A DNA stretch of 64,000 nt, from NCBI RefSeq assembly GCF_002443155.1, contig NZ_CP023667.1, positions 2,976,001 to 3,040,000 on the forward strand. Direction: 5' to 3'. The translations under genes and the position numbers were made by a program. How positions within the stretch are numbered: the stretch's first letter is position 1; each line of letters starts with the position of its first letter. The notes under the pieces are model-generated. The model did no database searches. It saw only the letters and a program-made list of their open reading frames with translations, and was not told the origin of the DNA. The DNA comes from Alcaligenes faecalis (GTDB taxonomy: Bacteria > Pseudomonadota > Gammaproteobacteria > Burkholderiales > Burkholderiaceae_B). Below, one piece after another: positions 1 through 64,000 of the stretch.

Positions 1-16
1 GCAAACTGGCTTTCAT
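1..16 (-). CDS. Start of next uptake-operon gene (cut by window edge)
   Basis: On the minus strand an ATG overlaps the TGA stop of the binding-protein gene in an ATGA junction and opens a frame reading M-K-A-S-L into the window edge. Such coupling is usual between a binding protein and the permease of an ABC importer, so this is probably the permease start. Only five codons are visible and the identity is inferred from position. Confidence 0.35.
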
Positions 17-1092
17 GCGCCTTGCTGCGGACCCAGCGGGTCCAGCCCTTGTACCAATCGCTTGACCTGCATCTGGTCCAGGGACATGCCGTAAAAGGCC
101 GAATAGAACGCCTGCAACTCTGAGTACATGCGTGGCATGGCCGCGCTACCTTCCAACAAGGCATTCAGCCAGATCACACCGGCCAGACGATTGATTCCCG
201 GTGGGCCATCCAGCCAACCAAAGGGCAGGGCTGGCACACGATACAAACGCCCTTCCCTCACCGCCTTGAGTTGACTCCACGGCGCCTGGGTACGGGCCAG
301 TTCAAAGAAAGCATCATCCTGGGCAAACAGAATATCCGGGTCCCAGGCCAATAATTGTTCGTAGGAAATACGGCCCAGACGATTATCGGTTTTCTCATCA
401 CCCATTACCGTCAAGCCGCAAAGCCGCAGCACCTCGGTGTGGATGGATTGGCCCATGCCGGTTTCCAGACCATCGTTACCGCGTGCCAGATAGGCTTTCA
501 AGCCTTTGGCTCGGGGTCTGGCAGCTTGATGTGCGCTGTCCAGAATAGCCTGTGCACGCATGGCCAATTGCTGGCCGCGTTCGGCCTGCCCCAGGATATG
601 ACCTGCCTGACGCAACTGCGCCGGGCTGTCGTTCAGACGACCATCCAGCAAGACATAGGGCACGCCCGTCTGCTCCTGCACGGACTTGGCGGCAGATTCG
701 TAATAGGGATTCACATCACCTATATCCACGACCATATCGGGCTTCAAGGCCAGCAGGCTTTCCAGGGACAAGGTACTGCCCCGACCGGACAGACGGCCAA
801 GATACGGCAAGGAAAAACCAGCGGCCTGCATCATGCTGCGTGCAGCAGGAGCCAGCTGAAAAGGCCAACCTGACAGCGTGCGGGGTGCCAGGCAATACAC
901 CAGCACCGAAGCGGGCGGACCGGCCGCCACCACCCGGCCAACATGGGCCGGATCGGGCAATTTGCCCGCCACGCTGATATGCAGATTGATCGGGGCGCTG
1001 GCTCCCGCCTGCTCAGGCCGAGCCAGCAAACGGGCATGAGGCGCCAAAACCAGCAGTGCCGCCAAGGCACGCAATATGTCACGACGCTTCAT
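13..1092 (-). CDS. ABC importer periplasmic binding protein (BtuF/FecB-like)
   Basis: A 359-residue substrate-binding protein of the iron-siderophore/heme/cobalamin class (periplasmic binding fold with a helical backbone). The N terminus has a twin-arginine-like start (MKRRDILRALAALLVLA) and a hydrophobic stretch consistent with export. Typical lobe motifs are visible, for example LLALKPDMVVDIGD near residue 115 and LLAWDPDILFAQDD near residue 250. A GAGGAAGG ribosome site precedes the ATG. It lies 39 bases downstream of a TonB-dependent receptor on the same strand and overlaps the next gene by ATGA, so the three form one uptake operon. The ligand (iron chelate, heme, cobalt or corrinoid) cannot be read from the sequence. 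Confidence 0.85.
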   Translation of the reverse strand: MKRRDILRALAALLVLAPHARLLARPEQAGASAPINLHISVAGKLPDPAHVGRVVAAGPPASVLVYCLAPRTLSGWPFQLAPAARSMMQAAGFSLPYLGRLSGRGSTLSLESLLALKPDMVVDIGDVNPYYESAAKSVQEQTGVPYVLLDGRLNDSPAQLRQAGHILGQAERGQQLAMRAQAILDSAHQAARPRAKGLKAYLARGNDGLETGMGQSIHTEVLRLCGLTVMGDEKTDNRLGRISYEQLLAWDPDILFAQDDAFFELARTQAPWSQLKAVREGRLYRVPALPFGWLDGPPGINRLAGVIWLNALLEGSAAMPRMYSELQAFYSAFYGMSLDQMQVKRLVQGLDPLGPQQGA

Positions 1093-1131
1093 CCCGCCCT
1101 TCCTCTTTTAACTGCCTATAACAGCACGGCT

Positions 1132-3177
1132 TTAGAAACGATAGCTTCCGCCCACAAACCAGACACGTCCGGGCATGGGGTAGCCTTCTTTGTATTGGTA
1201 CAACTTGTCGCCCAGGTTACGCACACCGGCTTCCAGGGTGATGTCCGAGTTGGGACGCCAGATACCCTTCAAGCCCAACAAGGCAAAGCCCGGTGTTTTT
1301 TCGTAGATCTGATCACCCTTATTGTTTGCGTAGGAGTAGTAACGGCCACTTTCGGTTTCCACCGAACCCATCACTTCCCACTGCGCAGTGGGCTTCCAGC
1401 TCAAGTGAGCAAACAGGCGGTGATTGGGCGTATCCACCAGTTTGACGTCCGGGTCAGACTGGTTGCGGCGATTCAAATACGTGTACGCCAGGCCTGCCGA
1501 CCAATGAGCAGAAAACTCCTGCTGCAAGGACAGCTCCAGACCCATTTGCCTCGCCTTGCCGACGTTGGTGGCCTGATCACAAAACCCCACTGGACGGTAC
1601 TTGTCACAACCAGGAGCCTGGATGACGGTGCTTTGAATCATGTCACGCACCTGGCTCAGGAACAGCGCCGATTCCAGCTGTGCGCCTTCCCAGGGTTGAC
1701 CACGCAAGCCCAGTTCGTAATGAATGGCGTGCTCGGGTTTCAGATCCGGGTTGGGTTGGGCGTAACCCATGCGGCTGGAGTAGCGATCTTTAATCGTGGG
1801 GAAACGAGTCTTGTAGGCCACACTGCCGTAGACCTGCATGGCCTCGCTCCAGTCGTAACCCAGCTCCAGCAAGCCGTTGGTGGCATCGGTATCGCCGGTT
1901 TCAAAGTTGTGCGCTTCTTTGGCCTTGCGACGCTCGTGACTGGCACCCACACGCAACTGCCACAGCTCACCCAAGGCGATGCGGTCTTCAAACGCCAGAG
2001 ACGTGGTCACATCCTTGTAGTGCTCGGTGCCCGATGATTTGGGGTCACGGTGCTGATCTTCCTTGTAGTGCAAGGCGAAGTGCAGCTCGTGATTGTCCAG
2101 GCTGGTGTTGACCCACTCCAGGGCAGCACCACGGGTGCGGTCCGTGTACTCGCTGGTCGGGCCAGTCAGGGTCGCGTATTGACCATCGCTATACATATCC
2201 AGACCGTTCTTGTACTTGTCTTCGTACACGCGGGTCTTGATGGTGTTGCTCTCGCCAATCTGGGTGGAGCTCAGGAAGTACAGGCTTTCCTTGTCCCAGT
2301 ATGGCCAGCGCCAGTAGCGTTGACCCAGCTTGGCATCGTTCACACCGGTGTAAACCGGATTGTCTTTCTGACCTTTCTGGTTCACGTAAGCAATGACATA
2401 CTCATCCGTCGCATTGGGGGTGATACCCAGTTTGAAGGACGCTTTCTTGTCCATTTGCGAAGCATTGCTGCGCATGCCGCCGGTATCGGTAGGACGTGCT
2501 TTTTGATCTTCAAAGCCACGGCCCAAGGGGAAGGTACGCTCGCCCGACCAGGACAGGCCAGCTTGCAAGTACCAGGAGCCCTGGTTGGTGCCCACGTTCA
2601 AGGCACTGTAGCGTTGATCGCCCGTGGCGTAACCAGCGCGAAACTCGCCTTCAAATTCTTTGACAGGCTTGCGGGTCACCAGGTTGATGGCGCCGCCCAT
2701 GATATTGGGGCCATACAGTAAGGAAGCTGCGCCCTTGGCCACGCGAATCTCGCTCAGGTCCATGGTGGTGAAACGGGTAAAGTCCACATAGCCGTCGTAC
2801 GGCACGTACTGTGGAATACCGTCAAGGAACAAAGGCACCTGACGCGAATCGAAACCGCGCACATAGACCATTTGTTCGTTACGAGCACCGCCCGCCGAAA
2901 CGGTCACGCCGGGTTGCACGCTAACGGCAGCACCCACATCGCGCAAATCAAAAGCCTGCATTTCTTTCTGGCTAACCGCGCTCTCTCCCAAGGCAGCTTC
3001 ACGATCCAGATTGGGCTGCACGACCACTTTGCCCAACTGAAACACGCGGTCATTGTTTTCCTGAGCCTGAGCGTGGCCAACTGCCAAGGCCCCCATCAAG
3101 CTCAAGACCACTGCGCGAGGCACAAAACAGACGGACTGATGACGCGCCGCGATAGCGCGTTTGGACTGATGTCTCAT
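1132..3177 (-). CDS. TonB-dependent outer-membrane receptor
   Basis: A 681-residue outer-membrane active transporter. It begins with a long signal peptide ending near AHAQAQ. A plug domain follows (VVVQPNLDREAALG onward, VRGFDSRQVPLFLDGIP at about residues 107-123, YGPNIMGGAINLVTRKP at about 155-171). The 22-strand barrel ends in the usual aromatic residue (GGSYRF). It would import a chelate using the TonB/ExbBD energy system and pass it to the binding protein encoded next. Size and domain order are normal for the family. An untranslated leader of more than 100 bases with an intrinsic terminator precedes the gene, which suggests regulated read-through. The substrate is unknown. Confidence 0.9.
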   Translation of the reverse strand: MRHQSKRAIAARHQSVCFVPRAVVLSLMGALAVGHAQAQENNDRVFQLGKVVVQPNLDREAALGESAVSQKEMQAFDLRDVGAAVSVQPGVTVSAGGARNEQMVYVRGFDSRQVPLFLDGIPQYVPYDGYVDFTRFTTMDLSEIRVAKGAASLLYGPNIMGGAINLVTRKPVKEFEGEFRAGYATGDQRYSALNVGTNQGSWYLQAGLSWSGERTFPLGRGFEDQKARPTDTGGMRSNASQMDKKASFKLGITPNATDEYVIAYVNQKGQKDNPVYTGVNDAKLGQRYWRWPYWDKESLYFLSSTQIGESNTIKTRVYEDKYKNGLDMYSDGQYATLTGPTSEYTDRTRGAALEWVNTSLDNHELHFALHYKEDQHRDPKSSGTEHYKDVTTSLAFEDRIALGELWQLRVGASHERRKAKEAHNFETGDTDATNGLLELGYDWSEAMQVYGSVAYKTRFPTIKDRYSSRMGYAQPNPDLKPEHAIHYELGLRGQPWEGAQLESALFLSQVRDMIQSTVIQAPGCDKYRPVGFCDQATNVGKARQMGLELSLQQEFSAHWSAGLAYTYLNRRNQSDPDVKLVDTPNHRLFAHLSWKPTAQWEVMGSVETESGRYYSYANNKGDQIYEKTPGFALLGLKGIWRPNSDITLEAGVRNLGDKLYQYKEGYPMPGRVWFVGGSYRF

Positions 3178-3219
3178 TCCACTTCCCTATTCGATCTTTC
3201 TAATTGATTTATGAACTGA

Positions 3220-3300
3220 CACCACACAGTGGTGCAAAAAAAAACGGGCCCCAAGGGGCCCGTAAATAGAACCCATCATCGAGCGATGAGTGATGGTTCT
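3220..3300 (-). promoter_or_regulatory. Leader with tandem hairpins and an internal terminator
   Basis: Read on the minus strand, the region before the TonB receptor holds three ordered elements. A 10-bp stem with a single bulge spans 3268-3300. A GC-rich hairpin at 3244-3263 (ACGGGCCC / GGGCCCGT) is followed directly by nine T residues (3236-3244), a textbook intrinsic terminator. A third small stem (CACCAC / GTGGTG) lies at 3220-3234. The terminator lies about 60 bases before the start codon and no minus-strand gene lies upstream, so it can only act on the receptor leader transcript or a small RNA. A switchable attenuator is likely; I could not match a known riboswitch. Confidence 0.6.
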
Positions 3301-3535
3301 TTCGAAAACACCGCTATATAGTAGAGCATATAGCGAAGAACAACAACTAGCCAGAAACTTTAAGGTTCAGGTTTTCCCGTCTTCCCAATTTGCGGCTTCT
3401 CGCCAACAATACGGCTGTACTGAGCATTTACATCAAAATGCTGCCAGCAAGGTGCCTGCACAAACGGGCACCCAAACGATCCCAAGACATCAGGACCCGC
3501 GCAAATACTGGCGCAAATCCACAGGAGCACAATTT

Positions 3536-4849
3536 ATGTTTAAAGCCATGACGCGCGGTTCGGTCCGCCTGGTTGAACGCTATCTACCCGATCCGTATAT
3601 TTTCGTCATCCTGCTCACACTGATTGCCGGTATTGCGGCCATGGCGTTTGAGCAACGCTCTCCCATGGAGATCATCCAATATTGGGGTAACGGTTTTTGG
3701 GGCCTGCTGACCTTTGCCATGCAAATGCTGCTGGTCTTGCTGACCGGTCACATGCTGGCCAGCACACCGCTGGTAAAAAGCTGGTTGCGTGGCCTGGCCT
3801 CGCTGGCCCGATCAGCCGGTTCGGCCATTATTCTGGTGACCCTGGTGTCGCTGGCCGCCAGCTGGATCAACTGGGGTTTCGGCCTGGTGGTCGGTGCCCT
3901 GTTCGCCAAAGAGCTGGCCCGTCAGGTCCGTGTAGACTACCGCTTGCTGGTTGCCAGTGCCTACTCGGGCTTTCTGGTCTGGCACGGTGGCCTGGCCGGT
4001 TCTGTACCACTGACCATTGCCACCTCGGGCCACTTCTCTGAAGACAAGATCGGTATCATCAGTACATCTGACACTATCTTTGCCTTCTTCAATCTGGCCA
4101 TTGTGATCGCCCTGTTTATCCTGGTGCCGCTGATCAACCGCTTGATGCTGCCCAGCGATAAGGAAAGCATTTATGTCGATCCCAAGCTGCTGGAAGACAC
4201 TCCAGACGATGTCAACCAAACCACCGATCGCCCTGCAGACCGTCTGGAAAACAGCCGTCTGATCTCGATTGTGATCGGTGTTGCTGGCCTGGCCTACCTG
4301 TTTGACTACTACGTGCTGCGTGGTGCGACCCTGAACCTGAACGTGATCAACTTCACCTTCCTGATTCTGGCCATCTTGCTGCATGGCACACCCCGTCGTC
4401 TGCTGAAAAGTCTGGATGAAGCCATTCGCGGTGGAGCCGGGATTGTGATCCAGTTCCCCTTTTACGCCGGCATCATGGCCATCATGATCGACTCCGGTCT
4501 GGCGGCCAGCTTGTCCGAATGGCTGGTGTCCTTTGCCACGGCGACCACCTTGCCTTTCTGGACTTTCATGAGCGCCGGTCTGGTCAATATCTTTGTGCCT
4601 TCGGGCGGTGGACAATGGGCGGTACAAAGCCCGGTCGTAATCGCTGCTACTCAGGCTCTGGATGCTGATATGGCCCGCACCGCCATGGCCGTTGCCTGGG
4701 GTGACTCCTGGACCAATATGCTGCAGCCTTTCTGGGCCTTGCCAGTACTGGCCATTGCCGGACTGAAAGCCAAAGACATTATGGGCTTTTGCCTGATTCA
4801 GCTGATTGTCTCGGGTATCGTGATTTCGATTGGTTTGACCTGGTTGTAA
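3536..4849 (+). CDS. atoE: Short-chain fatty acid transporter, AtoE family
   Basis: A 437-residue inner-membrane protein with about ten to twelve hydrophobic segments, matching the AtoE (COG2031) family that carries short-chain fatty acids such as acetoacetate or butyrate. Family-typical stretches include VERYLPDPYIFVILLTL near the N terminus, FVPSGGGQWAVQSPVV and WGDSWTNMLQPFWALP in the C-terminal half. The ATG at 3536 follows an AGGAG site by 8 bases and starts at the conserved MTRGSVRLVERYLPDP region; an upstream in-frame ATG at 3290 would add 82 residues of unrelated sequence and is rejected. It is transcribed alone, divergent from the TonB receptor, and ends at a strong hairpin terminator. 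Confidence 0.85.
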   Translation: MFKAMTRGSVRLVERYLPDPYIFVILLTLIAGIAAMAFEQRSPMEIIQYWGNGFWGLLTFAMQMLLVLLTGHMLASTPLVKSWLRGLASLARSAGSAIILVTLVSLAASWINWGFGLVVGALFAKELARQVRVDYRLLVASAYSGFLVWHGGLAGSVPLTIATSGHFSEDKIGIISTSDTIFAFFNLAIVIALFILVPLINRLMLPSDKESIYVDPKLLEDTPDDVNQTTDRPADRLENSRLISIVIGVAGLAYLFDYYVLRGATLNLNVINFTFLILAILLHGTPRRLLKSLDEAIRGGAGIVIQFPFYAGIMAIMIDSGLAASLSEWLVSFATATTLPFWTFMSAGLVNIFVPSGGGQWAVQSPVVIAATQALDADMARTAMAVAWGDSWTNMLQPFWALPVLAIAGLKAKDIMGFCLIQLIVSGIVISIGLTWL

Positions 4850-4876
4850 ACCAGCCAAGCAATAAAAGTAAAACGT

Positions 4877-4904
4877 AAAAGGGCCCGCTAACTGCGGGCC
4901 CTTT
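4877..4904. terminator. Bidirectional hairpin terminator
   Basis: A perfect stem, AAAAGGGCCCGC with loop TAACT and its complement, lies between the convergent atoE-like and LysR genes. It is flanked by A- and T-rich stretches on both sides and can serve both strands. Confidence 0.85.
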
Positions 4905-4909
4905 GCAAT

Positions 4910-5812
4910 TTAAAGCTCACGGCATACGTGACTGACTTGCTCCCGAAACCATGCGTAGGCAAAACTGGCGCGCGTGCGTTCATGCCAAATCTGGTACACA
5001 CAAAACGGGGCTAAATCCAAAGGATGCTCCAGCACATCCAGCTTGTGTCCGGCACATAGCAGGCGAGCCATGCGCTCTGCCAAACTGATTACAAAGTCGG
5101 TACGTTCCAACACGCCGGGAACTGCCAAAAAATGAGGCAGGCTCACTTGCACCTGACGTTGCAACTGACGTGTTTGCAACGCGTCAGCCAAACGACGCTC
5201 ACGGCTGCCGTTATGGCCAGGCACCCCAATGTGGCTACGTCTGCAAAACTCGTCCAATGCCATCGCCTGGCCATTACGCCCGCAAGATCGCATCACCACC
5301 ACATAACGGTCATGAAAAAGCTCCTGGCGAAACAGCGGGTAGGACACAGCTGCCGACGATGAAAGCACCAGGTCGGCTCGCCCGCCCAACAGCCAGTCTT
5401 CAGCCCCAAAATCCGCCATATCCAGGACTTCCAGGCTGCACCGCGGAGCATGCAGCTGCAAATGTGCTGTCAAGGCCGGGATCAATAAATAAGACAAATA
5501 TTCCGTCGTCGCCACCCGAAAACGTACGTCCAGACTGGATGGTTCAAGCCGCGCCTTGTCGGTCTGCAACAAATCATCCAGCAAGCTCAAGGCCTGCTCA
5601 ATACGGGGCGCCAAAGCGCGCGCCTTGTGGGTGGGCTCGACGCCTTGTGCCGTCCGCAAAAACAAGGCGTCACCAAAATACAAACGCAGCTTCGCGATTT
5701 CCTTGCTTACCGTGGACTGATTGGACTCCAGCGTCAAAGCGGCACGGCTGACATTTCCTTCTCGAAACACAGCAAGAAAAGTACGCAACTGGACCAAATC
5801 CAGATTCTTCAT
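4910..5812 (-). CDS. LysR-family transcriptional regulator
   Basis: A 300-residue LysR regulator. Its N-terminal winged helix-turn-helix (LRTFLAVFREGNVSRAAL, SNQSTVSKEIAKLR) lies at about residues 8-45, followed by the co-inducer domain. The ATG at 5812 is preceded by AGGGGAG and gives the normal family length; an upstream ATG at 5839 is less likely. It is divergent from the amidohydrolase gene (117-base gap) that contains an inverted repeat with the T-N11-A pattern of LysR operators. It probably controls the amidohydrolase / Bug receptor pair, with their substrate or product as inducer (inferred from position). Confidence 0.88.
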   Translation of the reverse strand: MKNLDLVQLRTFLAVFREGNVSRAALTLESNQSTVSKEIAKLRLYFGDALFLRTAQGVEPTHKARALAPRIEQALSLLDDLLQTDKARLEPSSLDVRFRVATTEYLSYLLIPALTAHLQLHAPRCSLEVLDMADFGAEDWLLGGRADLVLSSSAAVSYPLFRQELFHDRYVVVMRSCGRNGQAMALDEFCRRSHIGVPGHNGSRERRLADALQTRQLQRQVQVSLPHFLAVPGVLERTDFVISLAERMARLLCAGHKLDVLEHPLDLAPFCVYQIWHERTRASFAYAWFREQVSHVCREL

Positions 5813-5855
5813 CTCACTCCCCTGCTCACGTATTTCCATTTCAGCCTAATCAATC

Positions 5856-5870
5856 ATTCCAATACGGAAT
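5856..5870. promoter_or_regulatory. Inverted repeat, candidate LysR operator
   Basis: ATTCC-AATAC-GGAAT lies in the divergent gap between the LysR gene and the amidohydrolase gene and contains T-N11-A, the core of LysR-type binding sites. Placement and form fit an operator; there is no direct proof of binding. Confidence 0.5.
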
Positions 5871-5929
5871 TGCCTCGTTTTCAGGCCTCCCGGACACTAG
5901 TTCAACAACTTACTACCACAGGAAACCCC

Positions 5930-7417
5930 ATGAGGACTCTGATTAAAGCGCGCTGGGTCATTGCGTTCGAACAAGGACGCCACTGCGTGATCGACCACGG
6001 CCAGCTCGTCTACGAAGGCGAACATATCATATACGTGGGCACTCGTTACGACGGGCATGTGGACCAGATCATTAAAGCACCTGACAGCGTGCTGGCTCCT
6101 GGTTTTATTGATACCCATGTCCACTCCGGTCATCGGGCACTGCACAAGCTTCTGGCCGACGGTGGTCGCCCTGCATTATTCGGCCAGCCTTACATGGACG
6201 TGACCATTGCACGCCAAGGTACACAAATACGCGGCTACCCCAACTATCTGGATCAGGAGCAAGCAGCAAAAGATCCCGGCATTGCTCTGCATGCTGCCTT
6301 TACCGCAGCCGAGCTGCTGCGCAACGGTGTCACCACCTTTGTAGAACTGGGCGGACATGTACTCGTTCAAGAGGCATTGTGGGCTCAATGTGAGGAATTA
6401 GGTATTCGTGGATACCTTGGCCCTGGCTACGATAGTGGTCGATGGCAATCCGATGACAAGGGCCAGCTCGAACGTATTCCTTACCCGGACCAGGGCGAGC
6501 AACTTTTCCAGGATGCCCTGGCATTTATCCGCCGTGCACAAGCCCATGAATCCGACCTGATTCACGGCATCCTGGTCCCTCGGGAAATTGAAAACTGCAG
6601 CCTGGAATTGCTGCGTCAAACAGTGCGTGCGGCCGATGAGTTGAATCTGCCCATGGCCACACATGCTGGCTACAACGTGATCGAGTTCATGGAGACCGTA
6701 CGCGAACACGGACTGACCCCTATCGAGCTGCTGAACCATGTCGGGATGTTGCGTCCCACATTGAATATTGGGCATGCCAACCTGATCTCCAACAACCCGA
6801 AAATGAACTATTCGGGTGGAGACGACCTGGGTTTAATGGGGCAGAAAAAAGTATCCATCTCTCACTGTCCGGTCAATATTGTGCGGCGAGCTCGCACACT
6901 GGATAACTGGAAAGCGTATCGCCAGGCAGGAGTCAATATCACCATCGGCAGCGATACCTACCCGCGCGACATGTTCATGAACATGCGTACCGCGTCCTAC
7001 CACGGGAAAGTCATGAGCCATGACCTGACCGCTGCCAGTGCCGCTGAAGTATTTGAAGCCGCCACCGTGGCAGCAGCGCGTTCCCTGGGTCGGGAGGACT
7101 TGGGGCGACTGGCTGCCAATGCCAGGGCGGACATGATCCTGATCCGAATCGGCCGCAGCGACGTGCTGCGCTATGGCCCAATTTGGGACCCCATCCGCAG
7201 CATGGTTGAATGCGGCATCGGCGACGACGTGGACACCGTGATCTGCAATGGCAGAATCAGCATGCGAGACGGCGTCATACCAAAGGTGGACCTGCCAGCC
7301 TTGCGCCGTCAGGTTCAGGACTTTGCCGAAGACATCTGGCCCAGCCTGCAGGACTGGGATCAGCTCAAACGCAGCGCACAAGATATGTGCCCCATCAGCC
7401 GCTGTACACATCTATAA
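5930..7417 (+). CDS. Amidohydrolase (chlorohydrolase/deaminase type)
   Basis: A 495-residue metal-dependent hydrolase of the amidohydrolase superfamily (SsnA / TrzN / guanine-deaminase branch). Visible metal ligands are His63 and His65 in DTHVH, His245 in ATHAGYN, His282 in NIGHANL, and Asp342 in IGSDTYP. Such enzymes deaminate or dechlorinate purine, pyrimidine or triazine rings, or open related rings. The ATG at 5930 follows CAGGAAA and begins at the usual small N-terminal beta domain; the longer open frame upstream overlaps the LysR gene and is not coding. A Bug receptor gene follows 26 bases later, so import and hydrolysis of the same small molecule are probably coupled. The true substrate is unknown. 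Confidence 0.8.
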   Translation: MRTLIKARWVIAFEQGRHCVIDHGQLVYEGEHIIYVGTRYDGHVDQIIKAPDSVLAPGFIDTHVHSGHRALHKLLADGGRPALFGQPYMDVTIARQGTQIRGYPNYLDQEQAAKDPGIALHAAFTAAELLRNGVTTFVELGGHVLVQEALWAQCEELGIRGYLGPGYDSGRWQSDDKGQLERIPYPDQGEQLFQDALAFIRRAQAHESDLIHGILVPREIENCSLELLRQTVRAADELNLPMATHAGYNVIEFMETVREHGLTPIELLNHVGMLRPTLNIGHANLISNNPKMNYSGGDDLGLMGQKKVSISHCPVNIVRRARTLDNWKAYRQAGVNITIGSDTYPRDMFMNMRTASYHGKVMSHDLTAASAAEVFEAATVAAARSLGREDLGRLAANARADMILIRIGRSDVLRYGPIWDPIRSMVECGIGDDVDTVICNGRISMRDGVIPKVDLPALRRQVQDFAEDIWPSLQDWDQLKRSAQDMCPISRCTHL

Positions 7418-7443
7418 AAACACCCTCAACGAGGAGACAAGAC

Positions 7444-8424
7444 ATGATCAAAAAAACAGCTCTCGCTATTGTCGCAACGGCTTTACTGAACACGCTTCCG
7501 ATGGCACAAGCGCAGCAGGCGGATTTTCCGCAAGGCCCTGTACGCGTCATCGTCCCCTACGGAGCAGGCGGAAGCGCGGACATTCTGGCACGCGCAATCA
7601 GCGACAAACTGACTCAACTATGGGGACAGACCGTCATCGTAGAAAACAAGCCAGGGGGTATAGGTACGATTGGAATCATGAGCGTGGTCAAGTCCAAGGC
7701 CGACGGCTACACCCTGGTCTCGGTGCCCGTATCTGACTTGGCTGTTAATCCACACCTCTACAAGAAACGGTCTTTTGATGTGTTGAAGGATCTGGATCCC
7801 GTCAGCCAGGTAGGCTCAGTACCCAACGTCTTGATCACGAACCCGGCGCTAGGGCTGCAAAGCACGGCCGATTTAATCAAGCTCGCTCAGCAAGCAGGTC
7901 AAACCCTGACTTATAGCTCTCCTGGCGTGGGCAGTCAGGCACATTTGGCCGCTGAAGTATTTGCTCGCAAACATGGGCTGACACTTAACCACATTCCCTA
8001 TAACAGCGTCTCGGCGGCCATTACTGACGTAGCAGGCGGCCATGTCGATCTGATGTTTGCGCAACTACCCAGCGCCTTGGGCTTTATCCAAGGAAAAACA
8101 GTGACACTGTTGGGCATCGCCGCGCAGCAGCGCAGTCCGCTATTGCCAGACACGCCCACACTGACTGAATCGACCGGCGAGACGTATGGCGATTTTATTT
8201 CGTGGTCCGGCCTGATGGCACCAGCGGGCACCCCCATAGCCATACGCGAAAAAATCGCGCGTGACCTCAAGCACGTGATGGACAACACAGACCTCAATCG
8301 CGTACTAGCCAGTTCAGGAACGGTAGGAATAGGTAGCACTCCACAGCAGCTCGATGCTGCCATACGCGAAGATTACGATCGCTATGGGCGCATCATTGCC
8401 GACCTGAAATTGGCCTTGGACTAG
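7444..8424 (+). CDS. Bug/TctC periplasmic solute receptor
   Basis: A 326-residue tripartite tricarboxylate transporter receptor of the Bug family. A signal peptide (residues 1 to about 23, ending AQAQQ) precedes the typical VRVIVPYGAGGSADILAR motif and the NKPGGIGTIG loop that bind small carboxylates or amides. GAGGAGA lies just before the ATG. No TctA/TctB membrane genes are nearby, which is normal in Alcaligenaceae where orphan Bug receptors are very numerous. It follows the amidohydrolase in one operon and probably binds that enzyme's substrate or a related ligand (inferred). Confidence 0.88.
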   Translation: MIKKTALAIVATALLNTLPMAQAQQADFPQGPVRVIVPYGAGGSADILARAISDKLTQLWGQTVIVENKPGGIGTIGIMSVVKSKADGYTLVSVPVSDLAVNPHLYKKRSFDVLKDLDPVSQVGSVPNVLITNPALGLQSTADLIKLAQQAGQTLTYSSPGVGSQAHLAAEVFARKHGLTLNHIPYNSVSAAITDVAGGHVDLMFAQLPSALGFIQGKTVTLLGIAAQQRSPLLPDTPTLTESTGETYGDFISWSGLMAPAGTPIAIREKIARDLKHVMDNTDLNRVLASSGTVGIGSTPQQLDAAIREDYDRYGRIIADLKLALD

Positions 8425-8444
8425 CTGAAATAGGGGAATGGAGA

Positions 8445-8519
8445 TGGTGGGCGGTACAAGGTTCGAACTTGTGACTTCCACCGTGTGAAGGTGGCACTCT
8501 ACCACTGAGTTAACCGCCC
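8445..8519 (-). tRNA. tRNA-Val (CAC anticodon)
   Basis: On the minus strand a 75-base cloverleaf reads GGGCGGT at the acceptor, a D arm with CTCAGTGGTAGAG, an anticodon stem CCACC / GGTGG with loop TTCACAC, a T arm with GTTCGAA, and an encoded 3' ACCA. The loop places C-A-C at positions 34-36, decoding valine codon GUG. It lies downstream of dnaQ. Confidence 0.95.
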
Positions 8520-8613
8520 GAAGCTTTCAAGAACTGAAAAGCTGCGAAGAAAGAAACTATAGCACGGCCCTGCCCGATTCACAAGGTTTGGGCCGGCTAT
8601 TTTTCCTGAATAA

Positions 8614-9339
8614 TTACTCAGTGGCGGGATTGAGCATCTCGCGCCACATGGGTGGCTTCTTGTTCTGTTTTTCCAGAACGTCCATGTACTTTTCGTGCTC
8701 GGCCTGATCGGCTTCGGAGGCACGCAGTACTTTCAGCACACTGGTATCAAACTTGCCCAGGCTCAGATTGCTGCCGTCACCGCCTTGCCCATCGGACTCG
8801 TCAAAGTCCATCAGCAAAGCATCCTGCCCCCGCGTCATGGCCAGCCAGACATCGGCCAGCAATTCCGAGTCCAGCAAAGCGCCGTGCAGCGTGCGGTGAG
8901 AGTTGGAAATGCCGTAGCGTTCGCACAGGGCATCCAGAGAGTTCCGTTTGCCGGGGTGCATTTCCCGCGCCACCAGCAAGGAGTCGGTGATGCTGTCGCA
9001 GTATTGCGAGAACGGGCCTTTACCTACCTTTTGCAGCTCGGCATCCAGAAAGCGCGTGTCAAAAGAAGCATTATGAATAATGACTTCCGCGCCCTGCACA
9101 AAATCCAGCACCTGATCCACCACATCCTTGAAGCGTGGATGGCCAGACAGAAATTCCGTGGTCAGGCCGTGAATTGCCAATGCCTCGGGGTCGGAGTCCC
9201 GATCCGGGTTCAGATACAGGTGCAGGTGGCGGCCCGTCAATTTGCGGTTGAACAGCTCTACCCCACCCACCTCAACAATTCGGTGCCCCTCGCGTGGCTC
9301 CAGACCGGTGGTTTCAGTATCCAGAATAATTTGACGCAT
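8614..9339 (-). CDS. dnaQ: DNA polymerase III epsilon subunit (proofreading exonuclease)
   Basis: A 241-residue 3'-5' exonuclease of the DnaQ family, which proofreads for the replicative polymerase core. The three exonuclease motifs are present: Exo I LDTETTGLE at about residue 6, Exo II HNASFDTRFLD at about residue 89, and Exo III HGALLDSELLADVW at about residue 151, with their acidic residues and the histidine of the DEDDh type. The C-terminal part is the polymerase-binding tail. Length is close to the usual 240-245. It sits between tRNA-Val and an RND efflux operon, and rnhA is about 4.3 kb upstream on the same strand. Confidence 0.95.
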   Translation of the reverse strand: MRQIILDTETTGLEPREGHRIVEVGGVELFNRKLTGRHLHLYLNPDRDSDPEALAIHGLTTEFLSGHPRFKDVVDQVLDFVQGAEVIIHNASFDTRFLDAELQKVGKGPFSQYCDSITDSLLVAREMHPGKRNSLDALCERYGISNSHRTLHGALLDSELLADVWLAMTRGQDALLMDFDESDGQGGDGSNLSLGKFDTSVLKVLRASEADQAEHEKYMDVLEKQNKKPPMWREMLNPATE

Positions 9340-9425
9340 TCACTTTCCCTACAAATTCAATCACGGTAATGGCACTCGACAAGGCGGCTGTACGAGCAGC
9401 GTCCCCGGAGACCAGCACCACAGGT

Positions 9426-12400
9426 TCAGACAGTGGCCTCGGGCTTGTCAATCAGTTCCAGCTGCTTGTCCTGCCCCCCTTTCTTGCCGGCGATCAGGGT
9501 GTAGGCCACAGGCACGACAAACAAGGTCAGCAAGGTACCCAAGGACAAGCCACCCACCAGTACCCAGCCAATTTGCTGGCGGGACTCGGCACCCGCCCCA
9601 GAGGCGTAGGCCAGCGGCAAGACGCCCAGCACCATGGCGCCGGTTGTCATCAGGATGGGGCGCAGGCGCATCTCGCAAGCGCGCACCACGGCATTGTACA
9701 AACTGGCCCCGGCTTCGCGTTGTTGAGTGGCAAATTCCACAATCAAGATGCCGTGCTTGGTAATGAGGCCTACCAGGGTAATCAAGCCGATCTGACTATA
9801 AATGGACAAGGTCCCGCCCGACAGCCACAGGGCCAGCAAGGCCCCCGTCATGGACAAGGGCACGGACAGCATGATGATGAGCGGATTGCGCCAGCTTTCA
9901 AACTGCGCGGCCAGCACCAGATAAATAAAGGCCAGGGCCATCAGGAAAACCAGATAGATGCTGCCCGACGAATCCCGGAATTCTCGTGATTGCCCGTCCA
10001 GATCTGTCTGCACGGTTTCCGGCAAGGTCTTGCGAGCCACCTCATTCATGTGTTCGAGCACTTCACCCAAGGCATAGCCGGGTGCCACCGATGCTTCCAC
10101 AATGACCGCCCGCAAGCGGTTGAAGTGGTTCAGCGATTGCGGCGATACGCTCTCGCGCACATTCAGGAAGTTGGAAGCTTGCACCATGCCACCGTCTTTG
10201 GTGCGCACGTAAATATCCAGAATGTTTTGCGGGCTGGAACGAGCCTGCTTATCCACCTGCACAATCACGTCGTACTGTTCGCCATCGCTCTTGTAGCGCG
10301 TGACCTGACGCCCGCCCAGCATGGATTCCAGAGTGCGGCCCACGGCTTCCACCGATACGCCGGTATCGGCCAGCTTGTCGCGGTCTACATCAATACGAAT
10401 TTCCGGTGTGTTCAAGCGCAAGTCCGTATCCACGTTCAACAGCCCTGGATAGTCTCGCAACTCAGCCAGAAAACCGTCCACAATTTTGGCCAGCTCCGGA
10501 TAGGGTGCCTGGCTCATAATCACAAACTCCACTGGCTTGGAAGTGGCCCGCTGTCCCAAAGACGGCGGGTTAGTGGGGAAAGCACGCGCACCGGGAATGG
10601 CGGAGAAATGCGGTTGCAGTTCACGCGCAATGGATTGCTGGTTACGTGTGCGCTCCTCCCACGGCTTCAAGCGCAAAATTGCAAAGGAATCGGTGACGGT
10701 AGGGAAACCAATAATGGACTGATACCCCTCTGTCTCCGGTATGCCGCGATATAGCTCTTCCACCCGCTCCACATTGCGCAAGGTGTAATCCAGCGTAGCG
10801 CCTTCGGGCGAATTCACAATCCCGAAAATCACACCTCGGTCTTCAATCGGAGCCAGTTCGCTTTTGATGACCGTAAACAGCAGCCCACTGGTCGCGGCAA
10901 CGGCCACACCAATGAACAAGACCAGAAAACGCCAGCGCAAGGCGCGAATCAGGATACGGCGGTAGCCTCGTGTCAGCCAGACCAGGAAGTTCTCGATACC
11001 CTGACTGACGCGGCCCACCTTCGCACCATGCGGACGCAACATGCGCGAGCACATCATGGGCGTCAGGGTCAGGGCCACGAAACCGGACACCAGCACGGCA
11101 GCCGCCAAGGTCAGGGCAAACTCAATGAATAATCGCCCGGTACGGCCTGTGGCAAAAGCCAGTGGGGCATACACCGCCACCAGGGTTAGCGTCATGGCAA
11201 TCACAGCGAAGGCAATTTCACGCACACCCAAAAAGGCAGCCTGCATGGCCGTCTTGCCCTCTTCGATATGGCGGTACACGTTCTCCAGCACCACAATCGC
11301 ATCGTCCACCACCAGGCCAATCGCTAGCACCATGGCCAGCAAAGTCAGCGTATTGATGGAAAAGCCCAGCATGTACATGATGGCGAAGGCCCCGACCAGG
11401 GAGATCGGGATCGTCACGATGGGGATGAGACTGGCGCGGAAACTGCGCAGGAAAAACACAATCACCAGCACCACCAGCAAGATGGCCTCGGCAATGGTGG
11501 TATAGACCGAATCAATGGATTTCTGAATGAAGATGGAGCTGTCGTAGGACACGGCCAGCTTCATATTGCCCGGCAAGCTTTCGTTGATGCGTTCCACTTC
11601 GGCGCGCACGGCTTTGGACAGATCCAGCGGGTTGGCGGTGGACTGCTTGGTCACCCCAATGTTCAAGCTGTTTTGCCCATTGAAGCGGGCCAGCACCCGC
11701 TCTTCGGCTGGCCCGATACGCACCTCGGCAATATCGGAGATACGGACCGGATAGCCCGCTGCCTGGGCAACGATGATATTGCGAAACTCTTCCGGGGTCT
11801 CCAGATCGGTGGAGGACACCACGGAAAACTCGCGCGCATCGGACTCGATACGGCCTGCCGGAATCAGCACGTTTTGTTTGCGCAGCGCATCTTCCACATC
11901 CTGCACGGTCAGCTGGTACGCCCCCAGTCGGGTACGGTCCACGTCAATACGCATGGCGGGCAAACGTTCACCGAACACACGCACTTCTGCTGCACCGGGC
12001 AAGACAGACAAGCGCGTTTTGATATAGCGGTTGATGTAGTCCGAGGCCTCCAGCATGCTGTAGTCGCCGGTATCCACCCCTACATAAATAATCGGGGTGG
12101 AGTCTGCCTCGACCTTGTTGATGATGGGCTCGTCCACCTCGTCGGGCAAGAATCGGCGGGCGCGCGAAACCTTGTCACGCACGTCTGCCGCAGCGGCATC
12201 GGGGGCTCGGTCCAGATTGAATTTGATGTTGATCAGGCTACGCTCGGAACGGCTGCGCGAGGTCATCACGTTCACGCCTTCAATCCCGGACAACTGATCC
12301 TCCAAAGGCTTGGTCACCTGGGACTCGATCACCTCCGGTGAGGCCCCTTTATAGTTGGTGATGACGGATACCACCGGCTCATCAATGGCCGGGTACTCAC

Positions 12401-12503
12401 GTACGGTCAGGCGTTCATAGGAAATGAAACCGACCAGCACAATCACCAAAGACAGAACCGTGGCGAAAACCGGGCGACGGATACATAAATCAGAAAGAAC
12501 CAT
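9426..12503 (-). CDS. RND efflux pump inner-membrane transporter
   Basis: A 1025-residue proton-driven exporter of the hydrophobe/amphiphile efflux RND family. It shows the N-terminal CIRRPVFATVLSLVIVLVGF membrane segment, two large periplasmic loops, and the TM4 motif GLVVDDAIVVLENVYRHIEEG, whose Asp pair carries protons. The second half repeats the six-helix bundle (LVFLMALAFIYLVLAAQFESW). Length is that of a full MexB/OqxB/MdtC-like pump. The periplasmic adaptor gene ends 9 bases upstream on the same strand, so they form one operon. No outer-membrane channel gene is present, so a TolC-like partner elsewhere would be used. Substrates are unknown. Confidence 0.92.
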   Translation of the reverse strand: MVLSDLCIRRPVFATVLSLVIVLVGFISYERLTVREYPAIDEPVVSVITNYKGASPEVIESQVTKPLEDQLSGIEGVNVMTSRSRSERSLINIKFNLDRAPDAAAADVRDKVSRARRFLPDEVDEPIINKVEADSTPIIYVGVDTGDYSMLEASDYINRYIKTRLSVLPGAAEVRVFGERLPAMRIDVDRTRLGAYQLTVQDVEDALRKQNVLIPAGRIESDAREFSVVSSTDLETPEEFRNIIVAQAAGYPVRISDIAEVRIGPAEERVLARFNGQNSLNIGVTKQSTANPLDLSKAVRAEVERINESLPGNMKLAVSYDSSIFIQKSIDSVYTTIAEAILLVVLVIVFFLRSFRASLIPIVTIPISLVGAFAIMYMLGFSINTLTLLAMVLAIGLVVDDAIVVLENVYRHIEEGKTAMQAAFLGVREIAFAVIAMTLTLVAVYAPLAFATGRTGRLFIEFALTLAAAVLVSGFVALTLTPMMCSRMLRPHGAKVGRVSQGIENFLVWLTRGYRRILIRALRWRFLVLFIGVAVAATSGLLFTVIKSELAPIEDRGVIFGIVNSPEGATLDYTLRNVERVEELYRGIPETEGYQSIIGFPTVTDSFAILRLKPWEERTRNQQSIARELQPHFSAIPGARAFPTNPPSLGQRATSKPVEFVIMSQAPYPELAKIVDGFLAELRDYPGLLNVDTDLRLNTPEIRIDVDRDKLADTGVSVEAVGRTLESMLGGRQVTRYKSDGEQYDVIVQVDKQARSSPQNILDIYVRTKDGGMVQASNFLNVRESVSPQSLNHFNRLRAVIVEASVAPGYALGEVLEHMNEVARKTLPETVQTDLDGQSREFRDSSGSIYLVFLMALAFIYLVLAAQFESWRNPLIIMLSVPLSMTGALLALWLSGGTLSIYSQIGLITLVGLITKHGILIVEFATQQREAGASLYNAVVRACEMRLRPILMTTGAMVLGVLPLAYASGAGAESRQQIGWVLVGGLSLGTLLTLFVVPVAYTLIAGKKGGQDKQLELIDKPEATV

Positions 12504-12512
12504 GATCCCGTC

Positions 12513-13559
12513 CTATTGCTGCGGCTGTGTTTGGACGTCGATCACTTCCTGAATATCGACTGGCACACCATCACGTACTTTTTGCAGCCCGGCTACCAGC
12601 ACATTGTCTCCAGCCTTCAGATCACCCGTCACTTGCACCCAACCTTGCTCACGAACGCCGATCTGTACCTGACGGCGCTCTGCCCGGCCGTCTTTCACAA
12701 TATAGATGTACTGATCCTGCCCCGAAGGAGCCAGGGAGGTTTCAGGCACCATCAAGGCCTGGTAGCGCGACAGTTCCAGGCGCACGCGGCTGAACAGACC
12801 CGGGCGCAGTGCACCATCGTCATTCGGCACCTGGGCCCGCAGCAAAATGGACCGGCCCGCCGTATCAACGGCAGGGCTGACAGCCAATACCGAGCCATGG
12901 CGGATTTCGCCCAGGAACGCATCAAAGCGCAATTCAACCGGCATACCGGCTTTGACATCGGCCAGATATTGCTCCGGAATACGGAAGTCCACATTCAAGG
13001 TAGAAACCGCTTCCAGCTGCACCAGATCCGTGCCCGGCCCCACGTAATCGCCTACCGATACATTGCGCAGCCCGGTAACACCGTCGAACGGAGCACGAAT
13101 ACGGGTCTTGTCCAGATGCACGCGCGCCAATTGCACTTCGGCTTGCTGGACGGCCAAACGACTGCCCGACTCATCTTTTGCCTGCTGGCTGATAAAGCCC
13201 TGACGGCTCAGCTCCGAAGAGCGCTTGTGCTGGCTGTTGGCCAGATTCAAATTTGCCTGTGCCTGATTTAACTGCGCCTGCGCCATGGCCGGGTCCAGCT
13301 GAATCAGCACCTGCCCTTTCTTGATGGGCTGGCCTTCTTCAAAACTGATGGCTGAAATACGACCACTGATCTCGGGGCGCAACACGACGGACTCTCTGGC
13401 AACCAGGGTCCCCACCGCCGCCACATCACGAATCAATTCGGTTTGCCGCACTGGCAGCACTTCCACCCGCGTGGCGTCAGACTGCGCCCAGCTGGGCGTA
13501 CTACTGGCAAACAGTACGAGGAACAAAGAAAAAATCGTGGGGCGCAGCGTGGAAATCAT
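12513..13559 (-). CDS. RND efflux periplasmic adaptor (membrane fusion protein)
   Basis: A 348-residue periplasmic adaptor that links the RND pump to an outer-membrane channel. A signal peptide (STLRPTIFSLFLVLFASS, ending SWAQ) precedes a split lipoyl domain (VVLRPEISGRISAISFEEGQPIKKG), an alpha-helical hairpin rich in Gln/Ala (residues about 90-150), and beta-barrel and membrane-proximal domains (LVAGLQKVRDGVPV). The ATG at 13559 is chosen because it begins the signal peptide and has AGGA upstream; a TTG 45 bases earlier would put 15 polar residues in front. First gene of the two-gene pump operon. Confidence 0.88.
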   Translation of the reverse strand: MISTLRPTIFSLFLVLFASSTPSWAQSDATRVEVLPVRQTELIRDVAAVGTLVARESVVLRPEISGRISAISFEEGQPIKKGQVLIQLDPAMAQAQLNQAQANLNLANSQHKRSSELSRQGFISQQAKDESGSRLAVQQAEVQLARVHLDKTRIRAPFDGVTGLRNVSVGDYVGPGTDLVQLEAVSTLNVDFRIPEQYLADVKAGMPVELRFDAFLGEIRHGSVLAVSPAVDTAGRSILLRAQVPNDDGALRPGLFSRVRLELSRYQALMVPETSLAPSGQDQYIYIVKDGRAERRQVQIGVREQGWVQVTGDLKAGDNVLVAGLQKVRDGVPVDIQEVIDVQTQPQQ

Positions 13560-13658
13560 GGGCGGCTTATCCTGACCGGCCAGGCCGGTGAAGCTGTCTG
13601 ACAAAATATGACGGGTGGCTAATAGTACTATCAGCGGGCTTGAAGTTTGCCCAAGATC

Positions 13659-14102
13659 TTATAACTGCCTGGCTATTTCCACCCCTTCATTAGCCAACTG
13701 ATCTGCCCGCTCATTGCCAGGATCGCCAGCATGACCGCGCACCCATAACCAGGTCAGCTCATGCTTGGCCGCCTGCTGCTCCAGTTCCTGCCAAAGATCC
13801 GCATTCTTGACGGGTTTCTTGTCCGCAGTTCGCCAGCCGCGTGCCTTCCAGCCGGGCAGCCATTCATTCATGCCTTTTTGCACGTATTGCGAATCGGTAT
13901 GCACCCGCACCTGACAAGGGCGCTTCAAGGCTTTTAGTGCCTCAATCACGGCCATCAGTTCCATACGATTATTGGTGGTATCGGCCTCGCCGCCACAAAT
14001 GGCTTTTTCACGGCCGCCATGGCGCAACAAAGCGCCCCAGCCACCCAAACCCGGGTTGCCCTTGCAGGCGCCATCGGTCCAGATATCGACAACATCAGTC
14101 AT
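13659..14102 (-). CDS. rnhA: Ribonuclease HI
   Basis: A 147-residue ribonuclease HI that cleaves RNA in RNA-DNA hybrids. The catalytic acidic residues are seen in [13 protein letters not shown] (Asp near residue 10), [13 protein letters not shown] (Glu near 48) and [11 protein letters not shown] (Asp near 70), and the final Asp lies in [14 protein letters not shown]. Length is normal. The start codon overlaps the end of the methyltransferase gene by 4 bases, so the two are translationally coupled. Confidence 0.95.
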
Positions 14103-14860
14103 GTCTTGCTAATTCCTTCATCGGCAGCGCGTCCTGCAACCACCATAGGCCGACGCACACGCCGACGGTTTTTCTTCCACTTGGGTCCGACCATGCGCAA
14201 GGCAGGCGTACGCTTGACCGCACTGATCATATAGACGGCACCCGCAAAGCTCCACCAGCGCGCCCCGCTTTGCTCCATCCAGGACCAGCGATCCAGCCAA
14301 ACCTGTTGACGACACAAGGGCGCATAACAGCCCATCTGCGTGCCTTGCACATCAAAGGACAACAGCTTCAACCAGTCCCGCAACCGCAAGGGAGACATGA
14401 CATCGCCCGGCAAGGTCGGCGTACCCCGCTCCAGTCCCGGAATCCAGTCATGAGCCCCCCATAAACTCAAAGGGTTAAAGCCCGTCAGAATGATGCGTCC
14501 TTCAGGCACCAGCACACGCTCGGCCTCTCGCAATACCTGATGCGGGTCGCTGGCACTTTCCAGCGTATGGGGCAGGATCAAAAGATCAATGCTTTGCGTA
14601 TCAAAGGGCAGATGCTCGGGTTCGGCATAAACCAGGTTTTTCTGCTGAGGGGGCAAGACGCCAGCCTGAGCCGTGCATACCTTGCAAGAGATGCGGCTGT
14701 GCGCCAGGAGGTCCCAATGCGGCAATCCAATTTGTATGGCATGATACCCGAAGGTGTTGACCACCTCCGCATCGATTCCGGCTTGTTCCCAAGCCCGCAC
14801 ATATCGCCCCGGTACGGTTTCCAACCACTGGGCAAATTGATCATTCAAAGTCTGCTCCAC
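14099..14860 (-). CDS. SAM-dependent methyltransferase (class I, Methyltransf_11-like)
   Basis: A 253-residue protein with a small Rossmann methyltransferase core: [55 protein letters not shown] carries the acidic and post-motif regions, at about residues 80-134. The C terminus is basic ([11 protein letters not shown]). The start is a GTG at 14860 with GAGGGAGA upstream; no better ATG exists. It is coupled to rnhA and divergent from gloB with only 20 bases between the starts. This methyltransferase is a common companion of rnhA and gloB in beta- and gammaproteobacteria; its substrate is not known to me. Confidence 0.8.
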
Positions 14861-14880
14861 TGGCGCTTTCTCCCTCTACC

Positions 14881-15693
14881 ATGATGAATGCATTTACCTG
14901 GCCTGTGCCAAGCGATGTTCGCCTGATTCCACTACCTGCCCTGAACGACAACTATATATGGGCTTTAAGTCGAAACGGTCACGCCCTGGTTGTAGACCCC
15001 GGCCAGGCCGCTCCGGTTCTGGATTGGCTGGAACGCGAGTCCTTACAACTGGATGCCATTTTACTGACACACCACCATGGTGACCATGTTGGGGGTGTCA
15101 TGGATATCCTGGCCAGGCATCCGGCCCGCGTCTGGGGCCCGGCCCACGAGCGCCTGCCCACCTGTGACGTGCGTGTCGGCCAGTCCGACAAGGTCGAATT
15201 ACCTACGCTGGAACTGACGCTGGAAGTCTTAGACATCCCCGGCCACACCGCCGGACACGTTGCGTACTTTGGTCAAAATGAGGTAAAACAGCCCTTTGTT
15301 TTCTGTGGTGACACCTTGTTTGCTGCTGGTTGCGGACGTCTTTTTGAAGGCACCCCGGCACAAATGACGGATTCCCTGGGCAAGTTGGCGAAACTGCCAT
15401 CGGACACCCTGATCTGCTGTGCGCACGAGTACACCTTATCCAATTTACGCTGGGCTCTACAGGTAGAGCCGGACAATCCCCAACTGCATGAACGTTGGGA
15501 ACAGGATAATCTCAAGCGTCAGCAAAACTTGCCTACGGTGCCCCCCACCTTGAAAACAGAATTGGCTACCAATCCGTTTCTGCGTTGCGAGACGACTGCT
15601 GTTATCAAGGCCGCCGAGCGCCATGCCGCCCGGTCCCTGAATAATCCTGTCGAGGTATTTGCCAGCCTGCGCGACTGGAAAAACAATTTCTGA
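14881..15693 (+). CDS. gloB: Hydroxyacylglutathione hydrolase (glyoxalase II)
   Basis: A 270-residue metallo-beta-lactamase-fold enzyme that hydrolyses S-lactoylglutathione to lactate and glutathione, the second step of methylglyoxal detoxification. The binuclear metal motif THHHGDHVGG lies at about residues 61-70, with further ligands in IPGHTAGHVAYF and VFCGDTLFAAGCGRLFEGT. The C-terminal glutathione-binding helical domain ends with FASLRDWKNNF, which is typical. No Shine-Dalgarno-like purine run precedes ATGATG; the 20 bases before it are pyrimidine-rich because the opposing gene's ribosome site lies there, so the promoter must lie inside the methyltransferase gene. Confidence 0.94.
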   Translation: MMNAFTWPVPSDVRLIPLPALNDNYIWALSRNGHALVVDPGQAAPVLDWLERESLQLDAILLTHHHGDHVGGVMDILARHPARVWGPAHERLPTCDVRVGQSDKVELPTLELTLEVLDIPGHTAGHVAYFGQNEVKQPFVFCGDTLFAAGCGRLFEGTPAQMTDSLGKLAKLPSDTLICCAHEYTLSNLRWALQVEPDNPQLHERWEQDNLKRQQNLPTVPPTLKTELATNPFLRCETTAVIKAAERHAARSLNNPVEVFASLRDWKNNF

Positions 15694-15703
15694 AGATTCC
15701 GCA

Positions 15704-17113
15704 ATGAACCTAATGAGACTTTTTGCGCTGCTATGCGCTTTCGTGCTGGCAGGCTGCGCCACCGGCCCCAAGGTCAGCCCTCAAAAAGCCGCCAAGACTT
15801 CCACCAGCATTGCCGCCGATACGTCTCGCACCATTGATCTGACCCACCCACCCAAAGACGCGTGGGACCGGATGCGCCGGGGTTTCTCCATCCCCAACCT
15901 GCATACCGATCTGGTTGATTACTGGACCAACTACTACGCTTCGCACCCCGAATCCATCCGTACCATGAGCCAGCGCGCCTCGCGCTATCTGTACCACATC
16001 ATGGACGAGCTCGATGCCCGTGGCCTGCCTTCCGAACTGGCCTTGCTGCCTTTTGTGGAAAGTGCCTATAACCCCGTCGCCTATTCGCGCTCCCATGCGT
16101 CCGGTCTGTGGCAGTTCATCCCCAGCACCGGTACACAATACAAGCTGGAGCAGAACTGGTGGGTAGATCAGCGCCGTGACCCGGTCGAGTCCACTCGCGC
16201 TGCTTTGGACTATCTGTCTTACTTGTACGAGTTCCAGGGCGACTGGTATTTGGCCCTGGCCTCCTACAACTGGGGTGAGGGTTCGGTACGCCGCGCCATG
16301 GAGCGTAATGAACAGGCCAACCTGGATGTTGACTACTTATCGCTGAAGATGCCGGACGAAACACGTAATTACGTCCCCAAACTGCAAGCGATCAAAAACA
16401 TTGTGGCTAACCCGGAGCGTTATGGCATCACCCTGCCTCCAGTCAGCAACACACCGTATTTCACGGCCGTGCGCAAGAACAAGGACATTGACGTAGCCCT
16501 TGCCGCCGAGCTGGCTGAAATCTCCGTGGACGAGTTCAAGGCCTTGAACGCTGCCCACAATCGCCCCACAATCCCTGCCGATCGCGGCACCTTGCTGCTG
16601 CCCGCCAACAAGGTGGACATTTTCAATGCCAATCTGGCGGCCTATCAAGGCAAGCTCAGTAACTGGAAAGCGTACCAATCCAAGCGCGGCGAGAGCTATC
16701 TGTCCATTGCCCAGCGCCACGGCATTACCTTGTCGCAACTGCGCTCCATCAATGGTTTGAGCCGCAAGAGCACCAAGGCTGTTGCACAGACACTGCTGGT
16801 GCCCAGCACTACCTTGGGTGAAGGCAGCCTGCAACTGGCCTCTCTGACCAATACACCAGCCGCTCCCGTGGCCCGGACTGCCAATCGTGCACGTACGCAA
16901 ACGGCCAGCGTCAACCGCAAGAATGACACTGTTGTTTTGCGTCGCGGCGCCAACGTGCGCACCCATACGGTTCGACAGGGCGATACACTCTACGCCTTGG
17001 CCAAACGGTACGACACTTCGGTGGCTGAACTGCGACGCCTGAACAATATCAAAGGCAGCTCTCTTTCCAGGGGGACACGTTTGCGTGTTCCCGGTTCCAA
17101 TATTCGTGGCTAA
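15704..17113 (+). CDS. mltD: Membrane-bound lytic murein transglycosylase D
   Basis: A 469-residue lipoprotein that cleaves the glycan chain of peptidoglycan, forming 1,6-anhydro products. A lipobox (VLAGC) ends the signal peptide. An SLT domain follows, with the catalytic Glu in LLPFVESAYNP and SHASGLWQFIPSTG at about residues 105-135. There are two LysM modules (ESYLSIAQRHGITLSQLRSING and HTVRQGDTLYALAKRYDTS) in the C-terminal third. The ATG at 15704, 10 bases after the gloB stop, starts the lipoprotein signal; an earlier in-frame start lies inside gloB. Probably cotranscribed with gloB, an order common in proteobacteria. Confidence 0.93.
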   Translation: MNLMRLFALLCAFVLAGCATGPKVSPQKAAKTSTSIAADTSRTIDLTHPPKDAWDRMRRGFSIPNLHTDLVDYWTNYYASHPESIRTMSQRASRYLYHIMDELDARGLPSELALLPFVESAYNPVAYSRSHASGLWQFIPSTGTQYKLEQNWWVDQRRDPVESTRAALDYLSYLYEFQGDWYLALASYNWGEGSVRRAMERNEQANLDVDYLSLKMPDETRNYVPKLQAIKNIVANPERYGITLPPVSNTPYFTAVRKNKDIDVALAAELAEISVDEFKALNAAHNRPTIPADRGTLLLPANKVDIFNANLAAYQGKLSNWKAYQSKRGESYLSIAQRHGITLSQLRSINGLSRKSTKAVAQTLLVPSTTLGEGSLQLASLTNTPAAPVARTANRARTQTASVNRKNDTVVLRRGANVRTHTVRQGDTLYALAKRYDTSVAELRRLNNIKGSSLSRGTRLRVPGSNIRG

Positions 17114-17146
17114 GTCCACCCACTAATTACATAAAGGATTTTCAGC

Positions 17147-17932
17147 ATGGGTTTCCTGCAAGGAAAACGCATCCTGGTCACAGGCGTCCTCTCGAACCGC
17201 TCTATTGCTTACGGGATTGCGCAAGCATGTCGCCAACAAGGTGCTGATATTGCCCTGACTTATGTGGGCGAGCGTTTCAAAGAACGTGTTGAAGGCTTTG
17301 CCGCAGAACTGGGCACGGATATCGTGCTGCCCTGTGACGTGTCCGAAGACGATCAGATCGAACAAGCCATGGCCTCGCTGGGCGAGCGCTGGGACGGTCT
17401 GGACGGTTTGGTGCACTCCATTGGTTTTGCTCCTCGCGAAGCCATTGCGGGCAACTTCCTGGACGGTCTGTCGCGTGAATCGTTCCGCGTCGCTCACGAC
17501 ATTTCGGCCTACAGCTTTCCCGCACTGGCCAAGGCTGCCCTGCCCTTGCTCAAAGGTCGCAAGAGCTCGGTGCTGACCCTGACCTACCTGGGCGCTGAAA
17601 AAGCCATTCCCAACTACAACACCATGGGCGTGGCCAAAGCTGCTTTGGAAGCCTCCGTGCGTTACCTGGCGGTAGCGCTGGGCGAGTACGGCATTCGTGC
17701 CAACGCCATCTCGGCCGGTCCTATCAAAACCCTGGCTGCCAGCGGCATCAAGGACTTCTCCACCATTCTGAAATTCGTAGAGACGCACGCTCCCTTGCAA
17801 CGCAACGTCACCATCGAAGAAGTGGGCAATGTGGCCTCCTTCCTGATGTCCGAATTGGCCAGCGGTATCACGGGCGAAATCACGCACGTTGACGCCGGCT
17901 TTAACTGCATCGTTCCGGGTATGCAGGAGTAA
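17147..17932 (+). CDS. fabI: Enoyl-[acyl-carrier-protein] reductase (NADH)
   Basis: A 261-residue FabI, which reduces the trans-2-enoyl-ACP intermediate in the last step of fatty acid elongation. It has the FabI nucleotide motif (VTGVLSNRSIAYGIA at about 11-25), VHSIGFAPREA around Gly93, and the catalytic Tyr147, Tyr157 and Lys164 (Y-x6-K spacing), matching the numbering in the E. coli enzyme within one residue. The start is preceded by AAAGGATTTT. The gene ends before a strong intrinsic terminator. Confidence 0.96.
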   Translation: MGFLQGKRILVTGVLSNRSIAYGIAQACRQQGADIALTYVGERFKERVEGFAAELGTDIVLPCDVSEDDQIEQAMASLGERWDGLDGLVHSIGFAPREAIAGNFLDGLSRESFRVAHDISAYSFPALAKAALPLLKGRKSSVLTLTYLGAEKAIPNYNTMGVAKAALEASVRYLAVALGEYGIRANAISAGPIKTLAASGIKDFSTILKFVETHAPLQRNVTIEEVGNVASFLMSELASGITGEITHVDAGFNCIVPGMQE

Positions 17933-17969
17933 AGGCTAGCATCAGATGCCTACAAGCATCCTGATGACA

Positions 17970-18004
17970 AAAAGGAACAGGCTTTTGCACTGTTCCTTTT
18001 TTTT
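17970..18004 (+). terminator. Intrinsic terminator after fabI
   Basis: The stem AAAGGAACAG / CTGTTCCTTT with loop GCTTTTGCA is followed by a run of T residues. It separates the housekeeping block from the catabolic operon that starts at 18.2 kb. Confidence 0.9.
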
Positions 18005-18069
18005 GGCCCTGGATCAGCTGCAATTTGCGCTACTGGCTTCTTATATAAGCAATAAAAAACATAAATAAA

Positions 18070-18081
18070 TCAGTACACTGA
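18070..18081. promoter_or_regulatory. Operator-like site 1 of the MarR-linked operon
   Basis: TCAGTACACTGA in an AT-rich stretch, 118 bases before the first gene of the operon. It shares the core CAG-N-(A/G)CACTGA with the site at 18135 and with one before the marR gene, and the flanking ATAAA is shared with the latter. Candidate MarR-family operator. Confidence 0.55.
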
Positions 18082-18134
18082 CTTTCTCGTTTTCCCTAGT
18101 AGGATATAAAAAATAATCTGTGAATAATATTTAT

Positions 18135-18148
18135 GTCAGTGCACTGAC
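18135..18148. promoter_or_regulatory. Perfect 14-bp palindrome, operator-like site 2
   Basis: GTCAGTGCACTGAC is a perfect palindrome, 50 bases before the start of the Bug receptor gene and centred 66 bases from site 1. Symmetric sites of this size are typical for dimeric MarR regulators, and a marR gene lies at the far end of the operon. Confidence 0.65.
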
Positions 18149-18198
18149 TATTAAAGCATAAAAAATCAATCACAGAACTCGATTCTCGAGGAGACACA

Positions 18199-19170
18199 AT
18201 GTTCCAACGCCAACCGCGTCTGCTGGCCCTGGCTGGGCTTTTGCTGAGCTGTGCAATGCTGGCCCCCGCCACCGCCAGTGCTAATAAACCGATCGAAATT
18301 ATCGTCACCTTCCCACCAGGAGGGGGCACGGATTTACTGGCCCGTCTGATCGGGAATTACTTCAACGAACAACTTGGCCAGCCCGCGATTGTGGACAACC
18401 GCCCCGGTGCCAGCGGCAATATTGGCGCTCGTATGGTGGCCCAGCGCCCGGCCGACGGTCAGTCACTACTGATGGTCAACAGCTCCTTTGCCGTCAACCC
18501 GGCCGTGTTCGACAAGCTGCCATTTGATCCCAAGAATGACTTCACCGCCGTCTCCAACTTCGCCTTTGTTCCATCGGTCGTCATCGTGCCGGCCAACTCG
18601 CCCTACAAGACACTGCAAGACATGCTCACGGCTGCCAAGGAAAAACCGGGTGAAGTGTTCTTTGGCTCTTGCGGCAACGGCACTCCGCAACATCTGGCCG
18701 GCGAAATGCTCAACGAAGCAGCAGGCGTGGAGATGGCGCATATCCCCTACAAAGGCTGCGGTGGCGCTCTGAACGATGTGATGGGTGATCAGGTAGGCTC
18801 AGCCTTCGTCACTGCGTCCAGCACCCTGCCGTTCATTGAAAGCGGGAAGGTACGTGCCTTGGCGGTGACCTCGGCAGAGCGCAGTCCCCTGCTGGCCGAT
18901 GTGCCCTCGATCGCCGAGCTTGGCTACCCAGGCTACGAGCTGAACCAGTGGCACGGTTTATTGGCTCCCGCTGGCACTCCTGAGCCTGTCGTGCAAAGAC
19001 TGCACGAGGCGATCGAAAAAATCATTGCGCGCGAAGATGTGCAAGCCAAGCTGACAAGCCTGGGCTACACCGTTGCCCACGACGGCCCCGCCCAGTTCCA
19101 GGCGATGATCAATGCCGACATCGACCGGTTTCGCGAACTGGCACAAAAAATTGGACTAACAATCAACTAA
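18199..19170 (+). CDS. Bug/TctC periplasmic solute receptor
   Basis: A 323-residue Bug-family receptor with a signal peptide (about residues 1-30, ending ATASA) and the motifs IEIIVTFPPGGGTDLLARLIG and NRPGASGNIGARMV. GAGGAGA lies just before the ATG. It is the first gene of a six-gene operon that continues with a dihydroxyphthalate-decarboxylase-like protein and a molybdenum hydroxylase, so it probably captures the aromatic or heteroaromatic acid those enzymes act on (inferred). Two internal cysteine-containing loops (FFGSCGNG, PYKGCGGAL) may form a disulfide. Confidence 0.88.
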   Translation: MFQRQPRLLALAGLLLSCAMLAPATASANKPIEIIVTFPPGGGTDLLARLIGNYFNEQLGQPAIVDNRPGASGNIGARMVAQRPADGQSLLMVNSSFAVNPAVFDKLPFDPKNDFTAVSNFAFVPSVVIVPANSPYKTLQDMLTAAKEKPGEVFFGSCGNGTPQHLAGEMLNEAAGVEMAHIPYKGCGGALNDVMGDQVGSAFVTASSTLPFIESGKVRALAVTSAERSPLLADVPSIAELGYPGYELNQWHGLLAPAGTPEPVVQRLHEAIEKIIAREDVQAKLTSLGYTVAHDGPAQFQAMINADIDRFRELAQKIGLTIN

Positions 19171-19179
19171 GGATCCACC

Positions 19180-20172
19180 ATGAGCAAACTGAAGTTAAGC
19201 GTATCGATTGGCAATTACGACCGTACCCTGGCCTTGAAAGATGGACGTGTCGGAATTGAGGGCTGTGATATCAATGTCGTATCCCTGGAGCCTGAGGAAG
19301 CGTTTCATCGTGCATTTCGCTATGAGGAGTTCGATATCACGGAAATCTCCATGAGCAGCCACATGATGACTACCGCGCGTGGCGACAATCAGTACGTGGG
19401 TATTCCAGCCTTTCTGTCACGCGTCTTCCGCCATTCCGGCATCTATGTGCGTACCGACCGCATCCGCAAGCCCGAAGACCTGAAAGGCAAAATCATTGGC
19501 GTACCCGAATACCAGATCACGGCCAATGTCTGGATCCGGGGCATCTTGCAAGATGAGTTCGGTATCCGCCCCAATCAGATCAAATGGGTACGGGGAGGAA
19601 TCGAAGAGCCAGGCCGGGGCGAGCGCGCTCCCATTGATCTGCCAGATGACATCAGCCTGGAGCAGATCCCGGATGACCGCACTTTGTCGGACATGTTGGA
19701 AAAAGGCGAAATCGATGGATATATAGGCGCACGGGCACCTTCATGCTTCCTGCGCAACGCCCCCAATGTGGGCCGTCTGTTCGGAGATGAGTACGTGGAA
19801 GTGGAAAAAGACTATTTCCGCCGCACGGGCATCTTCCCGATCATGCATATGGTTGGCATCCGCAAGTCTCTGGTACAGGACAACCCCTGGCTGCCGGTCA
19901 GTGTGTACAAGTCCTTTCTGAAGGCCAAAGAGCTGGCCGTGCATGAATTGAACGAGCTGTGCCATCTGGCTGTCACCCTTCCGTGGATGGTGCGCCATCA
20001 CAATGAAGCCAAAGCCTTGATGGGAGAGGACTACTGGCCCTATGGCCTGGAGGCAAATCGCCACACCATCCAGACCTTTGCGCAGTACCACCACGATCAG
20101 GGCATGTCGCAACGCCTGGTCAAACCCGAGGAACTGTTCGCGGCCTCCTCGCTGGATCTCTCCAAGATATAA
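19180..20172 (+). CDS. 4,5-dihydroxyphthalate decarboxylase-like protein
   Basis: A 330-residue cytoplasmic protein without signal peptide, related to 4,5-dihydroxyphthalate decarboxylase, which itself has the NMT1/periplasmic-binding type fold. The N-terminal LKLSVSIGNYDRTLALKDGRV and the central FRHSGIYVRTDRIRKPEDLKGKIIGVPEYQITANVWIRGIL are family-typical. The gene starts 10 bases after the receptor stop and 13 bases before the FAD subunit, so it is part of the operon. Decarboxylation of a hydroxylated aromatic carboxylate produced by the neighbouring hydroxylase is a reasonable guess, but a pure binding role cannot be excluded. Confidence 0.7.
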   Translation: MSKLKLSVSIGNYDRTLALKDGRVGIEGCDINVVSLEPEEAFHRAFRYEEFDITEISMSSHMMTTARGDNQYVGIPAFLSRVFRHSGIYVRTDRIRKPEDLKGKIIGVPEYQITANVWIRGILQDEFGIRPNQIKWVRGGIEEPGRGERAPIDLPDDISLEQIPDDRTLSDMLEKGEIDGYIGARAPSCFLRNAPNVGRLFGDEYVEVEKDYFRRTGIFPIMHMVGIRKSLVQDNPWLPVSVYKSFLKAKELAVHELNELCHLAVTLPWMVRHHNEAKALMGEDYWPYGLEANRHTIQTFAQYHHDQGMSQRLVKPEELFAASSLDLSKI

Positions 20173-20184
20173 GGCAAACCCGGC

Positions 20185-21060
20185 ATGAAGGCTCCCGTTT
20201 TCAATTACTACGCCCCCGAAACGCTGGCTCAGGCACTGGGGTTGCTGGCCAATCAGGAAAACGCTCGTGTATTGGCTGGAGGCCAGTCCTTGCTGGCCAT
20301 GCTCAATATGCGCTTTGCATTTCCGGACACCCTGGTTGATATCAACCAGTTGCCCGAACTGTCCTATCTGCAAGAGCAAGAGAATGGCGATATCGCGATG
20401 GGTGCCATGACACGACAGCGCGACATCGAATTCTCTGAGCTGGTGGCAACACGTCTGCCGCTCTGGAAGGATGCAATCCTCAACGTCGGGCATCGCCAGA
20501 CTCGTAACCGAGGAACAGTGGGCGGCAGTCTTTGTCAGCTGGACCCTTCTGCCGAAATACCGACAGTCAGCATGGCGATGGATGCTGTGTTGACCGTAGC
20601 CAGCACACGTGGAGAAAGAACACTTTCAATGGCCGATTTTCCGGCAGCCTACATGACTCCCAACATGCAGGCTGACGAGCTATTGATTCGCGTCCAGGTC
20701 CAACCGTGGCCCGCCGGTCACGGCTGGGCTTTCCTGGAATTCTCCCGTCGTCATGGCGACTTTGCCATCGTGTCTTGCGCGGCTTTGCTGTTGCTGGACG
20801 CAGCAGGTCTGGTTAGTCGCGTCAGCATCACTCTGGGCGGAGTAGGTGCATTTCCCCTTCGTATGACAGAGGCAGAAAACGCCCTGCTGGGCACCCCGGC
20901 CAGCCCCTCAGATATTGAACTAGCCGCCGAACTATGTGGCCAGGTCGATGCTTCCAGCGACAGCTATGTCCAGGGCTGGTATCGCCAGCGATTGGCCAAA
21001 GAATATACCGCGCGTGCCCTGCGGCTAGCGCTCTCTCGTACAGGACAACGGCATGAGTAA
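20185..21060 (+). CDS. Molybdenum hydroxylase FAD-binding subunit (CoxM-like)
   Basis: A 291-residue medium subunit of a xanthine-dehydrogenase-family hydroxylase. The FAD-binding motifs are seen in ARVLAGGQSLLAMLNMRFAFP at about residues 29-49 and NRGTVGGSLCQLDPSAEIPT at about 109-128, followed by the CO-dehydrogenase flavoprotein C-terminal domain. It accepts electrons from the iron-sulfur subunit and passes them to an acceptor. It overlaps the next gene by 8 bases, as expected for a fixed-stoichiometry complex. Confidence 0.88.
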   Translation: MKAPVFNYYAPETLAQALGLLANQENARVLAGGQSLLAMLNMRFAFPDTLVDINQLPELSYLQEQENGDIAMGAMTRQRDIEFSELVATRLPLWKDAILNVGHRQTRNRGTVGGSLCQLDPSAEIPTVSMAMDAVLTVASTRGERTLSMADFPAAYMTPNMQADELLIRVQVQPWPAGHGWAFLEFSRRHGDFAIVSCAALLLLDAAGLVSRVSITLGGVGAFPLRMTEAENALLGTPASPSDIELAAELCGQVDASSDSYVQGWYRQRLAKEYTARALRLALSRTGQRHE

Positions 21061-21562
21061 TCCCCTTCCTTCGGGCAGTCGCCCCATCACACTGTGTGTC
21101 AATGGCCAGAACCTGACAGCCCATGCCGAACCTCGCGTCAATCTGGCCGATTTCCTGCGCCACGACTTGGGTTTGACCGGAACCCATGTGGGCTGTGAGC
21201 ACGGCGTCTGCGGTGCCTGTACCGTGCAGATCGACGGCCACTCCGCCCGTAGTTGCCTGATGCTGGCGGTACAAGCCCAAGGCAAGCATATTCGCACCAT
21301 TGAGGGCCTTGCCAATGAGCAAGGTTGCTGGCACCCCATCCAGGAAGCCTTTCGCGAACTACACGCCCTGCAATGCGGTTTCTGTACGCCGGGCATCCTG
21401 ATGTCCGTCGTCGAGCTGCTGGAGAACCACAGCGATCCCAGCCCCGAGCTGATACGCGACGTGCTCTCCGGTCATCTATGCCGCTGTACCGGCTACCAAA
21501 ATATTGTGCGTGCGGTACAGAAAGCCGCTGCTGCCATGAGGGCCAACCATGCTCATGAATGA
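21053..21562 (+). CDS. Molybdenum hydroxylase [2Fe-2S] subunit (CoxS-like)
   Basis: A 169-residue small subunit with two [2Fe-2S] clusters. The N-terminal plant-type cluster uses Cys48, Cys53, Cys56 and Cys68 (GCEHGVCGACTVQIDG then SC). The C-terminal helical cluster uses Cys108, Cys111, Cys143 and Cys145 (QCGFCTPG and LCRCTGYQNI). All eight ligands are present. It links the molybdenum centre to FAD and overlaps both neighbouring genes. Confidence 0.93.
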   Translation: MSNPLPSGSRPITLCVNGQNLTAHAEPRVNLADFLRHDLGLTGTHVGCEHGVCGACTVQIDGHSARSCLMLAVQAQGKHIRTIEGLANEQGCWHPIQEAFRELHALQCGFCTPGILMSVVELLENHSDPSPELIRDVLSGHLCRCTGYQNIVRAVQKAAAAMRANHAHE

Positions 21563-23915
21563 TCCTCACCAGCGGGAACAGGCCGCCTGCGGCCTGGGGC
21601 ACTCCTTTCTGCGCCTGGAAGATGAGGCCTTGTTAACCGGACAGGCCCAATTTCTTGATGACATCCCCATGGAGGGTGTATTACATGCGTGCTTTGTGCG
21701 TAGTCCTCACGCGCACGCACGCATTCGTTCCATAGACTTGTCGGCCGCCCGGGCCTTACCCGGCGTACACGGAGCATTTACCGCACAGGACCTGATGGGC
21801 GAATTAACTCATTGGCGCATGCCATTGGGCTTTGCCTTTGCCGTACTGCCAGAAAATACCGTCCCCTTCGTTCTGGCTCGCGAGGAAGTTGCCTTCGTTG
21901 GCGAAGCGATTGCCGTGATCGTCGCCCAGTCCCGCCACGTGGCCGAAGATGCGGCGGCGCTAGTGGCTATCGACTTCGAAGTTCTGCCAGCGATTTCTGA
22001 CCTGCGTCAGGCTCTCGAACCGAACGCACCGGTGGTACGCACCGAGCTGCAAAGCAATAGCCTGCAAAACTACACACTGGCCTATGGCGATATAGATGCC
22101 GCCTTCCTTGAGGCAGACATCACCATCGAAGAGTCATTTTCAGCCCACCGCGGCTGTGCTCACCCTATCGAAGGGCGAGGCGTGCTTGCGCGACTGGACC
22201 CTGCCGGCAACGAGTTGACCGTTTGGTCTTCCACCCAGATGGCGCACGAACTGCACTATACCCTGGCCCTGATGCTGGGCCACCGCGAAGATCAATTGCG
22301 TGTGATCACCCCTGATGTGGGCGGCGGTTTTGGGGCAAAGTTCATGATTTACCCCGAAGAAATCGTCATTCCAGCTGTCGCCCGCCTGCTGCGTCGTCCC
22401 GTCAAATGGGTAGAAGACAGACGCGAGAACTTCCTGACCTCTATTCAGGAGCGCGACCAATTATGGTCAGTATCTCTGGCGGCCGATAAAAACGGGCGCA
22501 TACGCGGCCTGCGCGGCAATTTTATCCATGACCATGGAGCCTACACCCCGCAGGGAACCAACGTCCCCTACAACGCAGCCTCATCCATGACGGGCCCCTA
22601 TATAGTTCCGGCTTTCAGTCTGACTGCTGACGTGGCCTACACGAACAAGGTACCAGTCGCTACCGTGCGCGGCGCGGGCTATCCGCAGGCCGCTTTCGTC
22701 ATGGACAGACTAATGGATCGGCTTGCGCAACATATCGGCATGGACCCCATCCGCTGCCGCGAACTGAACCTGATTCCTGCCGCCAAAATCCCCTATACCA
22801 AGCCACTGAAATCCAGGGCGGGTATACCACTGGTTATCGACAGCGGTGACTTCCCCCGCATGCAAGCCATGGCAGAGCAGGCGATGGACCGCGACGGTTT
22901 TGAGCAACGACGACAGGCTGCCCTTGCTCAAGGCCGTTATCTGGGCCAAAGCCTGGCCAATGCCGTCAAGCCAACGGGTCGCGGCCCTTATGAGTCCGCC
23001 ACCGTCAAGATTTTCCCATCAGGCCGGATTGCCGTTTTCACTGGAGCCCTGGCCATGGGCCAAGGCATCAAGACCTCCCTGGCGCAGATTTGCGCGGCGC
23101 ATTTCGGGGTAGAACCAGGAGGCATAGACGTTCACGCCGGCGATACACGTCACATCGGCGTTGGGATGGGCGGTTTCGCAAGTCGCCAGGCGATTATGGC
23201 CGGTACAGCCGTTGAACAAGCTTCGCGGCAACTACGCCATAAAGTATTGCTAGCAGCGGCCGCTGTCCTGAAGGTCCCTCAAGATACTCTGGATATTTCT
23301 TATGGCATCGTCAGCAGCAGTGCAACTACCACGACCATCAGTCTGGCCAGGCTGGCCATGGAGCTCAAGGGCGTGCCGGGCTACAGCCTGCCTATAAAGA
23401 CGGACCCGGGCCTGGAGAGCACCGCCCATTTTCACTGCGACGAGCAAACCTATGCCGGGTCCACGCATGCTTGTGAAGTGGAGGTAGATGCCAGCACTGG
23501 CGCTATCCACATCACACGCTATCTGGCTGTGCAAGATTGCGGCACGCTCATCAACCCGATGATTGTGGAAGGTCAGGTCGTCGGCGGTGTAGTCCATGGC
23601 CTGGGCAATGCCCTGCTCGAACAAATGGCCTACGACGCCGAAGGCCAGCCTTTGTCCACCACGTGCGCCGAGTATCTTCTACCCACCGCTCCCGAAGTAC
23701 CAAATATCGAGGTGCTGTTCTGTCCCTCCCCCACGCACTTGAATCCGCTAGGAGTCAAAGGCGTGGGCGAATGTTCCACCATCGCCGTCGCCGCCGTCGT
23801 GATCTCCGCCGTGGAGCAAGCACTGTCACCACTGAATGTGCGCATCAACGAGTTCCCGCTGAGCCCTATGCGACTACTGGAACTGATCGATCAGGCCACG
23901 CAACCGACACAATAA
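21549..23915 (+). CDS. Molybdenum hydroxylase large (molybdopterin) subunit
   Basis: A 788-residue catalytic subunit of the xanthine dehydrogenase family. It hydroxylates a C-H bond next to a ring nitrogen or carbonyl with water-derived oxygen. Visible features are DVGGGFGAKFMIYPEE at about residue 256, the molybdenum-loop TVRGAGYPQAAF at about residue 371, MGQGIKTSLAQI at about 503, and the catalytic-Glu motif GVKGVGECS near residue 737. The loop is closer to the RGAGR type of hydroxylases than to the CSFR type of CO dehydrogenase, so carbon monoxide is not the substrate. Arg of RGAGR is Tyr here. A GAGGG site supports the ATG at 21549; ATG 21555 is possible. Confidence 0.9.
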   Translation: MLMNDPHQREQAACGLGHSFLRLEDEALLTGQAQFLDDIPMEGVLHACFVRSPHAHARIRSIDLSAARALPGVHGAFTAQDLMGELTHWRMPLGFAFAVLPENTVPFVLAREEVAFVGEAIAVIVAQSRHVAEDAAALVAIDFEVLPAISDLRQALEPNAPVVRTELQSNSLQNYTLAYGDIDAAFLEADITIEESFSAHRGCAHPIEGRGVLARLDPAGNELTVWSSTQMAHELHYTLALMLGHREDQLRVITPDVGGGFGAKFMIYPEEIVIPAVARLLRRPVKWVEDRRENFLTSIQERDQLWSVSLAADKNGRIRGLRGNFIHDHGAYTPQGTNVPYNAASSMTGPYIVPAFSLTADVAYTNKVPVATVRGAGYPQAAFVMDRLMDRLAQHIGMDPIRCRELNLIPAAKIPYTKPLKSRAGIPLVIDSGDFPRMQAMAEQAMDRDGFEQRRQAALAQGRYLGQSLANAVKPTGRGPYESATVKIFPSGRIAVFTGALAMGQGIKTSLAQICAAHFGVEPGGIDVHAGDTRHIGVGMGGFASRQAIMAGTAVEQASRQLRHKVLLAAAAVLKVPQDTLDISYGIVSSSATTTTISLARLAMELKGVPGYSLPIKTDPGLESTAHFHCDEQTYAGSTHACEVEVDASTGAIHITRYLAVQDCGTLINPMIVEGQVVGGVVHGLGNALLEQMAYDAEGQPLSTTCAEYLLPTAPEVPNIEVLFCPSPTHLNPLGVKGVGECSTIAVAAVVISAVEQALSPLNVRINEFPLSPMRLLELIDQATQPTQ

Positions 23916-23930
23916 AACAGGAAAGCTGCC

Positions 23931-24725
23931 ATGAATTTCAAAAACCGGTTTCATATTCCTCTACCGCTGGATCAGGCATGGGCGCTAATGCTGGATGTAC
24001 CGCGCATCATGCCCTGCCTGCCCGGAGCCAAACTGACTGATGTCTTGGACGGCAACAAGTACCAGGGTTCGGTTTCAGTCAAACTCGGCCCGATCAAACT
24101 TTCTTTCGATGGAACTGCGGAGCTGGTCAACACCGATGAGGAAAACCACATTGCCTATCTGCGTGGCGCCGGTCTGGACCCCAAAGGACGCGGCTCAGCC
24201 AGCTCGGACTTCAGCTTTGCGCTGACACCGTCACCAGAAGGTGGGACAGACGTGGAGGTCAGTACAGAACTGACCTTGTCAGGAGCTGTGGCCCAATATG
24301 GACGCGGCAGCGGCATGATTGCCGAAGTAGCTGGACAGATCCTGGGCCAGTTCGAGCGCAACCTTGCGCGCATGGTGCGGGGTGACGCCGCCCCTGCACA
24401 GGGGGCTGATATCCCCGCCCCCCCGAACCACCCGGGCATGACGGCCGCACCCGGCGGTACAGCTATCAACATGCCCCCAATAGCTGCCACGCCAGTTTCC
24501 ACTATCGAAGCCCAGGCCATCCTCTATCAATCCCAAGCCGTGCTCGCTCAAACCCAACAGCTACAGGCCCAGATGCAACAAACCCTGCTAAGGCTGCAAG
24601 CACGTGGCCGCGAGGATGATGACGCTGCAGGCGAGCTCAATATGCTATCTATCGGGCTCAAAGCCTTCTGGTCGCAGATACGCTATCGAGTGGGAAGACT
24701 GTTCGGGCGCAAGGATCCCGCGTAA
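23931..24725 (+). CDS. CoxG-family SRPBCC protein
   Basis: A 264-residue protein with an N-terminal CoxG/SRPBCC lipid-transfer-like domain (residues 1 to about 150; FHIPLPLDQAWALMLDVPRIMPCLPGAKL), a Pro/Ala-rich linker (about 155-190), a Gln-rich helix (YQSQAVLAQTQQLQAQMQQT) and a basic C terminus. CoxG proteins accompany molybdenum hydroxylases and are linked to membrane recruitment or maturation of the enzyme. It is the last gene of the operon and ends before a 12-bp hairpin. Confidence 0.82.
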   Translation: MNFKNRFHIPLPLDQAWALMLDVPRIMPCLPGAKLTDVLDGNKYQGSVSVKLGPIKLSFDGTAELVNTDEENHIAYLRGAGLDPKGRGSASSDFSFALTPSPEGGTDVEVSTELTLSGAVAQYGRGSGMIAEVAGQILGQFERNLARMVRGDAAPAQGADIPAPPNHPGMTAAPGGTAINMPPIAATPVSTIEAQAILYQSQAVLAQTQQLQAQMQQTLLRLQARGREDDDAAGELNMLSIGLKAFWSQIRYRVGRLFGRKDPA

Positions 24726-24736
24726 AGACCACGGAG

Positions 24737-24768
24737 AATCTAAGCGCCTCATACCCGGCGCTTAGATT
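24737..24768 (+). terminator. Hairpin after the hydroxylase operon
   Basis: A perfect 12-bp stem AATCTAAGCGCC / GGCGCTTAGATT with loop TCATACC lies 12 bases after the coxG-like stop. It lacks a long T tract, so it may be a weak terminator or a 3'-end protecting hairpin. Confidence 0.6.
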
Positions 24769-25109
24769 GCCACTGCAACTACAAATCAGCCGCCTGCAGG
24801 CAGCAATTAAAACGCCCAACAAGCTCTTGATTTAAATAAGAAAACAGTTCACCAAGAAAAATCAATAAAGCAGCACACTGATTATATTTTTTCAGCAAGT
24901 CGGGAAATAACTGAGAGATTGAGCATGGACAGCACCAGGTGGAAACGAATACAAAATAAGAATCCAGCGCCTGCCTTCCCAAGTCTGGCGCTGTCTTCCC
25001 TATAATCGCCGACCTTGTTACTACTGCCCCCTTGGGGCTAATCCTGCCATCAAGCTGGGGCCTCACAAGTCACAGCTTACTGACCACACTCTTGATGTCT
25101 GGCTTAAGC
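24769..25109. promoter_or_regulatory. Regulatory gap before marR, with operator-like site 3
   Basis: About 340 bases without a gene. It is AT-rich and holds GCAGCACACTGA at 24870-24881, preceded by ATAAA as at site 1 upstream of the hydroxylase operon (18070). The site suggests the MarR protein also controls its own gene. I see no other clear element; the start codon of marR is uncertain, so its 5' boundary may lie up to 78 bases earlier. Confidence 0.5.
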
Positions 25110-25655
25110 ATGAAGAATCACACCGAGTTAAAGCAAGAGAAAGGACCGAAATCCGGCGAGGCCGAATCCCTCGGCCCAGTAAAAGAAGAAAATGCCGAAT
25201 TATTCCGGCAAAAGCTGTGGTCGCGTTCCGGCTTTCTGGTTCGACGTCTGAACCAAATCCATTACGCCATGTTCTACGAAGAATGCAAAAGCGATATCAC
25301 CCCTGTCCAGCACGGGGTACTGTCCGTCCTGATGGGCTCACCCTGGCTAGACCAAACAACCATAGGCTATGAGCTTGGCCTGGACCGCACGACCTCTGCA
25401 GAAGTCATCCGCCGTCTGGAGGAGAAAGGACTGCTGGGACGACGCGTCAACCCTGATGATCGCCGCTCGCGTCAAACCTACATTACCGAGGCCGGCCTGG
25501 CCGTCATGCAAGGACTGAGCGCTGGCATGAACAAGGCACAGGAACGTCTGCTGGACCCACTGACCACCAAGCAACGTCAGGTATTCATGGATATGCTGAC
25601 CCGCATTGTGGAGCACAACAATCAATATGGGCGCGCTGCCCTGAGGAATATGTAG
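25110..25655 (+). CDS. MarR-family transcriptional regulator
   Basis: A MarR regulator of about 181 residues. The winged helix-turn-helix core is visible: DITPVQHGVLSVLMGSPWLDQTTIGYELGLDRTTSAEVIRRLEEKGLLGRRVNPDDRRSRQTYITEAGL. An N-terminal extension rich in Lys/Glu precedes it. No Shine-Dalgarno is obvious before any candidate start (TTG 25032, ATG 25095, ATG 25110); the last is chosen because the residues before it look non-coding. It follows the molybdenum hydroxylase operon and shares operator-like sites with it, so it is probably its ligand-responsive repressor. Confidence 0.85.
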   Translation: MKNHTELKQEKGPKSGEAESLGPVKEENAELFRQKLWSRSGFLVRRLNQIHYAMFYEECKSDITPVQHGVLSVLMGSPWLDQTTIGYELGLDRTTSAEVIRRLEEKGLLGRRVNPDDRRSRQTYITEAGLAVMQGLSAGMNKAQERLLDPLTTKQRQVFMDMLTRIVEHNNQYGRAALRNM

Positions 25656-25708
25656 CCTGATCGTAAATTTGAGCAAAACCCCTATCTAGCTCACTTTTAT
25701 CCCAGTCT

Positions 25709-27049
25709 TTATTCGCCCTGCGCCCCCTCTTCCACAAAGTCGCTGCGCAAAATCCCATGCCGTTGCAGCTTGTCGTAAAAGGTTTTGCGCGGGATGCGCA
25801 GATCCTGCAAGGTCGCCTTGATATCGCCACGGTGACGCGCCAGCGCCTGACGTATCTGCTGCGACTCGAATTGCTCCATGCGGGCGGGCAGGCTCAAGTC
25901 CTCGCTGTCCAGCTCCTTGATCTCCGGATGCTGCACACCCAATACCTCACGTTGCGCAAAGTGCGCCAGCTCGCGCACATTGCCCGGCCAATGGTGTGAT
26001 TGCATATAGGCCAGGCTGCGCGCATCGGGCATCTTTTGCGGCATGCCGTACTTCTTGGCAGCCAGCGCCGCAAAGTGGGCGAACAGCATGGGGATGTCCT
26101 CCTTGCGCTCTCGCAACGGTGGCAGACGCAAGGTGACCACATTGAGTCGGTAATACAAATCGGCGCGGAAATTGGCTCGCTGGGCAGGGTCGGACAAGTC
26201 CACCTTGCTGGCAGCCACCACGCGAATGTCAACCGGATGTTCTTCATTGGAACCTAAAGGAGTCACACAACGGGTTTCCAGCACACGCAGCAAGCGAACC
26301 TGCGCAATCATGGGCATGCTTTCGATTTCATCCAGAAACAGCGTGCCCTGATGTGCATGCTCCACACTGCCCACGCGTCTGCGCTGCGCGCCGGTGAAGG
26401 CCCCCGCTTCGTGACCGAACAGCTCGCTTTCAATAATGGTTTCGGGCAGGGCGCCACAGTTCAGCGCCACAAAACGGTGTTGGGCTCGGGCGCTCCAGCG
26501 GTGCAACAACATGGCCACTACTTCCTTGCCTGTGCCGGTTTCCCCTTCCACCAGCACGTCCACATCGGACTGAGCCAGATGCCGCAAAGTGCTGCGCAAA
26601 TTGACCATGACCTCTGAATTACCCAATAGCGCCGGGCCTTGGCCGTCCTCGTCCAGTTCCTCGCGCAAGGCACGGTTTTGCAGAACCAGGCTACGCTGCA
26701 TGGCGGCATGGCGTATCACCGTCAGCAAGCGTTCGGCCTGATAGGGTTTGGTCAGAAAATCAAAAGCGCCATCGTGCATGGCCTGCACGGCCATATCAAT
26801 ATCACCGTGGCCGGTAATCAGCACGACCGGCTGCTCGGGATCACGAGCATGCAAGGCTTGCATCAGCGCCAGACCATCCATGCCCGGCATGCGAATGTCC
26901 GTCACCACCACACCGGGATAATCCTTGGGCAAGCGGCTCAGGGCCTCCTGCCCGCTGGCACAGGCCACCACTTTCAGGCCCGCCAGTTCCAGACTTTGCA
27001 CCACTGCGGCACGCAGATCCGCATCATCATCAACAAACGCAACTTCCAT
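25709..27049 (-). CDS. dctD: DctD-type sigma-54-dependent response regulator
   Basis: A 446-residue NtrC-family activator. It has a receiver domain with phospho-acceptor Asp51 in VVTDIRMPGMDG and Lys in FLTKPY, then a sigma-54 AAA+ domain with Walker A GETGTGKE, the sigma-54 contact loop GAFTGA, Walker B TLFLDE and FRADLYYRLNV. A C-terminal Fis-type helix-turn-helix (GDIKATLQDLRIPRKTFYDKLQRHGI) closes it. It would be phosphorylated by the kinase encoded 2 bases upstream and activate the sigma-54 promoter of dctA. All canonical parts are present, unlike the activator at 37.2 kb. Confidence 0.88.
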   Translation of the reverse strand: MEVAFVDDDADLRAAVVQSLELAGLKVVACASGQEALSRLPKDYPGVVVTDIRMPGMDGLALMQALHARDPEQPVVLITGHGDIDMAVQAMHDGAFDFLTKPYQAERLLTVIRHAAMQRSLVLQNRALREELDEDGQGPALLGNSEVMVNLRSTLRHLAQSDVDVLVEGETGTGKEVVAMLLHRWSARAQHRFVALNCGALPETIIESELFGHEAGAFTGAQRRRVGSVEHAHQGTLFLDEIESMPMIAQVRLLRVLETRCVTPLGSNEEHPVDIRVVAASKVDLSDPAQRANFRADLYYRLNVVTLRLPPLRERKEDIPMLFAHFAALAAKKYGMPQKMPDARSLAYMQSHHWPGNVRELAHFAQREVLGVQHPEIKELDSEDLSLPARMEQFESQQIRQALARHRGDIKATLQDLRIPRKTFYDKLQRHGILRSDFVEEGAQGE

Positions 27050-27051
27050 TC

Positions 27052-28908
27052 TTATCTCTCTCCCTGGTCCAGCTCGCTATCGGCATTGCGCAGCACGATA
27101 TGGAATGTGGCTCCGCCCAGGCGCGAAGGCCCTTCTTCCAAACGGCCACCCAGGGCCGCCACAATATCGTGCGAGATCACCAACCCCAGGCCCACGCCTT
27201 GCCGGCGACTGGAGCTAAAGGGGGTAAACAGGCGCTGGCGGATTTCCGGACTCAGGCCGGGGCCGTTGTCGGAAACCACAATGCGCACATGCAACTGCTC
27301 GCTCATCACTTCAATACGAATGCGCCCCTGACGGCTCCCTTCCAGAGCATCAAGTGCATTACGCAGTAAATTCACCAGAACCTGTTCCAGGCGCACCGGC
27401 AAAGCCCATACACGCACAGATTCGTTCACGCCTTCCAGCTCCAGATCTACGCCCTGTGCCCTTGCCCGGTGTTCCAGCAACTGCCAGGCACTGTCCACGG
27501 CTGAGCGTACCCGTACCGGGCCCTCCTGCTCCTGGGGCTTGCGGGCGTAATGACACAACTGGGAGGTGATGCTGCCGATGCGTTGGGTCAATGTCTGGAT
27601 ACGAGACAGGTTCTGCCGGGCCGTTTCCGTCTGGCCCTGATCCAGCAAACGCAAGGTGTTGTCGGCATAGACCTCAATCGCCGCCACGGGCTGGTTGATT
27701 TCGTGAGCGACACCAGCCGTCACTTGCCCCAGAAAGGACAGTTTCTCGGCCTGCTCCAATTGCTCACGCAGATCACGCGCACGCGACCGGGCTTCTTGCA
27801 GGGCCTGCATCTCCTGTTCCAGGCGGCGACGCGCCACCTGCAACTGGGCAGTGCGGGACTCCACCGCTTCTTCAAGTGCATCACGCAGCAACTCCTGCCG
27901 CGCCTGGGCTTCTCGTCGCTGTTGACTGCGTTGCAGCGCCAAGGCCGTCAGCACCAGCGCCGCGAATAATAGTCCCATCACCGTCAGACGGGATTGAAAG
28001 GCCTGGGTCTGCAACGCGGCATCCATAGGAGCCATCGCGTGCAAAGTCCAATCACTGCCTGCGACTGGCTGCTGCACATGCAAAAAGCGCTCCTGCCCCA
28101 GTGTCCAGAAAGAGGCTCGTTCGCCGGAATCCGACATGCTCAAGCCCACTGAGTCCAAGGGCTCATTACCAAACTGCTGACTGGCCCGCAGCTTGACCAG
28201 TTGCTCGGGCCCGGCTTGATCCAGACTATGCAAACGCCAGTCCGGTTCACCGCTTAGCAGGATCACGCCATTGGGATCACTGACAAACATGCGATCGCCA
28301 TAACCTTCCCATTCTTTTTCCAGCAGATCGAATACCAGCTTGATGACGACCACACCAACCGGCTTGCCATCCTGATCTTGCACCATGCGTGAAATGTATA
28401 AACCCGCCTTGCCGCTGGCAGTACCCAAGGCAAAGTATTCAGCATGCCCCTGTTCCAGGGCTTTGGTGAAGTAAGGGCGGAAACCGTAGTGATTGCCCAC
28501 GAAGCTGTCGGGCTCCTGCCAGTTACTGGACACCAGCGTCTGCGAATGAATATCCAGCAGGTACAGAACAGGAGCGCCCGTATCTTCGGCCAATTGCTCG
28601 AACTTGCGATTCAAAGCCTCGGCATCACCATAGGCAGGATTGCCCATCAGGTATTGGCGCAGCGCCTCGTCCTGGGCCAGCGCAAAGGACAGGGTGCGAA
28701 ATTTGTCTCGGATCGTCCTGATCCAGCCCGCATTGCCGCGCATCAATGAGTCAAGCCGCTGCTCGCTTTGTGCCAGCAAGCGAGCCGTCCCCAAATCGGC
28801 CGAGCGCCAGAAGGCAAATAGCCCCAGTACGACGGCCAAGCTCAGCAGCAGCAACCATTCGAGCCTGAAGCGCCGCCGCATGCCCGAAGAAACCGGAATG
28901 GAGTTCAT
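27052..28908 (-). CDS. dctB: DctB-type C4-dicarboxylate sensor histidine kinase
   Basis: A 618-residue membrane sensor kinase. TM1 lies at about residues 17-35, then a periplasmic double-Cache/PAS sensor region of about 250 residues, and TM2 (LTVMGLLFAALVLTALAL). A coiled coil (REAQARQELLRDALEEAVES on to EQLEQAEKLSFLG) leads to the H-box GVAHEINQPVAAIEVYADNTL and an ATPase domain with N box (LLRNALDAL), SDNGPGL and GLGLVISHDIV. ATG 28908 has ACAGG upstream; earlier starts read into the dctA regulatory dyad. Divergent from dctA, so it should sense succinate, fumarate or malate. Confidence 0.87.
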   Translation of the reverse strand: MNSIPVSSGMRRRFRLEWLLLLSLAVVLGLFAFWRSADLGTARLLAQSEQRLDSLMRGNAGWIRTIRDKFRTLSFALAQDEALRQYLMGNPAYGDAEALNRKFEQLAEDTGAPVLYLLDIHSQTLVSSNWQEPDSFVGNHYGFRPYFTKALEQGHAEYFALGTASGKAGLYISRMVQDQDGKPVGVVVIKLVFDLLEKEWEGYGDRMFVSDPNGVILLSGEPDWRLHSLDQAGPEQLVKLRASQQFGNEPLDSVGLSMSDSGERASFWTLGQERFLHVQQPVAGSDWTLHAMAPMDAALQTQAFQSRLTVMGLLFAALVLTALALQRSQQRREAQARQELLRDALEEAVESRTAQLQVARRRLEQEMQALQEARSRARDLREQLEQAEKLSFLGQVTAGVAHEINQPVAAIEVYADNTLRLLDQGQTETARQNLSRIQTLTQRIGSITSQLCHYARKPQEQEGPVRVRSAVDSAWQLLEHRARAQGVDLELEGVNESVRVWALPVRLEQVLVNLLRNALDALEGSRQGRIRIEVMSEQLHVRIVVSDNGPGLSPEIRQRLFTPFSSSRRQGVGLGLVISHDIVAALGGRLEEGPSRLGGATFHIVLRNADSELDQGER

Positions 28909-28946
28909 GAAACCTGTGCGAAATATCGCCAAAAAATAGTAATAGC

Positions 28947-28964
28947 TGTGCGGATTTTCGCACA
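28947..28964. promoter_or_regulatory. Upstream activator dyad for DctD
   Basis: TGTGCG-GATTTT-CGCACA is a perfect inverted repeat about 70 bases before the dctA sigma-54 promoter; a related half-site TGTGCGAAA lies at about 28917. Position and symmetry fit an enhancer for the DctD helix-turn-helix; similar dyads are used in rhizobial dctA promoters. Confidence 0.65.
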
Positions 28965-29035
28965 CATCAGCCGCAAGCGGGAAAGTCTTCTGCCGGCAAG
29001 CCGCTTATTTACTGCTTTCCCCTTTGCGCACAGAT

Positions 29036-29050
29036 TGGCACGGATGTTGC
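29036..29050 (+). promoter_or_regulatory. Sigma-54 promoter of dctA
   Basis: TGGCAC-GGATG-TTGC matches the -24/-12 consensus fully, with the GG and GC pairs separated by 10 bases. It lies about 127 bases before the dctA start, downstream of the DctD dyad. Confidence 0.9.
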
Positions 29051-29176
29051 TTTAGTCATGAGCTTATGGGCCGGGACATGGATCCCGGCGAGCGTAAACC
29101 GCCTGCCTACACAAAATTCCAAGCAGGTCACCAGCCGACTGCCAGGTTGGCTACATCAAGTCACGGAGACGACATC

Positions 29177-30568
29177 ATGATGGATATAAGCACAGGAGAC
29201 CGTCCGGTACCGCAAAACGTCAGAATCAAGTGGTATCGGATTTTGTACGTACAGGTCATCATCGCCATCACTATCGGGATTTTGCTGGGCCATTTCTACC
29301 CCTCGCTGGGCGAGAGCATGAAACCCCTGGGCGATGCCTTCATCAAGCTGGTCAAGATGATTATTGCGCCCGTCATTTTCCTGACGGTAGCCACCGGCAT
29401 TGCCGCCATGACGGATCTGCAAAAAGTAGGCCGAGTGGTGGGCAAGGCCATGATTTACTTTCTGACCTTCTCCACGCTGGCCCTGATTGTGGGTCTGGTG
29501 GTCAGCAATATCGTGCAGCCCGGTCATGGCATGAACATTGACCCCGGCACCCTGGACCCCAGCTCTATCCAGGGCTACGTGCAGCAAGCCCATGACAGCA
29601 CGCTGACGGGCTTTTTGATGAACATCATCCCTGCCACCCTGATCAGCCCCTTTACCGGCGGCGACATCTTGCAGGTGCTGTTTGTGGCCGTGCTGTTTGG
29701 TATTGCCCTGGCCGCTGTGGGCGATCACGGCAAACCCGTGCTGAAACTGCTGCAAGCCTTGATGACGCCAGTTTTCAAGCTGGTAGCCATCCTGATGAAA
29801 GCCGCCCCCATCGGCGCCTTCGGTGCCATCTCTTTCACCATCGGTAAATACGGGATTGAATCCGTGTCCAGCCTGGCGCTACTGGTGGTGACTTTCTACG
29901 TCACCTCCGTGCTTTTTGTGCTGATCATTCTGGGTGCCGTGGCCCGCTACAACGGCTTTTCCATCACCAAGCTGATCCGCTACATCCGCGAAGAACTGCT
30001 GCTGGTGCTGGGTACCAGCTCCTCGGAAGCGGCTTTGCCTACCTTGATGCAGAAGATGGAACGCGCCGGGTGTGCCAAGTCGGTTGTGGGCCTGGTTGTA
30101 CCTACCGGCTACTCCTTCAACCTGGACGGCACCAATATCTACATGACCATGGCGGCCCTGTTCATCGCCCAGGCTTGTGATATTCCACTGACCTTGCAGC
30201 AGCAGGTTCTGCTATTGCTGGTTGCCATGCTCAGCTCCAAAGGGGCGGCGGGTGTGACGGGTGCCGGTTTCATTACCCTGGCGGCCACCCTGTCCGTGGT
30301 GCCTTCAGTGCCTATCGCTGGCATGACCCTGATCCTGGGGATTGACCGCTTCATGTCCGAATGCCGTGCGCTGACCAATTTGGTAGGCAATGCGGTTGCC
30401 ACCATTGTGGTCGCCCGCTGGGAAGGCGAACTGGATGCCGATCAACTTAACAGCGCCATGAATGGCGAGCTGCCACCACTGGATACCAGTGTCACCTTGC
30501 ATCAGCGTGGTGAAATGGAGATTCCCGCTCAAGAGGCCAGCGAGCCACGTGCGACCGTTGCTGCCTGA
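29177..30568 (+). CDS. dctA: C4-dicarboxylate:cation symporter DctA
   Basis: A 463-residue dicarboxylate/amino acid:cation symporter of the glutamate transporter fold. It contains the conserved [17 protein letters not shown] region, the hairpin loop [18 protein letters not shown], and the TM7 motif [24 protein letters not shown] second hairpin, [19 protein letters not shown], is followed by the substrate-binding [16 protein letters not shown]. It imports succinate, fumarate and malate. The start at 29177 follows GGAGACGAC; longer upstream frames run through the sigma-54 promoter and are rejected. Regulated by the divergent dctBD pair. Confidence 0.93.
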
Positions 30569-30583
30569 TTCGGGTACTTAAGA

Positions 30584-30619
30584 AGAAAGGCCGGTTTTCC
30601 ATTGAAAACCGGCCTTTTT
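30584..30619 (+). terminator. Intrinsic terminator after dctA
   Basis: AAAGGCCGGTTTTC with loop CATTG and its full complement, ending in TTTTT. It lies 16 bases after the dctA stop. Confidence 0.93.
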
Positions 30620-30814
30620 CTTGCCTGCTTGTTCCTGCGAACCTGCTCCTGCAGGCTCGTTCCGGCCATTTCGCTTTAGCTTCTTCAACCTGTCACTGAC
30701 CGCCCTGAAGGGAGGAAAGATGCCGTCGATAAAACGCTCAAACGCCCGGCAAGTCACTGAGTAAGCGTCACGCGCTCCAACAGCCACTACATCGACTGCT
30801 GATAACTTGATCAA

Positions 30815-31498
30815 TCAGGCCGAAGGAAAACGCACTATCTCGCACTCTGGAGTCCAGGCGGGATATTTATCCATGATGCTCAAGAACAAGGGGCTTGTCT
30901 GAAACTTCAACAGCCAGGCTGACAAGGCTGACCAGGGCTGGGCATCAAACCAGGCCCGATCCACCTGTGCGAATTGCCGCACAAACGGTGCAATCGCCAA
31001 ATCGGCTAGACACGGGCGCCGGCCCATCAAATAGCCCTGCTCCTCAATACGTGCATTCAACCCCATCAATTGTTCGCTGGCCTGTGCCCGGTGCTGGGCC
31101 GAGAAACTGGACGCATCGGTGAAGGCGTCGTCACCCGTATGACGGTCCGGGTACTTGTAGCAATCCAGATGCTTCTTGAAAGGCCCGTCATTGGCCGCAA
31201 CCAGGGCCAGCATTTGCTCGGTGCTGCCTTGCTCAGGCTGCAAATAATTCTGGGGGTCCTGAATGCCCAGGGCCCAATGCATGATATCCAGGCTCTCGTC
31301 GATGACCTTGCTATCAGGCAGGACCAACACGGGCACAGTGGCCTTGGAAGAGGCCAGGCGCAGGGCCTCGGGTTTGTCGCGCAGTACAACTTCGCGCAAC
31401 TGACAAGTTACGCCGCTGGCTGCAATAGCCAACCGTGCCCGCATGGCATAGGGGCAACGGCGAAAGGAATACAAAATGGGCAGATCAGATAAGGACAT
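30815..31498 (-). CDS. Glutathione S-transferase-like protein
   Basis: A 227-residue protein with a thioredoxin-like N-terminal domain (ILYSFRRCPYAMRARLAIAASG, with the Cys-Pro-Tyr of omega/GrxB-like GSTs, about residues 7-28, and the cis-Pro region ATVPVLVLPDSKVIDESLDI). A helical C-terminal GST domain follows (GYLMGRRPCLADLAIAPFVRQFA). Such proteins use glutathione for thiol transfer or conjugation. The ATG at 31498 begins at the usual GST N terminus and has GGGA upstream; an earlier ATG at 31555 adds 19 residues. Monocistronic; target unknown. Confidence 0.83.
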   Translation of the reverse strand: MSLSDLPILYSFRRCPYAMRARLAIAASGVTCQLREVVLRDKPEALRLASSKATVPVLVLPDSKVIDESLDIMHWALGIQDPQNYLQPEQGSTEQMLALVAANDGPFKKHLDCYKYPDRHTGDDAFTDASSFSAQHRAQASEQLMGLNARIEEQGYLMGRRPCLADLAIAPFVRQFAQVDRAWFDAQPWSALSAWLLKFQTSPLFLSIMDKYPAWTPECEIVRFPSA

Positions 31499-31646
31499 GC
31501 TCAATCCCGTTAAAAAGCCGCGCCACAGGCACGGACTTAAAGCGCTGGCGCTCATGCAAAGCGCCCTTCTGTAGCAGAAGGGCGGACTATAAACGACGCA
31601 GCGCCAGAATCAAGCTAGTAGAGGTAACACAGTGGCCCGACCAGGG

Positions 31647-32654
31647 CTAGGCGTCCTTGCCTTGCTGAGCCAGCAGGCGTTGTTCTTCCGCCTTGCGACG
31701 GGCGGCTTCACGGCGCTCGGTCAACTCGTCCATGCTGACGCCAATGTGACGCTCTTCACGCTCGCGCGCCAAAGCCACTTGCTTTTGACGCTCGCGGAAA
31801 CGCTCGATCTGCTCGGGGGAACTGTGGCCGTGGCAGTAGGGACAGCTGACACCTTCTTCGAACTGAGGCGAGGCTTTTTCCTCTTCGCTGATAGGCATGC
31901 GGCAAGCACGACAGAAGTCGTAATCACCGGGTTCCAGACCGTGACGTACCGATACGCGCTCGTCGAACACAAAGCAGTCACCATCCCACAGGCTTTCTGC
32001 CGCTGGAATCTCTTCCAGGTATTTCAGAATGCCGCCTTGCAGGTGGTAAACCTGATCAAAGCCTTGCGAACGCATGAAGGCCGTGGATTTTTCACAGCGG
32101 ATACCGCCGGTACAGAACATGGCCACGCGCGGCTTGCCATGCAAAACGCCGCCTTCCTTGGACTGCTCGGCCACCCACTGCGGAAACTCGGTAAAACTTT
32201 GGGTCTTGGGGTTGATGGCGCGGTTAAAAGTGCCAATACCCACTTCGTAATCGTTACGGGTATCCACCACCACCACGTCCGGATCGCTGATCAGGGCATT
32301 CCAGTCTTCGGGAGCAACGTACTCGCCCACCATCTCGGCGGTTTTCAGATCCGGTACGCCCAGGGTAACGATCTCTTTTTTCAGCTTCACCTTGAGGCGG
32401 TAAAACGGAGCCTTGTCGGAATAGGATTCTTTATGCACCAGGCCAGAAATACGTGGATCGGAGTTCAGATATGCCAAGACGGCACGAATACCCTCCTGAG
32501 GGCCGGCAATCGTGCCGTTAATCCCTTCGCGCGCCAGCAACAGCGTGCCCTTGACCTCGTGCTGCTCGCAAAAAGCAAACAAGGGGTCGCGCATTTGGGC
32601 GAAATCGGGCAATTCCACGAACTTATATAAAGCCGCGATCAGGTAGGTAGACAT
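31647..32654 (-). CDS. trhO: tRNA uridine(34) 5-hydroxylase TrhO (rhodanese family)
   Basis: A 335-residue YceA/UPF0176 protein. TrhO makes 5-hydroxyuridine at the wobble position of certain tRNAs independently of prephenate. An N-terminal acylphosphatase-like domain ([39 protein letters not shown]) is followed by a rhodanese domain ([22 protein letters not shown]) with active-site Cys in [12 protein letters not shown]. The C-terminal Cys pairs ([20 protein letters not shown]) are also family features. Start at 32654 is the conserved [12 protein letters not shown]; the upstream frame to 32720 is not conserved-looking. Confidence 0.9.
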
Positions 32655-32866
32655 AGGTAAACGAATTCTCTGGATAGAAGCGGTGGCGCAGCCCGCAGGC
32701 GGTAGGACAGCGTAGGCCATCGTACACTATACGCGACTGATACCCCTTGGGCCTTTGACGCTCGTCAAAAAAATAGGGCGGGCCGGGGATTCAACTTTAA
32801 AATCATAACGCTAAAGCCGTCAGGCCGCATCTGGCCCCGGTCCCTGTTTCACTTTGCACGAGAGCT

Positions 32867-33970
32867 ATGGATTCCGTAACACAAGCAGTCCTCGGTGCCA
32901 GCATCTGCGGCTCCCTCCTCGGGCGGCAGTATGGCCGCAAGGCGGTCCTGTCCGGTGCCATCATCGCCACCCTGCCCGATCTGGATGTCTTCATTCAATA
33001 TGGAGACCCGATTACCTCCATGGTCAGTCATCGCGGTTTCTCGCACTCTTTGTTTGTGCTGAGTGCCGCAGGCATCTTGGTCACCCTTTTGTGGCGACTG
33101 CTGTTTCCACAGGCACGTGCCTCTGCGGGGAGGCTGGGGTTGGCGGTCTGGCTGGCCCTGATTACCCACCCGCTGCTGGATGCCTTTACCAGTTACGGAA
33201 CGCAATTGCTGTGGCCTTTGGCCGCTACCCCGGCAACCTGGTCCAGCATCTTCATTATTGACCCGCTCTATACCGTGCCCTTACTGATCGCCACGATCAT
33301 AGGCTTGATACGTGGGCCGGTACCCGCAACGATACGGGCCTGCAACTGGGCCTTGCTCTTGAGCAGTCTGTATCTGGCGGCCTCGGTAGGTGCCAAGTTC
33401 TGGGCCGAGCAACAGGCGACCACACAGCTCAAACAAGAGCAGGTGGAAATCGCACGGGTATACTCCGCCGCCCAACCCATGAACATCCTGCTCTGGCGTG
33501 TACTGGTGCGCGACACACAGGACCGGGAATGCGAAGTCATGGTGGGCCTGCTGGACCGGCTGCGTGCACCCAAGGGGCATCAATATGAATCCCTGTGCCT
33601 GCCCGTTCATAGCGACTACACTCAGTTGTTCCCGCCTTTGAAGCAGCTGGAGCAACTACGCTGGTTTTCGGACGATTGGCTGCGCTACGACATCATCGAT
33701 GACCTGCTGGTGGTCAGTGATATACGCATGAGCCTGGGCCCTGGCCAGTACAGTTTCCGCTTTGTTGTAGCCGAACGCATTGCCGACGACACCTGGTTGC
33801 CGGTGATTCCGTATCGTTGGGCCAGTGGTCACAATATTGCTTTGCTAAAGCCCGTTCTGCGTCGTATTTGGGAGCCGATTCCGCCGCTACCGCTACAAGA
33901 ATGGGCCAAACGCATTGACGCCGGTGTGCCTATTCCCAGGGCAACCCCAGACTTCCAGGCCATGGATTAA
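32867..33970 (+). CDS. YdjM-like membrane-bound metal-dependent hydrolase
   Basis: A 367-residue inner-membrane protein of the DUF457/YdjM family. The N-terminal MDSVTQAVLGASICGSLLG and the histidine/aspartate-rich motifs LPDLDVFIQYGDP and SHRGFSHSLFVLSAAG, then THPLLDAFTSYGTQLLWPL, are the presumed metal-binding signature. Four or five membrane segments lie in the first 190 residues and a soluble C-terminal half follows. The reaction is not known. Transcribed alone, with a GC-rich hairpin at 34009-34041 after it. Confidence 0.8.
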   Translation: MDSVTQAVLGASICGSLLGRQYGRKAVLSGAIIATLPDLDVFIQYGDPITSMVSHRGFSHSLFVLSAAGILVTLLWRLLFPQARASAGRLGLAVWLALITHPLLDAFTSYGTQLLWPLAATPATWSSIFIIDPLYTVPLLIATIIGLIRGPVPATIRACNWALLLSSLYLAASVGAKFWAEQQATTQLKQEQVEIARVYSAAQPMNILLWRVLVRDTQDRECEVMVGLLDRLRAPKGHQYESLCLPVHSDYTQLFPPLKQLEQLRWFSDDWLRYDIIDDLLVVSDIRMSLGPGQYSFRFVVAERIADDTWLPVIPYRWASGHNIALLKPVLRRIWEPIPPLPLQEWAKRIDAGVPIPRATPDFQAMD

Positions 33971-34008
33971 GCAAAGCCCAAAACCAGTGATGGAGACGGA
34001 CCTGTGCA

Positions 34009-34041
34009 GGGCGGGCATAGCAAACTCTTGCTAACCCGCCC
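34009..34041 (+). terminator. Two-part hairpin between ydjM-like and lipoprotein genes
   Basis: GGGCGGG pairs with CCCGCCC around an inner AGCAA / TTGCT stem. There is no T tract after it, so it may be a poor terminator or another structured element. Confidence 0.4.
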
Positions 34042-34182
34042 GGCCGCGTGTAGTACGCACTCCTGAAACATAAGGTCCTAGCTTGATACAAAATACGAAG
34101 TGGTGAAGCTAAAAAGTTGCGTCCTGCCCGATAGGGGTTATAACGCATTGCCAACGCATCAAAAGCATCAATCACTTTCATC

Positions 34183-35136
34183 ATGAATTTAAAAAAAATA
34201 TCTGTTTTCGCCACGCTGGGCCTTTGCATCGCTATTGCGGGCTGCAACAGCGAAGAAGCGACAGAAGCACCATCTCAAGCGGTCTCGTCCGAGCAAGGCT
34301 TTATCCAGAAATACAATGCCTATGTTGAAGTCGCCAATAGCTTGCATACGCCTTTCTACCGTGCGCTTTCCGATTATCAAACCGTCTACGAGCCTGCCGT
34401 GCGCTCAGGCAAGAAACTGGATAACTATTCCGTTGTTTCACTGGTAAGCATCAAGAACACCCAGGAAAAACTGAAATCCGCCTTGGCACTGGAAGCCAAC
34501 ATGCCGGAAATAGATGGACCAGCAAAGCAGTTTGACGACTCCTTGACCAAGCTGGCACCTCTCAATTCCGAGTTGAACAACTATGCCGAATCAAAAGAGT
34601 TTCTGACGGATGGCGGCAAGAAGGCAGCCGACAATAACGAGGCGTTCGTCAGCGCCCTGACAGAAGTCGTACAGGCAGAGGCTGCATTTCTCCAAGGTAT
34701 TCAGAAACAGGATGAGATAAACATCCAGACCTCTTTCGATAAAGCTCCCAAGGACTCAATGGAGCATTACCGTTTGGGTGCCGTGCTGTTCAGCAAGCAG
34801 GCCATGAACAAGGTCGATGCTATTTTCGAGCAGCAGGGAGCAAAAGAGAGCATTCCCCCCTTCCAGGAAAGTCTTGACCAGGCAGCCGCGATGATCAGCA
34901 ACTGGGATAAAAAATTCAAGGAAGAAACGCCGCAAGGATGCCCAAGAATCATGTCGAAAATGAATGAATTCCTGGCTCAGGGCAGAAGCGTCATCCAGCA
35001 TGCCTCTGAAGGCAATTACGTACCTCAGCAAGGCTCGATCAGCTGGCAGATCAATAACCCCATAAAAAATGACGCCAGCAGCTTGCAATTGAAATTCAAT
35101 GCAATGATCGGGGCGCTTAACTATCCCCGTTGCTAA
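34183..35136 (+). CDS. DUF3829-type lipoprotein (YiiG-like)
   Basis: A 317-residue lipoprotein: a signal peptide with lipobox AIAGC at about residue 20, then a mostly helical body. The arrangement (FIQKYNAYVEVANSLHTPFYRALSDY near the N terminus, QGCPRIMSKMNEFLAQGRSVI near the C terminus) resembles the DUF3829/YiiG family of unknown function. Base composition is visibly more AT-rich and codon choice less GC-biased than in neighbouring genes, which hints at later acquisition. It is transcribed alone; a short GC hairpin with TTTTT at 35280-35298 may end it. Confidence 0.65.
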   Translation: MNLKKISVFATLGLCIAIAGCNSEEATEAPSQAVSSEQGFIQKYNAYVEVANSLHTPFYRALSDYQTVYEPAVRSGKKLDNYSVVSLVSIKNTQEKLKSALALEANMPEIDGPAKQFDDSLTKLAPLNSELNNYAESKEFLTDGGKKAADNNEAFVSALTEVVQAEAAFLQGIQKQDEINIQTSFDKAPKDSMEHYRLGAVLFSKQAMNKVDAIFEQQGAKESIPPFQESLDQAAAMISNWDKKFKEETPQGCPRIMSKMNEFLAQGRSVIQHASEGNYVPQQGSISWQINNPIKNDASSLQLKFNAMIGALNYPRC

Positions 35137-35279
35137 TGCCACCCAGAGACTGAGCTTGAAGCCGTATATCTGGCGTCAGGCTCCAGTCTCAATGCAGGCA
35201 GTCATGCTGGCTCTGGCCGGCACGCTTTGTATTGAAGCGACCTACACAATCAGCACCCACGCTGCGCCTTTGGCTTAGT

Positions 35280-35298
35280 GCCTCCGAGGGGGCTTTTT
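35280..35298 (+). terminator. Possible short terminator after the lipoprotein gene
   Basis: GCCTC-CGAG-GGGGC followed by TTTTT, with one G-T pair. Small but correctly placed about 145 bases after the stop codon. Confidence 0.4.
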
Positions 35299-35338
35299 AC
35301 CGGGGGCGCCGAGCTTTGGGGCAGCACGGCGACAAAAA

Positions 35339-35366
35339 AAACCCTGGACGATTACGTCCAGGGTTT
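35339..35366 (-). terminator. Intrinsic terminator of the DUF4168 gene
   Basis: AAACCCTGGACG-ATTA-CGTCCAGGGTTT, followed on the minus strand by a run of T residues (A run at about 35334-35341). It lies about 70 bases after the stop of the minus-strand gene. Confidence 0.88.
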
Positions 35367-35437
35367 AAATTTACCCACTACGGTCACTACAAAATGACAC
35401 CCGGCGCTCTGTCAAACCCGAGGATCACAAACAAGCC

Positions 35438-35821
35438 TTACTTCAGCATCCCTTCAACACGCTGGCGCAAGGCCGGGTCCTGCTGAATCGCCAGACTGAT
35501 ACCGTTGTAGTCCGCCAGATCCATGCCATTGGCACTGACCACGCCTACCAGGCGCTGGTCGGCTTCCTGAACAATAGCCTGACGCTCTGCATCACTTTTG
35601 GCCGCATCCAGACGCGGCTGATATTCCGAAGCAGTTTGAGCGACCTTCTTGTAGGTGCGCGCATATTGCTCCAGCTGAGAATCCGTAGGTTTAACGACCT
35701 GGGTGGCAGCAGGGGCTGCCGAGTTGGCCGGAGCCGCATTGCCCTGGGCCATCGCAAAAGGGCTGTACATGCCAAATGCGACTGCGGTAGCAGCAAGAAA
35801 AGCTTTAACTGAGGGCTGCAT
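35438..35821 (-). CDS. DUF4168 secreted protein
   Basis: A 127-residue exported protein: signal peptide to about residue 25 (SPFAMAQ), an Ala/Asn/Pro-rich linker, then a helical domain (PTDSQLEQYARTYKKVAQTASEYQPRL to GISLAIQQDPALRQRVEGML) matching the DUF4168 family of unknown function. AGGAGG lies just before the ATG. Well-formed terminator after it. It is probably periplasmic; no function can be given. Confidence 0.75.
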   Translation of the reverse strand: MQPSVKAFLAATAVAFGMYSPFAMAQGNAAPANSAAPAATQVVKPTDSQLEQYARTYKKVAQTASEYQPRLDAAKSDAERQAIVQEADQRLVGVVSANGMDLADYNGISLAIQQDPALRQRVEGMLK

Positions 35822-35937
35822 GGATAGAACCTCCTAAACAGAGTCAATGAACGATCATCATGACAAGAGCGGCAGCAGCTTACAAGTTTCTCAATGTAGT
35901 TTCGTGTATCTGCATGCCACCCTTCCCGTTACAGACT

Positions 35938-36357
35938 TCAGTCGCGCGAGTAAGGACGTCCGTTAAAGTCCACGGTTACCAAATTGCCGTCCATCTGGCC
36001 CATGCCGGGTGAATTGGCGGGCATGCCGGGCGCGGCCACCCCACGCACACTGCCATCATTCATCATGCGTTTGACGACCTTGGCAGGCACATGGCCTTCA
36101 ATCAATTGCCCCGTCTCTTCAATCATCGCGGTGTGGCAGGACGCCAGGTTCTCCGGCACTCTCAAAAGCCGCTTCACGTCTTGAATCTTCACGACCTTGA
36201 CCTCTTTGACCTCAAAGCCTTCATCGCGCATGTGCTGTGCCCAGCCCCCACAACAACCACAGTTAGGATCCTGGTACATCGTAATAACGGGACCCTCTGC
36301 CAACGCCATGGAACTGAAGGCCATCAGGCTGGCCGTCAACAATAAAGGTTTAATCAC
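35938..36357 (-). CDS. DUF411 metal-binding protein (CopG-like)
   Basis: A 139-residue exported protein of the DUF411 family, members of which are linked to copper resistance. After a signal peptide (residues 1-21, ending ALAEG), the motif YQDPNCGCCGGWAQHMRDEGFEV supplies a C-x-C-C cluster, and SCHTAMIEETGQLIEGHVPAKVV is a second conserved block. I set the start at a GTG (36357) because AGGAA lies 7 bases upstream and it begins the signal peptide; an ATG at 36435 would add 26 polar residues. Likely binds copper or another soft metal in the periplasm. Confidence 0.75.
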   Translation of the reverse strand: MIKPLLLTASLMAFSSMALAEGPVITMYQDPNCGCCGGWAQHMRDEGFEVKEVKVVKIQDVKRLLRVPENLASCHTAMIEETGQLIEGHVPAKVVKRMMNDGSVRGVAAPGMPANSPGMGQMDGNLVTVDFNGRPYSRD

Positions 36358-36474
36358 AATTACATTCCTGTTTTGCAGCGCCACAGCGCTCTGGTTGACA
36401 CTCTCATGCTCTTGACTAAGACTAGGTGCTCGCAAAAAAGTTTAACAAAACACACTAATTCGTCCTGATCCGTC

Positions 36475-36951
36475 ATGAGTCTTGATTCCGTCAAACAGTT
36501 TTTTAACGAACACGCTGCCGATATCCAGGTGATTGAAACCACCGAAAGCACAGCTACCGTCGTGCTGGCCGCCCAGGTCCACCAAGTTGAACCGGGGCAA
36601 ATTGCCAAAACACTTAGCTTGAAAGTGGGCGATAAAGTGGTGCTGCTGGTCGCTCGGGGCGATGCCCGTCTGGACAACAAGAAGCTGCGTACTGCCTTTG
36701 GCACGCGCGTAAAAATGCTGGATCTGGAAAGTACCGAAGCCTTGACGGGCCACCCGGTAGGCGGGGTTTGTCCCTTTGGTCTGGCCACGCCACTGGAGAT
36801 CTACTGTGACCTTTCCCTGCAGGGCTACGACACGGTCTTGCCTGCGGCAGGCTCTATCAATTCTGCAGTACGCATCACCCCACAACGCCTGGCCGAGCTG
36901 ACCAGCGCGCAATGGATTGATGTGACCCAGCCGCCTCAAGTCCAATCCTGA
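36475..36951 (+). CDS. YbaK/ProX-type aminoacyl-tRNA deacylase
   Basis: A 158-residue editing domain of the YbaK/EbsC/ProX family, which hydrolyses mischarged Cys- or Ala-tRNA(Pro). The typical pattern is seen in VLAAQVHQVEPGQIAKTLSLKVGDKVVLLVARGDARLDNKKLRTAF (with the catalytic Lys in AKTL), the GHPVGGVCPFGL loop and the C-terminal LPAAGSINSAVRITPQRLAEL. Transcribed alone, just before the sigma-54 stress island. Whether Cys or Ala is the edited amino acid is not clear from sequence. Confidence 0.85.
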   Translation: MSLDSVKQFFNEHAADIQVIETTESTATVVLAAQVHQVEPGQIAKTLSLKVGDKVVLLVARGDARLDNKKLRTAFGTRVKMLDLESTEALTGHPVGGVCPFGLATPLEIYCDLSLQGYDTVLPAAGSINSAVRITPQRLAELTSAQWIDVTQPPQVQS

Positions 36952-37135
36952 ACAAGCACTGTTATCGGGTCAGATTTTGACCTGCTTGCCTGTGTCTCCC
37001 AGGCACAGGCAAGCCTGCCCATGCCCGACTGGTAAACAGATGTGTAAGTTGAATACGTACATGACCAGGCGACAAAAAACACCACAAGAGCCCAAGGCAT
37101 AGGGACGCGGCCACACGGTATTTTCAGCAGAGAAG

Positions 37136-37150
37136 CGGGCTCGTACTTGC
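37136..37150 (+). promoter_or_regulatory. Weak sigma-54-like promoter before the activator gene
   Basis: CGGGCT-CGTAC-TTGC has GG and GC separated by 10 bases and TTGC intact, 86 bases before the activator start. The -24 half is poorer than in the other five island promoters, so this one is tentative. Confidence 0.35.
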
Positions 37151-37235
37151 CATATCTGGTAACGAATGCCCTTTCTATCCTGATTAGGATAAGACATCGG
37201 ATTTCAAATTAACTTTGTTTATCCCAGAGGAAAAA

Positions 37236-38333
37236 ATGCCCCACCTATTATTGCTGGAGACAGATTCAGCTTTTATAAGCCTTTTTTTGGCACTGGCGCG
37301 GCAGATGAACTTTTCCGCCATCGCTGCAAATACGCCAGAAGATGTTCTGATCCGCTATCACCAGAAAACTCCTGATGCCCTGCTGTTTGGGCCCAGTGTC
37401 AGCGCTCTGCAGGCCCAGGAGTTGAGCCGCCGCATCGGAATGGATGCGGTGGAAAGCTATACCTTGCACGCCTACAGTGGCTCGACCCAGCAAGACCAGG
37501 CGCAACTGCGTACCTTGCTGGAGCAATTAAAAGCCAAGTACCAAAACGGCAGCTGTGCTTTCCAAGCCGAGCAGCATCATGACTTCGGCGAGTTTGTAGG
37601 CTGTTCCGCCCCCATGAAAAAACTCTATGAAAAGATCAGCAAAGTGGCCAGCACCGATCTGCCCGTGCTACTGATTGGCGAGAGTGGCACCGGCAAGGAA
37701 CTGGCGGCCCGGGCCATTCACCGCTGCAGCGCTCGCAAGGAACAGGCGTATGTACCCATCAACTGTTCAGCCATTTCAGAGCAGTTGATCGAAAGCGAGC
37801 TGTTCGGCCACGAAAAAGGCAGTTTTACCGGAGCCGAACGTAATCGGCAGGGCTACTTTGAACTGGCTGACCAGGGCACGCTGTTCCTGGACGAAATCAC
37901 CGAAATGCCCATAGACGCCCAAACCAAGCTGCTGCGCGCATTGGAAAATGGCGAATACATGAAGGTAGGTGGCGACAAGTTGATCAAACATGATGCCCGC
38001 ATCATCGCTGCGACCAATCGCCCGCCCATGCGCGCTATTGAGGACAAGAAACTGCGCGAAGATCTGTATTACCGCCTGGGGGTCTTTCCGATTCAAATCC
38101 CCCCCCTGCGTGAACGCGGCGACGATGCCGTCCTGATCGCCCAGCACTTGGTAGAACAGCTGAATCAGGAGCATCAGCAGAACCGCTCACTGAGCCTGGC
38201 CAGCATGAAGGAGATCGAGCGCTATCACTGGCCGGGCAATATACGCCAGCTACGCAATGCGGTACTGCGCAGCTATGTAATGAGCAACAGCGATCAAGTG
38301 GAAATCAATATGGAGGCCGACCCCATGGAATAA
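37236..38333 (+). CDS. Sigma-54 activator lacking a DNA-binding domain
   Basis: A 365-residue bacterial enhancer-binding-type protein. Residues 1 to about 100 resemble a receiver ([10 protein letters not shown]) but the phospho-acceptor position has no Asp ([10 protein letters not shown]), so it looks like a pseudo-receiver. The AAA+ domain is complete: Walker A GESGTGKE 148-155, sigma-54 loop GSFTGA 195-200 (usual GAFTGA with Ala to Ser), Walker B TLFLDE 215-220, REDLYYRL 274-281 and sensor [12 protein letters not shown] 334-343. The protein ends about 22 residues later, without the Fis-type helix-turn-helix. GAGG precedes the ATG. It may activate promoters from solution, probably with the sigma-54 paralogue encoded 0.8 kb away. 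Confidence 0.85.
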
Positions 38334-38373
38334 ATGCTTGCCCAGTGTGGAACTGAGCAAGCTTGGCAAAAGC

Positions 38374-38910
38374 TTACTGGGCAACGGCAGGCTTCATGGA
38401 GTCTGCCAGCGCATGAGCATGTCGCAAGTGCTGCTGCAGCATGGGCAAAGCGTCCTGGGCAAAACCCATGACCTCCTTGTCTTTGCCGTCCTTGATGTAG
38501 TCCTCAAAGAGCTTGATGGTGTCCTCATGTGCTTTGACCGCCGCTTCGTTGGCATAGTCCGCATCAAACTGTTCACCCTCCGCGCCCTCCAGCATGGAAA
38601 TCTTGCCACGCTGCATCAGGCTGGGCTCCGTGGGCAACTCCACCTTGCGTGCCTGTGCCAGCGTCTGCAGTTCCTGGGCCAGTTGCTCGTGCTCATCAAT
38701 CATCATTTGCGCAAACTCGACCACGCGCTGGTTCTTGCTGCGCTCCAGAGCCAGCTTGGCGGCCGCCACCTCAAAATGACCCGATTTCGCTGCATCTCTC
38801 ATAAACCCTTTATCTGGAGAAAACAGCTCAATGGCAGCAGCACTACGAACACTCAAGCCCAATACCAGGCCCGCCGCCACTGCCAAACACATCAGATGTC
38901 TTACTCGCAT
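38374..38910 (-). CDS. DUF4142 exported protein
   Basis: A 178-residue protein with a signal peptide (about residues 1-26, ending AAAIE) and a ferritin-like four-helix DUF4142 domain: KGFMRDAAKSGHFEVAAAKLALERSKNQRVVEFAQMMIDEHEQLAQEL, then KAHEDTIKLFEDYIKDGKDKEVMGFAQDALPMLQQHL. Family members are common in stress gene clusters, function unknown. GGAGG precedes the ATG. It converges on the activator gene and its promoter region holds a minus-strand sigma-54-like element (39005-39019) facing away from rpoN2, which ties it to the island. Confidence 0.82.
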   Translation of the reverse strand: MRVRHLMCLAVAAGLVLGLSVRSAAAIELFSPDKGFMRDAAKSGHFEVAAAKLALERSKNQRVVEFAQMMIDEHEQLAQELQTLAQARKVELPTEPSLMQRGKISMLEGAEGEQFDADYANEAAVKAHEDTIKLFEDYIKDGKDKEVMGFAQDALPMLQQHLRHAHALADSMKPAVAQ

Positions 38911-39004
38911 CGCACACCTCCAAACACATCATTACCTGAAGCCAGGACACCCTTGCTGACCCAAAGCCTGTCTACATGACCAGCAAAGCCTTGACAGTGT
39001 CCTA

Positions 39005-39019
39005 GCAAAGACCGTACCC
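39005..39019 (-). promoter_or_regulatory. Sigma-54-like promoter of the DUF4142 gene
   Basis: On the minus strand GGGTAC-GGTCT-TTGC, followed by TAG, with GG and GC 10 bases apart. It lies 95 bases before the DUF4142 start and is back-to-back with the rpoN2 promoter. Confidence 0.65.
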
Positions 39020-39038
39020 GCTCCACAGGCTTAGGGTC

Positions 39039-39053
39039 GGGAACAGAACTTGC
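39039..39053 (+). promoter_or_regulatory. Sigma-54-like promoter of rpoN2
   Basis: GGGAAC-AGAAC-TTGC followed by TA, with GG and GC 10 bases apart, 90 bases before the rpoN2 start. A short inverted repeat (TGCTAT-GTAG-ATAGCA, 39051-39066) overlaps its -12 end. It implies that the sigma factor drives its own synthesis. Confidence 0.65.
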
Positions 39054-39142
39054 TATGTAGATAGCACAGAGCCCGGATCATCCAGGCACCTGTGGCCGAA
39101 GAACCATCTGTTCTTCATCACGAACAACAAGGAGACTCCACC

Positions 39143-40519
39143 ATGAAGCTGGAAATGGTTCCGCAGCTACACATGCAGCAAACTCTCTCGCAACGACTGC
39201 AACAGTCCGCGCAAATCCTGCAGCTCTCGGCGCAGGAACTGCAGACGCTGGTACAGGACAGCCTGCAAGACAATCCACTACTGGAACCCGGCCCGGAGCC
39301 CGCGCCCCCGGCTCCCGTACGGGAGGGGCTCTCCCATCCTGTCTCCAGTGAAAGCGCCCACTTTGCCGATAACTACGACACGAGCAAGGCAATCCGCAGC
39401 CGTGACGAACAGATCCTGGACCATGTACGTTTGAGTCGCGCCAGCGAGCGTTGCAAGGCCTTATGCGCCCTGATCGTGAACGCACTGGATGACAACGGTT
39501 ATCTGCGCGATCACTTTGAAAATCTGCTCCCGGCCGGCTACGAACACGTCCCCCTCGCCGAGTGGCAAGCCGCCTTGGCGCTGGTCCAGTCCCTGTCTGT
39601 TCCCGGCACAGGCGCCCACTCCTTACCCGAGGCATTGCGCTTGCAGATCCAGGCGCGTCAGTCTCTTGACCCGGTTCTGAAACAGAGACTGCTCAAGCTA
39701 GTGTCTACCGAGCTGCCCGCGCTGGCACAAGGCGAGTGGGCCCAAGTACAAAGCCGCCAGAACCTGTCGGATGCAGACTTTCATCAGGCTCTGCGCGAAC
39801 TGCAAAGCCTGGACCCCAATCCTGGCCTGGCATATCTGGAGCCGATGCGCCAGGCCATTACGCCAGACGTTCATGTCTACCGTGATGGCAAGCATTGGCG
39901 CGTGCTCGCGGACCCTCGCAGCCTGCCCCGGGTTCAGGTGCATCAGGAATATGCCGCCACCTTGGAGCAGCAGGCACGCACGCAGCAAAACCGCCCTTTG
40001 CACAGCGCCCTGACGCAGGCTCATTGGCTGGCCGAAAGCCTGGCGATGCGGCGCAGTACGGTGTGCCGCGTGGCTGAATTCATCGTCCGGCACCAGATCC
40101 TGTTTTTCGAGCTGGGCGAGCAAGGCATGCAGCCCCTGCGCATCAGCGACCTGGCCAAGGAGCTGGATCTGCATCAATCCACCATATCCAGAGCGACCGC
40201 CAACAAGTACATGAGCACTCCCTTTGGCACCTTGAGCTTCAGGCACTTTTTCTCCGGCGAGCTGGAAACTGATTTCGGTGGCAGTTGCTCCACCGCCTTG
40301 GTCAAAGAACAGATACGCCGCTTGATCGCCAAGGAACCAGACCACCAGCCTTTAAGCGATGTAGAACTGCATCAGGCACTGCGCCAGGATAGTGTGGAAC
40401 TGTCCAAACGAACCGTGACCAAGTACCGCCTGCAGCTGGGTATTCCCAATGCCCGCGAACGCCTGCAACGGGCACGCCTGCGAGCGGTCAGCGAGCAAAC
40501 TGCGCGCCCCTTTTACTGA
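39143..40519 (+). CDS. RNA polymerase sigma-54 factor, paralogue (RpoN2)
   Basis: A 458-residue sigma-54. Region I is Gln/Leu-rich (HMQQTLSQRLQQSAQILQLS, then NPLLE, residues 10-48) and serves activator response. The acidic region II is very short. The core-binding domain spans about 85-320. The helix-turn-helix is at 340-365 (LDLHQSTISRATANKYMSTP), and the RpoN box at 420-429 is SKRTVTKYR rather than the common ARRTVAKYR. AAGGAGA precedes the ATG. The gene is not in the lptB-rpoN-hpf context of the housekeeping rpoN; it sits among stress genes whose promoters have sigma-54-like elements. Most likely a second sigma-54 with a private regulon. Confidence 0.9.
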   Translation: MKLEMVPQLHMQQTLSQRLQQSAQILQLSAQELQTLVQDSLQDNPLLEPGPEPAPPAPVREGLSHPVSSESAHFADNYDTSKAIRSRDEQILDHVRLSRASERCKALCALIVNALDDNGYLRDHFENLLPAGYEHVPLAEWQAALALVQSLSVPGTGAHSLPEALRLQIQARQSLDPVLKQRLLKLVSTELPALAQGEWAQVQSRQNLSDADFHQALRELQSLDPNPGLAYLEPMRQAITPDVHVYRDGKHWRVLADPRSLPRVQVHQEYAATLEQQARTQQNRPLHSALTQAHWLAESLAMRRSTVCRVAEFIVRHQILFFELGEQGMQPLRISDLAKELDLHQSTISRATANKYMSTPFGTLSFRHFFSGELETDFGGSCSTALVKEQIRRLIAKEPDHQPLSDVELHQALRQDSVELSKRTVTKYRLQLGIPNARERLQRARLRAVSEQTARPFY

Positions 40520-40521
40520 GC

Positions 40522-40536
40522 AGGTACGCAATTTGC
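40522..40536 (+). promoter_or_regulatory. Sigma-54-like promoter of otsA
   Basis: AGGTAC-GCAAT-TTGC followed by TG, with GG and GC 10 bases apart, starting 3 bases after the rpoN2 stop and 47 bases before the otsA ATG. Transcription would begin near 40548. Confidence 0.65.
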
Positions 40537-40583
40537 TGATTCTCCAACGAAGATCCCTTAATAAAACAAAGCGAGAATCAGCA
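40534..40583 (+). promoter_or_regulatory. Inverted repeat able to mask the otsA start
   Basis: An 11-base arm at 40534-40544 (TGCTGATTCTC) is perfectly complementary to 40573-40583 (GAGAATCAGCA), which covers the ribosome site and the first base of the otsA ATG. The left arm lies before the expected sigma-54 start point, so only read-through mRNA from rpoN2 would form the stem. Confidence 0.45.
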
Positions 40584-41983
40584 TGAGCAAAATCATTGTG
40601 GTGTCCGTACGCGTGGCCAGTTCCGATCAACCTTGCACAGGCGGGCTGGCCGTCGCGGTAGATCAATTACTAAAGCGACAGCGAACCCAGGGCATCTGGC
40701 TAGGATGGAACGGCCAATGTGATTCACAGCCAGACTCGCTGCGCACAGAGGACCGGGGCAGTTATCAGGCCGTAACCTTCTCCTTTACCCAGGAGCAATA
40801 CGAGCAGTTTTACTGCGGCTACGCGAACACCTGCCTGTGGCCCGCCTTTCACTACCGTCTGGACCTGATGGACTTCCAGACTCATCATTTCCAGCAGTAC
40901 CTGGAGATCAACCGGCAAATTGCCGCGTACTTGAGCCAGATTGCTGATGAGGACGACCTGATCTGGGTACATGACTACCACCTGATGCCATTGGCCCATT
41001 TTTGCCGCGAGCAAGGCATGCAGCAGGCCATTGGGCTGTTCTTTCACACCCCCTTCCCTTGCCCGGAGATTTTGCGCTCCATTCCCCGTTACGAACAATG
41101 GCTGCCCATGCTGCGCCATTACGACCAGATCGGCGTCCAAAGCCGCAGCGACCATAGTGCGCTGATCGCCGCCCTGCAGACTCTGGCCCCACCACGCACA
41201 AGCGACCCGCAGGCCCGTGTAGTCCGCACAGACGTTTACCCCATCAGTATCGATATAGACCTGATTCAGGCCTTGGCCAAAGCCCCCTCATGGGACGATG
41301 GGAACACCCCCATCGAGCCGGTCCACGGGCCTGACACCATTATCAGCGTGGACAGACTGGACTACACCAAGGGCCTGGCCTATCGCCTGCGCATTCTGGA
41401 TACCCTGCTACGCCGTTATCCCACGTTGCATGGGCAGACAACCTACGTGCAGATTGCGCCCTCTACCCGCGGCGATATCCACGACTATCAGGTCATGCGG
41501 GAAGAACTGGAAAGTCTGGCGGGTCAGATTAACGGGCAGTTTGCCACGCCAGGATGGAGTCCGGTGGTATACATGAACCGCGCCTTTCCGGCGGGCCAGC
41601 TCATGCGCATGTTGCGCCGCGCCCGCGTCGGTTTTATTGCTCCCTTGCGTGACGGGATGAATCTGGTTGCCAAGGAATATATCGCAGCCCAGGACCCCGA
41701 CGACCCCGGAGTACTCGTTCTGTCCACCTTTACCGGCGCGGCACAATCCCTGCAGGGCGGCTACCTGCCCGTGAACCCTTATGATGCCGACGCCAGCGCA
41801 CACAGCTTGTATCAAGCCTTGAACATGTCACTGGAGGAACGACGCCGGCGCCACCAGCATTTATTGATGCAATTGCGCCGGCAAGACCTGGGACAGTGGT
41901 GCGAACAGTTCCTGCATGACCTGAGCGCTAGCTCCGGCTCGAATCAGGCACATAGTCCTCTGGCTGAGCTTCCAGCATCCTGA
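40583..41983 (+). CDS. otsA: Trehalose-6-phosphate synthase
   Basis: A 466-residue GT20 glycosyltransferase that joins UDP-glucose and glucose-6-phosphate into trehalose-6-phosphate. It shows the family motifs WPAFHYR, DLIWVHDYHLMPLAHFCRE, IGLFFHTPFPCPEILRSIPR, ISVDRLDYTKGLAYRLRI and PLRDGMNLVAKEYIAAQ (sugar-nucleotide site), with Arg/Lys/Asp in SVDRLDYTKG. It makes the osmoprotectant with otsB, which lies in the KGG operon 2.5 kb on. Its own sigma-54-like promoter lies at 40522. The 3' end overlaps the convergent mscS gene by 56 bases. Confidence 0.94.
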   Translation: MSKIIVVSVRVASSDQPCTGGLAVAVDQLLKRQRTQGIWLGWNGQCDSQPDSLRTEDRGSYQAVTFSFTQEQYEQFYCGYANTCLWPAFHYRLDLMDFQTHHFQQYLEINRQIAAYLSQIADEDDLIWVHDYHLMPLAHFCREQGMQQAIGLFFHTPFPCPEILRSIPRYEQWLPMLRHYDQIGVQSRSDHSALIAALQTLAPPRTSDPQARVVRTDVYPISIDIDLIQALAKAPSWDDGNTPIEPVHGPDTIISVDRLDYTKGLAYRLRILDTLLRRYPTLHGQTTYVQIAPSTRGDIHDYQVMREELESLAGQINGQFATPGWSPVVYMNRAFPAGQLMRMLRRARVGFIAPLRDGMNLVAKEYIAAQDPDDPGVLVLSTFTGAAQSLQGGYLPVNPYDADASAHSLYQALNMSLEERRRRHQHLLMQLRRQDLGQWCEQFLHDLSASSGSNQAHSPLAELPAS

Positions 41984-42989
41984 CTCGTACAAACGCCTCC
42001 GGTTGGTGCTGACTCAGATAGGCCACCAGGCGCTCTCTCAACAGACAGCGCAAATCGAACAAACGGCCCGAATCTGCAGCACTGACCAGGAATCGCAATT
42101 GCATACCCCACTCATTGGTATCGGTCACTTGCAAGACCTGAACGCGTCGATCCCACAGTTCAGAGGACTCACACAGGTGCTTGAATGCCGCGTTCAAGCC
42201 CTGCATTTCCACCTTGTAATCCACCCATAAAAACACCGTGCCCAACAACGAGGCACTGCGACGGGTCCAGTTCTGAAAAACGGTTTCTACAAACCATTGC
42301 AAGGGAACGATCAGACGGCGCTCGTCCCAGACACGTACCACCACATAGGTGGATGTAATTTCCTCAATCCGGCCCCACTCCCCCTCCACAATCACCACAT
42401 CATCAATACGTATGGGCTGGGTAAATGCAATCTGCAAACCGGCTATAAAGTTACCCAGCACCGGCCGGGCGGCAATACCGGCCACCAAGCCAGCGACCCC
42501 TGCTGATGCCAGCAAGCTGGTGCCCAGTTGCCGTGCGCCGGGTAGAACCATCAAAGCAAACGACAGCCCCAGCAAGACCAATAAAAAATGCACACTGCGT
42601 GCCAGGACCCGTGCCTGGGTGTAGATCTGACGCGAACGCAAATTGTCAGACACATTCAAGGGATGGCGCATCACCACAAGCTGGAACAAGGCTTCAACAG
42701 CACTCATCAGCATCCAGGTCGTGCAGATAATCAGCACGATCATGTCTCCAACAATCAGATAGGACTGCCACTTGGCCGAAATAGGTGCCAAGGGGATGCA
42801 CACGCGCAAAAACGCAGCCAGAAAAAACAGCCGTGACGGCCACCGTATTCGCTCGCTAAAAAGACGCAGAAAGTGCTCTGGCGAGGCCAGCCTTTCAATG
42901 ATCTTGCCGCCTAAAAAATGCACCAGCAGCAGTATCGCCCAGCCGCCCAGCAATAACAGCAGCCACATCCACCACGTCATTGACATCAT
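41928..42989 (-). CDS. MscS-type mechanosensitive channel
   Basis: A 353-residue channel: four or so N-terminal hydrophobic helices, then the MscS pore helix rich in Gly/Ala (SLLASAGVAGLVAGIAARPVLGNFIAGLQIAFTQPI, about residues 170-205). The beta domain follows (VVIVEGEWGRIEEITSTYVVVRVWDERRLIVPLQWFVE) and a C-terminal cytoplasmic cage domain. It releases solutes when membrane tension rises. ATG 42989 has AGGAGAG 6-8 bases upstream and is the only strong start downstream of its sigma-54-like promoter; longer starts would lie upstream of the expected transcription start. Pairs logically with trehalose synthesis as the downshock valve. Confidence 0.88.
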   Translation of the reverse strand: MMSMTWWMWLLLLLGGWAILLLVHFLGGKIIERLASPEHFLRLFSERIRWPSRLFFLAAFLRVCIPLAPISAKWQSYLIVGDMIVLIICTTWMLMSAVEALFQLVVMRHPLNVSDNLRSRQIYTQARVLARSVHFLLVLLGLSFALMVLPGARQLGTSLLASAGVAGLVAGIAARPVLGNFIAGLQIAFTQPIRIDDVVIVEGEWGRIEEITSTYVVVRVWDERRLIVPLQWFVETVFQNWTRRSASLLGTVFLWVDYKVEMQGLNAAFKHLCESSELWDRRVQVLQVTDTNEWGMQLRFLVSAADSGRLFDLRCLLRERLVAYLSQHQPEAFVRVRMLEAQPEDYVPDSSRS

Positions 42990-43023
42990 GATTGCTCTCC
43001 TGAAAAACATGTCTCCAGATACA

Positions 43024-43038
43024 GCAACTTGTGTGCCG
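43024..43038 (-). promoter_or_regulatory. Sigma-54-like promoter of mscS
   Basis: On the minus strand CGGCAC-ACAAG-TTGC, a near-consensus -24/-12 element; transcription would begin near 43012, giving a leader of about 23 bases with the AGGAG site. Back-to-back with the KGG operon promoter. Confidence 0.72.
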
Positions 43039-43058
43039 CTACCTGAGCCAAAACCGTC

Positions 43059-43073
43059 AGGCACGCTTTGTGC
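43059..43073 (+). promoter_or_regulatory. Sigma-54-like promoter of the KGG operon
   Basis: AGGCAC-GCTTT-GTGC with GG and GC 10 bases apart (one change in TTGC), 54 bases before the KGG start codon. It would drive KGG, SDR, otsB, DUF3182 and hydrolase genes as one unit. Confidence 0.6.
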
Positions 43074-43086
43074 TGGGCAAGTCATA

Positions 43087-43104
43087 ACCAATCACGTGAT
43101 TGGT
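43087..43104. promoter_or_regulatory. Perfect 18-bp palindrome in the KGG leader
   Basis: ACCAATCACGTGATTGGT reads the same on both strands. It begins near the predicted transcription start of the KGG operon. It could be a binding site for a dimeric regulator with a CACGTG core or an mRNA hairpin. Confidence 0.55.
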
Positions 43105-43126
43105 GTTCTTTCTCAAGGAGAGTTAT

Positions 43127-43399
43127 ATGACCCAGCACACAGACAAACAGGATCATAAAGATCAACGTGGCTTTGCCTCCATGGACGACAAGAAGCAGCG
43201 TGAGATCGCAGCAGAAGGCGGGCGTGCCTCGCACGAAAAAGGCACAGCGCACGAGTTCAACTCCGAAGAGGCTCGCGAAGCCGGTGCCAAGGGTGGTCGC
43301 GCCGCCCATGAAAAGGGCACGGCCCATGAGTTTGACTCCGAGGAGGCCCGCAAGGCTGGCGCCAAGGGTGGCAAGGCTACCCAGGACCAGCGACGCTAA
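43127..43399 (+). CDS. KGG-repeat stress protein
   Basis: A 90-residue, very hydrophilic protein of the stress-induced KGG family (YciG-like). It contains three tandem GG units: KKQREIAAEGGRASHEKGTAHEF, SEEAREAGAKGGRAAHEKGTAHEF and SEEARKAGAKGGKATQ; the second and third units are near-identical at DNA level. There is no hydrophobic core, so it is probably disordered or weakly folded. The ATG follows AAGGAGA by 5 bases. First gene of a five-gene operon with SDR, otsB, DUF3182 and hydrolase genes. KGG proteins are induced in general stress in enterics; molecular role unknown. Confidence 0.88.
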   Translation: MTQHTDKQDHKDQRGFASMDDKKQREIAAEGGRASHEKGTAHEFNSEEAREAGAKGGRAAHEKGTAHEFDSEEARKAGAKGGKATQDQRR

Positions 43400-43484
43400 G
43401 CCTTAGCCAAGCCCCAGGTGGACGCGACGCCCCCTCCAGGGCCGCCGCGCCCTGTTCCATTCTTTGCCTATCCAAGGAGCCGTC

Positions 43485-44456
43485 ATGACAACGCGTCAAA
43501 CAATGAAAGAGCAACGCCACCTGCAAGAGCAGCAGGACCAAAAGGACAAGAACGGGGTCGGCCAAAACGAGCCCGTCACGCATGACAAAACCCATCCAGG
43601 CAGCGACTACCCCACTCCCCCCCTGCCCCAACAGCACCTGGAAAAGCCCGGATGTGAAAGTGATCTGGACCCGGCCCCCCGCTACGAAGCCTCCAGCTAC
43701 AAGGGCAGCGGCAAGCTGGAAGGAAAAGTAGCCGTGATTACCGGTGGGGACTCGGGCATAGGCCGGGCCGTTGCCGTGCTCTATGCACGAGAAGGTGCCG
43801 ATGTGGCGATTGTGTATTTGCACGAGGATGAAGATGCCGGACGCACTCGTCTGGCCGTCGAGGCCGAAGGCCGCCAATGCCTGACACTGCGCGGCGATGT
43901 GAAAGACCCTGAATTTTGCCGACAAGCGATTGAGCAGGTACTGGACCGCTTCGGTCACCTGAATATTCTGGTCAACAATGCCGGCTTTCAGGAACATGCC
44001 CAATCCTTGCTGGACCTGAGCCCGGAGCGACTCAATGAAACCTTCCACACCAATATCTATGGCTATATCTACATGGCCCAGGCCTGCCTGCCGCACCTTC
44101 ACGCGGGCGATGCCATCGTCAATACCAGCTCGGTCACAGCCTTGCGCGGGGCCGCTCATCTGCTGGACTACTCCAGCACCAAGGGCGCCATTATTGCCTT
44201 CACGTACTCCCTGGCGGCCAACCTGGCGCCCAAAGGTATACGTGTAAACGCGGTCGCTCCCGGACCCGTCTGGACCCCCTTGAACCCCGCCGACTCCCCG
44301 GCCGAAAAAATCCCCGAGTTTGGTGCCGATACGGTCTTTGGCCGCCCCGCCCAGCCGGAAGAACTGGCGCCTGCCTATGTCTACCTAGCCAGCCCGATCA
44401 CCGCCAGCTACATCACCGGCACCGTGCTCCCCATCACGGGTTACCCAGGAAGCTGA
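43485..44456 (+). CDS. General-stress short-chain dehydrogenase (YghA/YdaD-like)
   Basis: A 323-residue SDR with a long hydrophilic N-terminal extension (about 75 residues rich in Gln/Lys/Asp) typical of the YghA/YdaD stress subgroup. The Rossmann motif GGDSGIGRAVAVLYAREGADV lies at about residues 86-106, NNAG near 171, and the catalytic Ser and Tyr-x3-Lys in NTSSVTALRG and DYSSTKGAI. It would oxidise or reduce an alcohol/aldehyde with NAD(P). AAGGAG precedes the ATG by 5 bases. It lies between the KGG gene and otsB, one base before the latter. Confidence 0.87.
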   Translation: MTTRQTMKEQRHLQEQQDQKDKNGVGQNEPVTHDKTHPGSDYPTPPLPQQHLEKPGCESDLDPAPRYEASSYKGSGKLEGKVAVITGGDSGIGRAVAVLYAREGADVAIVYLHEDEDAGRTRLAVEAEGRQCLTLRGDVKDPEFCRQAIEQVLDRFGHLNILVNNAGFQEHAQSLLDLSPERLNETFHTNIYGYIYMAQACLPHLHAGDAIVNTSSVTALRGAAHLLDYSSTKGAIIAFTYSLAANLAPKGIRVNAVAPGPVWTPLNPADSPAEKIPEFGADTVFGRPAQPEELAPAYVYLASPITASYITGTVLPITGYPGS

Positions 44457-44457
44457 T

Positions 44458-45252
44458 ATGAATAACGCTCTGCATTTGGATCAGACCGCCTTGTTTCTGG
44501 ATCTGGACGGCACGCTGGTCCCCTTGGCTGCGCGGCCTGACCAGGTATTTCTTCCCCCGTCCACCGCCGGCCTGCTGCTGAATCTGCACGCTGCCTGCGA
44601 CGGCGCGGTGGCACTGGTTTCAGGCCGCGACTATGACAGCCTGCATATCGCCTGCACCAAGCTTCCGCTTGCCATGATCAGCAGCCACGGCGCAGCCATG
44701 TATGACGCCGAGGGTCAGGAATGCTGGAACATCCCGATCAACCCGGCTGAGCACCACAGCCTGTCCCGCTCTGTCGCCGCCCTGATCCACCCCTACTCAC
44801 TGGTTTGGATGGAGCGCAAATCGCACGGTGTGGCTGTGCACTTTCGGCAACGCCCTGAAGTTGGCGAGGCCTTGGCCACAGAACTGCAGGTGCTGTGCTC
44901 GGAATATCCCGGCTTTGATCTGATCCGTGGACATTGTGTCATCGAACTGCGCATGAGCGGCTTTGACAAAGGCCAAGCCCTGGCCCGGGCCCAACGCCTG
45001 CCCGCGTTCGCCGACCGCAAGCCCGTCATGATTGGCGACGACTTGACCGATGAGGCCGCCTTTGAGTTTGTGAACCAGAAAGGCGGGCTGAGCATACGCA
45101 TCGGTCCTCAGGAGCCAGCCAGCGCGGCCCAGCTTTCCTTGCCACACCCCTCTGACCTGCTGACACTTTTGCAAACCAGTCTGCTGGAGACGCGCTTTTT
45201 CTCCGAGCTGGCACAGCGAACGCCCTCAGGCGCCAAAACGGTTGCGCCATGA
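44458..45252 (+). CDS. otsB: Trehalose-6-phosphate phosphatase
   Basis: A 264-residue HAD phosphatase that removes the phosphate from trehalose-6-phosphate. The four HAD motifs are present: FLDLDGTLVPLAARPDQV (nucleophile Asp in DLDGT), ALVSGRDYDSL, GFDKGQALARA with Lys, and MIGDDLTDEAAFEFVN. Its partner otsA is in the same island but in a separate transcription unit. The gene starts one base after the SDR stop and ends 45 bases before the DUF3182 gene. Confidence 0.93.
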   Translation: MNNALHLDQTALFLDLDGTLVPLAARPDQVFLPPSTAGLLLNLHAACDGAVALVSGRDYDSLHIACTKLPLAMISSHGAAMYDAEGQECWNIPINPAEHHSLSRSVAALIHPYSLVWMERKSHGVAVHFRQRPEVGEALATELQVLCSEYPGFDLIRGHCVIELRMSGFDKGQALARAQRLPAFADRKPVMIGDDLTDEAAFEFVNQKGGLSIRIGPQEPASAAQLSLPHPSDLLTLLQTSLLETRFFSELAQRTPSGAKTVAP

Positions 45253-45297
45253 CTCGCTGACACTGGCCGCACTCTCTTTACTTAAAAGGATGGCCCC

Positions 45298-46422
45298 ATG
45301 AGCAAGATACTTACCTCTACGCCCAAGACCTCCTTGCAAATCAGCCTGCCCAGCAAGGGCTGCAACAAAGGCGCGCTCCAAAGTCTGGAATTCATGGCCA
45401 GGGAACTGGCGCAATTCCTGGATCTGCCTCGAGTCCATATTGACTATGAGGACCAGCTAAAGCCCAGCTCCGAAAACACTTACTACCTCCCCCTGCAGAC
45501 CTTGAGCCTGGAGCAGGCGCGACAACTGGGTATCGAACAGGCCTCCCAACTGTATGGGGGTGTAGTGCCACATGACTTTCTGGCCCATAAAACCGTCGCC
45601 CACCCCCTTCCCCAAGACGATATGGATCGCCCGGAAGGCTGGAACAATGAGCTGGGCCTGGCGTTACGGCACGCGGTCTTGCCAGGCTACAGCGTCTTTT
45701 CAAGAAACGACGCGCTACGCACAATGAGCCTTCTGGATGAAGCAGGCCAGGCCGGCATACGGGCCAAACTGGCCAGTGCTAATGCAGGCAAAGGCCAGAA
45801 GGTGATCTACAGCCGTCAAGAGCTGGAAGAGCTCTTGAACCTGCCGCCGTGGCAGAGTCAACTGGAACAGGGTCTGGTACTGGAGGAGAACCTGCTCGAT
45901 GGCGAGACCTTCAGCATCGGCCAGACCCAGGTGGGCGAGCATCTTTTTTCCTATATCGGCCAGCAACACCAGACCAACAACCTGCAGCACGAGTCCGTAT
46001 ATGGCGGCTCCAGCTTGCTACTGGTTCGCGGCGGGTTTCAGCAGTTGCTGCAACTCTCGGGCATGAAGCGCATTGAGCATCTGCTTGAGCTGACCATAAG
46101 CTACGAAAAAAACATCAGGCAGGCCTTTCCTGAACTGTATGCCTCACGCCGCAACTATGACCTCATCGTCGGTAAAAATGCGCGTGGCCACTACAAGGCA
46201 GCCGTACTGGAACATTCCTGGCGTTTCGGCGGAGCGTCCATTGCAGAGATTCTGGCCATCCGCACCCTGCAACGCCACCCTGAGCTCCAACATACCCACG
46301 CATGGACACGCGAGCGCTATCTGGACGATGCCAGCCTGGTGAAAAACTCCCCTCATCTTTACAGCCTCGACCAAGAAGACGAGGCTTATCTTGCCCGCTT
46401 CGGCGGCCCACTACCATCATGA
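45298..46422 (+). CDS. DUF3182 family protein (ATP-grasp-like)
   Basis: A 374-residue cytoplasmic protein that I place, by overall pattern, in the DUF3182 family. Residues GLALRHAVLPGYSVFSRNDALRTMSLLDEAGQAGIRAKLASANAGKGQKVIYSRQELEELL, EQGLVLEENLLDGETFSIGQTQVG and YDLIVGKNARGHYKAAVLEHSWRFGGAS resemble the nucleotide-binding layout of ATP-grasp ligases. No reaction is known. AAAGGATGGCCCC precedes the ATG. It overlaps the hydrolase gene by ATGA, so the two are translationally coupled and may act together on a carboxylate-containing product. Confidence 0.65.
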   Translation: MSKILTSTPKTSLQISLPSKGCNKGALQSLEFMARELAQFLDLPRVHIDYEDQLKPSSENTYYLPLQTLSLEQARQLGIEQASQLYGGVVPHDFLAHKTVAHPLPQDDMDRPEGWNNELGLALRHAVLPGYSVFSRNDALRTMSLLDEAGQAGIRAKLASANAGKGQKVIYSRQELEELLNLPPWQSQLEQGLVLEENLLDGETFSIGQTQVGEHLFSYIGQQHQTNNLQHESVYGGSSLLLVRGGFQQLLQLSGMKRIEHLLELTISYEKNIRQAFPELYASRRNYDLIVGKNARGHYKAAVLEHSWRFGGASIAEILAIRTLQRHPELQHTHAWTRERYLDDASLVKNSPHLYSLDQEDEAYLARFGGPLPS

Positions 46423-47180
46423 GTACGGAAATTTTCAACACCACCATCAAAGTGCCCCATCAGCACCTGGATGCACGCCTGCTAGTCCCCCAATCCCCTG
46501 TCCCTGGCATTTTGTTCGTGCACGGTTGGGGCGGCAGCCAGCACTTTGACCTGAAACGCGCCCACACCATTGCCGGTATGGGCTGTATTTGTCTGACCTT
46601 TGATCTTGCCGGGCACAATGCCAATCAGCACGAGCGCGAGAAAGTCACCCGAGAACAGAACTTTCAGGACATCTGCGCGGCCTTTGACACCTTGAGCAGC
46701 CACCCTATGGTGGACTCCAGCTCCATCGCCATTGTGGGGCACAGTTATGGCGCCTATCTGGCCTGCCTGTTAAGTGAATTTCGATCGGTACGCTGGCTCA
46801 GCTTGCTGGCTCCTGCCTTGTACCCGGACGACGATTGGCTGTCTCCAAAGGATCAGCTCAACCGAGAGTTGCTGCAGGACTACCGTCTGCATACTCATTC
46901 TCCGCAAGAGAACCGCGCCTTGCAGGCCTGCTCCAAATTCACGGGAGATGTTTTGCTGTTTGAAGCGGAATACGATGAGCTGATTCCCCGCCAGACCTTG
47001 CTAACGTATCGCCAAGCCTTCAGCCAGGCTCATTCCCTGACACATCGAGTGCTGGAAGGCAGCAACCACGCGCTGGACGAGAAAGTCGCCCAGCGTGATT
47101 ACTCCGTGCTGCTGTATCGCTGGATTCAGGAAATGATTATTGGCGCCCGTATTGGGCACCTGCCCAACAACACCACTTGA
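46419..47180 (+). CDS. Alpha/beta hydrolase
   Basis: A 253-residue serine hydrolase. The elements are the oxyanion-hole region FVHGWGGSQHFD, nucleophile elbow GHSYGAYLACLLSEF (Ser at about residue 110), acidic residue in LLFEAEYDELIPRQT, and catalytic His in EGSNHALDEK. No signal peptide. Its ATG overlaps the DUF3182 stop. It is the last gene of the KGG operon and ends one base before the convergent dioxygenase gene. Substrate unknown; family members include peptidases and esterases. Confidence 0.85.
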   Translation: MSTEIFNTTIKVPHQHLDARLLVPQSPVPGILFVHGWGGSQHFDLKRAHTIAGMGCICLTFDLAGHNANQHEREKVTREQNFQDICAAFDTLSSHPMVDSSSIAIVGHSYGAYLACLLSEFRSVRWLSLLAPALYPDDDWLSPKDQLNRELLQDYRLHTHSPQENRALQACSKFTGDVLLFEAEYDELIPRQTLLTYRQAFSQAHSLTHRVLEGSNHALDEKVAQRDYSVLLYRWIQEMIIGARIGHLPNNTT

Positions 47181-47181
47181 C

Positions 47182-47748
47182 TCACGCGACAGCCGGGCGG
47201 TTGGCATAGCCGGAGACAAACTCCTTGGCCTGCCCAGTCTGCGGGTCGAAGACGTGACGGCGTACCTTGCCGATATCCGCACCATAAACGTGAATGCTGA
47301 TGGACACCTGGTCGTCATACATATTGGAAACCTCGTGTATATCACCCACCGTGGGTGACACCACTTCCACCACGCCTGGTTCCAGAGTCTGTGTGTCTTG
47401 TTCTGTCATATGGCCGGTATCGGGATCACGGTCAAAAGGCCGGGAGCGTTCCGCGCCACGCAACATACCAATCAAGCCCCACACGGTATGGTCGTGGATA
47501 GGGGTTTTCTGGCCGGGACCCCACACAAAGCTGACCACGGAAAAGCGTTCCTGCGGACAGCAATACAGCAAGTACTGCTGATAAAACTGGGGATGGGGCT
47601 GGGTGTACTCCGAGGCCAGCCAATCGTCCTGGGCTACCAGTTCGCCCAGCAGGACACGGCCATCACGCAGGATATCCGCCTCGGCGACAGCCGGGCGGCC
47701 GGTCAATTCATTCATCCCTTGAATAAAACGCTCAAAACGGGGGTGCAT
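47182..47748 (-). CDS. Thiol dioxygenase (cysteine / 3-mercaptopropionate dioxygenase type)
   Basis: A 188-residue cupin of the cysteine dioxygenase family, which adds O2 to a thiol to give a sulfinate. Iron ligands are His85 and His87 in PIHDHTVWG and His138 in DIHEVSN; the SIHVYGAD segment supplies His153 and Tyr155 of the active site. Bacterial members act on cysteine or on 3-mercaptopropionate; the sequence alone does not settle which. It sits at the end of an acyl-CoA gene cluster, which favours an organosulfur carboxylate (inferred). Confidence 0.8.
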   Translation of the reverse strand: MHPRFERFIQGMNELTGRPAVAEADILRDGRVLLGELVAQDDWLASEYTQPHPQFYQQYLLYCCPQERFSVVSFVWGPGQKTPIHDHTVWGLIGMLRGAERSRPFDRDPDTGHMTEQDTQTLEPGVVEVVSPTVGDIHEVSNMYDDQVSISIHVYGADIGKVRRHVFDPQTGQAKEFVSGYANRPAVA

Positions 47749-47803
47749 AAGGGGATGTCTCCATAGTTGACTGGGCCTTGCGGCCCAATTCGTGAATCAG
47801 TTC

Positions 47804-48556
47804 TTATTTGTTCAGATACACCGGGGCACGCTTTTCTTTGAAGGCGTTCATCCCTTCCTTGGCATCATAACTATCCTCGATCGCCTTCAGTTGTCGCATG
47901 GTGCGCGCCATTTGCTCGGACGGGCCACGCGTCAGCACTTCATTATTGATAAAGCGCTTCAAGGTCTGCAAAACACGTGGCGACATCTTGGCCAAGTCCT
48001 GCGCCATGCGCACGGCAGCCTGGACTTGCTCGCCCACCGGCACCACTTCATTGGCAAAACCCAGATCGTAAGCACGGCGGGCTTCCAGCGTGCGGCACAA
48101 CAAGATCACTTCCATGGCGGCATGATGCGGAATGCGCGAGGCCAGGCCCGAGATAATGCCGCCGGTAAAGCCCAGCTTGGCTTCCGGGTAGGAGAACTTG
48201 GCGCTCTCGGACGCTACCAGCAAATCCGTCATCATGGCCATCACCAGGGCTCCACCCACACACCAACCACTAACGGCCGCAATAATGGGCTTGTCGGTTT
48301 CAAAACCTACCGTGGGAATGGCGCGCCACAACTCGGGCCACTCATTAATATCCGCCCCGGCAGAAAAAGCGTCATTGCCTGCCCCGGTCAGCACGGCTAC
48401 ACGGCGTGTGGGGTCTTCATCAAAGGCCAGAAATGCCTGCTGCAGCTCCTTGACCACGGTGGCGCTCAAGGCATTGCGGCGATCAGGACGATTGATCGTA
48501 AAGATGGAAACACCGTCATCGTGGTTTTCTACAAGAATGCACTGATAATCCGACAT
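47804..48556 (-). CDS. Enoyl-CoA hydratase/isomerase (crotonase family)
   Basis: A 250-residue crotonase. The oxyanion-hole motif NAFSAGADINEW lies at about residue 64 and AAVSGWCVGGALVMAMMTDLLVASESAKFSYPEAKLGF at about 92-128. Of the two classical catalytic Glu residues, the second is present (YPEAKLG) and the first is replaced by Ala (CVGGALVM), so a standard hydratase reaction is uncertain. GGAGGAG precedes the ATG. Part of a minus-strand operon with the acyl-CoA synthetase and Bug receptor upstream. Confidence 0.82.
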   Translation of the reverse strand: MSDYQCILVENHDDGVSIFTINRPDRRNALSATVVKELQQAFLAFDEDPTRRVAVLTGAGNDAFSAGADINEWPELWRAIPTVGFETDKPIIAAVSGWCVGGALVMAMMTDLLVASESAKFSYPEAKLGFTGGIISGLASRIPHHAAMEVILLCRTLEARRAYDLGFANEVVPVGEQVQAAVRMAQDLAKMSPRVLQTLKRFINNEVLTRGPSEQMARTMRQLKAIEDSYDAKEGMNAFKEKRAPVYLNK

Positions 48557-48599
48557 GGTTTACTCCTCCTGGGTATTTTTCAAAGAATAAGTATTGGTT

Positions 48600-50702
48600 T
48601 TATGTGCCTATGGACAGGCGGGCATCGACAGCGTGACAACGGGTGGCCGCCACGATCAATGGGTTGATATCCAGTTCAAACTCGGTGTCGCGCAGGTCGT
48701 GAGCCAGGAAGCTGACACGCACAATCGCATCGAGCACACCGGCCCGATCCAGCATGCGCCCTCGGTATCCCTTCAATAGCTTGTCGATCATCAAGGTGGA
48801 CAAGAGCCGGTCCGCATCAGCCAGGGTCAACGGTGCAGCCGCAATAACCCGGTCTGACAACATTTCCACCAGAATGCCGCCCGCACCAAACACCACCACC
48901 GGGCCAAACTGTGCATCCTGACGTGCTCCGATCAGAAGCTCCACATCGCCCTTGGCCATGGCCTGCACCAAAACCCCCTCCAGACGGGCATCCGCTTTAT
49001 AGGCTTTGGCATTTGCGTAGAGCCGGGCAAAATCGCGTCGCAAGCTGGCCTCTTCGGCCACATCCAGCGCCACCCCACCCGCTTCGGTTTTATGAACGAT
49101 GTCGGGGGAGACAATCTTCATCACCACCGGATAGCCAATCTGCTCGGCCTGCGCCACGGCCTGTTCCACGTCCTCGCACACCTGGCCCAGATTCACCGGC
49201 AAGCCGTAATGCGCCAGCAAGCGCTTGGACTGGTCTTCATTAAGGACGCCACGCGGCATCACGGTAGGAGCCTGGCAAGCGCTGGGGCGCAAAGCCGCCT
49301 GACGCGGCACAAACTGCCCATGACGTTTCCAGGCCGACAAGGCCAAGGCTGCTTCCAGACTGGAGCTGGCATACGCATGGCCGTGCTGGGCCAGCTTCTG
49401 CCGCAAAGGCTCGGACGTTGCACCCGCATCAAACGCCACCATGACCGGCTTGGCCCAGTGCGGTTCAGGGTGGATGATTTTTTCAATCAGAGCCGCCATC
49501 CATTCCTGCGGACACATGGAGGCCGTAATCAATACCGCATCGCTTTGCTGATCCTGCATCAAGGCATCCAAAGTGGCGCGGGCCACTTCGGTGGAATCCT
49601 GGGTCAGACGAGCGCCCAGATCCACCGGGTTATCCGCCTGCCCGGACGGGTAGTGGGCAGCCAGAGCCTGCTTGGTAGAAGCAGAAAAGCCGGACAGCTC
49701 CACGCCATGCTCTGCCAACGCATCCGCTGCCAAGGCTCCGCCGCCGCCCGAAGGCGTCACAATCGCGACTTTGGAAATCCTGTTGCTGGTAAAGCGCACC
49801 ATGCTGTTTGCCAACAGAAGCATGGCTCCCATATCGTCCATCAGGCTGATGCCTTCATCGCGGCAGACACTGGCAAACACATCATGGTCCCCCGCTACGC
49901 TGGCGGTATGCGAAAAGGCGGCTGCCTTGCCCGCACTGGAGCGCCCGGCCTTGACGGCCAGCCAGGGCTTGCCCGCGGCCTGCGCCCGACGAGCGGTGCG
50001 CCGTAAAGCCTGGGTATCTTTAATGCCTTCTATATAGGTACAGATCACTTGCGTCTTGGGATCATCGATCAGAAAATCCACAAAATCGCACAGGTCCAGA
50101 TCCGCCTGATTACCCACCGAAAATCCATAGGTAAAGCCGCCGCCCATGGCCCAGGCTCGATCAAAGTAGGTAGTCATCAAGGCACCACTTTGACTGACAA
50201 AACCAATAGGCCGCTCCGGCAGACTGTCTCTGTCCAGCACCGGCGAAGAGCACAGCACCAGATGGCGACTGGGGCTGATCATGCCCAGGCAATTGGGGCC
50301 GATCAGTCGCATGCCCGAATCACGGCAGATACGCAGCAAGGCTTGCTCACGCTCCAGCCCGCGCTCGCCTGCATCCGCAAAGCCTGCCGAGATCACCAGC
50401 AGACCGCGCACCCCCATTTGAGCCGCAATCTGCGCCTGCTCCAGGACGGTATCGGCCCCCACTGTAAACACGGCCAGATCCGGAGCGCTGTCCAGTGCAG
50501 CCAGACCGGGCACAGCGGGCAAACCAAACAAACTGCTACGGCTGGGATTGATGGGCAGAACCTTGCCGCCATAACCGTGCTTGAGCAGCATACGGAACAG
50601 TCGCCCGCCAAATTTGGACTGATCTTCCGAGGCGCCGACCAAAGCTATGGATGACGGGTCCAGCAAAGCGTCCAGCGTGCTGGCGCAAGTGACGGTTTCC
50701 AT
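48600..50702 (-). CDS. NDP-forming acyl-CoA synthetase (fused alpha-beta)
   Basis: A 700-residue single-chain acyl-CoA synthetase that makes ADP or GDP (acetate-CoA ligase NDP-forming type). The N-terminal CoA-binding domain is SIALVGASEDQSKFGGRLFRMLLKHGY. The succinyl-CoA-ligase-like part carries the phospho-His in AAAFSHTASVAGDHDVF. The C-terminal ATP-grasp domain shows GYPVVMKIVSPDIVHKTEAGGVALDV and GVLVQAMAKGDVELLIGARQDAQFGPVVVFGAGG. ATG 50702 has AGGAG upstream; the earlier ATG at 50744 lies inside the receptor gene. It probably activates the acid captured by the Bug receptor encoded just before it. Confidence 0.85.
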   Translation of the reverse strand: METVTCASTLDALLDPSSIALVGASEDQSKFGGRLFRMLLKHGYGGKVLPINPSRSSLFGLPAVPGLAALDSAPDLAVFTVGADTVLEQAQIAAQMGVRGLLVISAGFADAGERGLEREQALLRICRDSGMRLIGPNCLGMISPSRHLVLCSSPVLDRDSLPERPIGFVSQSGALMTTYFDRAWAMGGGFTYGFSVGNQADLDLCDFVDFLIDDPKTQVICTYIEGIKDTQALRRTARRAQAAGKPWLAVKAGRSSAGKAAAFSHTASVAGDHDVFASVCRDEGISLMDDMGAMLLLANSMVRFTSNRISKVAIVTPSGGGGALAADALAEHGVELSGFSASTKQALAAHYPSGQADNPVDLGARLTQDSTEVARATLDALMQDQQSDAVLITASMCPQEWMAALIEKIIHPEPHWAKPVMVAFDAGATSEPLRQKLAQHGHAYASSSLEAALALSAWKRHGQFVPRQAALRPSACQAPTVMPRGVLNEDQSKRLLAHYGLPVNLGQVCEDVEQAVAQAEQIGYPVVMKIVSPDIVHKTEAGGVALDVAEEASLRRDFARLYANAKAYKADARLEGVLVQAMAKGDVELLIGARQDAQFGPVVVFGAGGILVEMLSDRVIAAAPLTLADADRLLSTLMIDKLLKGYRGRMLDRAGVLDAIVRVSFLAHDLRDTEFELDINPLIVAATRCHAVDARLSIGT

Positions 50703-50736
50703 CACGTTTGTCTCCTGTTGGTGGTTCTGTGAGCGT

Positions 50737-51735
50737 TTAGTCATCGCTCATCTTGATGGTCTTGAGCAGCTCGCTGTAATAAGCCCGACTCTGCTCCAGA
50801 TCCTTGGCATACGCATCGCCGTCTTTCCAGCTGGCACTGACGCTGATGCGGTGGAAACGCTCCTGGGTCTGCGGCTCGGCCAGGATTTCTTCGGTAGCCT
50901 TGGCCAGCTTCTTCATGACATCGTCAGGCGTGCCTGCCGGTACCGCCAGCCCCCAGAACCCTTCAAAGGGCAGGGCCAGATCAAAACCGGCTTCTTTCGG
51001 TGTGGGCACATCCGGCAGTTCGGGATGGCGCACGCTGGCATACGTCACCAAGGCTTTGGCCTTGCCGCTTTTCACCAGTTCCAGCCCGACACCATCTATA
51101 AAGAAATCGATGTGATTGCCCATCAATGCCGTCATGGTGTCTGCCGAGCCTTTGAACGGCACGTGCAGAAGGTCCAGCTTCTCGGAGTTTTCCAGAATCT
51201 CGCCCGCCAAATGACCGCCAGACGCAATACCTGCCGATCCATAGGTCAGGGTGCCGGGCTCCTTGCGAGCCAGCTCGACAAACTCTTTCAGATTGGAGAC
51301 GGGCAAATCATTGCGCACCGTCATGATGGGCAGATACCCCGCCAGGCTACCTACAAAATCAAAACCCTTGACCGGGTCATAAGGCACGTCGCGTATATAG
51401 GGCAGCACGGTAAAGGCGGTGCTGGTGGCCAGCAACAAGGTGTAGCCATCAGGTTTGGCGCGACCGACGATCGACGTGCCCAGCGAGGTGGTGCCGCCGG
51501 GCCGGTTTTCAATCACGATGGGAACGCCAAGCTTGACGCGCAGACGGTCGGCAAACAGACGCGCCAGATTGTCGCTGTTGCCGCCCGGGGGATAGGGAAC
51601 CACAAAGGTCACTTCACGGCTGGGATAGGTATCGGCCGCGATGGCCGCCGGGGCAGAAAAGCTGCTGACTGCCGCCAGTCCCGAGACCAGCACTGTGCGT
51701 AGAAACCCTGTGCGCGAAAAAAAAGAACTGAACAT
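50737..51735 (-). CDS. Bug/TctC periplasmic solute receptor
   Basis: A 332-residue Bug receptor with a signal peptide (residues 1 to about 34, ending AAIAADT), the motifs VTFVVPYPPGGNSDNLARLFADRL and NRPGGTTSLGTSIVG and the usual C-terminal lobe. GAGGCAAGG lies before the ATG at 51735. It begins the minus-strand operon of the acyl-CoA cluster, and operator-like GAAC/GTTC repeats lie 39-62 bases upstream of the ATG. It should bind the carboxylic acid that the synthetase activates (inferred). Confidence 0.88.
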   Translation of the reverse strand: MFSSFFSRTGFLRTVLVSGLAAVSSFSAPAAIAADTYPSREVTFVVPYPPGGNSDNLARLFADRLRVKLGVPIVIENRPGGTTSLGTSIVGRAKPDGYTLLLATSTAFTVLPYIRDVPYDPVKGFDFVGSLAGYLPIMTVRNDLPVSNLKEFVELARKEPGTLTYGSAGIASGGHLAGEILENSEKLDLLHVPFKGSADTMTALMGNHIDFFIDGVGLELVKSGKAKALVTYASVRHPELPDVPTPKEAGFDLALPFEGFWGLAVPAGTPDDVMKKLAKATEEILAEPQTQERFHRISVSASWKDGDAYAKDLEQSRAYYSELLKTIKMSDD

Positions 51736-51773
51736 GATCCTTGCCTCCTGTGTGAGAGTTTTTCTCTCTTGTT

Positions 51774-51797
51774 GTTCCAATATATAGAACGCTGTTC
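51774..51797. promoter_or_regulatory. Composite GTTC/GAAC operator A
   Basis: GTTC-N9-GAAC-GCT-GTTC: a 17-bp dyad (GTTCCAATATATAGAAC) overlapped by GAAC-GCT-GTTC. It lies just upstream of the Bug receptor gene. The same module occurs in reverse orientation before the divergent acuI-like gene. Confidence 0.65.
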
Positions 51798-52020
51798 TTG
51801 TTTTTGATATTAAAAATGCCGTGAGAACGGCTTGAATACAACAGACAGCAACAACACAAGCAACTTAGGACAACGGTTCAAATAGTGGGATATTTGATTT
51901 CAGGTGTCAACTATTAAACCCCTTCGGGATTTCCCCAGTTCGATCATCTGGTCGCATTGGGCTTGACCGCAACGAGCTTCTGGATAAAATGAAAACACTG
52001 CTTTTCCATGTCAATTTAAA
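51798..52020. promoter_or_regulatory. Divergent promoter region of the acyl-CoA cluster
   Basis: About 220 bases between the two composite operators, without a gene. It must hold both divergent promoters; I do not recognise clear -35/-10 boxes and see no other structure. Confidence 0.4.
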
Positions 52021-52044
52021 GAACGCTGTTCCAAATATCAGAAC
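52021..52044. promoter_or_regulatory. Composite GTTC/GAAC operator B
   Basis: GAAC-GCT-GTTC-N9-GAAC (with GTTCCAAATATCAGAAC), the mirror of operator A, 33 bases before the acuI-like ATG. The spacing of half-sites is identical in both copies, so one dimer or tetramer likely binds both; the IclR gene at 55.1 kb is the best candidate. Confidence 0.65.
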
Positions 52045-52076
52045 ACAAACCCTTAACTGATCGAAGGAATTCACTC

Positions 52077-53063
52077 ATGTTCTCTGCCATCGTCATCGAC
52101 AAAACCGACGGCCAATACAAAGCCAGCCTGCAATCCCTGGACGAGTCCGCCCTGCCCGAAGGCCAGGTTACCGTCCGCATCGACTACTCCACCCTGAATT
52201 TCAAAGACGGCCTGGCCATGACGGGTAAATCCCCCGTAGTGCGCCAGTTCCCCATGGTGCCCGGCATCGACTTTGCTGGCACGGTGACCGACAGCAGCGA
52301 CCCGAATTTCAAGTCCGGCCAAAAAGTAGTGCTTAACGGCTGGGGCTTGGGTGAGGTCCATTGGGGCGGTCTGGCACAGCAGGCCCGCGTCAAGGGCGAT
52401 TGGCTGATTCCCCTGCCCGACGCTTTCTCCACCCAGCAAGCCATGATGATTGGCACCGCCGGCTATACCGCCGCCCTATGCGTACGTGCCTTGCAGCGCC
52501 AAGGCGTCACGCCCGACAAGGGGCCGATTCTGGTGACAGGAGCCGCTGGTGGCGTAGGCAGTGTCAGCGTGGCCCTGCTGCATGCCCTGGGCTATACCGT
52601 GATGGCCAGCACAGGCCGACCTCAGGAAGAAAGCTATCTGAAGGCGCTGGGCGCCAGCGAAATTGTGGACCGCAACACCTTGAGTGAACCGGGCAAGCCA
52701 CTGGGCAAGGAGCGCTGGGCCGGAGCAATCGACAGCGTAGGCAGCCATACCCTGGCCAATGTCTGCGCAGGCACACAATACCTGGGTGCAGTCGCCGCTT
52801 GCGGTCTGGCCCAAGGCATGGATTTCCCCGCTTCCGTGGCCCCATTCATTCTGCGTGGTGTGCAATTGATTGGGGTGGACAGCGTGCATTGCCCCAAACC
52901 TGAGCGTCTGGCGGCCTGGGATTTGCTGGCCAAGCATTTGTCTATCGAAGCCCTGGAGCGCATCGGTGCCAGTACCATCACGCTTTCCCAAGCCATTGAT
53001 CAAGCCGGCCAGTTACTGGAAGGCAAGGTACGCGGCCGCATCGTGGTTGATGTGAACGCCTAA
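52077..53063 (+). CDS. Acrylyl-CoA reductase-like oxidoreductase (AcuI/YhdH)
   Basis: A 328-residue medium-chain dehydrogenase/reductase of the AcuI/YhdH type, which reduces acryloyl-CoA to propionyl-CoA with NADPH. Zinc ligands are absent. YSTLNFKDGLAMTGKSPVVRQFPMVPGIDFAGTV at about residues 37-70 and the nucleotide motif VTGAAGGVGSVSVALLHALGYTVMASTGR at about 153-181 match the subfamily closely. GAAGGA precedes the ATG. It is the first gene of the plus-strand arm of the cluster, followed by a CoA-transferase and a crotonase. Confidence 0.85.
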   Translation: MFSAIVIDKTDGQYKASLQSLDESALPEGQVTVRIDYSTLNFKDGLAMTGKSPVVRQFPMVPGIDFAGTVTDSSDPNFKSGQKVVLNGWGLGEVHWGGLAQQARVKGDWLIPLPDAFSTQQAMMIGTAGYTAALCVRALQRQGVTPDKGPILVTGAAGGVGSVSVALLHALGYTVMASTGRPQEESYLKALGASEIVDRNTLSEPGKPLGKERWAGAIDSVGSHTLANVCAGTQYLGAVAACGLAQGMDFPASVAPFILRGVQLIGVDSVHCPKPERLAAWDLLAKHLSIEALERIGASTITLSQAIDQAGQLLEGKVRGRIVVDVNA

Positions 53064-53108
53064 GGCCCTGTCGGCCCCCATCTACCTATCACGCTCTGGA
53101 GCTGATTC

Positions 53109-54260
53109 ATGGATACGACATTGCCCCTGAACGGGGTTCGGATACTGGAATTTTGCAATGTGGCCGCTGGCCCGTACTGCGGTATGTTGTTGGCCGATAT
53201 GGGGGCTGACGTCATCAAGATCGAACACCCCAAAGGGGGTGACACCTTGCGTAGCTGGCCGCCCATCAACCAGGGCTATAGCGAGAACTTTGCTTCGCTG
53301 AACCGTAACAAGCGCTCGGTAACGCTGGATCTGAAGAACCCCGAAGATGTGGCCAAAGCGCGCCAGCTGGTACTGGATGCAGACGTCTTGTTGGAGAACA
53401 ACCGGCCGGGCGTCATGCAGCGTTTAGGGCTGGATTATGAAAGCCTGAAGGCCCTGAATCCCAGACTGCTGTACTGCTCAATTTCTGCCTACGGACAAAG
53501 CGGTCCACGCTCACAAGAAGGCGGTTTTGACCTGACAATTCAGGCCATGAGCGGCGTCATGAGCGTAACGGGCGAAGCAGGCGGCGCCCCCGTTAAATGC
53601 GGGGTGCCACTGGCGGACTTTGCGGCCGGTTTGTATGCGGCGTTTGCCATCAGTGCCGCCTTGCCTCAAGCTCGCGCTACCGGTCAGGGGGCACATATCG
53701 ACGTGCCCATGTTGGGGACCACCTTGGCCATCGCCGCACTGCAAACCTCAGAGTATTTCGGCAGTGGCCGCGACCCGGACAAGCTGGGTTCCGCCCACCC
53801 ACGCAATGCGCCCTACCAGGCGTTCCAGTGCAAAGGGGGTTACTTCGCCATGGCAGCGGGCAACGACGCACTGTGGCGCTCCGTCTGTCAGGTTGTAGAA
53901 CGCCCGGATCTGACCGAAGACGAGCGTTTTACCAGCACCACCCTGCGCGCCAAACACCAAGATGCCTTGCGTGAATTGCTGGAAGCTATCTTTGCGCAGC
54001 ACGACTCCGAACACTGGCTGGCTCAATTCCGTGCCCAAGGCGTGCCCTGCAGTCCCATCAACCGCTATTCCGACGTGCTGCGAGACCCGCAGGTCGAGCA
54101 CATGGAGTGGGTGCAAAACATTCGCCTACCGGGTACGGATACCGAAACGCGCACCTTTGTCTCGCCCCTACGTATCAATGGGGTGGGCTTGCCCGTCCGT
54201 CTGACGCCCCCGGCATTGGGCGAACATAACGACAGCATCTTGCACGGAGTTACCCCATGA
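53109..54260 (+). CDS. CaiB/BaiF family III CoA-transferase
   Basis: A 383-residue family III CoA-transferase, moving CoA between carboxylic acids. Motifs are GVRILEFCNVAAGPYCGMLLADMGADVIKIEHPKGGD at residues 9-45, SLNRNKRSVTLDLKNPED at 63-80 and the catalytic Asp170 in PLADFAAGLYAAFA. A CTGGAG site precedes the ATG. It ends with an ATGA overlap into the crotonase gene, indicating coupled translation. Confidence 0.9.
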   Translation: MDTTLPLNGVRILEFCNVAAGPYCGMLLADMGADVIKIEHPKGGDTLRSWPPINQGYSENFASLNRNKRSVTLDLKNPEDVAKARQLVLDADVLLENNRPGVMQRLGLDYESLKALNPRLLYCSISAYGQSGPRSQEGGFDLTIQAMSGVMSVTGEAGGAPVKCGVPLADFAAGLYAAFAISAALPQARATGQGAHIDVPMLGTTLAIAALQTSEYFGSGRDPDKLGSAHPRNAPYQAFQCKGGYFAMAAGNDALWRSVCQVVERPDLTEDERFTSTTLRAKHQDALRELLEAIFAQHDSEHWLAQFRAQGVPCSPINRYSDVLRDPQVEHMEWVQNIRLPGTDTETRTFVSPLRINGVGLPVRLTPPALGEHNDSILHGVTP

Positions 54261-55009
54261 CAGAGCCGTATTGCAGCAGCAGTCCCAGCCTGAACGTGGA
54301 CTGCGCGGGCAGAGTCTGGACACTGACGCTAAACCGGCCCGACAAGCGCAATGCCTTGTCGGCCGATCTGGTCGAAGCCTTGATCGCGGCCGTGCAGGCC
54401 GCGGAAAAGGCCCAGGCTGGTCTGCTGATATTGCGCGGTGAAGGCCGCAATTTCAGTGCCGGTTTTGACTTCAGTGACTACGAGCAAGAAAGCGAGGGGG
54501 ACCTGGTACTGCGCTTTATCCGCATTGAAACCCTCTTGCAGATGCTGGCCCATACGCCCTGCGCCACCCTGGCTCTGGCGCATGGGCAGAACTTCGGCGC
54601 CGGGGTGGATTTGATTGCTGTTTGCCGTCAGCGCATCGCCAGCGCCGATGCCCGCTTTCGCATGCCTGGACTGCAATTTGGTCTGGCACTGGGAACGGGC
54701 AGACTAGCGGCCTTGGTTGGCGGTCAGCAGGCTCACCAACTTCTAGCAGGTAGCCAGATTTTTGATGTTGCCAAAGCGGAGCAACTGGGTTTTATTAACG
54801 ACATACAAGAGCCCGATGCATGGCCTGCTGTCATCGAGCAGGCTCAACAGACTGCGGGCTTGCTGGACGCCACCAGTCGCGCCTATCTGCACCAGTTAAC
54901 GGGCTGCCCACAACAAGCTGACCGGGATATGGCAGCCTTGGTACGTTCTGCTTCCGCACCCGGCCTCAAACAAAGAATTGCGGCCTTCAGGCAAGCCGCA
55001 AAATCTTGA
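54257..55009 (+). CDS. Enoyl-CoA hydratase/isomerase-like protein, atypical active site
   Basis: A 250-residue crotonase-fold protein. The substrate loop GRNFSAGFDFSDYE and AHGQNFGAGVDLIAVCRQRIASADARFRMPGLQFGLALGTG are recognisable, but both classical Glu positions differ (GAGVDL with Asp, and MPGLQ without Glu). It may therefore catalyse another CoA-ester reaction such as isomerisation, hydrolysis or C-S bond chemistry. Last gene of the plus-strand arm, ending before a strong terminator. Confidence 0.78.
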   Translation: MTEPYCSSSPSLNVDCAGRVWTLTLNRPDKRNALSADLVEALIAAVQAAEKAQAGLLILRGEGRNFSAGFDFSDYEQESEGDLVLRFIRIETLLQMLAHTPCATLALAHGQNFGAGVDLIAVCRQRIASADARFRMPGLQFGLALGTGRLAALVGGQQAHQLLAGSQIFDVAKAEQLGFINDIQEPDAWPAVIEQAQQTAGLLDATSRAYLHQLTGCPQQADRDMAALVRSASAPGLKQRIAAFRQAAKS

Positions 55010-55030
55010 ACTTTCTTTCCTGAATGGAAC

Positions 55031-55070
55031 TGCCCCCAAAAACTGGAGAAGCATCCAGATTTTGGGGGCA
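55031..55070. terminator. Bidirectional terminator between crotonase and iclR
   Basis: TGCCCCCAAAA and CTGGA pair with TCCAG and TTTTGGGGGCA around a GAAGCA loop, one mismatch. It serves the plus-strand arm and the convergent IclR gene. Confidence 0.8.
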
Positions 55071-55126
55071 ATTTGCATCCGGGTGGCTTCTTGCAGCCCG
55101 GACAAGCTGACTAGGGCTGTAGCAGC

Positions 55127-55876
55127 TTAACGGCCGCTATAGCCCAAACGACGCGAGATCTGTGCCGCTGCCGTCATCAAAGTTTTACCGGCCTGAACCA
55201 GCCGGGCTTCTTCCAGACGTTCCGCAGGCCCGGAAATACCCAAAGCAGCCACCACCATTCCACGACTATCGTAAATAGGTGCAGCCGCCCCCACGACCTG
55301 CTCACGCCATTCACCACGGTTAATGGCATAGCCCTGTTCACGCACCTGCTCCAGCTCTCGGCGCAAATCACCAAACTTGACCAGACTGCGAGGCGTATAA
55401 GGCTTGAGGCGATTCTTGACCAGATTCAAAGTATCTTCACTGGCCCAGGCCAGCATGGCCTTGCCGGTTGCCACACATTGCGCGGGCGAGCGACCACCCA
55501 CCGTGGTGTAGGCGCGCACGGGCTGCGGGCTGTCTATCTTTTCGATATACAGCACCTCGCCCCCGTCCAGCAGCGACAAATGCACCGTTTCCTGGGTTTG
55601 CTCGGCCAGCTCTTTCATGAAGGACAAGGCCTCCACCCGCACATCCAGCCGGTTGGCCAGGCCCGAGCCCAGTTCCCAGAGCTTCATGGTCAGCTCGTAG
55701 CGACCTGTATCTTCATTCTTGCGTGCAAAGCCCTGGTGAACCAGGGCCTGCAACAGGCGATGCACATTGCTTTTATTGAGCATCAATTGATTGGCCAGTT
55801 CGGTGACACCCGAACCGCGTTCGTGCTTGGCCAGGGCTTCCAGGAGCACCAGGCCCTTAACAAAAGTCTTGTCCAA
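55127..55876 (-). CDS. IclR-family transcriptional regulator
   Basis: A 249-residue IclR regulator. The N-terminal winged helix is LVLLEALAKHERGSGVTELANQLMLNKSNVHRLLQALVHQGFARKNEDTGRYELTMKLWELG, then the effector domain (VHLSLLDGGEVLYIEKIDSPQPVRAYTTVGGRSPAQCVATGKAMLAWAS, GYAINRGEWREQVVGAAAPIYDSRGMVVAALGISGPAERL). It closes the acyl-CoA cluster and probably controls it through the GAAC/GTTC sites at 51.8 and 52.0 kb, with a cluster intermediate as ligand (inferred). Confidence 0.9.
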   Translation of the reverse strand: MDKTFVKGLVLLEALAKHERGSGVTELANQLMLNKSNVHRLLQALVHQGFARKNEDTGRYELTMKLWELGSGLANRLDVRVEALSFMKELAEQTQETVHLSLLDGGEVLYIEKIDSPQPVRAYTTVGGRSPAQCVATGKAMLAWASEDTLNLVKNRLKPYTPRSLVKFGDLRRELEQVREQGYAINRGEWREQVVGAAAPIYDSRGMVVAALGISGPAERLEEARLVQAGKTLMTAAAQISRRLGYSGR

Positions 55877-56160
55877 TCGAATATCCCATCAGTCACTAAA
55901 AGTGCATGAATTGTCTCATGGAACCGAACCGCGCCATAGCCAGACAAGCCCGTATAGCAAAGCAGCAAGCGGCTTTCACAACATTTTCACCAGTTTTGCA
56001 AAAAGACTGGCTTAAAGACTTAAACCTTCAACAGGCAACCTCTGCCCGCCAAGATCAAACACCGGCTATCAACACAGAGATTTTTTCACTTTCCAGCCCA
56101 GGCCGAATGCGTGTACAAAGAGCCTTGCCCTCTCTTTCTACTCCCCGGAGCCGCACCCCG

Positions 56161-56688
56161 ATGGACACTACTTCTCCGCCTCTTGCCCTTGCGGCCATCG
56201 TGCACGCAGGCAAAGGCAGCGCTGACGCCTTGCTACTGGAATTCGTGCAGGAACTGCGCGCGAAAAACTACCTTGTCTGCGGTCTAGTGCAAGGCCCAGA
56301 AATTCAGAAGGAAGACCATAGCCTGCGCACCGTGCAGGATCTGGACAAGGGCACGCTTTATCCCATCACCCAGAATCTGGGTTCGGAATCCACCGCCTGT
56401 TGCCTGGACATTGGTGCCTTGCTGGAAGCCAGCGAAGTGCTGCGTCGGGCGCTGGAAAGCCCGGCTGATCTGGTTATTGTGAATCGCTTTGGAATTATGG
56501 AAGCGGACGGCCAGGGTTTTAATAACGAGATCATGGCCCTGATCGACCAGGGCTACCCGGTGCTGACTGTTGTGGCCCACACCTACCTGCCTGCATGGCG
56601 TGAGTTTACGGGTGGCCTGGCGGTGGAACTGACGCCTGATCGTCAGGCTCTGTGGGACTGGTTCGAGCGCAGCCGTCAGGCGGCCTAA
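56161..56688 (+). CDS. DUF2478 nucleoside-triphosphatase-like protein
   Basis: A 175-residue cytoplasmic protein of the DUF2478 family, often beside molybdate transport or molybdenum-enzyme genes. It contains a P-loop-like stretch AAIVHAGKGSADALLLEFV near residue 13 (HAGKGS instead of a perfect Walker A), DLVIVNRFGIMEADGQGFNNEIMALIDQGYPVLTVV, and a C-terminal WFERSRQ tail. The ATG at 56161 starts at the conserved region; a longer frame begins in the IclR promoter region. Its link with the molybdenum hydroxylase 32 kb away is only a possibility. Confidence 0.7.
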   Translation: MDTTSPPLALAAIVHAGKGSADALLLEFVQELRAKNYLVCGLVQGPEIQKEDHSLRTVQDLDKGTLYPITQNLGSESTACCLDIGALLEASEVLRRALESPADLVIVNRFGIMEADGQGFNNEIMALIDQGYPVLTVVAHTYLPAWREFTGGLAVELTPDRQALWDWFERSRQAA

Positions 56689-56719
56689 GGGCATCCGACG
56701 GAACTAGCTTGATCCAACT

Positions 56720-56754
56720 TAAGGAGCTGCCAGAATCAATCCGGCAGCTCCTTA
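56720..56754. terminator. Hairpin terminator between DUF2478 and autotransporter genes
   Basis: TAAGGAGCTGCC / GGCAGCTCCTTA stem with an 11-base loop, between convergent genes. The T tract is short. Confidence 0.7.
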
Positions 56755-56809
56755 TCAAACAGTCATGGCTGACAGATAGCCAGCCCTTCAAAACCCCGGC
56801 TAAGCGAGC

Positions 56810-59800
56810 CTAGAACGCCCAGTTCAGCGACACATTCCCCGAGATATCTGCCCGGCTATTACCCAACAAGCGGGTCCCCGCCGACACACCCAAACGCAAG
56901 CGCTCGGAGCTTTGTAAGGTCAATCCTGCGCGTAAGGCCAGAGCATGATTGTCTACCCGTGCATAGCGACCATCAAAGCCCGTCTGCGGTGAAGCTTCAA
57001 ACTGTGCATACTGCGTTTGCTTGCGGCCCAGCAAAGCCTGCTCCCAGGACGCGGAGACCTCCGCCTGTAAACGACGGCCCTGCTTCAATTCCCAAGCCTG
57101 GCTGACAGCCAGGCCCAGCGACGCTTGCAAAGAATGGGCGCGGGTCGAATCCAGCTGCAAGCGGCTACCAGCATCACCCTCTTCACTTAAACCAGGGCGG
57201 CTATAACGCAGATAATCCAAGGCCAGAACCGGGCCTATGCTGCCTGCCTCACCCAAAGGCCAGTTATAGGCAGTCTGAACGCCCGCTGCAAAGGTATGAC
57301 CGGTCCAGTCAGATTTGGGATTGGCCTGATAGTCAGAAAATGCGATGCGTCGGTTCAGCTTGCCTTGCTCCAAGCCCATACGAACTTGCGCCAGACCTTT
57401 CCAGCCCTCGCGAGCATCGGCACGATATAAGGCATGCACACCGGCACCCAACCCCGTCAGCGTGCTCTTGGCCTGATAAGGGGCATCTATATTCAAGCTT
57501 TGCTCATTGGCAGTCGCATGGGCACCCAAACTCCAATCGCTGCCTGCAGCGCGATGTTCCGCACCGAACACGACACCATAAGTCTGACTGCGGTGGTCTA
57601 CATCATTGCTGCTTAACTGCCAGTGATAACGGCCACCAAAAGGCTGGATGAAAGTCTGCCAGCCATCCTTGCCCAGGCCAGGGCGCTGGCGCAGTTGCTC
57701 GGACACCAGTTGCTCTCGACGCACGCTGGCAGCCAATTGAGCCCCATAAGCACCGGCACTTAACTGATTGAGCGCGTCACCAATCTCGCTGCCATCCGCG
57801 CTGGAGAAATCCAAAGCCTGATAGATAGAAGCCAAGGGGCGCTGATGGTCAGTGGAAGCCTGTTCCAGACTGCGACCTACGGCAACCGCATTAGGATTAC
57901 CTGCATAGGGCGAGTAAGCGGCCGCCTGACGGCTGACAAACCAGCCACCGTTATTCACATGCACGCTCAGGCTGGGCGAATTCAGGCTGGCTGTCAGCAG
58001 ATCAAAACCGCCCTGGGTCTGTGTGGCCTGGAAGACCGTGTTCTGGCTCAAGGACCAGCCATCGGCATACCAATCCGGCTGCAACTGCAATTTCAGCTCA
58101 CCAGACAGCTGAGCCAGACCCTGCACCTCAATCCGGTCATGCTGACGCGTGTCGGCTTCGATCAACACCCGGCCTTCGGGGGCCTGAATGAAATCGCCTT
58201 GAATCGTCATCTGACCAAAGGAGTTACCCGGACTCAAGGTACCGTGGTTACTGAAATTACCTTCCGGATTGATGACGTAGCTGCTATTGCCGCTTAGCGT
58301 AGCGCCTGCATCCACACGCAGGCCATGCAACTGATGCTGACCATTGAGCGAACTCTCACCCCCCGCAATCACGACAGCCAGATTATCGACACCCTGAATA
58401 TTGCTGTCGTAGCGCAGACGAAAATCAGGATCGGCCTGCAGCGTGGCACGCCCTTGTTCATCTGCTTTTTGCCCAAAATTCACATGGGTGACAAACAATT
58501 TTCCATTGCCTTGGCGAGTGGAGTAGTCAGACAGGATATCGCCCTGAATCCGGGCTCCCTGCATGATGTTGATGTTTTCCACCTGGGCATTTCTGGAAAT
58601 CTGAATAGCGGCTTTCTTGCCCGACAGCAGACCGGATAAATGGTAGTCCTTGATCAGTGCGCCCTGCAAGGCCAAAGGCAAAAACTCGGCGGGAGCCAGG
58701 TCACCTTGATCATTCAAGAGCCAGGAGCCACGATAGTCCCCACCCCCAATGCCATCCGCAAAATTGCCCATCGCATTATTGCCGAAGTCGAACAGAGCAG
58801 CGACGCCATCTTCACCCTCAGCGCGTACTTCACCCCGCTGCACAATCGTGTGCTCGCGACCATAGCTGAACTGCAGGCCACGGCCATACCAGCCTTGTGC
58901 ATGAATACGGGTACTTTCGGGGATGATGAGCGTGTTCTCGCTACCATCCACGCGCACACCAAGCCCGCCTGGGCCTGCACTTAACAAATCAGCGGCCTGC
59001 GTCAGGGTGTTGCGTTCACCATAAATATGCAACCCCACGCCTTGAGTCGCCTGGTTGTATTGGCCCGGCAGATAAGCAGTCCCTTCGCTGTTTCGAGCAA
59101 AAAAACCATTATTGCTCGTCAGTGTGAGCCCATCGCCGTAGACAGAATAGCCATAGAAATTACGTCGGTCGATCTGCAAGCCCATATCCTGCAAGGATGC
59201 CAGCTCCGCTTCCATCATATTGGTGTAATTACGATAAGACTGGTGGCTCATCAGACTGTTACGCAGCTCCGAATGCCCCATGTAATCGGTATCCACCCCA
59301 ATTGGCTGCCCACGCCTATAACTCAAAATCCGCACCGGTATGCCTGGCATGGCACCGTCCAATACTTCCTGCACGTGCTGACCCGTAAAATAGCCCTGGT
59401 CCTTGCGCAGATCAAACGCATCTGGATCGTAAGCGTTATTGCACATCGAACACAGCACCGCCTGCTCCGGCCGAGCCGCATTGCCATTGTCATCGCGTAA
59501 ACCCTGCGCCCAAGATGTCAGAAACGGGCGTATGTAAGGTGTATCCGAGCCCCATTTATCTTGTGCAACACCAATCATCCCCATCGTGTGACCAAACTCA
59601 TGGAATATGACAGCTGCGTAATCTGCTCGATCATTCAAGGGAAGCTGGCTGGGGCGAAGCGCGGCAGTCTCAAAATTGATACGCCCCACCACAACCTCGG
59701 CAAGAGGGAGCTGGACCTGCTCGCTGTCCAGCTTGTTAAGCAAGGCCGCTTGGGGAAGAAGCAGGTAAAGCAAGCCTGCTGAATCCGGATCAGGCGTCAC

Positions 59801-60130
59801 GTTGGTCCCAGCCCGGGCGTTCTGGCCGCTCACTGTGCCGACATTAATAATAGCTGGGACATACCCCGGCTTCAAAGACACGATTTCTGCCCAGCGACTG
59901 ACTGCGCCTCGAATTTTCAGGTAGGCATTGTCGTCCAGATCAAAAACTGAGCGTGCCCCATTAACCGGATCATCCATTGAGTAGGCCCCATCCTGCGTAC
60001 CGAAAATACGCAGTTCATATACGGCCTCCCCGTTCTTGTTGTGGATCATTTCAGACTGATAGGCTTGGGCGCTGGCCGAAGCCAACAGCAAGACACTAGC
60101 ATTGAACAGGGTTTTCAAGATCGCGGACAT
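56810..60130 (-). CDS. Autotransporter with metalloprotease-like passenger
   Basis: A 1106-residue type V secreted protein. A signal peptide (1-23, ending ASAQA) is followed by a globular part holding the zinc-protease-like HEFGH motif (His177, Glu178, His181) and a Met-containing segment SLMSHQSYRNYTNMMEAEL (about 292-310). A beta-helical passenger follows (many GxGLxVDGxxNTL-type repeats). The C-terminal autotransporter barrel of about 280 residues ends in NWAF. In metzincins HEXXHXXGXXH has a third His; here position 11 is Gly, so the third ligand is missing or elsewhere. ATG 60130 starts the signal peptide; a GTG 30 bases earlier is unlikely. Confidence 0.85.
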   Translation of the reverse strand: MSAILKTLFNASVLLLASASAQAYQSEMIHNKNGEAVYELRIFGTQDGAYSMDDPVNGARSVFDLDDNAYLKIRGAVSRWAEIVSLKPGYVPAIINVGTVSGQNARAGTNVTPDPDSAGLLYLLLPQAALLNKLDSEQVQLPLAEVVVGRINFETAALRPSQLPLNDRADYAAVIFHEFGHTMGMIGVAQDKWGSDTPYIRPFLTSWAQGLRDDNGNAARPEQAVLCSMCNNAYDPDAFDLRKDQGYFTGQHVQEVLDGAMPGIPVRILSYRRGQPIGVDTDYMGHSELRNSLMSHQSYRNYTNMMEAELASLQDMGLQIDRRNFYGYSVYGDGLTLTSNNGFFARNSEGTAYLPGQYNQATQGVGLHIYGERNTLTQAADLLSAGPGGLGVRVDGSENTLIIPESTRIHAQGWYGRGLQFSYGREHTIVQRGEVRAEGEDGVAALFDFGNNAMGNFADGIGGGDYRGSWLLNDQGDLAPAEFLPLALQGALIKDYHLSGLLSGKKAAIQISRNAQVENINIMQGARIQGDILSDYSTRQGNGKLFVTHVNFGQKADEQGRATLQADPDFRLRYDSNIQGVDNLAVVIAGGESSLNGQHQLHGLRVDAGATLSGNSSYVINPEGNFSNHGTLSPGNSFGQMTIQGDFIQAPEGRVLIEADTRQHDRIEVQGLAQLSGELKLQLQPDWYADGWSLSQNTVFQATQTQGGFDLLTASLNSPSLSVHVNNGGWFVSRQAAAYSPYAGNPNAVAVGRSLEQASTDHQRPLASIYQALDFSSADGSEIGDALNQLSAGAYGAQLAASVRREQLVSEQLRQRPGLGKDGWQTFIQPFGGRYHWQLSSNDVDHRSQTYGVVFGAEHRAAGSDWSLGAHATANEQSLNIDAPYQAKSTLTGLGAGVHALYRADAREGWKGLAQVRMGLEQGKLNRRIAFSDYQANPKSDWTGHTFAAGVQTAYNWPLGEAGSIGPVLALDYLRYSRPGLSEEGDAGSRLQLDSTRAHSLQASLGLAVSQAWELKQGRRLQAEVSASWEQALLGRKQTQYAQFEASPQTGFDGRYARVDNHALALRAGLTLQSSERLRLGVSAGTRLLGNSRADISGNVSLNWAF

Positions 60131-60280
60131 GGGCAAGAGTTCCAGGATTGAGAAGAACACAAGGCGTCCCTGGCAGTAAGCACCCCAGAGGCAATCCCTC
60201 GAGCCAGCACCTTAATGCAAATAACGCGCAAAAAACGTTTAATTCGTGCCGTCCCAAGCCCTTGTCGCCGCATAGCAACA

Positions 60281-60303
60281 AGCACGCGGCCCGCCCGCGT
60301 GCT
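60281..60303 (-). terminator. Hairpin terminator after the alkylsulfatase gene
   Basis: AGCACGCGG / CCGCGTGCT stem 14 bases after the alkylsulfatase stop, read on the minus strand, with a modest T-rich tail. It separates that gene from the autotransporter. Confidence 0.6.
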
Positions 60304-60316
60304 CCTGACTACCTGC

Positions 60317-62275
60317 TCAAGGCGTCACGATGTTGAACCACAAGCCGGGCTCCTCAAACAAACCCGCAAATTCCTGGAACTTGCGACCCGCCCCTTGCAG
60401 CTTGGCACGATCCGTTTTCATAGCCGTTTTCCAGTCCAGCATCTTGCCTTGAATCAGCTTGAAATCCGCCAGGCTGACTGACATGGTGGCCTGAGCCGGC
60501 AAACCGGGGCGCGTACTGTAATTGAGCACCGAATTGCCAATGCTGATGGTGTAAGTCGTATCTATATCCACAAAGTGGAAAGCAACCGTCAGCTCCTTGT
60601 CTTTGACCTTTTCATCGTCCAGACGCACAGCCATCAAGTCAAACATCATCTCGGGCGTCAGTGCGGCCAGCATATCGGCGTTATTGTTCGGCGGCACAGG
60701 CAGGTCCGGTGCACCATTGCGCAGTTCCAAAGCCCCTTGCAGGTAGATGGAACGCCACGGCCCGGATTCGGCCTGATAACCCAGCTGCTCATAGCTATTG
60801 GCCAGCAATTGGCGCGCTTCCGTATCTTTGGCATCGGCAAAGACCAGATGCTTCACCACCATGGCCACCCAACGGTATTCGCCCCGATCGAAGTCTTCCT
60901 GGGCTTTTTGCAGCAGACGATCACGCCCTATATATTCCACATACTTCGCCCCCGCTGCCGTAGGTGGCAAGACATCCAGACTGGAAGGATTGCCGTCGTA
61001 CCAACCCATGTAGTACTGATACACCGCCCGTGCATTGTGCTTGAGCGTGCCGTAATAACCGCGCGTCGCCCAGTCTTTCTGCAAGGACTCGGGCAGCTCG
61101 ATCAGCTCGGCAATTTCTTCGCCGGTATAGCCCTTGTTCATCAGGTTTACGCTGCGATCGTGGATGTACTTGTACAGATCACGCTGCTTGATCAGGTAAT
61201 CGTGGACCTGCTCCTTGCCCCACACAGGCCAGTGGTGCGCCTGAAACTTCACCTCCGTGCCATCGCCAAACAGATCAATGGTTTCATTGATGTAGTTGGC
61301 CCATTCCCTGGCATCCCGCACCTGTGTACCGCGCAAGGACAGAATATTGTGCATGGTGTTGGTCGTGTTCTCGGCCATCCACATGGCTTTGAACTGTGGC
61401 AGGTAGGTATTCATTTCCACCGGAGCCTCGGTGCCGGGCGTCAGCTGCATGACCATTTCAACGCCATCCACCACCAACTTTTCACCCGACCTGGACACCG
61501 AACGCGTAGGCGCAATCAGGGAGACGGAACCGAGCGGATTAGTCATGCCCAGCCCCGAGCCCACGCTGTGCTCCGGACCGCGCGGCAAGAAAGCCCCGTA
61601 CATATAGGTCGCACGGCGCTTCATGGCATTGCCGGCAATCACTCCTTCGCTGATGGCATGCTCCACGAAGCCTTCTGGTGCAATGATCTGTACCTGCCCT
61701 GAATCCACCGCGGCCTGATCCACCAGCCCCTTGGCTCCCGCGTAATGGTCTATGTGGGAATGGCTGTAAACAATCGCCTTGATGGGGGCTGCCTGCACAT
61801 GCTTTTGCAACAAGGCATACGCGGCGGCAGCCGTTTCGGTAGAGGTACCCACATCAAACACAATCCAGCCGCTTGTGCCGCGTACAAAGGTGATGTTGGA
61901 CAAGTCATAGCCGCGCACCTGATAAATATTGTCCGTCACCTTGTACACGCCATCGAGCAGGTTCAGCTGTGACATGCGCCACAAACCTGGATGCACCGTG
62001 CTGGGCGCAGCGCTATCGGGCTTGATGAAGGCCTTGTAGGAATCCAGATCCCACACCACGTTGCCGTTCACGCCTTTGATCTGCAGGCTGGGCTCGCGGT
62101 AAATCAAACCGCGCTGGGCATTCTTGAAATCGTGGGTGTCATCAAACGGGAGCGTTTTCATCCACTGAGCGTGACGCTCCTGCGTTGCCTGCGTGGCAGG
62201 TGCCGCCTGCGCCTGACCCAAACCCGCACTGACTACTGCCGCCAGCATGACTGTTCTTATTGCTGCATGTGCCAT
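60317..62275 (-). CDS. SdsA-type alkylsulfatase (metallo-beta-lactamase fold)
   Basis: A 652-residue exported hydrolase of primary alkyl sulfates such as dodecyl sulfate. A signal peptide (ending QAQAAP) precedes the binuclear zinc motif SHSHIDHYAGAKGLVD. Further ligands lie in the ENTTNTMHNILSLRG and FQAHHWPVWGKEQV regions. An alkylsulfatase dimerisation domain and a C-terminal SCP2-like lipid-binding domain (LTPEMMFDLMAVRLDDEKVKDKELTVAFHFVDI) follow. Length matches SdsA1/YjcS. AGGAGG precedes the ATG at 62275. Divergent from an outer-membrane protein gene. Confidence 0.93.
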   Translation of the reverse strand: MAHAAIRTVMLAAVVSAGLGQAQAAPATQATQERHAQWMKTLPFDDTHDFKNAQRGLIYREPSLQIKGVNGNVVWDLDSYKAFIKPDSAAPSTVHPGLWRMSQLNLLDGVYKVTDNIYQVRGYDLSNITFVRGTSGWIVFDVGTSTETAAAAYALLQKHVQAAPIKAIVYSHSHIDHYAGAKGLVDQAAVDSGQVQIIAPEGFVEHAISEGVIAGNAMKRRATYMYGAFLPRGPEHSVGSGLGMTNPLGSVSLIAPTRSVSRSGEKLVVDGVEMVMQLTPGTEAPVEMNTYLPQFKAMWMAENTTNTMHNILSLRGTQVRDAREWANYINETIDLFGDGTEVKFQAHHWPVWGKEQVHDYLIKQRDLYKYIHDRSVNLMNKGYTGEEIAELIELPESLQKDWATRGYYGTLKHNARAVYQYYMGWYDGNPSSLDVLPPTAAGAKYVEYIGRDRLLQKAQEDFDRGEYRWVAMVVKHLVFADAKDTEARQLLANSYEQLGYQAESGPWRSIYLQGALELRNGAPDLPVPPNNNADMLAALTPEMMFDLMAVRLDDEKVKDKELTVAFHFVDIDTTYTISIGNSVLNYSTRPGLPAQATMSVSLADFKLIQGKMLDWKTAMKTDRAKLQGAGRKFQEFAGLFEEPGLWFNIVTP

Positions 62276-62429
62276 GACACGCTCCTCCTGATGGGCTTTT
62301 TCAACAAGCGTCTCATTCTGGGAGCAAAGCGGACCTGATAGCCCAATCTGCGGATTTGCCACAGTGGCCCGCTTTAAATGCTTTTTCAACGCCGCTTTTC
62401 TACCTTCGGTTTTTCGAGGAGGTATGCAT

Positions 62430-63188
62430 ATGCAAAAGACAATATTTGGCCTGTTGGCCACCAGCCTGATCAGCACGGGTGCCCTGGCCCAGTCCCAGAA
62501 CGACGCCAATAACCCGCTAAGCCCCCGGCCCATGGTCAGCCTGCACGACTACTACGTGCCCGAGCTGTACAAGCTCGACAATGCCTGGGCAAACCAGACG
62601 GTGCTGCGTGCCGTCCTGCCCAACAAGACCTTTGGTCTGCCGCAGCTATGGCGTTTGAATGTACCGATTGTGGCCTTGCACCATGATCGTCTGGGCAGCA
62701 AATCCGGCTTGGGCGACATCACCTTCATGGATGTATTCATGAAAAACGCAGGCAGTTTTTCTTATGGCATCGGCCCCTTGCTGGTGATGCCTACGGCATC
62801 GAACGATTTGCTGGGACAAGGCAAATGGCAAATTGGCAGTGCAGCAGCTTTGGTTGCCAGCAGGGATTGGGGTCTGGCAGGCGGGCTACTGACCTTTCAA
62901 CAATCCTTTGCCGGGGACTCGGACCGCGAGAAGGTCAAAATGGCCACCTTCCAGCCCGCTCTGTTCTATAACCTGCCCAATGGCTTTTACCTGCGCTCCA
63001 GCGGGGTGTGGACCTTTGACCTGAAAAACCACACCCATCACATTCCTGTAGGTCTGGGCCTGGGCAAGGTGTTCAAGCCCGGCAAGAGCGTGATCAACGC
63101 CTTTATCGAACCACAATACTCAGTGGACAAGAAAGGCGCAGGAGCACCGGTATGGCAAATTTTTGCGGGTATCAACTTCCAGTTCTAA
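62430..63188 (+). CDS. Predicted outer-membrane beta-barrel protein
   Basis: A 252-residue exported protein: signal peptide (residues 1-20, ending GALAQ), then alternating hydrophobic/polar strands and a final QIFAGINFQF ending in Phe, typical of outer-membrane beta-barrels. The pattern resembles small barrels annotated as neuromedin-U-like or as transporters of hydrophobic compounds. GAGGAGG supports the ATG at 62430 (7-base spacing) over the one at 62424. Divergent from the alkylsulfatase, so it may help entry of alkyl sulfates or fatty alcohols (inferred). Confidence 0.65.
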   Translation: MQKTIFGLLATSLISTGALAQSQNDANNPLSPRPMVSLHDYYVPELYKLDNAWANQTVLRAVLPNKTFGLPQLWRLNVPIVALHHDRLGSKSGLGDITFMDVFMKNAGSFSYGIGPLLVMPTASNDLLGQGKWQIGSAAALVASRDWGLAGGLLTFQQSFAGDSDREKVKMATFQPALFYNLPNGFYLRSSGVWTFDLKNHTHHIPVGLGLGKVFKPGKSVINAFIEPQYSVDKKGAGAPVWQIFAGINFQF

Positions 63189-64000
63189 CCGGGCTGGCGC
63201 TGGATCCACACACTGCGCGCCGCCAGATCGGGCAGGCGCTCGCGCCGATGTCGGATCCAGCCTTCATAGGCGTACAAGCCGCTGCGCAAGACTTCTTGCT
63301 GGGCCTGCGCCCAGCAAACCTGCGCCTGCTGTCTATCCGCACGGACCCAGGCCAGATCCCCCCGCAAGCAGTCAAGCTCCGGCAGATACAGGGTAGAAGC
63401 CCGCTCCTGCGCGATCTGGCCAACTTGATCCAAAGCCTGGCTGGCACGTTCGATTTCACCTTGGGCCAAATGGCAGCGGGCCACAATGCACAGAAAAGCA
63501 TCCGTCGCCAAAGGCATGCTGCGTGCAAACTCGGGCAACAGCCCCAGCAGGCGCTCCAGCTCCGAGCCTGTTTCTTCACCTCGTACCAAACGGCAATACA
63601 GCACATAGGTTTCAGCCACGGCACACCACACACTGCCAGGCAAGACAGGTTGCAACATGCCCAGCAAAGCCTGACTGCGGCCAGCCAGCATGTCCAGATT
63701 GCCTTGCAGATACAGGATGCGCAGCATCTGGATTTCTGCAATCACCGCCGAAATTCGAGACTGACTTTGACTGGCCAGAAACTGGGCATGGCGAGCATTG
63801 GCAACGCCCTGCTCAAAGCGCCCTTGCAGCACTTGAGCCAGCCCCAGCAGGCTGTGTACCAAAGCCGGACAATGATGGCCCAGAGCCGCATCCATGGCCG
63901 GAACGGGTTGCTCGTACGCCAGGGCACGCAGCGCCTCATCCAAGGCCAGCTCGGCCTGTTGCACACGACCTTTCCAGAACAGATACTGGGCCTCGGCATA
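63185..64000 (-). CDS. C-terminal part of a TPR-rich protein (cut by window edge)
   Basis: An open frame that runs off the right edge; the visible 271 residues are helical repeats of the tetratricopeptide type (for example LVHSLLGLAQVLQGRFEQGVANARHAQFLA, CIVARCHLAQGEIERASQALDQVGQIA). Such tails occur in large LuxR/MalT-like or ATPase regulators. The last codon overlaps the convergent barrel gene by 4 bases. It may be a regulator of the alkylsulfatase locus; without the N-terminal part this stays open. Confidence 0.6.
   Translation of the reverse strand, partial: YAEAQYLFWKGRVQQAELALDEALRALAYEQPVPAMDAALGHHCPALVHSLLGLAQVLQGRFEQGVANARHAQFLASQSQSRISAVIAEIQMLRILYLQGNLDMLAGRSQALLGMLQPVLPGSVWCAVAETYVLYCRLVRGEETGSELERLLGLLPEFARSMPLATDAFLCIVARCHLAQGEIERASQALDQVGQIAQERASTLYLPELDCLRGDLAWVRADRQQAQVCWAQAQQEVLRSGLYAYEGWIRHRRERLPDLAARSVWIQRQPG

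Follow-up and report, generated by a model that had tools for sequence, protein, structure and literature searches.

We propose, as the likely reading, that a ten-gene stress island in a 64,000-nucleotide stretch of Alcaligenes faecalis DNA (the window) is transcribed through its own second sigma-54 factor, RpoN2, with a linked AAA+ activator, ACT, opening promoter complexes from solution, and that this arrangement descends from a wider RpoN2 module.

Results

A discrete island with a second sigma-54 gene

The island occupies window positions 36952-47181 and fills the gap between a ybaK-like aminoacyl-tRNA editing gene (36475..36951, plus strand; Pfam tRNA_edit) and a cysteine-dioxygenase-like gene (47182..47748, minus strand; Pfam CDO_I). 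The left flank was found in nine Alcaligenes genomes, and in six of them these two flanking genes adjoin each other with no island between them. By this empty-site comparison the block is a discrete island, gained or lost as a unit, in keeping with an earlier sequence-only reading that had called it self-contained. Presence is patchy, with 7/268 family genomes positive at E<=1e-85; the islands compared below are four from Alcaligenes and three from Paenalcaligenes.

All ten genes were identified by Pfam, bearing out the stress content in 10 kb that the sequence-only reading had described. ACT (37236..38333, plus; 365 aa; Sigma54_activat and AAA_lid_14, no HTH_8) is followed by a DUF4142 protein (38374..38910, minus; PF13628, 147 bits), rpoN2 (39143..40519, plus; 458 aa; TIGR02395 368 bits vs. 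a cut-off of 277), an otsA-like trehalose-6-phosphate synthase of the GT20 family (40583..41983, plus; Glyco_transf_20, 372 bits), an MscS-type mechanosensitive channel (41928..42989, minus; MS_channel_2nd), a 90-aa KGG-repeat stress protein (43127..43399, plus; Pfam KGG, three repeats), a YghA-like short-chain dehydrogenase or SDR (43485..44456, plus; adh_short_C2; PRK06701, 451.5 bits against a cut-off of 413), the trehalose-phosphatase gene otsB (44458..45252, plus; Trehalose_PPase; TIGR00685 [T6PP], 118 vs. 68.05), a DUF3182 protein (45298..46422, plus; Pfam, 338 bits) and, as the last gene, an alpha/beta hydrolase (46419..47180, plus; Pfam). The DUF3182 protein is a predicted ATP-grasp enzyme, this fold assignment being given in PMC4431377. 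Since the OtsA-like protein scored 478.2 bits, below the NCBIfam OtsA cut-off of 564.85, the name otsA is given by family and not as an equivalog; the YghA label of the SDR is that of the sequence-only reading and not of a model match.

The 4.08-Mb genome harbors two Sigma54_DBD genes, of which rpoN2 is the second, and its product is complete as had been claimed, with AID, core-binding and DNA-binding domains and the RpoN box SKRTVTKYR. Among ten Alcaligenes genomes, rpoN2 was found in four, while the other six retain RpoN1 and have no island; trehalose synthase was present in three of the ten, every one island-bearing. Full-length activator matches (E<1e-100) were confined to exactly the four rpoN2 genomes, with three other Alcaligenes genomes showing only weaker AAA-domain matches, a co-occurrence that agrees with the dedicated RpoN2 and linked activator proposed earlier. 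It had also been suggested that this pair replaces RpoS-type control. RpoS was indeed not found above the TIGR02394 cut-off in any of 37 family genomes, including that of the window (G000), but replacement is an overstatement because the six island-less Alcaligenes genomes also have no RpoS.

Conserved -24/-12 elements

Five units in the window carry sigma-54-like elements: DUF4142 (GGGTACGGTCTTTGCT, 39004..39019, minus; present in 7/7 island genomes), rpoN2 (GGGAACAGAACTTGCT, 39039..39054, plus; in four Alcaligenes islands), otsA (AGGTACGCAATTTGCT, 40522..40537, plus; in 6/6 islands having otsA), mscS (CGGCACACAAGTTGCT, 43023..43038, minus; in three Alcaligenes islands, with no match for mscS in G006) and the KGG operon (AGGCACGCTTTGTGCT, 43059..43074, plus; before KGG in four Alcaligenes islands and in P. 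hominis). No KGG gene was found in G270 and L106, where the element precedes the SDR gene. With a matrix built on general sigma-54 consensus frequencies, in which T is the preferred first base, the best sites of the five units scored 11.9-14.8 bits, each at p 0.004-0.005 in 1000 Markov shuffles, and combining targets by Fisher's method gave 4e-8 in the window, 7e-8 in G001, 5e-5 in G006 (three targets) and 3e-5 in P. hominis. The earlier statement that such elements precede nearly every unit thus holds for these five; in the window it is not supported for the activator gene, whose best site reached 0.9 bits, or for SDR and otsB. Autoregulation, likewise claimed for the system, would be allowed by the element of rpoN2, and as the activator gene has none, only rpoN2 looks autoregulated.

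The elements are kept across the seven island genomes of two genera, with some exceptions. In G270, the rpoN2 element precedes a 187-aa ORF which is itself upstream of rpoN2. The rpoN2 element is imperfect in P. hominis, with no good site within the nearest 150 bp (p=0.91) and AAGCAC...CTGCT farther upstream, and in L106, which has AGGTCC there; these two cases count against our main reading. The mscS elements of the three Paenalcaligenes islands have C as second base (ACGCAC, GCGCAC, GCGCAT ... TTGCT), and we count this CG in place of GG against it too. DUF3182 has a clear element in Paenalcaligenes only.

Two promoter classes and two RpoN boxes

Island elements begin with A, G or C, T being first in 0/30 sites from seven genomes, and in 0/22 of those picked in five genomes by the T-favouring matrix. 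The 30 comprise these 22, three L106 sites picked out visually or with a neutral pattern, and five L297 sites taken by a pattern that excludes T and requires A/G at position 7; dropped before the count were the P. hominis mscS and rpoN2 sites (ACGCAC..., AAGCAC...), the L106 rpoN2 site (AGGTCC...) and divergent elements facing extra genes in L039, L106 and L297. Found later, and outside the 30, were the mscS elements of L106 (GCGCAC) and L297 (GCGCAT) and the SDR-operon element of L106, AGGCATGCTTTCTGCT. By comparison, a canonical element in the same window (TGGCACGGATGTTGCT, 29036..29051, plus), has T at its first base; it lies before an ORF that looks DctA-like and from which a sensor-kinase-like ORF diverges, both named by eye and not by a model match. 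The canonical pattern TGGCAYRNNNNTTGCW gave 14 matches in the genome vs. 3 for the control, of which 9/14 precede an ORF without lying inside a large one, which suggests two promoter classes within one genome. T at -11 was considered as an RpoN2-specific feature and rejected, as 12/14 canonical TGGCAY matches of this genome also end in T.

The RpoN box separates the proteins in parallel: one position is A in 20/20 RpoN1 and S or T in 39/39 other copies, namely 33/33 wider copies, 5/5 island copies and the intermediate L069. We infer that RpoN2 is a sigma-54 of stress type whose promoter code has shifted. Branches leading to the island RpoN2 are long and do not settle its position among RpoN2 proteins, a point counted against the main reading.

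In G000, the island-type pattern VGGHACRNNNNNTGCT was not above control (46 vs. 55), implying few targets outside the island, which we also count against the main reading. The looser VGGNAYNNNNNNTGCT gave 226 matches vs. 173, and a tighter pattern 26 vs. 13, with 22/26 outside the island and most within ORFs. Given these ORF positions and the control-level VGGHACRNNNNNTGCT count, a large island-type regulon in this genome was rejected. Two outside candidates were noted: a clear one at C1:2929309, followed after 37 nt by a 195-aa ORF whose Gly-zipper match is below the cut-off, and a weak one at C1:227217, followed after 38 nt by a 94-aa ORF. Across genomes, the excess of VGGCACN5TTGCT over its reversed control was 2.66-fold in 44 multi-rpoN genomes, 1.74 in 25 single-rpoN genomes and 1.42 in five without rpoN; the greater excess in multi-rpoN genomes had p=1e-4 in the test on all 79 genomes (65/79, classified by hand, had given 2e-5). 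That single-rpoN genomes show an excess too counts against the main reading.

An activator without a DNA-binding domain

ACT retains the GSFTGA loop, which contacts sigma-54, and the Walker A motif (GESGTGKE) of its AAA+ domain. Its C-terminal Fis-type HTH is absent, the protein stopping after the lid domain in 5/5 complete island homologues, and HTH_8 had no Pfam match in the three island homologues run; by alignment with REC-AAA-HTH relatives, the HTH is present in all 11 wider-family activators aligned. This missing domain went unremarked in the sequence-only reading. The receiver Asp is replaced in 4/4 Alcaligenes ACT and retained in P. hominis, where ACT lies at the far end of the island, an arrangement counted against the main reading. 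Lacking the Fis domain and having a degenerate receiver, ACT probably works from solution, with RpoN2 supplying specificity.

Related RpoN2 loci in the wider family

The island itself was found in Alcaligenes and Paenalcaligenes. The pairing of RpoN2 with stress genes is not confined to it, and in many relatives the neighbours of RpoN2 also include activators that do bear an HTH. In these wider loci, the element of the rpoN gene itself is T-first in 19/20 loci having one, as opposed to 3/51 rows for the elements of other genes (Fisher 5e-11). The island resembles a reduced version of a more widespread arrangement, and the related second copies amid stress genes elsewhere in the order may explain what an extra sigma-54 is for. 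The rpoN of a Comamonadaceae plasmid (L301) encodes a T-type RpoN box, is preceded by an element of A type and adjoins an activator gene, but it has no stress neighbourhood, which counts against the main reading. In B. stagnalis (L299), PRC- and CBS-like genes precede rpoN2.

Discussion

In the mechanism we favour, RNA polymerase carrying RpoN2 would transcribe the island from promoters that follow the pattern VGGHAY-R-NNNN-B-TGCT and lie ahead of DUF4142, rpoN2, otsA, mscS and the KGG-SDR-otsB-DUF3182-hydrolase operon. ACT, with its loop kept and its DNA-binding domain and, in Alcaligenes, its receiver Asp lost, would open these complexes with no enhancer, so that specificity would come from RpoN2 and the promoter code instead of activator binding sites. 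Output would be set by the amount of ACT or by an input, presumably stress, to ACT, with rpoN2 amplifying itself. The probable source is the wider module, in which a REC-AAA-HTH activator and stress genes lie beside rpoN2, often joined by a second activator, of AAA-HTH type, and in some cases by a hybrid kinase. The regulatory control that had been claimed for the island would take this form.

It is unlikely, in our view, that housekeeping RpoN1, with ACT or another activator, reads the island promoters and that RpoN2 is redundant or specialised with no private code. RpoN1 is present in the genome and canonical and island elements differ mainly at one base, with the -11 T in both, but RpoN2 is never apart from the elements in the seven islands, six Alcaligenes genomes without the island nonetheless have RpoN1, and the first-base split tracks the RpoN-box difference. 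Similarly improbable is a scheme in which RpoN2 runs the island while another activator drives the promoters and ACT merely modulates. Activation from solution usually needs much activator, G000 has at least one further AAA-domain relative (46% identical over the AAA domain), and the 18 kb examined of G270, whose contig begins just past the island, showed no ACT, which weighs against the main reading as well. Against this scheme stand the exact co-occurrence of full-length ACT and rpoN2 within Alcaligenes and the fact that no repeat common to the back-to-back promoters stood out by eye.

A reading of the block as an accessory osmotolerance island of the ordinary kind, with sigma-54 parts as passengers and elements as relics, we regard as very improbable: its patchy presence and empty site resemble an accessory cassette, but the elements persist at several units despite deep divergence (RpoN2 40% identical), and the shuffles make chance elements unlikely.

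Beyond transcription of the island by RpoN2 with ACT, a broader proposition seems to us an even bet: RpoN2 would be the general-stress sigma of the RpoS-less family that contains Alcaligenes, and in other Burkholderiales it would act as a further general-stress sigma. Its S/T box would read non-T promoters such that stress and metabolic sigma-54 programmes run in parallel. RpoN1 would feed RpoN2 across the wider family, and in the island, with its HTH-less activator, RpoN2 would feed itself. If true, this would represent an ATP-driven, tightly closed stress switch run by sigma-54, with a single promoter base and a single RpoN-box residue keeping two paralogues separate. The island, with its ten genes, lends itself to reconstitution.

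General stress responses are usually attributed to sigma factors of the sigma-70 family (RpoS, SigB, EcfG). The RpoS and EcfG responses, with targets including trehalose, KGG and YghA-type SDR genes, resemble the island in kinds of target; the island differs in encoding a paralogue of sigma-54, which would depend on an AAA+ activator. None of the open-access titles and abstract openings surveyed described a sigma-54 general stress regulon in this group. HTH-less sigma-54 activators are known in FlgR of Helicobacter/Campylobacter, CtcC of Chlamydia and FleT of Rhodobacter, which like ACT are AAA+ proteins with the sigma-54 loop, no DNA-binding domain and presumed action in solution; unlike them, ACT shares its locus with stress genes and a dedicated sigma-54, and its receiver is degenerate in Alcaligenes. 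Among sigma-54 paralogues, those of Rhodobacter serve nitrogen fixation and flagella. As cited in PMC4371752, Rhodobacter sphaeroides has multiple RpoN paralogues and Xanthomonas oryzae has paralogues with separate jobs, that of rpoN2 being flagellar. The known jobs of these paralogues are thus flagella or nitrogen fixation, unlike the general stress role proposed here. Similar by description is RpoN2 of Ralstonia solanacearum, also a second sigma-54 in Burkholderiales, which is non-redundant with RpoN1, depends on RpoN1 for expression and has no attributable phenotype, its role being called 'enigmatic' (PMC4371752). Our reading, if true, would suggest a function for this second sigma-54, and the dependence on RpoN1 agrees with the canonical, T-first element seen upstream of most rpoN2 genes in the wider family.

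Distribution of the island

The sequence-only reading had described a sigma-54 stress island in the window (G000:C1:2976001-3040000, from a single-contig genome of 4.08 Mb), and every one of its gene names was confirmed by Pfam, while the observation itself is real, with stronger support than that reader could know. The island (36952-47181) fills the interval that separates ybaK (36475-36951) from a cysteine-dioxygenase-like gene (47182-47748), and is 92-93% identical in genus-mate G004 and A. faecalis AU14. Nine genus genomes yielded a ybaK match; the flanks adjoin without the island in six (G002, G003, G005, G007, G008 and G009), the distance between the flank matches being about 530 bases in G005 and 50-60 in the five others, and the activator ACT and DUF4142 genes adjoin ybaK in the other three (G000, the genome of the window, G001 and G004). 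No ybaK match was found in G006, which carries a shorter island at another place.

Island-type RpoN2 (E<=1e-85) was found in 7 of 268 family genomes, comprising 4/10 Alcaligenes and three Paenalcaligenes, the latter including P. hominis DSM 26613 (G106) and an uncultured Paenalcaligenes (G271). A full-length activator match (E<1e-100) occurs in exactly those four Alcaligenes genomes, and otsA in three of the ten, every one island-bearing (island-bearing G006 has none). Among Paenalcaligenes, the activator is present in P. hominis, is cut by the locus end in island locus L106, and was not found in the 18 kb fetched from genome G270, where the contig starts. The KGG gene was not found in the L106 and G270 (L297) islands, both of which have, between DUF4142 and rpoN2, an additional 187-196-aa ORF that by eye resembles a membrane protein (L106:1310-1900). 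The mscS matches of G270 fall in two different reading frames and therefore the gene may be broken or misassembled. Directly upstream of the SDR gene in two Paenalcaligenes islands (L039 and L106), we noticed by eye an inverted repeat with a T-rich stretch behind it, as if transcription partly stopped there.

We infer from these sequences that RpoN2 and ACT would control the island. The earlier interpretation holds in outline, but is too strong in proposing that they replace RpoS and too narrow in scope. Of 37 family genomes, one of which is 75% complete, none has an RpoS over the TIGR02394 cut-off; elsewhere in the order, 11 of 24 genomes do.

Two classes of promoter element

With a sigma-54 matrix built from consensus frequencies, scanning of 150 bases upstream of genes revealed elements before DUF4142 (12.6 bits), rpoN2 (11.9), otsA (13.6), mscS (14.8) and KGG (12.7), each with p 0.004-0.005, while nine other upstream regions in or beside the island scored -2.5 to 8.6 bits (p 0.10 to 0.96). 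The DUF4142/rpoN2 and mscS/KGG pairs stand back to back; in the Alcaligenes genomes measured, 35-36 bases separate the starts within a pair. Corresponding units have elements in G004, G001 and G006 (the last without otsA and without an mscS match) and in the Paenalcaligenes islands, with exceptions at rpoN2 (AAGCAC in P. hominis, AGGTCC in L106) and mscS (CG, not GG). Elements also precede DUF3182 in P. hominis, L106 and G270, and none was found before the activator gene in the genomes examined. The first base of the 30 compiled island sites (26 distinct) is A in 15, G in 12 and C in 3 (V class), with A or G at position 7 and TGCT as the last four bases in all 30.

The pattern TGGCAYRNNNNTTGCW matched 14 times in G000 vs. 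3 for the reversed control; nine of these matches lie outside large ORFs, each with an ORF starting no more than 193 bases downstream, and by eye several of these ORFs seem metabolic. Together with the V-type island elements, these matches place a T class (T at the first base) and a V class within one genome. One of the TGGCAYRNNNNTTGCW matches, a canonical element at 29036-29051 of the window, precedes a DctA-like transporter, with a sensor-kinase-like ORF adjoining divergently (names by eye). Outside the island, a V-type element, GGGAATGAAACTTGCT, stands at G000:C1:2929309; the ORF that follows 37 bases on encodes 195 aa and weakly matches Gly-zipper.

Scanning 36 non-island loci (two being rpoN1 loci) without scoring positions 1 and 16 produced 74 rows at promoter positions, a total that includes chance matches. 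T came first in 19/23 rows before rpoN genes (19/20 loci) and in 3/51 before other genes (Fisher 5e-11). We counted VGGCACN5TTGCT in 79 family genomes, leaving out 12 further ones; the mean was 15.2 vs. 5.7 for the control in multi-rpoN genomes (n=44), 9.0 vs. 5.2 with a single rpoN (n=25), 6.8 vs. 4.8 without rpoN (n=5) and 11.0 vs. 4.8 in island genomes (n=5). Multi-rpoN genomes differed from those with at most one (p=1e-4); control counts did not (p=0.30). All 23 matches in G105 (6.2 Mb) were inspected: ten stand 16-59 bases before an identified ORF (CinA, BON, GST, DUF3606, DUF421, nucleotidyl transferase, DUF2383, endonuclease/phosphatase, AI-2E transporter and a relative of the island SDR), five have no ORF of 60 aa, and eight are unclear or coding.

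On Burkholderia pyrrocinia pBPJTT, rpoN2 neighbours PRC, CBS, DUF3008, DUF1328, DUF3022, DUF3175, DUF1488, treY-malQ-treZ and a glutamine-amidotransferase-like gene (DJ-1 type by name); V-type elements precede the CBS and amidotransferase genes and some hypotheticals, and TGG elements precede DUF3175, one hypothetical and rpoN2. With treY, malQ and treZ beside rpoN2 (L300:14121-19410), trehalose synthesis is tied to RpoN2 a second time, via a different pathway.

Sigma factor and activator

Among the 59 RpoN placed in a tree, a fully supported branch sets off RpoN1 (20 rows) and another sets off island RpoN2 (5 rows); the remaining 34 do not make one group, and the island branch is long and its placement tentative. 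One RpoN-box position in ARRTVAKYR is A in 20/20 RpoN1, S in 30 and T in 3 of 33 wider copies, and T in all five island copies and the intermediate L069, as well as in two further copies from Burkholderia and one from Comamonadaceae. According to PMC4496707, the recognition helix of the RpoN box enters the major groove at -24, so this change may plausibly be linked to the altered first element base.

The ACT protein carries Walker A and GSFTGA and stops after the lid domain. The HTH is absent in 5/5 complete island homologues, and the receiver Asp is also lost in the four from Alcaligenes (alignment). Such an activator, making no DNA contact, would have to work from solution; FlgR, CtcC and FleT are precedents for solution-acting activators without a DNA-binding domain. 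Of the 36 non-island loci fetched, 26 have ACT-like proteins close to the second rpoN, most of these 26 with two, REC-AAA-HTH and AAA-HTH (Pfam at one locus), the former of ~460 residues with 40-43% identity to ACT across its length. A GAF-PAS-HisKA-HATPase-receiver hybrid kinase (Pfam) beside a wider rpoN2 (L052:11169-14210), with relatives beside rpoN2 in L051 (clustering) and L043 (by eye), may be the sensor that feeds the full-length activator.

Comparison with known systems

In the portions available, published reports place DUF3182 in the ATP-grasp fold (PMC4431377), list osmotic genes of A. faecalis Mc250, trehalose and RpoS not being among those listed there (PMC7643998), describe a Bordetella sigma-54 activator under sRNA control, its regulon unknown (PMC11722255), and name rpoN among genes raised inside macrophages, with no regulon given in that portion (PMC6917644). 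Many Burkholderiales are said to have two rpoN copies, and in R. solanacearum rpoN2, of which "its role remains enigmatic", is non-redundant and requires rpoN1 for expression (PMC4371752, as excerpted). A T-type element before rpoN2 predicts just such a dependence on rpoN1 as these excerpts report for R. solanacearum rpoN2.
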